This document shows, piece after piece, positions 1 to 22,953 of a stretch of 22,953 nt of DNA (position 1 is its first letter; each line of letters begins with the position of its first letter). The stretch comes from a virus. The DNA is taken from IMG/VR virus record IMGVR_UViG_3300032087_004037, positions 1-22,953 of that record; one strand, 5' to 3'. A model generated the notes under the pieces. The model had not been told where the DNA came from, did not search any database, and was given only the letters and a program-made list of their open reading frames with translations. The position numbers and the translations under genes are program-made.

Positions 1-44
1 GGGAATAAAAAATGGCAACTAGAGCAAGAAACTTAGCAAACTTA
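1..44 (+). repeat. Direct repeat copy 1, fibre gene 5' end
   Basis: These 44 bases (GGGAATAAAAAATGG... to the codons for ANL) are identical to 1454-1497. The repeat covers the ribosome-binding region, the start codon and the first 11 codons of two adjacent fibre genes. Identity breaks after base 44. The window starts inside or at the edge of this copy, so its true left end is unseen. Confidence 0.9.
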
Positions 45-1421
45 CTTGGAAGCGGTTCTAGGACTGAGTTGACTATACCCGTATCATCGATACCAGAAGG
101 TGTAGGCGGCGCTGCCCCTGTAGCTAATGACGCTGCTTTACCTACAACCGGTAACTCAACTGGGGATCTTAAATTTAATGAGGCCAAGAAAACAGTTCAT
201 GTTTGGGATGGTACAGAATGGGACAGAATTTCTAGTGGAATAGATGAAAGTCCAATTATACTAACAGAACCACCAACATCACACAATCTTAATTTTGATG
301 GCACTACTAGTACCGTTACAATGGTTGCAGAAGACCCAGAAGGATTTGATATATCGTATGATATTGTTTATAAAAATACAGGAAATACAAGACCATCTCA
401 ACTTTCTACAGACACCACAGTAAATACAAGTGGAGTTTATACATTTACTCCAACCACAAATCAGGCCGATGAGGGAAATTTCACTGCAAGATTAAGTGCA
501 TCTGATGGAATAAAAACCACTACTAGATTTGTAGATTTTACACTTGCATTTCCTTTTACTTCAGATGAAGTTCTTATTGTTGCTGGTGGTGGTTCGGGTG
601 GTCAAGGCGGCGGTGGCGGTGCAGGCGGCCTTCTTTACTTTGGAACAAATACCACTCCCAAAACTCCAAATGGCAGTGCTCCAGTGTTTCGGAAACATGT
701 TCCATATACAATAACGGTTGGAGATGGCGGCAATATCAATAATTTTGGGCCCTTAGGTTGGGGTGGTGAGCATGGTAAAAATAGTTTAATAAGTGGAGAT
801 GGATTAACCACATCTACCTATACTGCAATTGGCGGTGGTGGCGGCGCAGCCGGCAATTACACAAATGGTTCTAATAATAGCGCAGGATTTATTGGTGGTG
901 ACGGTGGTTCTGGTGGAGGTGGTGGCGGTAACTACGCAGGAAGCGGACCCTTAATGCCTGGTGGTTCTGGAATTTCTGGACAGGGTTATGATGGTGGAGC
1001 TGGGTCGGCGGTAGCAAACAGTCCCGCCGGTGCTGGCGGCGGTGCTGGTGCTGTAGGTGGCGACCATACTACAAAAGTTGGTGGTGTTGGATTAGAGTAC
1101 GACATCACTGGAACCGCTACTTATTATGCTGGCGGTGGCGGCGGTGGCAGTTATAATGCTGGTGAAGGTTCAGGCGGCCTTGGTGGAGGTGGTGCTGGTT
1201 TTACACACAACACCTACAATACCACTACAGATGATGGAACTCCAAACACAGGTGGCGGTGGAGGTGGTGGTTCTGGTTCCAATTCTAATGGTGGCTCTGG
1301 CATTGTAATTATAAAAATACCAAATGTTATAACCGCAACAGGAACTGGTTTTACTGAAACCACCACTGGCAATTCAAAGGTCTTATCCTTCACTTCTTCT
1401 GGAAGTGTGATATTTAGTTAA
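12..1421 (+). CDS. Glycine-rich phage tail fibre / adhesin
   Basis: 469 residues, probably a virion fibre or receptor-binding protein. Residues 1-13 are a short helical head identical to that of the next gene. Residues about 51-73 carry a GD...VHVWDGTEWDRI motif also found in the fibre genes at 1465 and 22334. Residues about 82-182 look like a cadherin/Ig-like beta domain (EDPEGFDISY, SASDG, FTLAF). Residues about 190-437 are extremely glycine-rich, with many runs of 3-5 Gly, and end in SGIVIIKIP, a typical close of glycine-rich phage tail domains. The last 32 residues are Thr/Ser-rich. Gly-rich tips in other phages can pack as polyglycine-II helices; that fold is inferred here. The start is fixed by AGGGAATAAAAA-type spacing and by the identical 5' end of the neighbour. 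Receptor unknown. Confidence 0.8.
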   Translation: MATRARNLANLLGSGSRTELTIPVSSIPEGVGGAAPVANDAALPTTGNSTGDLKFNEAKKTVHVWDGTEWDRISSGIDESPIILTEPPTSHNLNFDGTTSTVTMVAEDPEGFDISYDIVYKNTGNTRPSQLSTDTTVNTSGVYTFTPTTNQADEGNFTARLSASDGIKTTTRFVDFTLAFPFTSDEVLIVAGGGSGGQGGGGGAGGLLYFGTNTTPKTPNGSAPVFRKHVPYTITVGDGGNINNFGPLGWGGEHGKNSLISGDGLTTSTYTAIGGGGGAAGNYTNGSNNSAGFIGGDGGSGGGGGGNYAGSGPLMPGGSGISGQGYDGGAGSAVANSPAGAGGGAGAVGGDHTTKVGGVGLEYDITGTATYYAGGGGGGSYNAGEGSGGLGGGGAGFTHNTYNTTTDDGTPNTGGGGGGGSGSNSNGGSGIVIIKIPNVITATGTGFTETTTGNSKVLSFTSSGSVIFS

Positions 1422-1453
1422 ATATTTGATAACTATCAAGATGTTAATACTTA

Positions 1454-1497
1454 GGGAATAAAAAATGGCAACTAGAGCAAGAAACTTAGCAAACTTA
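1454..1497 (+). repeat. Direct repeat copy 2, fibre gene 5' end
   Basis: Exact match to 1-44, lying across the short gap and the start of the second fibre gene. The identity includes non-coding bases upstream of the ATG, so it suggests recent duplication or gene conversion rather than protein-level conservation alone. Confidence 0.9.
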
Positions 1498-3198
1498 TTG
1501 GGAGGGGGTGAAGTTACAGTTCCCGCATCTAAGTTATCTGATGAAATATCTACTATCGAACAAGTTTCAAACACTGATGATTTAACTGCAATTGGTAACA
1601 CTATTGGTGATCAAAGAATTGTCGGAAATAGCCTTTACATCTGGAATGGAACAGGCTGGTTTAGAATTGCCCTAATAAATGAGACTCCCACTTGGGATTC
1701 TGGTGGTCAACCTCTGTCTTCATATGATTTAAGCTCGGATAGCCCACAAACAGCTACAATAATTACTCTTGCTGCTACAGATCCAGATGGTCTTCCTATA
1801 AATTATTCTTATATAACCGGCGGCTCGATGGATTCTATTGCTACTATATCTCAAGATTCTTCCGTATTTACAATCACACCAAAAACAGCAGCTCAAGCTC
1901 CGGATGGTGGTACTGGAACAATCACCTTTAGGGCTTCTGATGGTGTTAACATTCTACCTCAAGTATCAAGCTTTACTTTGGCATTTCCCGCCGATTGGTC
2001 TTTAGCCACACAGCAGGCTAAATTGCAAGGTTCAACTGTAGAACAATATGCGCAATTTGGGGGAGATGCTGCTCTTTCTGATGATGGAAACACGGCTATT
2101 ATCAGTGCTCCGGTTGAAGATCCTCTTGGTGTTAACTCTGGTGCCGCTTATATCTTTACTAGATCGGGTACAACTTGGACGGAACAAGCAAAAATAACGG
2201 CAAGTGATGGTGGGGTCGATCAACAATTTGGATATTCAGTTTCTATCTCCGATGATGGAAACACAGTTATTGTTGGAACAAACGCAGCTGCAAACTCTAA
2301 CTATTACAATGGATCTGCTTATATTTTCACACGTTCTGGCTCAACTTGGTCTCAACAAGCTAAGCTGGTGGCAGGCGATCCACAGGCAGGTGTTAATTTC
2401 GGTAGAGCTATTTCTATCTCCGGTGATGGAAACACTGTTCTTGTTTGCGCACATGGGGATGATACAGGTGGTACTAATGCCGGCTCCGCTTATGTTTTCA
2501 CACGTTCTGGCTCAACTTGGTCACAACAAGCTAAAATTCAGGCAGATGTTATTGGGTCGAATGATCAATTCGGGTTTAGCGGCTCGCTCAATGGTGATGG
2601 AAATACGGCTATTATAGGCGCAAATTTAGAAACCACTACAGTCTCAAATCAAGGAGCTGCTTATATTTTCACACGTTCTGGCTCAACTTGGTCTCAACAA
2701 GCAAAAATAGTGGCGAGTGACCCAGGCGCTTCTGATTATTTTGGTTGGGAAGTATCTATTTCAGAAGATGGAAACACAGTTGTTGTCGGAGCTTATAATA
2801 ATGACGAAGTAGACACAAATGCTGGTGCCGCTTATATCTTTACTAGATCGGGTACAACTTGGTCTCAACAAGCAAAATTAACGGCAAGCGATGGCGCTGC
2901 CAATGATTGGCTCGGGTATACGGTTGATATTTCTAATAATGGAAACACGGCTGTTGTCGGCAGTCAACAAGAAGATAGTGTTGCGGCTGACTCTGGGGCT
3001 GTTTATATTTACTATCGTTCTGGAACAACTTGGTCGCAACAAGCTAAATTAAAAGCCAGTGACGCTCAAACAAGTGATAAACTTACAGCCACGTCTGTAA
3101 CTATATCCGGTGACGGAAAGACGATCATTGCGTGTGCTTCCCTCGAGGACACTGGAGGCATTAGTGCTGGGTCAGCATATGTGTTTATTGGAGGTTAA
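1465..3198 (+). CDS. Tail fibre with seven-bladed FG-GAP beta-propeller
   Basis: 577 residues. Residues 1-13 match the upstream fibre (MATRARNLANLLG). Residues about 49-70 carry GDQRIVGNSLYIWNGTGWFRIALIN. Residues about 72-175 form a cadherin/Ig-like domain (ATDPDGLPINYSY, FRASDGVNILP, FTLAF) that is closely related to the gene at 22334. Residues about 180-577 hold repeats of about 54 residues with FG, a (D/G/E)DGNT core, AYIFTRSG and TWSQQAK. I count seven DGNT-type cores, the number expected of an integrin-alpha-like FG-GAP propeller. Such propellers bind proteins or sugars, so a receptor-binding tip is inferred. The gene sits 43 bp after the preceding fibre with GGGA ahead of its ATG. Confidence 0.8.
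   Translation: MATRARNLANLLGGGEVTVPASKLSDEISTIEQVSNTDDLTAIGNTIGDQRIVGNSLYIWNGTGWFRIALINETPTWDSGGQPLSSYDLSSDSPQTATIITLAATDPDGLPINYSYITGGSMDSIATISQDSSVFTITPKTAAQAPDGGTGTITFRASDGVNILPQVSSFTLAFPADWSLATQQAKLQGSTVEQYAQFGGDAALSDDGNTAIISAPVEDPLGVNSGAAYIFTRSGTTWTEQAKITASDGGVDQQFGYSVSISDDGNTVIVGTNAAANSNYYNGSAYIFTRSGSTWSQQAKLVAGDPQAGVNFGRAISISGDGNTVLVCAHGDDTGGTNAGSAYVFTRSGSTWSQQAKIQADVIGSNDQFGFSGSLNGDGNTAIIGANLETTTVSNQGAAYIFTRSGSTWSQQAKIVASDPGASDYFGWEVSISEDGNTVVVGAYNNDEVDTNAGAAYIFTRSGTTWSQQAKLTASDGAANDWLGYTVDISNNGNTAVVGSQQEDSVAADSGAVYIYYRSGTTWSQQAKLKASDAQTSDKLTATSVTISGDGKTIIACASLEDTGGISAGSAYVFIGG
2037..3195 (+). repeat. Seven tandem FG-GAP repeats
   Basis: In-frame repeats of about 160-165 bp encode the propeller blades. 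Several blades share near-identical DNA for the FTRSGSTWSQQAK segment, seen near 2326, 2503 and 2668. Others use an alternative DNA version (near 2153 and 2845) for FTRSGTTW. Two repeat subtypes thus alternate, consistent with recombination between blades. Confidence 0.7.
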
Positions 3199-3204
3199 TA
3201 GAGC

Positions 3205-3360
3205 ATGCCGTACAATGCAGTTTACTTAGCGAATCTACATGGTTATATTCAAGACTTCAGAGTTACTAAAGGTCTCGCAAGATACACCTCAAACTTTACA
3301 CCACCAACAGCACCGCTAAAAGAATTAATTATAAAATTCTATAAAAAATACTATATGTGA
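3205..3360 (+). pseudogene. Remnant of a LamG-type fibre C-terminus
   Basis: A 51-codon ORF encodes MPYNAVYLANLHGYIQDFR followed by VTKGLARYTSNFTPPTAPL. GYI(D/Q)D(L/F)RVTKG(V/L)ARYT.NFTPPTAP is the usual last strand and tail of LamG/concanavalin-type jelly-roll domains in phage fibres. Here it stands alone, without the roughly 150 residues that should come before it. A TAG codon precedes the ATG in frame, and the last residues (about IIKFYKKYYM) look unrelated. A GGAGG at 3190-3194 could allow translation, so a functional small protein is possible. A leftover from replacement of an earlier fibre gene is more likely. Confidence 0.6.
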
Positions 3361-3394
3361 CAAAAAAGATACAAAAAAACACCATATATTGTAG

Positions 3395-3423
3395 TTTACA
3401 AAAACCGAGCTTTAATATATAAT
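3395..3423 (+). promoter_or_regulatory. Sigma70-like promoter for nrdJ
   Basis: TTTACA at 3395-3400, a 17-bp spacer and a perfect TATAAT at 3418-3423, 42 bp before the nrdJ start. It shares the GTTTAC -35 core and 17-bp spacing with the promoters at 8438, 9957 and 13689. Confidence 0.7.
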
Positions 3424-3465
3424 ACTACAAGAAAAATAAAAATCCATATAAGAAGAGGAATTGAG

Positions 3466-5682
3466 ATGCAAACTAAGTTTGTTGACACTAGGCAGTTGTT
3501 GTCTGAAGCAAAATTTTATGACGGTTATTCAAGATTTAATGATGAAAAGAATAGATATGAAACATGGGATGAGGCCGTTGATCGTGTTATGAGTATGCAC
3601 GAAAACTTTTATTCATCTAAAATGAATAACCTTACCGACTACATCGAAGAAGCGAGAGATGCTTACAAGAAACAATACGTCCTTGGTGCTCAACGTGCAC
3701 TTCAGTTTGGTGGAGAACAAATCTTAAAACATCAGATGAGGATGTATAACTGTACCTCTTCTTATGCTGATAGATCTGAGTTTTTTGGAGAAATCTTTTA
3801 TATTCTACTATGTGGTGCTGGTGCTGGATTCTCGGTACAGACACATCATGTGAATAAACTTCCAAAAGTACAAAAAAGAACTAAAGCCCCAAAAACTCAT
3901 GTTGTGGATGATTCTATCGAGGGATGGGCTAAAGCTGTTGACGTGCTTCTTTCATCATATTTTATCGATGGTGGTAAACATCCAGAATATCAAGGTCGTA
4001 GAATCTATTTTGATCTATCTCAGATTCGTCCAAAAGGCGCAAAGATTTCCGGTGGATTTAAAGCACCGGGTCCGGATGGATTACGTCTAGCACTCGATAA
4101 GATTGAGCACTTGCTTGAAGCCGCAGTGGTTGATATGAAAGAGCCTATTTCTCTTCGTCCTATTCAAGTATATGACATTGTTATGCACGAAGCAGACGCA
4201 GTTCTTTCCGGAGGTGTTCGTCGTTCAGCAACCATTTGCTTGTTCTCACCAAACGATGAAGAAATGATGAATGCTAAAACTGGTAACTGGTTCATGGATA
4301 ATCCACAGCGTGGTCGTTCAAACAACTCAGCGGTGATAGTAAGAGATGAAGCGACTCCTGAGGAGTTTAACACTCTTATGGAAAAAGTAAAGCAGTTCGG
4401 CGAACCCGGTTTTGTGTTTGTAAAATCAAGAGAGCATACTACAAACCCATGTGTTGAGATTGGAATGTTCCCACAGATCGATGGACAGTCCGGCTGGCAG
4501 GGCTGTAACCTGACCGAAATCAATGGTGGCAAGTGTACATCGTCTGATGAGTTCTATAAAGCTTGCAGAGCTGCATCTATTCTTGGTACACTTCAGGCTG
4601 GTTACACCGATTTTAAATTCTTGTCAGAAACATCAAAGAAAATCTTTGACCGGGAAGCATTGATTGGTGCTTCAATCACGGGTTGGATGAATAACCCACA
4701 CGTTCTTTTCGATGAAGAAGTATTGTCAAGAGGAGCTGAAATTGTTAAGCAAGTTAATAGAGAAGTTGCTGAAGCTATTGGAATCAATCCTGCGGCCAGA
4801 ACCACGTGTGTAAAACCATCAGGTAACGCATCAGTACTACTGCAAACCGGTTCAGGTATTCATGCAGAACACGCACCAATGTATATCCGCAACGTTCAAA
4901 TGAACAAGGAATCAGAAGTAACTCAAGCGATTGAAAGAACTAATCCATACATGGTGGAAGAATCAGTATGGAGTGCTAATGGAACCGACGTCGTCGTTTC
5001 ATTTCCAATTCTACCAAAAGAAGGATCAATGTACAAAGACGAGTTACTCGGGGTTAGTCACTTAGAAAAAGTAAAACTCGCGCAAGCTTCATGGGTTGAA
5101 GCTGGAACAAATCCAGAGCTATGCGCTGATGAGGGTGTAAGACATAACGTCTCAAACACAATCATCGTAGATGATTGGGATGAGGTAGAAAAGTATGTTT
5201 TTGAAAACCGTCATTCTTTTGCAGGGATTTCTTTCTTGCCAATGACAGGTGACAAAGACTATAACCAAGCTCCAAACACGGCTGTTATCACGGCGCAGGA
5301 AATGGTTGAAAAATATGATACAGCGGCGATATTCGCTTCTGGTCTTGTGGTAGACGCATTGAATGCTTTCTCAAACTTATGGCAAGCATGTTCCACCGCT
5401 CAAGGTATGGGAGACGATCTAACTCTTGATAGTGCTGAAAACGCATTGAAGAGAGACTGGGTTCGTAGGTTTAATAATTTTGCAGATAATTATTTGAAAG
5501 GAGACGTTAAGCAAGCAGAACATTGTTTAAAAGACTCTTATCTTCTTCATAAGTGGAATAAAATCAATAAGAACTTTAAACCAATCGAGTGGAAGTATGA
5601 TCTCACCGAGAAGAAGTATACAGATGTTGATACGTTAGGAGCAGCCGCCTGTGCAGGCGGGGCGTGTGAAATAGACTTCTAG
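3466..5682 (+). CDS. nrdJ: Adenosylcobalamin-dependent (class II) ribonucleotide reductase
   Basis: 738 residues, close to the 739 of the monomeric Lactobacillus leichmannii RTPR. It reduces ribonucleotides to deoxyribonucleotides by a B12-generated thiyl radical and should raise dNTP supply for phage replication. Visible residues: C96 (MYNC) and C347 (GCNL) as the likely active-site redox pair, C329 and E331 in NPCVEI as thiyl radical cysteine and general acid/base, a GEPGF motif at about 317, and a C-terminal CAGGAC pair (C729, C734) that would re-reduce the active site. Allosteric details cannot be judged by eye. Spacing between active-site cysteines is shorter than in RTPR (233 versus 289 residues from remembered numbering), so the insert differs. 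The start has AGAGGAA upstream. It has its own promoter and is followed by a zinc-ribbon gene and a terminator. Confidence 0.93.
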   Translation: MQTKFVDTRQLLSEAKFYDGYSRFNDEKNRYETWDEAVDRVMSMHENFYSSKMNNLTDYIEEARDAYKKQYVLGAQRALQFGGEQILKHQMRMYNCTSSYADRSEFFGEIFYILLCGAGAGFSVQTHHVNKLPKVQKRTKAPKTHVVDDSIEGWAKAVDVLLSSYFIDGGKHPEYQGRRIYFDLSQIRPKGAKISGGFKAPGPDGLRLALDKIEHLLEAAVVDMKEPISLRPIQVYDIVMHEADAVLSGGVRRSATICLFSPNDEEMMNAKTGNWFMDNPQRGRSNNSAVIVRDEATPEEFNTLMEKVKQFGEPGFVFVKSREHTTNPCVEIGMFPQIDGQSGWQGCNLTEINGGKCTSSDEFYKACRAASILGTLQAGYTDFKFLSETSKKIFDREALIGASITGWMNNPHVLFDEEVLSRGAEIVKQVNREVAEAIGINPAARTTCVKPSGNASVLLQTGSGIHAEHAPMYIRNVQMNKESEVTQAIERTNPYMVEESVWSANGTDVVVSFPILPKEGSMYKDELLGVSHLEKVKLAQASWVEAGTNPELCADEGVRHNVSNTIIVDDWDEVEKYVFENRHSFAGISFLPMTGDKDYNQAPNTAVITAQEMVEKYDTAAIFASGLVVDALNAFSNLWQACSTAQGMGDDLTLDSAENALKRDWVRRFNNFADNYLKGDVKQAEHCLKDSYLLHKWNKINKNFKPIEWKYDLTEKKYTDVDTLGAAACAGGACEIDF

Positions 5683-5690
5683 GAGATACA

Positions 5691-5840
5691 ATGAGATATT
5701 ATTACGTTGAGTGTGACTTATGTGAAAGTGAGTCGCAGGTTTCTATAGACAACACTACTACACCTGAACCAGAATATTGTCCTATATGTGGCACTGAAGC
5801 ACGTACAGAACTAATTGATGGAGATGAGGATTCGTATTAG
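5691..5840 (+). CDS. Zinc-ribbon microprotein
   Basis: 49 residues with two CxxC knuckles: C8-D-L-C11 and C30-P-I-C33, followed by an acidic tail (DGDEDSY). This is the layout of a small zinc ribbon. The gene starts 8 bp after the nrdJ stop, with AGGAGA overlapping that stop, so it is probably co-transcribed and translationally coupled with nrdJ. Both end at the terminator at 5867-5899. Function is unknown; a link to nrdJ rests only on position. Confidence 0.7.
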   Translation: MRYYYVECDLCESESQVSIDNTTTPEPEYCPICGTEARTELIDGDEDSY

Positions 5841-5863
5841 TATATAAAAAAATTAAGAAATTA

Positions 5864-5871
5864 TATAAATA
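5864..5871 (+). promoter_or_regulatory. T4-type late promoter motif TATAAATA
   Basis: Exact match to the T4 late -10 element, 58 bp before the structural-type gene at 5929. By T4 geometry, transcription would start about six bases downstream, near 5877. That falls in the loop of the terminator hairpin, so the late transcript would lack its 5' arm. Confidence 0.55.
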
Positions 5872-5899
5872 GTCCTATACATTATGGGACTATTTTTTT
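5867..5899 (+). terminator. Intrinsic terminator after nrdJ operon
   Basis: A perfect 9-bp stem (AAATAGTCC at 5867-5875 with GGACTATTT at 5887-5895) and an 11-base loop, running into seven consecutive Ts (5893-5899). This is the clearest intrinsic terminator in the window. Confidence 0.85.
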
Positions 5900-5928
5900 A
5901 TATACATTGATTTAAGAAAGGAAAAACT

Positions 5929-6135
5929 ATGTCAGTAGGAACATACAGCCAGTTTATGGATATAAACAACCCGTTGTCTATTCCAGTACATGATTTTTTG
6001 GAAAATGCGTATGACGTTAATGGTAATCTATTAACTGTAATATATAAAAATGGAGGACCTTCCGGAAGAGTTGTATGTACTCTTACTATGACATATGACG
6101 GTAGTGGTAATCTATTAACTCTTACAAGGGCGTAG
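5929..6135 (+). CDS. Small structural-type protein with repeated NGNLLT motif
   Basis: 68 residues, not recognised with certainty. The C-terminal half repeats YDVNGNLLTVIYKNG as YDGSGNLLTLTRA, which resembles a short beta-hairpin (YD/RHS-like) repeat. The DNA carries a matching 16-bp exact repeat. No signal peptide or TM segment. AAGGAAAAACT precedes the ATG, and the gene lies downstream of a candidate late promoter. It runs directly into the next gene, whose ends look like phage structural proteins, so a virion or assembly role is inferred. Confidence 0.65.
   Translation: MSVGTYSQFMDINNPLSIPVHDFLENAYDVNGNLLTVIYKNGGPSGRVVCTLTMTYDGSGNLLTLTRA
6021..6120 (+). repeat. 16-bp direct repeat inside small structural gene
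   Basis: TGGTAATCTATTAACT occurs at 6021-6036 and again at 6105-6120, in the same reading frame (encoding [N/S]GNLLT). The exact DNA identity suggests a recent internal duplication. Confidence 0.8.
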
Positions 6136-6139
6136 TAAC

Positions 6140-6463
6140 ATGCCATATAAATTTAATCCACTGTCCGGTAAGTTTGATTTAACATCTACGAACATTATCA
6201 CGAGTACTGTTCAAAGCTTAGACTTAACTGATGATACATTATCCATTAGCAACGGTAATAGTGTTGATCTTTCTGGATACGTTGATAGTGCTAGTATTAA
6301 TACAGTTATTTCAAATACTACAATAATTCAAGAACTTCAGGACGGAAGTAACTGGACACTGCCCGGGCCCTACACAAATGAACAGAACGCGGCTAATGGC
6401 GGTGTTGCAATAGGTCAAGCATATTATGATAATGGTGGAACCGTTAGAGTTAGACTAACTTAA
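6140..6463 (+). CDS. Phage structural protein, MPYKFNP-type
   Basis: 107 residues. The N-terminus MPYKFNPLSGKFDLT is a recurring start in tail and structural proteins of marine T4-like phages. The C-terminus (AANGGVAIGQAYYDNGGTVRVRLT) matches a common short terminal beta motif of phage appendage proteins. The middle is Ser/Thr/Asn-rich and beta-like (LDLTDDTLSISNGNSVDLSG). The gene starts 4 bp after the previous stop, so the two form a late pair. The exact virion role is unknown. Confidence 0.65.
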   Translation: MPYKFNPLSGKFDLTSTNIITSTVQSLDLTDDTLSISNGNSVDLSGYVDSASINTVISNTTIIQELQDGSNWTLPGPYTNEQNAANGGVAIGQAYYDNGGTVRVRLT

Positions 6464-6484
6464 TTTACATAAAGAGTAAGTGTA

Positions 6485-6961
6485 TTGTGGTATTTTAATG
6501 ATGAAGAATTCGATCCTCTCAAGTATTCATACGAAAACTTGGCGGGTTTCGTTTATATGATTACTGATCTAACAAATAACAAGAAATATATCGGTAAGAA
6601 AAACTTTTGGGCGATTCAGAGATTAAAACCTCTAAAAGGAAAGACGAGAAAAAGAGTAGTTAAAAAAGAATCTGATTGGATGACATATCATGGTTCTAAC
6701 GAAGAAGTAAAATACCTTGTTGAAACAGAAGGTAGCAAGAGATTTAAAAGAGAAATTCTCAGACTTTGCAAAAGTAAAGGAGAAATGACTTATTTTGAGA
6801 TGAAAGAACAGTTCGATCGTGAAGTATTATTTAGTGATGAGTATTATAATGAGTTCATTGGAGGAAAAATTCATTCTAAACACGTCAAAGGGATAATAAC
6901 ACGAGGAGAAACCCATGGCCCATCAGAACGAGTACGATGTACACGTAGTCAAAGTAGTTGA
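6485..6961 (+). CDS. SegE-like GIY-YIG endonuclease family protein
   Basis: 158 residues. GFVYMITDLTNNKKYIGKK (about residues 21-39) is a GIY-YIG core, with the YIG at residues 35-37. It is followed by a basic KGKTRKRVVKKESDWMTYHGS segment and a FKREILRLCKSKGEMTYFEMKEQF region typical of the SegE-like group. The proposed start is TTG: the following WYFNDEEFDP matches the usual MWYYN start of these proteins as I remember them, and no ATG lies nearby. Free-standing GIY-YIG proteins in T4 are homing endonucleases. Whether this one is mobile cannot be told. The last 47 bp overlap the SNase gene in another frame, so the C-terminal residues may be non-essential. Confidence 0.75.
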   Translation: MWYFNDEEFDPLKYSYENLAGFVYMITDLTNNKKYIGKKNFWAIQRLKPLKGKTRKRVVKKESDWMTYHGSNEEVKYLVETEGSKRFKREILRLCKSKGEMTYFEMKEQFDREVLFSDEYYNEFIGGKIHSKHVKGIITRGETHGPSERVRCTRSQSS

Positions 6962-7388
6962 CGGTGATACCGTTGATGTAGACATCGATCTAGGATTTAA
7001 GATACAGCTTAAAGATGAAAGAGTGAGAATCATGGGTATTGATACTCCTGAATCAAGAACTTCAGATAAAGTAGAAAAATTGTTTGGCTTAGCTGCAAAA
7101 AATAGACTATACGAATTATTAGAGAAAGATGCCAAACTTATCACAACCGAAGATAAAGACGGCGAAGATATGAAAGGTAAGTTTGGTCGTATACTTGGCG
7201 ATTTCCGTGCAGCTGATGGTCGTTTGGTTACAGAGATTATGATTGAAGAAGGACATTGTGTTCCTTACTTCGGTGGATCAAAGGAAGAAGTTCAGGCACA
7301 GCATATGAAAAATAGACAGAGACTTATACAAGAAGGCATAGTAACGAGTGATCAGGTTAATGCAGCCATCAGAGAAATGGAGGACTAA
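6915..7388 (+). CDS. Staphylococcal nuclease-like (thermonuclease) protein
   Basis: 157 residues with an SNase fold. VDGDTVDVDIDLGF (about 15-28) supplies the Ca-binding Asp (D18). RIMGIDTPES (38-47) supplies R38, D43 and E46, and KFGRILGDF (89-97) supplies R92. These correspond to the catalytic set D21/R35/D40/E43/R87 of SNase. No signal peptide is visible, so it should act in the cytoplasm on DNA or RNA, perhaps in host DNA degradation or nucleotide recycling. GAGGAG sits ahead of the ATG. Its start lies within the GIY-YIG gene, making a tandem nuclease pair. Confidence 0.85.
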   Translation: MAHQNEYDVHVVKVVDGDTVDVDIDLGFKIQLKDERVRIMGIDTPESRTSDKVEKLFGLAAKNRLYELLEKDAKLITTEDKDGEDMKGKFGRILGDFRAADGRLVTEIMIEEGHCVPYFGGSKEEVQAQHMKNRQRLIQEGIVTSDQVNAAIREMED

Positions 7389-7604
7389 ATGGCCTGGGTA
7401 GCTATACCAAACAATCCAAGATATGAGTACAATAATACACCTACTGATCCTGGCGCAGGAAGTCCTCAAAGACCTCTGTGGTTGAAGCAGACAAACGGTG
7501 TTCGTACAACCTTAGGTTTTGAAAATTACACTAATGTAAGAAGAGTTGGAACTACGGATGACATCGGTGAAATGAGTAAAAATTATTGGGATGCTCAAAC
7601 GTAG
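7389..7604 (+). CDS. Small conserved phage protein (MAWVAIPNNP)
   Basis: 71 residues, directly abutting the previous stop codon. The pattern MAWxAIPNNPxxEY...PxxPLWxKQT.G.RT and a C-terminal RRVGTTDDIGEMSKNYWD feels like a recurrent small protein of marine phages, but I cannot name its function. It is rich in Pro, Asn and aromatic residues, with no TM segment or signal. Its last 14 bp overlap the membrane protein gene. Confidence 0.6.
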   Translation: MAWVAIPNNPRYEYNNTPTDPGAGSPQRPLWLKQTNGVRTTLGFENYTNVRRVGTTDDIGEMSKNYWDAQT

Positions 7605-7950
7605 TTTTAAATGGAAAAACAAGAGAAGACTTGCTAAACTAAGAAGAAAGTGGCGAGACTTATGGACTGTTGATAGTATGGTCGACATATGTGTTGATAG
7701 TTTCTTAGTTGTATTTGAAGTGATATACTCTCCGATACTTATAGTTGTTCGTTTAATTCGTCACTTCTTCCTTGAGTTTATTATAGATGGTGTAAAATAT
7801 TACATAAAAAAATTCATATATTGGAACAGATCATTACCCCCGAAGAAACAAAAAAGAAACTTTTGGATAGGTATGTTTATTATATTTGGTTTACCTATAA
7901 TACTAATTATCCTTTTAGTTATCCTTTTAATCGGTTTACTTTTCTATTAA
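7591..7950 (+). CDS. Two-TM membrane protein with basic N-terminus
   Basis: 119 residues. A strongly basic N-terminus (about 1-22, with Lys/Arg repeats) precedes a hydrophobic stretch at about 31-56. A basic/aromatic middle (about 68-90) follows, then a second, very hydrophobic segment at about 91-119 that runs to the C-terminus. It should lie in the inner membrane. No family recognised; a role in host takeover, superinfection exclusion or lysis control is only a possibility. The gene overlaps the previous one by 14 bp and has a poor ribosome-binding site, so it may be translationally coupled. Confidence 0.6.
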   Translation: MLKRSFKWKNKRRLAKLRRKWRDLWTVDSMVDICVDSFLVVFEVIYSPILIVVRLIRHFFLEFIIDGVKYYIKKFIYWNRSLPPKKQKRNFWIGMFIIFGLPIILIILLVILLIGLLFY

Positions 7951-7963
7951 AATATATTACTAG
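7935..7963 (+). promoter_or_regulatory. Weak GGTTTACTTTTC-type promoter
   Basis: The -35 box TTTACT (7935-7940) sits in GGTTTACTTTTC, identical to the start of the boxes at 8438 and 13689. At 17-bp spacing the -10 would be TACTAG (7958-7963), a poor match that lies inside a perfect palindrome. It overlaps the end of the membrane protein gene, so part of the similarity could be coding. Confidence 0.35.
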
Positions 7964-7970
7964 TAATATA
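7953..7970. repeat. 18-bp perfect palindrome
   Basis: TATATTACTAGTAATATA is fully self-complementary. It lies just after the membrane protein stop and covers the possible -10 of the promoter at 7935. It could be an operator or an RNA hairpin (7-bp stem, CTAG loop). No T-run follows, so it is not a standard terminator. Confidence 0.6.
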
Positions 7971-7993
7971 CCAGATACGGAAAGGAAAACAAT

Positions 7994-8164
7994 ATGACTC
8001 TCAATTCTCATAATAACATTACTCCTCTTACCTCAATCCCTTCTCACATAACAATTACTAAATGTCCTCCACAAAAATATACTCCATCAAAACCACGACC
8101 TTATCTTAACGGAAAATCTTTATCCTCGGCAACTCAAAGACATGGTTGGGCTCCTGGGTTTTAA
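7994..8164 (+). CDS. Small Pro/Thr/Ser-rich hypothetical protein
   Basis: 56 residues, starting MTLNSHNNITPLTS and ending QRHGWAPGF. It is low in acidic residues and rich in Pro, Ser, Thr and Lys, with no TM segment. A strong GGAAAGGAAAAC precedes the ATG, the same leader style as at 5929 and 13745. This supports translation. Function unknown. Confidence 0.55.
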   Translation: MTLNSHNNITPLTSIPSHITITKCPPQKYTPSKPRPYLNGKSLSSATQRHGWAPGF

Positions 8165-8218
8165 TAAATTAAATTATTACTAAAATAAGGATTTTATTCT
8201 TTTTACAAAGGACTCAAA

Positions 8219-8431
8219 ATGGACTATACCATAACATCTGACATCGCCTACACTACATCTAAATCTCAAATTAAACAATTCGCTATGGAACATGGGTGTA
8301 ACCTTTCCTCTTTTCAAAAAAATGGTCCAGGTGGTGGAAACCACGTCGTAACATTTACATCTAAAAATTTAAATCACATCCAAGATTTATGTGATCAACT
8401 AAATCTTCCTTATTCAAAAATTATTTCATAA
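8219..8431 (+). CDS. Small hypothetical protein
   Basis: 70 residues: MDYTITSDIAYTTSKSQIKQ... with a GPGGGNHVVTFTS turn and an amphipathic stretch HIQDLCDQLNLP. The mix of strand, helix, Gly-loop, strand and helix suggests a small alpha/beta domain. CAAAGGACTCAAA provides a ribosome-binding site. It sits alone between two short gaps, just before the promoter of the RNase H gene. Function not recognised. Confidence 0.6.
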   Translation: MDYTITSDIAYTTSKSQIKQFAMEHGCNLSSFQKNGPGGGNHVVTFTSKNLNHIQDLCDQLNLPYSKIIS

Positions 8432-8437
8432 TAAAGG

Positions 8438-8466
8438 TTTACTTTTCATCTTATCTGTGTTATAAT
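8438..8466 (+). promoter_or_regulatory. Sigma70-like promoter for RNase H gene
   Basis: TTTACT (8438-8443), 17-bp spacer, perfect TATAAT (8461-8466), 25 bp before the ATG at 8492. Its flank GGTTTACTTTTCAT is identical to the promoter at 13689. Confidence 0.75.
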
Positions 8467-8491
8467 GGTTTTGAAACAAAAAGGTTAGGCT

Positions 8492-9343
8492 ATGATACTT
8501 ATTGACTATTCAGGAATTTCAATTGCACCCATTGCAATTGGTCACGTTGGTATAGACGAGAATTTAATTCGTCATATGATTCTTAACACGATACGTATGT
8601 ATCGATCCAAATTCAAAGACAAGTATGGTGAAGTAGTCATCGTCGCTGATGCTGGTGGTAACTGGCGAAAAGAAGTTTATCCCGAGTACAAAGCTAAAAG
8701 AGCAGAAAGTAGAGAGAAATCAAGCATAGATTGGGATGAAGCTTTTAGAATCATTGGAATGGTTCGTGAAGAAATTAAAGAAAACTTTCCGTATAAAGTC
8801 ATTCATCAATGGGGATGTGAAGCTGATGATACTATAGCAGAAATTGTAAAGTGGACTCAAGAGTTTGGTAATCATGAAGAAGTCATGATTGTTTCAGCGG
8901 ATAAAGATTTCAAGCAGCTTCAAAAATATGATAACGTTAGACAGTTCTCTACTGTTACTAAAAAGTTTGTAGATGAGTCAAACCCTCGTCTTTATCTCGC
9001 TGAACACATCTTAAAGGGTGATGCTGGTGACGGAGTACCTAACGTTTTATCTGATGATAAGTGTTTGCTGGAAGGCAGAAGACAAAATGTTCTTTCAAAG
9101 AAAAAGAAAGAAGCATTACTGAAAGATCCTAAAGCACTTGGTGAAGAAATCTATCGTAACTACTTACGTAATAAAAAAATGATAGATTTAACGGAAAGTT
9201 CTGCATGCCCTGAAAGTATAAGAAAAGAAATTATAAATAACTTTGAACAGCAGGATCCTTGGAAGAACAAGAGTAAGGTTTTTCCTTTCCTAATTCAAAA
9301 AAGGTGTAAGCTGTTACTTGAAAGTGTACAGGAGTTTATATAA
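8492..9343 (+). CDS. rnh: T4 RNase H-like 5'-3' exonuclease (FEN family)
   Basis: 283 residues, slightly shorter than T4 RNase H (305). It should remove RNA primers and 5' flaps from lagging-strand fragments. Metal-binding acidic motifs occur in family order: D5 (LIDYSG), D53 (ADAGGNWRK), E110/D112/D113 (CEADDT), D137/D139 (SADKDF) and D177/D180 (GDAGDGVPN), with the YPEYKAKR basic segment between the second and third. The C-terminal region (about 195-283) is basic and helical, as in the H3TH and C-terminal part of the family. The gene has its own promoter and is followed after 3 bp by the gene at 9347. Confidence 0.9.
   Translation: MILIDYSGISIAPIAIGHVGIDENLIRHMILNTIRMYRSKFKDKYGEVVIVADAGGNWRKEVYPEYKAKRAESREKSSIDWDEAFRIIGMVREEIKENFPYKVIHQWGCEADDTIAEIVKWTQEFGNHEEVMIVSADKDFKQLQKYDNVRQFSTVTKKFVDESNPRLYLAEHILKGDAGDGVPNVLSDDKCLLEGRRQNVLSKKKKEALLKDPKALGEEIYRNYLRNKKMIDLTESSACPESIRKEIINNFEQQDPWKNKSKVFPFLIQKRCKLLLESVQEFI
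9232..9239 (+). promoter_or_regulatory. Intragenic TATAAATA, doubtful late promoter
   Basis: Exact late-promoter octamer within the 3' part of the RNase H gene, 108 bp before the gene at 9347. It also reads as coding sequence (IINN region), and the downstream genes are not clearly structural, so chance is a fair explanation. Confidence 0.2.
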
Positions 9344-9346
9344 TTT

Positions 9347-9760
9347 ATGATACATCTATATGAAGTTATTGAAAAAGTAAAAGATTTAAAAACAAAGGAA
9401 GAAAAAATAAACTTTCTTCGAAAAAATGAAAGCTGGGCTTTAAAAGATTTATTGAAAGGATCATATGATCCATCCATCGAATGGCTCATTCCAAAGGGTA
9501 AACCTCCCTTTGAGCATAATCTCGGTGAGAGTATTCCTACGACACTTCTCAAAGAAAACACCCAATTCAGATATTTCGTGAAGGGTGGTCCCGGTCAAAA
9601 AATGATGAAAGCTAAAAGAGAGAAGATTTATCTTGCTCTCCTTGAAGGCATTCATCCAAAAGATGCTGAACTAGTAATTTCAATGATATCAAAGAAAAGT
9701 ATAGTTGGTATACCTAAAAAAGTTGCTAAAGAGGCGTTTCCGGGTTTGATTAATGATTAA
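9347..9760 (+). CDS. Conserved T4-like phage protein downstream of RNase H (DUF6433-like)
   Basis: 137 residues. The N-terminal half is helical and charged (KVKDLKTKEEKINFLRKNESWALKDLLKGSYDPSIEWLIPKGKPPF). Then comes a QFRYFVKGGPGQKMMKAKREKIYLALLEGIHPKDAELV segment and a C-terminal KVAKEAFPGLIN. This resembles a small conserved protein often placed beside the RNase H gene in marine T4-like phages, and I associate it from memory with DUF6433. No catalytic motif is visible; the basic helices would suit a nucleic acid or replisome partner. It is probably co-transcribed with RNase H (3-bp gap). Confidence 0.65.
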   Translation: MIHLYEVIEKVKDLKTKEEKINFLRKNESWALKDLLKGSYDPSIEWLIPKGKPPFEHNLGESIPTTLLKENTQFRYFVKGGPGQKMMKAKREKIYLALLEGIHPKDAELVISMISKKSIVGIPKKVAKEAFPGLIND

Positions 9761-9792
9761 CAATTCAACCATTAAGCATGGAGATTTCTCGT

Positions 9793-9948
9793 ATGACTCA
9801 ACTCGAAAGACTTCAGAAAGATTACAACGAACTTGAAAATTTTGAACAAACATTAAGGCAGGAAGGCGCTGACGAATTGGTAAAAAAAGTATCAAGAAAA
9901 CGTGAATTTTTAGAAGGCTATATAGAGGGAATGGAGAGACAGAAATAA
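9793..9948 (+). CDS. Small coiled-coil protein
   Basis: 51 residues, MTQLERLQKDYNELENFEQT..., charged and almost entirely helical, with heptad-like leucines (L4, L7, L15, L22), so a short coiled coil is likely. The start at 9793 was chosen because GGAG (9780-9783) lies at good spacing. An in-frame ATG at 9778 would add five residues but has no ribosome-binding site. It ends 8 bp before the -35 box of the next promoter. Function unknown. Confidence 0.6.
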   Translation: MTQLERLQKDYNELENFEQTLRQEGADELVKKVSRKREFLEGYIEGMERQK

Positions 9949-9956
9949 CTTTTTGG

Positions 9957-9985
9957 TTTACATCTTATGGAATCTGTGATAGAAT
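9957..9985 (+). promoter_or_regulatory. Sigma70-like promoter
   Basis: TTTACA (9957-9962), 17-bp spacer, TAGAAT (9980-9985), 26 bp before the ATG at 10012. The flank is GGTTTACATCTTAT, and the -10 is followed by ACTAG. Confidence 0.65.
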
Positions 9986-10011
9986 ACTAGTATAACAACT
10001 AGGAAACAAAA

Positions 10012-10569
10012 ATGAATCTTTTTATACTTGACGAAAATCCGATAAAAGCGGCTCAATTACAGTGTGACAAACATGTCGTAAAAATGATAATTGAGTCCGC
10101 TCAAATGTTATCAACTGCTCATCGTATGCTCGATGGTTACGTAGAAAAGCGACCATCGAAGTCTGGTAAACGCATAATTAATTATTGGGTTCATCCAAAA
10201 CCAATCATGGAGGAACGACTATACAAGGCGGTTCATCACAATCATCCCTGCACAGTATGGACAATGCAAACCGATGGTAACTATCATTGGCACTACGATC
10301 ATTTCATAGCTTTACTTGACGAATATACTCATCGCTACAATAAAGAACACAGTACGGCAAAGCTAACTGAAACTTTGTTGCAACCTCCAAGAAATATTCC
10401 ACAGGGAAAACTTACACCGTTTGCTCTTGCTATGAAAAATGAACCACAATGTATTCATGAAGGTGATCCAGTTCGTTCATATCAAGAGTATTACCAGACA
10501 AAGCAAGATCGTTTTAAGATGGCTTGGACGAATCGTGATATACCGGAGTGGTTCAATGTGGCAGCTTGA
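10012..10569 (+). CDS. Conserved phage protein, MNLFILDENP-type
   Basis: 185 residues. The N-terminus (NLFILDENPIKAAQLQCDKHVVKMI followed by IESAQMLSTAHR) and the motif HHNHPCTVWTMQTDGNYHWHYDHF, with LTPFALAM, EYYQTKQDRFKMAWTNRDIPEWF later, are strongly reminiscent of a protein widespread in marine myophages. Many conserved His, Trp and Cys residues suggest a metal- or nucleic acid-binding enzyme. Homologues are, from memory, sometimes linked to pyrimidine dimer glycosylase-type DNA repair, but I do not see the T4 endonuclease V motifs, so function is left open. It is first in a run of overlapping genes leading to phoH. Confidence 0.6.
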   Translation: MNLFILDENPIKAAQLQCDKHVVKMIIESAQMLSTAHRMLDGYVEKRPSKSGKRIINYWVHPKPIMEERLYKAVHHNHPCTVWTMQTDGNYHWHYDHFIALLDEYTHRYNKEHSTAKLTETLLQPPRNIPQGKLTPFALAMKNEPQCIHEGDPVRSYQEYYQTKQDRFKMAWTNRDIPEWFNVAA

Positions 10570-10765
10570 ATATGATATTCTAGAAGAACTAGAATGGGGA
10601 CAAGGAATGAAGATGCGATTGTGTCAAGCTCATGGAAGTAGAAATAAAGTCGTTCAGATCTGGTCTTCACTATCAAAGAACTGGAAGAATATGTATAGAT
10701 ATGATGTCAATAATAATTGGAATTGGTGGAAGAACTATGCCGAGTTATACTCTAAAAGACATTAA
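10556..10765 (+). CDS. Small Trp-rich hypothetical protein
   Basis: 69 residues starting MWQLEYDILEELEWGQGMK, with seven tryptophans, including a NWNWWKNYAEL stretch near the C-terminus. It fills the otherwise empty 167-bp interval between two genes, overlapping them by 14 and 29 bp. GGAG lies at suitable spacing ahead of the ATG, which supports translation. The helical start with an acidic face and the basic centre resemble a small DNA- or protein-binding phage factor, but no family is recognised. Confidence 0.5.
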   Translation: MWQLEYDILEELEWGQGMKMRLCQAHGSRNKVVQIWSSLSKNWKNMYRYDVNNNWNWWKNYAELYSKRH

Positions 10766-10970
10766 GAACAATCATACTTGGGACGTTGTTTGCAGCTGGG
10801 ATGAACTTCAAACAGTTCTTGATGAAATGCCTGATGTTGTTCAAGTTCTATCGGCTCCTAAAATAGTTAGTAGTGTAGGTAACTTACACTCTAAAGTTCC
10901 AAGTGGATTCAAAGAAGTTTTAAATAAAGTTAAAGCTGGTTCAGGAAGAGAAAATACTATTAAAACATGA
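10737..10970 (+). CDS. Small conserved phage protein (MPSYTLKD)
   Basis: 77 residues starting MPSYTLKDIKNNHTWDVVCSW. I chose this ATG over the one at 10632 because MPxY-type starts followed by a WD-containing strand, then SAPKIVSSVGNLHSKVPSGFKEVL, are typical of a small phage family. The added upstream 35 residues (MEVEIKSFRS...) would overlap another gene and look unrelated. The C-terminus SGRENTIKT is basic. It overlaps phoH by ATGA, indicating translational coupling. Function unknown. Confidence 0.65.
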   Translation: MPSYTLKDIKNNHTWDVVCSWDELQTVLDEMPDVVQVLSAPKIVSSVGNLHSKVPSGFKEVLNKVKAGSGRENTIKT

Positions 10971-11656
10971 AAAAGAATAATGCGTTAATTGTTTCAAATG
11001 ATGAATTAGAAAACATCGAACCTTCTACAGAAAATCAAAGTAAAGCTTTTAAAGCTTGGAAGGATGGTTATAACTTAGTTTTAAGTGGTTCCGCGGGTAC
11101 TGGAAAAACATACATTGCTCTTTATCTGGCATTTAAAGAGCTTTTAGATAATCCTGATATATACAGACAGGTGATGATTCTTAGGTCTATGGTTGCAACC
11201 AGAGATAACGGACACTTACCTGGGACTAAATCTGAAAAGGAAGCTCCGTATCAATTACCATATAAAAATATTTGTCATGAGCTTTTTGGATATACGGGAG
11301 CTTATGGTAAGCTTTCTTCTTCGAACAAACTGGTCTTTGAGACTACTTCTTATATTAGAGGTGCAACTTTTGATCAGACAATTATAATCGTAGATGAAAT
11401 GCAAAACTTAAACTTTCATGAGTTAGACTCAGTAATAACTAGGTTTGGGAATGACTGTAGAATTATTTTCGCTGGTGACTATTATCAAACGGATTTTAAG
11501 TATACAGATGATAAAGAAGGGATCATAAAGTTTATAAGTATAGTTGAGCAAATGAGATTTTTTAGAGTTATCAACTTTGGTTGGGAAGACATTATTAGAT
11601 CAGACCTTGTAAGAGATTATATCATGACGAAAGAGATGCTAAACATAGGAGCATAA
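10967..11656 (+). CDS. phoH: PhoH-like P-loop ATPase
   Basis: 229 residues. Walker A GSAGTGKT at 41-48 and Walker B IIIVDEMQN at about 139-147 (D143, E144), with an intervening VMILRSMV and a later sensor-like FAGDYYQTD. This layout and size fit the PhoH family, common in marine phages. PhoH proteins have an ATPase core related to helicases; the phage role is unsettled (RNA handling or phosphate stress have been proposed). No TRAM/KH domain is present. Translation is coupled to the preceding gene by ATGA. Confidence 0.88.
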   Translation: MKKNNALIVSNDELENIEPSTENQSKAFKAWKDGYNLVLSGSAGTGKTYIALYLAFKELLDNPDIYRQVMILRSMVATRDNGHLPGTKSEKEAPYQLPYKNICHELFGYTGAYGKLSSSNKLVFETTSYIRGATFDQTIIIVDEMQNLNFHELDSVITRFGNDCRIIFAGDYYQTDFKYTDDKEGIIKFISIVEQMRFFRVINFGWEDIIRSDLVRDYIMTKEMLNIGA

Positions 11657-11657
11657 A

Positions 11658-11798
11658 ATGGAAAACGATAATGTAATTGAATTTCGTCAATTGTCTGAAG
11701 TTGATAAGCAATTTTTAAAAATTGAAAAACAAAGAGAAGAAATTGAAAAACAAAGGGAAGAAATAAATGCTAAATTGGATAAAACAAAGAATTGGTGA
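11658..11798 (+). CDS. Coiled-coil microprotein with tandem IEKQREE
   Basis: 46 residues. IEKQREE occurs twice in succession (about residues 22-35), giving a highly charged helical coiled coil. The DNA of the two copies is nearly identical, pointing to a 21-bp tandem duplication. No signal peptide or lipobox is present, so it is not a spanin by itself. TAGGAGCATAAA precedes the ATG. The 3' end overlaps the holin candidate by 32 bp in another frame, suggesting coupling. A regulator or antiholin-like partner is possible but unproven. Confidence 0.6.
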   Translation: MENDNVIEFRQLSEVDKQFLKIEKQREEIEKQREEINAKLDKTKNW

Positions 11799-11928
11799 AA
11801 GAAGTACATTGTCGGGACTAGCACTTGTAGTATTAGGTGTTCTTGTATTATTCTTAGCACCTTTAGCAAAGATCGCGGCTGGACTCGCTATACTATATGG
11901 TCTATGGGAAATATGGAATGGAGAATAA
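11767..11928 (+). CDS. Candidate holin, two TM segments
   Basis: 53 residues: MLNWIKQRIGERSTLSGLAL, then a hydrophobic stretch with VVLGVLVLFLAPLAKIAAGLAILYGLW and a short WEIWNGE tail. Two closely spaced TM helices (about 14-30 and 33-48) with a basic amphipathic N-terminus fit a small class II-like holin. The W(I/L)K.R(I/L)GERST..G start is common in small phage membrane proteins near lysis genes. GGGAAG lies 8-9 bases before the ATG. It is two genes upstream of the endolysin, which supports a lysis role. It is not proven: other small membrane proteins also fit. Confidence 0.6.
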   Translation: MLNWIKQRIGERSTLSGLALVVLGVLVLFLAPLAKIAAGLAILYGLWEIWNGE

Positions 11929-12187
11929 ACCCATCCTAATAACAATTTACGGAAAACCTAACTGCGACTGGTGCGATAGAGCTAAAAAATTATGTGAAGA
12001 CTATAGATTTGATTATGAGTACAAAGACGTTTCATACGTTGAACATAAAGAAGAACTTAAACTTTTAGTACCGGATGTAAAGACCGTTCCTCAGATATTT
12101 AAAGGAAAAAAATATATCGGAGGATTTTCAGAATTTGCGTCAGAAATGGAAAACACAATAGGAGGCTATGGAGAAAATGCCATTTAA
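11918..12187 (+). CDS. grx: Glutaredoxin
   Basis: 89 residues from this start. ITIYGKPNCDWCDRA gives the redox motif C16-D-W-C19. TVPQIF (56-61) contains the cis-proline P58, and GGFSEF (68-73) is the glutathione-binding turn. Length and order match a class I glutaredoxin. It could supply electrons to the phage class II ribonucleotide reductase or keep host thiol balance. The start at 11918 is preferred: GGGAA precedes it, and the longer form from 11897 would add only seven residues inside the holin gene. It overlaps the holin candidate by 11 bp and the endolysin by 11 bp. Confidence 0.88.
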   Translation: MENKPILITIYGKPNCDWCDRAKKLCEDYRFDYEYKDVSYVEHKEELKLLVPDVKTVPQIFKGKKYIGGFSEFASEMENTIGGYGENAI

Positions 12188-13061
12188 TTTTGATTTCACT
12201 AGAGATCATCTAGCTAAAATTATCCCAGGCAATAACGATGTGGATGCTTGGTATGAAGCTTTATGTGATATTCTACCAAAATACGGTGTCACAACAGAGC
12301 GTAGAGTTGCTCACTTTTTGAGTCAATGCGCTCATGAAAGCGGTAACTTTAAAAAACTTGAAGAAAACTTAAACTATTCAGCTAAAGCTTTGAGAGCAGT
12401 CTTTGGTCGTTACTTTGGTGATGCGCCGAAAAGAGACGCGGATGAGTATCATCGTCAGCCTGAAATGATCGCTAACTATGTTTACATGGACGAGTTTCGT
12501 AAATATAAAATGGGTAACGTAAACGAAGGTGATGGTTGGCTATTCAGAGGCCGTGGACTAAAGCAGCTAACTGGTCGTGATAACTATACTCGTTTTGGTG
12601 ATTCTATCGGTATTAGCGCTGAGGAAGCTGCAGAATACGTTGCTACACCAAAGGGAGCGGTTGAGTCGGCGTGTTGGTTCTGGGATGCAAATAACCTAAA
12701 TGATATCGCGGATACTGATGACGTGGTTAAGATGACCAAGAAAATTAATGGCGGTAATATCGGTCTTGAAGATAGACAAAAAAGATACATTAATGCTATG
12801 GAAGTACTTGGTATGTCAGCGGATATGGTGGCCGATAACGATGACGATGACATCGAAGACATCATTGATGATATCGGTGTGCTACGGAAAGGCTCTCGTG
12901 GAGAGGGAGTAAAGATTATGCAAGAAGCGCTCGGTATCGGTGCTGATGGTGTATTTGGCCCAGGCACAGAAAGAGCGCTTAAAGAGTGGCAAGCTGCTAA
13001 CGGTCTAACCGCGGATGGTGTTGCTGGTCCCGCAACTTTTGGAAAACTACTAGAGGATTAA
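12177..13061 (+). CDS. Endolysin: GH19 chitinase-like domain plus peptidoglycan-binding domain
   Basis: 294 residues from this start. The catalytic half (about 1-215) is a GH19/lysozyme-like domain: AHESGNF holds the likely catalytic Glu (E54), and FRGRGLKQLTGRDNY (about 123-137) is the family's substrate-cleft motif. An acidic linker (DNDDDDIEDIIDD, about 220-233) leads to a C-terminal PG_binding_1 domain (about 234-294, LRKGSRGEGVKIMQ, GADGVFGPGTERALKEWQ, DGVAGPATF). It should degrade the cell wall at lysis; no signal peptide, so holin-dependent release is expected. AGGAGG at 12160-12165 is only 2 bases from the alternative ATG at 12168 but 11 from this one, and MPFNFDFT is the usual start of such endolysins. 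Confidence 0.88.
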   Translation: MPFNFDFTRDHLAKIIPGNNDVDAWYEALCDILPKYGVTTERRVAHFLSQCAHESGNFKKLEENLNYSAKALRAVFGRYFGDAPKRDADEYHRQPEMIANYVYMDEFRKYKMGNVNEGDGWLFRGRGLKQLTGRDNYTRFGDSIGISAEEAAEYVATPKGAVESACWFWDANNLNDIADTDDVVKMTKKINGGNIGLEDRQKRYINAMEVLGMSADMVADNDDDDIEDIIDDIGVLRKGSRGEGVKIMQEALGIGADGVFGPGTERALKEWQAANGLTADGVAGPATFGKLLED

Positions 13062-13062
13062 A

Positions 13063-13227
13063 ATGGCTAAGTTCAGTCGATACGATTCACGTAACAAAAA
13101 GAAAAATAGAAATAAAAATCTTTCTCTACAAAAAGACAAAAGAATAAAATCCGTAGAGAACCAAGAAAAATGGAACGTAGTTGTAAAAAAATATGAACTA
13201 GAATCTGTAGCACGCAAAGGCCAGTAA
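13063..13227 (+). CDS. Small very basic phage protein (MAKFSRYDSRNKK)
   Basis: 54 residues. The first 30 are dominated by Lys, Arg and Asn (SRNKKKNRNKNLSLQKDKRIK), followed by a short mixed segment ending VARKGQ. Proteins starting MAKFSR(F/Y)DxRNKK are common small genes in marine T4-like phages. A nucleic-acid or nucleoid-binding role is inferred from charge only. It starts 1 bp after the endolysin stop and its stop overlaps the next ATG by 1 base, so it is part of that transcript. Confidence 0.65.
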   Translation: MAKFSRYDSRNKKKNRNKNLSLQKDKRIKSVENQEKWNVVVKKYELESVARKGQ

Positions 13228-13670
13228 TGATAAGACTTATAGGAATGGACGAGCTGGATATTCTCGCAAAGGATCCGGTTCGTCCACACGTTAATAAACT
13301 TGATGTTGGTAAGCAAGTTTATGTACTAGATGATTTATCCGCAGTAATATGCACGTGTTACTGCAACGATATACCAACAAGTGAAAAAGAACTTGAAAAA
13401 TTTAAAGATGTGGAAGGCGACATCATAGTCGCCTACACTGTTTGGAGCAGCGCAAAAGGCGCTGGTAGAACAATAGTCTTGGCTCTAAGGGATTTGGTTT
13501 TGAATAATCCAAATATTAGAAGACTAGTGACAATGAGTCCTAAGACCGAGATGGCTAAGAAGTTTCATTTGAGTAACGGAGCGTTCTGGCTTCGTGAAAA
13601 TGTAGAAACAGACAACTATGAGTATAACTTATACCGTGACAAAAATGTAACACTTTCACATTATAATTAA
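13227..13670 (+). CDS. GNAT-like N-acyltransferase family protein
   Basis: 147 residues. The centre and end read like a divergent GNAT fold: IIVAYTVWSSAKGAGRTIV (about 66-84, with KGAGR in the place of the acetyl-CoA loop), IRRLVTMSPKTEMAKKFHLSNGAFW (97-121) and a final ENVETDNYEYNLY strand. The (L/I)VT(M/L)SP...A..FH..NGA pattern recurs in phage proteins usually labelled acetyltransferase. Target unknown. Start and upstream stop overlap (TAATG), so it is coupled to the basic protein. A palindrome and a promoter follow it. Confidence 0.5.
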   Translation: MIRLIGMDELDILAKDPVRPHVNKLDVGKQVYVLDDLSAVICTCYCNDIPTSEKELEKFKDVEGDIIVAYTVWSSAKGAGRTIVLALRDLVLNNPNIRRLVTMSPKTEMAKKFHLSNGAFWLRENVETDNYEYNLYRDKNVTLSHYN

Positions 13671-13671
13671 A

Positions 13672-13683
13672 AAAATGCATTTT
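13672..13683. repeat. 12-bp palindrome before promoter
   Basis: AAAATGCATTTT is perfectly self-complementary and ends 5 bp before the -35 box at 13689. It could be an operator, or chance in AT-rich DNA. Confidence 0.4.
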
Positions 13684-13688
13684 AGGGG

Positions 13689-13717
13689 TTTACTTTTCAT
13701 AAGAATTAGTTTATTCT
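13689..13717 (+). promoter_or_regulatory. Sigma70-like promoter
   Basis: TTTACT (13689-13694), 17-bp spacer, TATTCT (13712-13717), 27 bp before the ATG at 13745. Its flank GGTTTACTTTTCAT is identical to that of the promoter at 8438. Confidence 0.65.
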
Positions 13718-13744
13718 AGTATCATGATAAGGAAAGGAAACCAA

Positions 13745-13951
13745 ATGCTTTTACCAAACGGATCAGTGATCAAACAAGACGTAATCGATAGCTTCAACAG
13801 AGCGATTGAAGATGATTTCAATCTTCGTCCTGGTTTTGCTACAACCGACTTTTGGAACTTCGTTGAGTCTGATATGTACATGGATCTTTCTGGTATCTAT
13901 GCTTCATCTTACATAGATGAGTGTTTTGAAGCTTTGGCAGATAATGTATAA
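13745..13951 (+). CDS. Small acidic hypothetical protein
   Basis: 68 residues, MLLPNGSVIKQDVIDSF..., acidic and rich in aromatic residues (TTDFWNFVESDMYMDLSGIYASSYIDECFEAL). The start at 13745 was chosen because AAGGAAAGGAAACC precedes it, whereas an earlier ATG at 13724 lies between promoter and ribosome-binding site. First gene after its own promoter. Acidic proteins of this size in phages can be DNA mimics or anti-host factors, but nothing specific is visible. Confidence 0.6.
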   Translation: MLLPNGSVIKQDVIDSFNRAIEDDFNLRPGFATTDFWNFVESDMYMDLSGIYASSYIDECFEALADNV

Positions 13952-13961
13952 GGAGGAAGAA

Positions 13962-14216
13962 ATGTTTAGAATGTCAGATTTCCATAAAATTGAAATGACT
14001 CTAGAAGAAGCAAAGAATACTCTTTGCCGGTTGACTCCTATACAAGGTTTGTTGGAGGGAATGACATATATGAATGAGCAGTGGGACAATTATCTAGAAA
14101 CATATGATACCCCATCCGCTGAATTTATGGATGATTATGAGTTTTATGACTGCTGGCAGTATGAGTGCAGTGCATATAACAAAGTTTTCGAATATATGTC
14201 ACCGTTGTTTAAATGA
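13962..14216 (+). CDS. Small acidic hypothetical protein
   Basis: 84 residues, MFRMSDFHKIEMTLEEAKNT..., helical in its first half and strongly acidic and aromatic in the second (EFMDDYEFYDCWQYECSAYNKVFEYMSPLF). The start was fixed by AAGGAGGAAGA, one of the best ribosome-binding sites in the window. Earlier in-frame ATGs lie in the previous gene. It shares acidity and size with the gene before it, but no clear sequence repeat. Function unknown. Confidence 0.6.
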   Translation: MFRMSDFHKIEMTLEEAKNTLCRLTPIQGLLEGMTYMNEQWDNYLETYDTPSAEFMDDYEFYDCWQYECSAYNKVFEYMSPLFK

Positions 14217-14226
14217 AAGGAAAAAA

Positions 14227-14814
14227 ATGCTTAATAATATGAATAAAGTGATACTGACTGACTGCGACGGTGTACTTATGAATTGGGAGTATGCCTTCAA
14301 TGTCTGGATGCATACTCAAGGTTATAAGATGGTTGAGGGTGGTGGCGCTCATTACGATATGGGTGATCGCTATGGCCTTGATCATAAAGATAAGAAAAAA
14401 ATTGTAAGACAGTTTAACGAGTCTGCTGCGATTGGTTTTCTTCCACCTTTACGTGATGCGATGTATTACGTTGATCTACTTCATCGTAAACATGGTTATG
14501 TGTTTCATATGATCACGTCATTGTCAAAAGACGAATCCGCTCAAAAGCTTCGTATATTAAATACTAAGAAATTGTTTGGTGAAACTGCTTTTGAAAAATT
14601 TATTTTTGCTGACACTGGTGAAGATAAAGATGAGTATCTAGAACCATATCGTGGTAGTGGATACATATGGATCGAAGATAAAGTTGAGAATGCTCTACTT
14701 GGCGATACACTGGGTCTTGAAAGTCTTATTGTGGAACATGAGCATAATATGTGGAAAACTATTCTACCGTTCTTTAAAAACTGGAAGGAAATCTATGAGT
14801 ACATCACTGGCTGA
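14227..14814 (+). CDS. HAD-superfamily phosphatase, 5'(3')-nucleotidase-like
   Basis: 195 residues. HAD motif I is LTDCDGVLMNW (nucleophile D12, acid/base D14). Motif II is likely HMITS (T97/S98), a Lys-containing region KDEYLEPY follows (K134), and motif IV is IWIEDKVENA (E150, D151). The cap insertion after motif I (about 20-90) and total length suit 5'(3')-deoxyribonucleotidase-like or related small phage phosphatases. This could tune nucleotide pools during infection. Substrate is inferred, and a polynucleotide 3'-phosphatase is an alternative. GAAAGGAAAAAA precedes the ATG. It overlaps the next gene by 20 bp. Confidence 0.75.
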   Translation: MLNNMNKVILTDCDGVLMNWEYAFNVWMHTQGYKMVEGGGAHYDMGDRYGLDHKDKKKIVRQFNESAAIGFLPPLRDAMYYVDLLHRKHGYVFHMITSLSKDESAQKLRILNTKKLFGETAFEKFIFADTGEDKDEYLEPYRGSGYIWIEDKVENALLGDTLGLESLIVEHEHNMWKTILPFFKNWKEIYEYITG

Positions 14815-15007
14815 ATTACTCGTATTAAGGTCTGAATACGAAGACTTAGTTCGAAACTTTGATATTTCTGAAGATAAGCGCGCAGGAGTTATAAATAGCC
14901 TAGAATGGTTTAAACGCTACGGTAATCGTAAAAATAGATTTAGACCCGGCTATGATCGCGCAGTAGAAATTTGTAGCATCATACTTGGGGAGTATAAAAA
15001 GGAATAA
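14795..15007 (+). CDS. Small helical hypothetical protein
   Basis: 70 residues, MSTSLAELLVLRSEYEDLVRN..., predominantly helical and charged, with KRYGNRKNRFRPGYDRAVEICSIILGEYKKE at the C-terminal end. GGAAGGAA within the end of the HAD gene serves as its ribosome-binding site. No family recognised. A TATAAATA motif lies inside its coding sequence at 14890. Confidence 0.6.
   Translation: MSTSLAELLVLRSEYEDLVRNFDISEDKRAGVINSLEWFKRYGNRKNRFRPGYDRAVEICSIILGEYKKE
14890..14897 (+). promoter_or_regulatory. T4-type late promoter motif TATAAATA
   Basis: Exact late octamer followed by GCC, inside the preceding small gene and upstream of the structural genes that start at 15142. It would give a leader of about 240 bases including the hairpins at 15016-15127. 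As with 5864 and 22291, the octamer is followed by G. Confidence 0.4.
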
Positions 15008-15010
15008 TAG

Positions 15011-15145
15011 ATGCTATTAAGAAGAATTATTTTTCAGCAACTTCTTAATTCTACAAATCATATCTCTACGATTATGCTGTCGCATATTACGAGTAACTTT
15101 AATAAGTTATTCTCATTATGTAATCGTGGAGAGTTCTTTAAATGA
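15011..15145 (+). CDS. Doubtful 44-codon leader ORF
   Basis: 44 residues (MLLRRIIFQQLLNSTNHIST...NRGEFFK). It has AAAGGAATAATAG ahead of its ATG and overlaps the 1554-residue gene by ATGA, the arrangement of a coupled leader peptide. The amino-acid composition (many Ile, Ser, Asn and basic residues) and the strong hairpins in the same DNA make a non-coding leader equally likely. Confidence 0.3.
   Translation: MLLRRIIFQQLLNSTNHISTIMLSHITSNFNKLFSLCNRGEFFK
15016..15049 (+). repeat. 9-bp inverted repeat, leader hairpin I
   Basis: ATTAAGAAG (15016-15024) and CTTCTTAAT (15041-15049) are perfectly complementary around a 16-base loop. No T-run follows. It is the first of the hairpins in the leader of the 1554-residue gene. 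Confidence 0.6.
15068..15127 (+). repeat. Nested inverted repeats, leader hairpin II
   Basis: An outer 7-bp pair, ACGATTA (15068-15074) with TAATCGT (15121-15127), encloses an inner hairpin at 15091-15112: GAGTAACTT pairing with AAGTTATTC (one G-U) around a TAAT loop. The outer 3' arm ends just before the GGAGAG ribosome-binding site of the gene at 15142, so folding could affect its translation. Confidence 0.55.
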
Positions 15146-18100
15146 CTATTATTTACAACTACTTGTCAAATCTTCCAGTAGATGCTGAAGAATTTGACGA
15201 AGCTTATGTTGAAGAGACGGGTGATAGAAGAGCATGGCTTCGTACTCCTGGTACTACTAATTATTCTTGGGCCTTTCCTCCTGGTTCTTTTATATATCAA
15301 GATGAAGACTTTTTAGATTCTTTGAATAATCAGAATAAGGGTTTTCAGCTTAGTTTCTGGTATGAAACTACTGATAGAGATGACTTTATGACAAATGGGT
15401 CTCCTCTATTTTCATTTGATAGAATAGGAAACACTGAAGAAGCTTCTCCTTTCTCAAAAATTTTAGATCGTTCATCTAATAACTCTACATTGATTTTAAA
15501 TGATCAAAATACAGTTGAGGTTATTGCCAATACTCCCTTTAAACGTAATGAATGGGATGTAGCTATTGTTTCAAATACTACATCTGAAAATGAACCTTTT
15601 GCAAATAAGTGGTTGCCTGATAATGGACTTCAATACGACAGCGATCCTTTAACTGGACAATCGGGTAGAATAGTTGGCCCTGGTTCATTATGGTTTAGAG
15701 GAAATAATAATCCAACATTAATTAGATCGGATTCTTCGTTAATTAACTTTACTGATCCATTTGCACCATTTACCATATCAACCTATCATGATGCACAAGT
15801 AGGAACAGAAACTCATCACAACACTAGTTCGGGTATAGCATCCCGTCTAATTAGACCTAGTGATGTGTATAAATTTACAACTCTTGTTAACTTTGAAGGA
15901 TCAGATCCTCAAAGCGGTACCTTTAAGATCGATGCAGACGGTATAACACATCATGGTGTTAATTTCAAGATAGTTGATAGTACAAACATAGATAGATTTC
16001 AAGATGAACTTGCTCCATCCTCAACTGCTGGTTTCAAGCATAAGCACCATCTTTTTGCTTATGATGGATATGATTATTACTACTATAACAGAAACTCTTT
16101 ACTATATTCTGATGTTAATTATTCCATTCCAAACTCCGTTCAGCCATTAAAAACTATTATAGATCCGAATCATCATATAGAACTTGGAGACTTAAGTGGA
16201 AACGAGTTCTTTAGGGATAGAGATGCTGGTTTTCAGATTAAAGTTCCGTTTCCATACTCATCTGTAGGAGGAATAAATCAAAACGGTGTTTTATTCACCG
16301 TTGGTGATTATCCAAATAGAACTAGAATTGAGCTAACAAATGATAGTAACGGAACTGCCGGTAGAGTTTTACAGTTTGAATGTGGAAACTTAGTTGGAAC
16401 TACTACTGACATTCCTTTAGCTTTTAATTCTCCTGGTTTTAGAGATGGTCCGGAACACATAGTTTCATGGGACTACGACATATCAGAAGGTAAAATAAGA
16501 CTGTGGATAGACGGAAGTCTTAAGATACTTAAAGTTGGTGGTACGTGGGCTGGAGATGCTTGGGCTAAAGAAGGAGCCAGTAATCCAATAACAGCCGTAA
16601 ATGAAATTTCACCTATAACTAATAGTTCAATACGACAGATTGATACAACTTATGGACCTGCCTTCAGGTATGGTTACGGTGGAACCACTCTTACTTCCCC
16701 AATAGCTACAGCTAATGCTGAAGGTAATGTGGATTTTAAATATAGGAGAAACAATTTTGGTGGTTATACTTCTTTTTCTATAGGAGCCTCAGGTACTAGT
16801 GGTCCTATACTTCCAATTAATCAAAATAAAATATACTATTTTGAAGTTGCAACCTCGGCGAATATTGGAAGAACTATAAAGTATCAAGCAACACTTCAAG
16901 ATGCCGGATGGGATGGTAATTCTAATAATGGATTTCTTACTAATGCCGATAGAGGTGTTAATAATAATTATGATCCTAGATTAACAAATGTTCATCAGCA
17001 TCCTTATGGTGATTTAGCGCTATGGTTTTTGGACGGAGCAACAAAACATACAGTCACGACTCAAAAATACGCTAATAGAATTCACCAAGGAAGTACTGTA
17101 ATTTTGCCTAACTATATAAGACATAGTTGGATAATTGATACAGCATCTTCAACACCAAGAGGTCTTTATTTTGAAAATGGTGTATATAGACAGAAATATG
17201 ATTTAGATTTACCAAATTATGCTCTTCAGGGTGGTGGTGTAATACTAGCATTCAATGGATGGGATCTCGGTGGAACTGAGAACGACAACAATAGCATAAA
17301 TATAATATTCAATAGAGATAATTGGTCGTATGATCCGATTTCCCTTTTTAATTCTTATGCAGATGTTACTTCAGGAATAAGTCCTATAGCAAAAAGTAAT
17401 GGTGTCTATTCTGGTCAGAATTTTATCGATTGGCCGGTAAGTGATGCTAATACAAGAAATAGTTTAGGAAATAAGTTAAGATATTATCATTGTACATTTT
17501 CTTCATTCGAAAATCAAAAAGTAGTTATTGGAGGAGAAAGAAGCTACTCAAATCCTGATAAAGAGCATGGTTTAACATACGCTCAAGCTCATGTAGCTAG
17601 GACGGGAGGGCAGATTCGTACTATCTCAAATACTGCTGAGCTAGATGCAGCTTTATATAGCTACAATGTTAATAGTACTGGCAAAACTGTTTCTAAAGGG
17701 TCTGCACAAGATGGAGACGCTCTCCTTCTAGAACCGGGATACTACGAAATATTAGGTATTGAAGTTTCACCCGAAGGAGTAAATATTGGAAGTGATGTGA
17801 GAAGTACTTCAATATTTTCAATATATGAAAATCTTTTAATATGTGGGAATACAGATACACCTGCATCTGTTCGTGTTTTATATGTAAACGAGTATACTCA
17901 TCTTGCCAACTATGCTGGAAGACCCGATTTTTCAGGATCAGTTACAGGAAAACACATATTTGAAGGAAGGAGCGGATTTACTAATACTTTAGCATTCTTA
18001 GATTTAAGTCAAGAAGTTCAATCAAGATATACAGGTATTGGTCGTGATCCTGCTTTATTCTACAACGGTGGTGGAGGAAAAATATATAAATGCAGAATTG

Positions 18101-19806
18101 ATTATTCTACATATGATGCATCTGGACCATCAACTCCAAATTCTTTCATAACATATGACAATGCTGAATATGATAATGTTATTACAAAAAGAATTATAGA
18201 AAACTGTCAACTAGTACTTTCAACTGATCGATTTTGGAACTATTATTATCCTCATAATCAAGTAGCGACGCGCAAAAATCATCATAAACTTTTAATTGCC
18301 AATACTTCTTCAAATGTAATAATATCAAATTCTACAGTTGTGTATTCTGATCCAAACTTAGCCATCAATGATCCGTATAGATGGAGGAGTTATGGACATA
18401 ATAGATTCTTACTTTCCAGCAGCGGTGGGAAATATTTGTATGGAACTTTAAGAAACTTTCATATATTCAGTGAGAGAATAAATCCCTGGTTAAACGATAA
18501 TGATTCGGTTCAACCGGGTCTTGATCTTCTTAGAACAAGCTATTTAAAAAACACAGGAATACTTAACAATCCGACTCCTAGCACCGAGCTTCTCATTCAG
18601 ACAGAAGGAAGCTATAAGACAAGATTGAGACTAGATGATAACGGAATTGTTACGATGTATGATGGTATATTTGAAGATAATGTAACAAACTACCCTTCTA
18701 CTAGAAAGTCTACTGGCGGATGGATCTATACTACTGTTCAGTATCATCCTCCGTCAAATAGTTTAAAGATAGCTATGAGAAATCAAGATGGAACCGATGA
18801 CTCAATCACCTTTCCGTTTTTTAATTCAAATCCTAATCAAGACTCAAACTTTCTTTCAAATACTATACTAAGAATAGGTGCATCACAAGTATGGGACTCG
18901 ACCCAAGGAATATTTGAAAATAAAACTTTACCCGTCACATTTGTAAATGGTTACAAGCAGTATCATGAGTTATTGTTTCAGACTGAGACGAGTGCTGATA
19001 GTCCTCTTGGAAACTTATTTCATTTCCCAACGAATATTCCGGCAATAAACCCTCAATATTTTGATAGTGCTAATTATGATTTCTTTTTAGCAAGAACTGA
19101 GGGTACGACAACACTGCCCAATGACATACTAAATGGTATGAGTTTTCAAGGATCAATAGACCCAAGAATAGATGCTCCTTACCCAGCCGGTGTTATAAGA
19201 TGGCATGTGAATGCGATATATAAGAAAGATTCTAATGATGGATTCACTTATTTCAAAGATTCTAATTATACTCGTGGCGGCATAACAAATACTTTAACTA
19301 CCGCGGTGTTCAGCGATTCTTACTACTCAGATCCCACAGTAGGACCTCCTTTAGATGTAGTGTTAAATTTTAAAAGAGAAGATGACCTGGGTAATCCTAT
19401 AGTATGGAACATCGATGAAATAAATAAAGTTGCTGATAGATTAAGAATCGGTCAGGACAGCACCAGCACTAAGTTTTTAATCAGGCAAGTAAACAAAAGC
19501 TCTCAGTTTGGTGACAATCATTCTGCTACTATTAATTTTTCATGTAAGATGGCTGACTTATCGGATAGCTCAGATCCATTGTTTTTTAAAGATGAAATTA
19601 GAACAATACTACGACCTATTGAAAGACATACTGTATATTATAATAGATTCGTAACAGAAGTAGTAGGTCAAGATAACTTCCCTTGGTTCAATCAATTGAT
19701 TGAGATGGAAAGAGCAGATAGTACAGTCATAGATTCAGACTTTACGTTCCACGATGACTCATATCCATCTATAGGACTATATTCAACGATAGGATCACTA
19801 CCATGA
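15142..19806 (+). CDS. Very large modular structural protein (fibre/tailspike-like)
   Basis: 1554 residues, the largest gene here. Rough modules: a LamG/concanavalin-like beta region at about 68-150 (FQLSFWYETTDRDDF, NGSPLFSFD, FKRNEWDVAIVS); a second at about 356-466 (GVLFTVGDYPNRTRIELT, EHIVSWDYDISEGKIRLWIDG); a beta-rich middle; a right-handed beta-helix-like region at about 820-1110 (ISNTAELDAALY, DGDALLLEPGYYEILGIEV, IIENCQLVLS, NVIISNSTVVYSD), as in pectate-lyase-fold tailspikes; a third LamG-like region at about 1150-1290; and a C-terminal domain at about 1400-1554. GGAGAG precedes the ATG. Its end overlaps the next gene by ATGA. A virion appendage with carbohydrate-binding domains is inferred. 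Catalytic residues cannot be assigned. Confidence 0.75.
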   Translation: MTIIYNYLSNLPVDAEEFDEAYVEETGDRRAWLRTPGTTNYSWAFPPGSFIYQDEDFLDSLNNQNKGFQLSFWYETTDRDDFMTNGSPLFSFDRIGNTEEASPFSKILDRSSNNSTLILNDQNTVEVIANTPFKRNEWDVAIVSNTTSENEPFANKWLPDNGLQYDSDPLTGQSGRIVGPGSLWFRGNNNPTLIRSDSSLINFTDPFAPFTISTYHDAQVGTETHHNTSSGIASRLIRPSDVYKFTTLVNFEGSDPQSGTFKIDADGITHHGVNFKIVDSTNIDRFQDELAPSSTAGFKHKHHLFAYDGYDYYYYNRNSLLYSDVNYSIPNSVQPLKTIIDPNHHIELGDLSGNEFFRDRDAGFQIKVPFPYSSVGGINQNGVLFTVGDYPNRTRIELTNDSNGTAGRVLQFECGNLVGTTTDIPLAFNSPGFRDGPEHIVSWDYDISEGKIRLWIDGSLKILKVGGTWAGDAWAKEGASNPITAVNEISPITNSSIRQIDTTYGPAFRYGYGGTTLTSPIATANAEGNVDFKYRRNNFGGYTSFSIGASGTSGPILPINQNKIYYFEVATSANIGRTIKYQATLQDAGWDGNSNNGFLTNADRGVNNNYDPRLTNVHQHPYGDLALWFLDGATKHTVTTQKYANRIHQGSTVILPNYIRHSWIIDTASSTPRGLYFENGVYRQKYDLDLPNYALQGGGVILAFNGWDLGGTENDNNSINIIFNRDNWSYDPISLFNSYADVTSGISPIAKSNGVYSGQNFIDWPVSDANTRNSLGNKLRYYHCTFSSFENQKVVIGGERSYSNPDKEHGLTYAQAHVARTGGQIRTISNTAELDAALYSYNVNSTGKTVSKGSAQDGDALLLEPGYYEILGIEVSPEGVNIGSDVRSTSIFSIYENLLICGNTDTPASVRVLYVNEYTHLANYAGRPDFSGSVTGKHIFEGRSGFTNTLAFLDLSQEVQSRYTGIGRDPALFYNGGGGKIYKCRIDYSTYDASGPSTPNSFITYDNAEYDNVITKRIIENCQLVLSTDRFWNYYYPHNQVATRKNHHKLLIANTSSNVIISNSTVVYSDPNLAINDPYRWRSYGHNRFLLSSSGGKYLYGTLRNFHIFSERINPWLNDNDSVQPGLDLLRTSYLKNTGILNNPTPSTELLIQTEGSYKTRLRLDDNGIVTMYDGIFEDNVTNYPSTRKSTGGWIYTTVQYHPPSNSLKIAMRNQDGTDDSITFPFFNSNPNQDSNFLSNTILRIGASQVWDSTQGIFENKTLPVTFVNGYKQYHELLFQTETSADSPLGNLFHFPTNIPAINPQYFDSANYDFFLARTEGTTTLPNDILNGMSFQGSIDPRIDAPYPAGVIRWHVNAIYKKDSNDGFTYFKDSNYTRGGITNTLTTAVFSDSYYSDPTVGPPLDVVLNFKREDDLGNPIVWNIDEINKVADRLRIGQDSTSTKFLIRQVNKSSQFGDNHSATINFSCKMADLSDSSDPLFFKDEIRTILRPIERHTVYYNRFVTEVVGQDNFPWFNQLIEMERADSTVIDSDFTFHDDSYPSIGLYSTIGSLP

Positions 19807-22295
19807 CGACCAATAATATCAGATATTTAAAAGAAAATGGTATTGCTTTTGTTGAAGATAAATCTCAGTTTTTTGAGTTTATCGATAGTCAATGGGTTAG
19901 CATAGGATCTTTCACTGAAAATTATACTTCTGTTAGTTTAGATTCAGATGGTTACTTGCAGTTTACATTCGAATCAGACTATGATCCAGTTCAAAATGCT
20001 TTTTCACCTCTCATATCATTAACATCTACTGATAACTCAAATAATCCTATAAGTTATACTTTAACTTCCGTTAACCCTTTAAATGGTGGTGGAATAATAA
20101 AAAATATATCTGGAGCTAATAACACCTATACAGTAAACCCAAATAAACTTGACAACGACTTAGGGAAAGACCAAGTAGTTAAAATAGAAACCAGCTCCAT
20201 TCCGGATTTAGGGTTTGACAGTATAGACAGTGACTATTTTGCGGATAACTATATAACTAAGCTATCGGCTGAAATCTACTACAACTACTACGGTGCTAAT
20301 ATTTCTTCAACTAATCACACTAAAATATCGAAGTTAATAAACATTGCAACACCATCAGTAGAATATATGGCTTTAGCTCCTGCTCCTCTTGGATCTCAGG
20401 ATATTAAAGGACTTCACTTTAAGCCAGACGGTACTAAGATATATACCGTAAGGAATTCTTCCGTAGCTTATATAGAACAGTATGATTTGTCTAAACCCTT
20501 TGATGTGACTTCTTTAGATTCAACCACTTATAAAAAATATGAGTTTTATCAGGGACCTAACAGCGATAAAATAAGTGATTTATTTTTAAGCTTGAATGGA
20601 GACAAGATGTTTCTCGTATCTTCTTCTTTCGCAAAAATATATGAGTTATATCTTACTACACCATTTGATGTTTCAACCGCTAAGTTTGAATCATCAGAAT
20701 TAATAAATGACAAACTTAAAAATCCTCTTTCTCTCACACTTCCGGGAACACGATACTCCGCAAGCATGAGACCCGGAGGAAATGATTTTGAAATTGTTCA
20801 AAATGGAATGACTGCTGTCTCTTTAAGTGATAATGTCATATACTCTTGGCAAGTAGGTGATAGTGACAAATCGCAAAATTATGATATATCTTTCTCGGGA
20901 AAAGCTATTTCTGGATCATCAATTAATAACTATAGGTCTCTTAGTCTTGGCGGGAATTTGTATCAGCGATCACAAACTTTTGATGGTTGGGCATCTACTT
21001 ATAATTTCAGAAACGGTGCTGTACGATATTATGCCTCCGGATGGAAGTATTACTATCCTCATAATGCCGCTAAAAGTTGCTTCACCTTTAGTCCAGCAAT
21101 ATTCGTAGATTCAAGCGGTAACAGTTATAACTACATGTACTATGCTTCAACAGTTGCAGGTTATTCTGGAAAAATATGGCAGTATAAATTGAGTGACCCC
21201 TACAACATATCTTCAGCTTCAGCGACAAATCTTAAAAGTAGAACACACACTATTGGATTCGTTCAAGGTCATGAGTATGTAAACAATGGAGATAACGGTA
21301 TCCAAAAAATAAGATGGTCAGGTGACGGGTCTAAGTTATTTTTACTTGATACCTATAGACATAAGATTTACTCGTACCTAACGAATGAACCGTATATGAT
21401 ATCTCAACTAAGTTCAAACGACAGCGCTTCTACAAGAACTCTTCAGCCTATATCTTCATCAATTATTGGAGAGGGAGGCTACCATCAAGAGATGAACCTA
21501 AGTCCAGAGATCCCGACAAATCCGTCGGAATTGAGCTATATAGACGCAAAGGGTGGGGCAGTTAACGTTTCAGGTTTAAATTACTTTGATTTCAATAAAG
21601 ATGGAACTAAGCTTATAGTAAATAATCATAAAGACGTCTATGAGTATCAGTTAACTGCTGCATATGACATTTCAACTGCCTCACATATTAGAACTCATAC
21701 TAACCTTCAGCAGTATATGAGTAAAGGAAGTGCTGTTAAGATAGATGATTCAGATGAAACAAATTTATATGTTTCTACTTCTAATGTTATAACTCAATTT
21801 ACTATTGATTCTTTTTCTGATATTAGCTCAGCAGTTTTAAGGTTCGACAGCGATGGTTTAGATGTTCAGTCAATCGAATCCACTCCTAATGCTTTAACTA
21901 TGAATGATTCTGGAACGATAGTTTTACTGGGTGGTAATACCAACAACAATATTCATAGGATAGACTTGAATACATCAAATAAGATTACTGATGCTAACTT
22001 ATCTCTTTCTTCTACTTTTATCAGCCCACCAAATATCACTAACTTATCAGGATTAACCACTAACTCTACTTTTACAAAACTTTTTGCTACCTCAGATAAG
22101 ATTATTTACCAAATTAGTATGAGTGATAGCTTTAATCTTTCGACATACGATTCTATTTCATACTTGACACCTCAGGCTAATAACAATATAAACGGAATGA
22201 GATGGAATAACATTGGTTCTCAGTTTACAATATGTGGCGATAACGAAGTAGAGAAGTATAAAACTAAAAATGCATATCAAGTAATTCCTATATAA
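19803..22295 (+). CDS. Large structural protein with beta-propeller repeats
   Basis: 830 residues. The N-terminus (YLKENGIAFVEDKSQFFEFIDSQWVSIG) echoes the W-containing head motif of the fibre genes. Residues about 40-190 look Ig-like. From about 200 onward there are imperfect repeats of the form (F/W)xxDG(T/S)K(L/I)(Y/F), then a Y-x-L-x-x-P-(F/Y)-(D/M)(V/I)S strand: HFKPDGTKIYTV, FLSLNGDKMFLV, RWSGDGSKLFLL, DFNKDGTKLIVN, TKLFATSDKIIYQI, RWNNIGSQFTICG. These are propeller blades of a kind common in marine phage tail proteins, unrelated in sequence to the FG-GAP propeller at 1465. The blade count is uncertain. AGGA precedes the start, which overlaps the preceding stop by ATGA. Confidence 0.75.
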   Translation: MTTNNIRYLKENGIAFVEDKSQFFEFIDSQWVSIGSFTENYTSVSLDSDGYLQFTFESDYDPVQNAFSPLISLTSTDNSNNPISYTLTSVNPLNGGGIIKNISGANNTYTVNPNKLDNDLGKDQVVKIETSSIPDLGFDSIDSDYFADNYITKLSAEIYYNYYGANISSTNHTKISKLINIATPSVEYMALAPAPLGSQDIKGLHFKPDGTKIYTVRNSSVAYIEQYDLSKPFDVTSLDSTTYKKYEFYQGPNSDKISDLFLSLNGDKMFLVSSSFAKIYELYLTTPFDVSTAKFESSELINDKLKNPLSLTLPGTRYSASMRPGGNDFEIVQNGMTAVSLSDNVIYSWQVGDSDKSQNYDISFSGKAISGSSINNYRSLSLGGNLYQRSQTFDGWASTYNFRNGAVRYYASGWKYYYPHNAAKSCFTFSPAIFVDSSGNSYNYMYYASTVAGYSGKIWQYKLSDPYNISSASATNLKSRTHTIGFVQGHEYVNNGDNGIQKIRWSGDGSKLFLLDTYRHKIYSYLTNEPYMISQLSSNDSASTRTLQPISSSIIGEGGYHQEMNLSPEIPTNPSELSYIDAKGGAVNVSGLNYFDFNKDGTKLIVNNHKDVYEYQLTAAYDISTASHIRTHTNLQQYMSKGSAVKIDDSDETNLYVSTSNVITQFTIDSFSDISSAVLRFDSDGLDVQSIESTPNALTMNDSGTIVLLGGNTNNNIHRIDLNTSNKITDANLSLSSTFISPPNITNLSGLTTNSTFTKLFATSDKIIYQISMSDSFNLSTYDSISYLTPQANNNINGMRWNNIGSQFTICGDNEVEKYKTKNAYQVIPI

Positions 22296-22298
22296 ATA
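22291..22298 (+). promoter_or_regulatory. T4-type late promoter motif TATAAATA
   Basis: Exact late octamer overlapping the end of the 830-residue gene, 35 bp before the fibre gene at 22334. This is the spacing expected for a short late leader. Confidence 0.5.
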
Positions 22299-22333
22299 GA
22301 ATAAATTAAGATGTATATCTTCGGAGTCTAAAT

Positions 22334-22953
22334 ATGCCAAGTAAAGCGTTTAAGTTAGCGGAATCTATAGTTAGTAATCCGGTAATGAACGATATTGTTA
22401 CAAACACTACAGCCGTGCCAGCGACAATCACTGCTCAGATTGCAACATCTACTGATCAGGGTGTTTCGACAGTAGCTGATTTACCAGATACAGGAAACAA
22501 TCCTGGTGATATACAGCTAGTAGAAGCTACAAATAGACTTTATGTTTGGAATGGATCGGGATGGTATAACATCGCTTTGATCAATCAAACTCCTACGTGG
22601 GACTCCGGTGGACAACCTTCCGGTTCTTATGTGCTGGATAACGACAGTCCTCAAGATGCAACCGTCATAACCCTTGCTGCATCCGATCCAGACGGTCTTC
22701 CTATATCGTACTCCTATGTAACCAGTGGATCAATGGATTCAATGGCAACCATCGGTCAAGACTCAAGCGTCTTTACGATCACTCCTAAAACAGTTGCGCA
22801 AGTAGGAGAAGGTGTTGAACTAACTGGATCTATCACATTTAGAGCAAGTGACGGTGTAAATATTCTTCCTAGTGTATCAAGCTTTACTCTTAGTTTTGTT
22901 ACTTTAATAGAAAATAGTAATCATACTACTTTACTAGCAACAGCAGTTGATAC
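22334..22953 (+). CDS. Partial tail fibre sharing modules with the gene at 1465
   Basis: 206 codons, cut by the window end. It has its own head (MPSKAFKLAESIVSNPVMND), not the MATRARNLANLL head. Then come GDIQLVEATNRLYVWNGSGWYNIALIN (about 60-86) and an Ig/cadherin-like domain (about 88-190) with TPTWDSGGQP, ASDPDGLPISYSY, SMDSMATIGQDSSVFTITPKT and FRASDGVNILP, matching the gene at 1465 in most positions. DNA of the shared part has drifted at many third positions, so the module is older than the 44-bp repeat. GGAG lies 8 bases ahead of the ATG, and a late promoter motif at 22291 precedes it. The C-terminal tip is not in view. Confidence 0.8.
   Translation, partial: MPSKAFKLAESIVSNPVMNDIVTNTTAVPATITAQIATSTDQGVSTVADLPDTGNNPGDIQLVEATNRLYVWNGSGWYNIALINQTPTWDSGGQPSGSYVLDNDSPQDATVITLAASDPDGLPISYSYVTSGSMDSMATIGQDSSVFTITPKTVAQVGEGVELTGSITFRASDGVNILPSVSSFTLSFVTLIENSNHTTLLATAVD

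Follow-up and report, generated by a model that had tools for sequence, protein, structure and literature searches.

T4-type late promoters (gp55/gp33/gp45; PMC2988020, PMC1524935) carry their box at positions -13 to -6 relative to the transcription start, and the box takes the form CTAAATA in phage Aeh1 (PMC1524935). In T4 gene e (lysozyme), I-TevI, I-TevII, I-TevIII and segB, and in Aeh1 mobE, such a promoter lies in the 5' strand of a hairpin that sequesters the ribosome-binding site (PMC3014915, PMC2988022), and only early read-through RNA folds this hairpin. Several of these genes encode homing endonucleases, some of them located beside or inside nucleotide-reductase genes; the reviews describe no role of this hairpin as a terminator. 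In T-even phages and Aeh1, nrdA and nrdB are separated by mobE, a gene that combines a late-promoter hairpin with an intrinsic terminator that stops ~30% of transcripts, the latter being a separate element within the coding region (PMC2988022). Intrinsic terminators of T4-like phages lie behind early operons and join a stem-loop to a downstream U-tract (PMC2988022, PMC1524935). Searches of the open-access literature turned up no description of a T4-like late promoter placed within an intrinsic terminator, which is weak evidence of absence, and late-promoter prediction has been reported as unsuccessful in pelagimyophages (PMC7029224).

The window analyzed here is a whole IMG/VR contig of 22,953 bases with 37% GC, harboring genes of T4-like marine phages (an exonuclease, PhoH, a SegE-type nuclease and similar). 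One of its intergenic regions resembles the e, I-TevI, segB and mobE leaders: a late promoter occupies the upstream half of a hairpin that only early read-through RNA would fold, in a similar genetic setting, a homing endonuclease gene beside a reductase gene. It differs from these leaders by a tract of six to eight U and, in the window, by a hairpin that does not contain the ribosome-binding site, and from mobE in that one hairpin would perform both tasks. As a promoter, it displays an exact TATAAATA in intergenic position, and box positions in relatives fit the T4 box-to-start spacing, but it overlaps an RNA hairpin, and in related marine phages the box is also found at exactly 5 nt from the ATG, where the predicted transcript has no leader. 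As a terminator, it possesses the usual stem-loop and U-tract after an early operon, but the stem is low in G+C and holds a promoter within its 5' arm. It is probable that the intrinsic terminator ending the early nrdJ/zinc-ribbon transcript has a T4-type late promoter incorporated in its 5' arm here.

Anatomy of the promoter and hairpin

The features of the locus are collected in Table 1. The original prediction, made from the sequence of the window, had placed the TATAAATA box over the 5' arm of a terminator; sequence and fold confirm this overlap, and the box, which precedes a gene, matches the T4 consensus perfectly. The arm, given as 5867-5875, starts where expected and is longer, reaching 5879 and forming 13 pairs. 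T4 geometry does yield the proposed late start at 5877, a position that falls within the 5' arm and not inside the loop. With 13 pairs directly followed by U7, the element displays the stable stem-loop and U-tract of an intrinsic terminator. The RNA 5860-5903 has a minimum free energy of -14.1 kcal/mol (z = -5.05), and none of 200 shuffles folds equally well. RNA initiated at 5877 would lack 10 of the 13 bases of the 5' arm, and no significant structure was found in the fold predicted from this position onward (z = -0.54), in agreement with the claim that late RNA cannot form the terminator. The window therefore exhibits a late promoter in the 5' arm of a hairpin that late RNA is predicted to be unable to fold. 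Because the stem contains only three G-C pairs, termination may be partial. An Rfam search of the window gave no match.

Table 1. Features around the predicted switch (window coordinates)
Feature	Position	Strand	Remarks
Sigma-70-like early promoter of the nrdJ operon, TTTACA-17-TATAAT	3395..3423	+	11/12 matches
nrdJ-like class II ribonucleotide reductase	3466..5682	+	77-86% identity with at least 80 IMG/VR loci; annotated phage ribonucleotide reductases matched by tblastn
49-aa CxxC...CxxC zinc-ribbon-like ORF	5691..5840	+	Last gene before the terminator; ORF after nrdJ in relatives too
Late promoter box TATAAATA	5864..5871	+	T4 positions -13 to -6; intergenic; conserved in relatives
Terminator hairpin 5' arm AAAUAGUCCUAUA	5867..5879	+	Shares 5 bases with the box; stem covariation, 31 sequences
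Predicted late transcription start (+1)	5877..5877	+	By T4 geometry (PMC1524935); 3 nt before the loop; inferred position
Hairpin loop CAU	5880..5882	+	Terminator scan and fold prediction
Terminator hairpin 3' arm UAUGGGACUAUUU	5883..5895	+	Terminator scan and fold prediction
T7 tract	5893..5899	+	Stem pairing involves its first three bases; early 3' ends predicted near 5897-5900
Shine-Dalgarno AAAGGA of orfA	5917..5922	+	Outside the hairpin; 6 nt before the orfA ATG
orfA, 68 aa, phrog_26903 (unknown function)	5929..6135	+	Weak RHS-repeat match
orfB, 107 aa, function unknown	6140..6463	+	3' end persists as a remnant in L095 and L511-L516
segE-type GIY-YIG endonuclease, TTG start	6485..6961	+	Matches PF19835 with E 2.1e-34 and 118.9 bits (cut-off 25); predicted activity

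The genes on both sides differ in part from those anticipated. The terminator had been assigned to nrdJ; it does follow the nrdJ region, while the gene directly preceding it is the 49-aa ORF, a putative zinc ribbon judging from its cysteines, whose stop codon is 26 nt from the hairpin start. A stretch similar to the early promoter, with both hexamers, is present in the relative L095. Downstream, the genes do not show the late structural operon initially proposed: the terminator is followed by two small ORFs (5929 and 6140), the segE-type endonuclease gene (6485) and, behind it, a nuclease gene at 6915. The leader to orfA is long, at 52 nt. In relatives segE is the gene directly behind the predicted switch, whereas orfA and orfB intervene in the window; a search for orfA homologues found them solely in other contexts, and at the inspected loci no such switch preceded them.

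Two features upstream of the early promoter are to be mentioned. A remnant of a tail-fibre-like reading frame (GYIQDFRVTKGLARYTSNFTPPTAPL) lies at 3205-3360, before the nrdJ promoter, and L095 has four similar stretches. A tail-protein-like gene at 2070-3062 harbors tandem 171-bp (57-aa) repeats.

Relatives and the segE upstream regions

The relatives carrying the arrangement are metagenomic fragments. The closest among the matches listed are L095 and L511-L516, with segE 80% identical and surrounding DNA 86% identical to the window; L095 first surfaced in a loose pattern scan otherwise swamped by unrelated contigs. At the same place they exhibit TATAAATAGCTTTATATCTTTATATAAGGCTATTTTTTTT, with the box in the form TATAAATAG and a U8 tract kept. 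Two stem pairs are changed on both sides (T-A to C-G and C-G to T-A), i.e. in a compensatory manner. They lack orfA and most of orfB, of which the last ~14 codons are still readable, and they look as if the orfA/orfB pair had been deleted there. A further relative, L517, shares 97% identity with the window as far as the end of nrdJ and the zinc-ribbon ORF. Beyond that point it retains TATAAATAGC and the matching GCTATTT that closes the stem; the rest of its hairpin is wholly different and longer, has a weak U-tract and directly precedes segE.

A pattern combining the box and both arms, run over 2.9 million contigs, retrieved at least 29 loci, of which 25 immediately precede segE and its ATGTGG start. 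To avoid circularity, the scan was repeated with the 3' arm and the segE start required but not the box; it yielded at least 35 distinct sequences at segE, plus one unrelated gene, a number that gives no frequency of the arrangement because the 3' arm was required. All 35 segE sequences have CTATTT paired with an AAATAG located directly behind a late box, which reads [N]ATAAATA (NATAAATA) in 31 and CTAAATA in four. To note, loci L281, L286, L302, L325, L429, L450 and L479 possess CTAAATA instead of ATAAATA before segE, in the same hairpin arrangement. In protein-based sampling, the arrangement occurs in none of 48 distinct upstream regions near nrdJ relatives, in 10 of 73 obtained with the segE profile and in none of 37 obtained with the segE of the window.

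Pooling gave 174 distinct regions upstream of segE; the switch of the window and that of the L095 group do not enter the counts, as they lie too far from segE. The box lies in a terminator arm in 38 regions (34 from the 3'-arm scan and 10 from protein-based sampling, which overlap), exactly 5 nt before the start codon in 82 (with a looser box) and elsewhere in 32; 22 have no box. The expectation that relatives would keep both motifs is borne out: the closest ones retain box and terminator, and none of the 174 regions has a terminator without the box. Among nrdJ relatives, 34 of 48 distinct regions have no hairpin and place the box at 5 nt from the segE ATG; as this holds for most of them, the overlap is one of several solutions. 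Still other arrangements were encountered. In some relatives (L517, L431, L447 and L440) the hairpin that contains the box is followed by a poor U-tract, an arrangement more consistent with translational control than with termination. Immediately ahead of the segE start, L459 and L456 have long stems (AGGTACACT...AGTGTACCT and AAGTCTACA...TGTAGACTT, respectively) that surround a late-box-like sequence, with no U-tract. Another TATAAATA-in-terminator is found in L234 (490-526), before a different ORF (MNDLILALRKTLATNFALYLKTHQFHWNVEG...) that is possibly Dps-like.

The inner stem pairs 6-10 of 31 sequences comprise GC, CG, TA, AT and GT types with no mispair. On a segE tree of 159 rows and few columns, the box-in-terminator label needs 11 changes, at least five of them forced by well supported branches; gains, losses and recombination are not separable in this figure. 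The window and L095 form a pair of their own, adjoining relatives with the 5-nt arrangement.

The 5-nt arrangement itself bears on promoter function. Boxes near an ORF start stand exactly 5 nt before the ATG in 8 of 21 cases in HTVC008M (L415-L422), 13 of 54 in nrdJ relatives (L005-L084 and L261-L280) and 3 of 25 in Melnitz (L330, L363 and L410-L414); T4, RB49 and Syn9 have none, and control heptamers give 0-1. By T4 geometry, a box at this distance puts +1 on the A of the AUG, so that some marine T4-like phages are predicted to make late mRNAs without a leader. For this phage group, the recurrent spacing also supports, at the sequence level, the promoter as well as the position of its start. 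Homologues of gp55 are encoded by HTVC008M (E 3.5e-66) and by G056, a 141-kb segE-bearing contig (E 6.6e-51); none was found on the 23-kb contig of the window or on the 74-kb contig of its closest relative (G055), both of which are fragments.

Beyond segE, the overlap does not appear to be a common design of late promoters, and this idea was rejected. No strong promoter/terminator overlap was found in T4, RB49, Melnitz, HTVC008M, Syn9, phiM12 and P-SSM2 (1.23 Mb, 309 NATAAATA boxes), which yielded only two weak ones, nor in 345 kb of nrdJ relatives. A strict promoter-plus-T6 pattern matched twice in 14 reference phages, neither match being a hairpin.

Termination, translation and other readings

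A feature not foreseen in the original prediction is that, in most relatives with the arrangement, the hairpin covers the Shine-Dalgarno sequence. In 38 distinct relatives the sequence that best matches a Shine-Dalgarno is part of the 3' arm and precedes the ATG by 7-11 nt, and its predicted openness is at most about 1e-4 in early RNA as compared to a median of 1.5% in late RNA. Among 39 distinct leaders with the box upstream, the loss of structure in late RNA exceeds that of 95% of shuffles in 12/12 with a U-tract and 20/27 without. The theme shared at segE would so be a hairpin that loses its 5' arm when transcription begins at the late site, the U-tract being an addition in a subset.

These data, together with the T4 precedent (PMC3014915, PMC2988022), are the case for regarding the hairpin as mainly a translational switch like those of e, I-TevI and segB, hiding the ribosome-binding site in early RNA, with the U-tract a mere A/T-rich spacer. 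We consider this unlikely for the window: there, and in L095 and L511-L516, the hairpin does not include the Shine-Dalgarno and is not directly followed by segE, and yet the stem and the U7-U8 tract are kept. Sequestration alone does not explain a retained U-tract. Since the Shine-Dalgarno of the window is outside the hairpin, termination is the reading that remains there, and would be the only lock. Alternatively, the terminator may be real and the box unused, the downstream genes being reached by read-through or from another promoter, as orfA and orfB were not found between switch and segE in relatives and the orfA leader is long. This is very improbable given a box of perfect T4 consensus, a good Shine-Dalgarno 6 nt before the orfA ATG and the lack of any other NATAAATA box between 5871 and 9232 in the window.

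It could also be argued that the box is no promoter at all, an A-rich terminator arm that pairs with a U-tract being prone to produce TATAAATA by chance in an A/T-rich genome. Five of the eight box bases are indeed in the stem, and neither motif is enriched in the window, with four TATAAATA against 3.06 expected and 11 terminator-like sites against 10.3 expected. Their combination is nevertheless unusual: none of 300 dinucleotide shuffles produced a strong terminator carrying TATAAATA in its 5' arm and three produced any hairpin carrying it in an arm, as judged with a terminator finder and score that are our own heuristic. In addition, the A or C and the T preceding the AAATA of the stem are kept in 35/35 segE sequences despite differing flanks, other relatives keep the box at segE without any terminator, and the 309 boxes of the seven reference genomes provide no strong overlap. 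A chance origin is thus extremely improbable.

The proposed switch and its meaning

The preferred reading, a late promoter fused to an intrinsic terminator, would operate as follows. Early in infection, polymerase starting from the sigma-70-like promoter at 3395 would transcribe both arms; the RNA would fold the 13-bp hairpin and be released at the U-tract near 5897-5900, and orfA, orfB and segE would consequently remain silent. Later, polymerase with a gp55-type sigma factor would initiate near 5877, a point that leaves most of the 5' arm untranscribed; the terminator could not form and the RNA would run into the downstream genes. That early RNA stops and late RNA escapes, as first proposed, is what the anatomy predicts, and it is supported in part; we infer the switching itself, with its RNA 5' and 3' ends, its dependence on gp55 and its timing, from sequence. 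Where segE directly follows, the 3' arm holds the Shine-Dalgarno, and a second, translational lock is likely in these relatives.

At the level of the group, we lean slightly towards the view that an element of ~36-45 bp, in which a late promoter is fused to an intrinsic terminator, has evolved repeatedly in uncultivated marine T4-like phages at segE behind nrdJ. This element would keep the gene closed to the early polymerase, by termination and often by a hidden Shine-Dalgarno as well, and open to the late one, as one alternative beside a leaderless start and a sequestering hairpin. If so, the early-to-late switch would be a very compact one: depending on where transcription starts, an RNA would or would not contain its own stop signal. 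The same geometry is used by T4 for translation. Its use for termination, together with the repeated changes at a single gene, would illustrate how phages with a small regulatory repertoire separate overlapping early and late programmes, and the element may offer a recognisable late promoter for marine T4-like phages.
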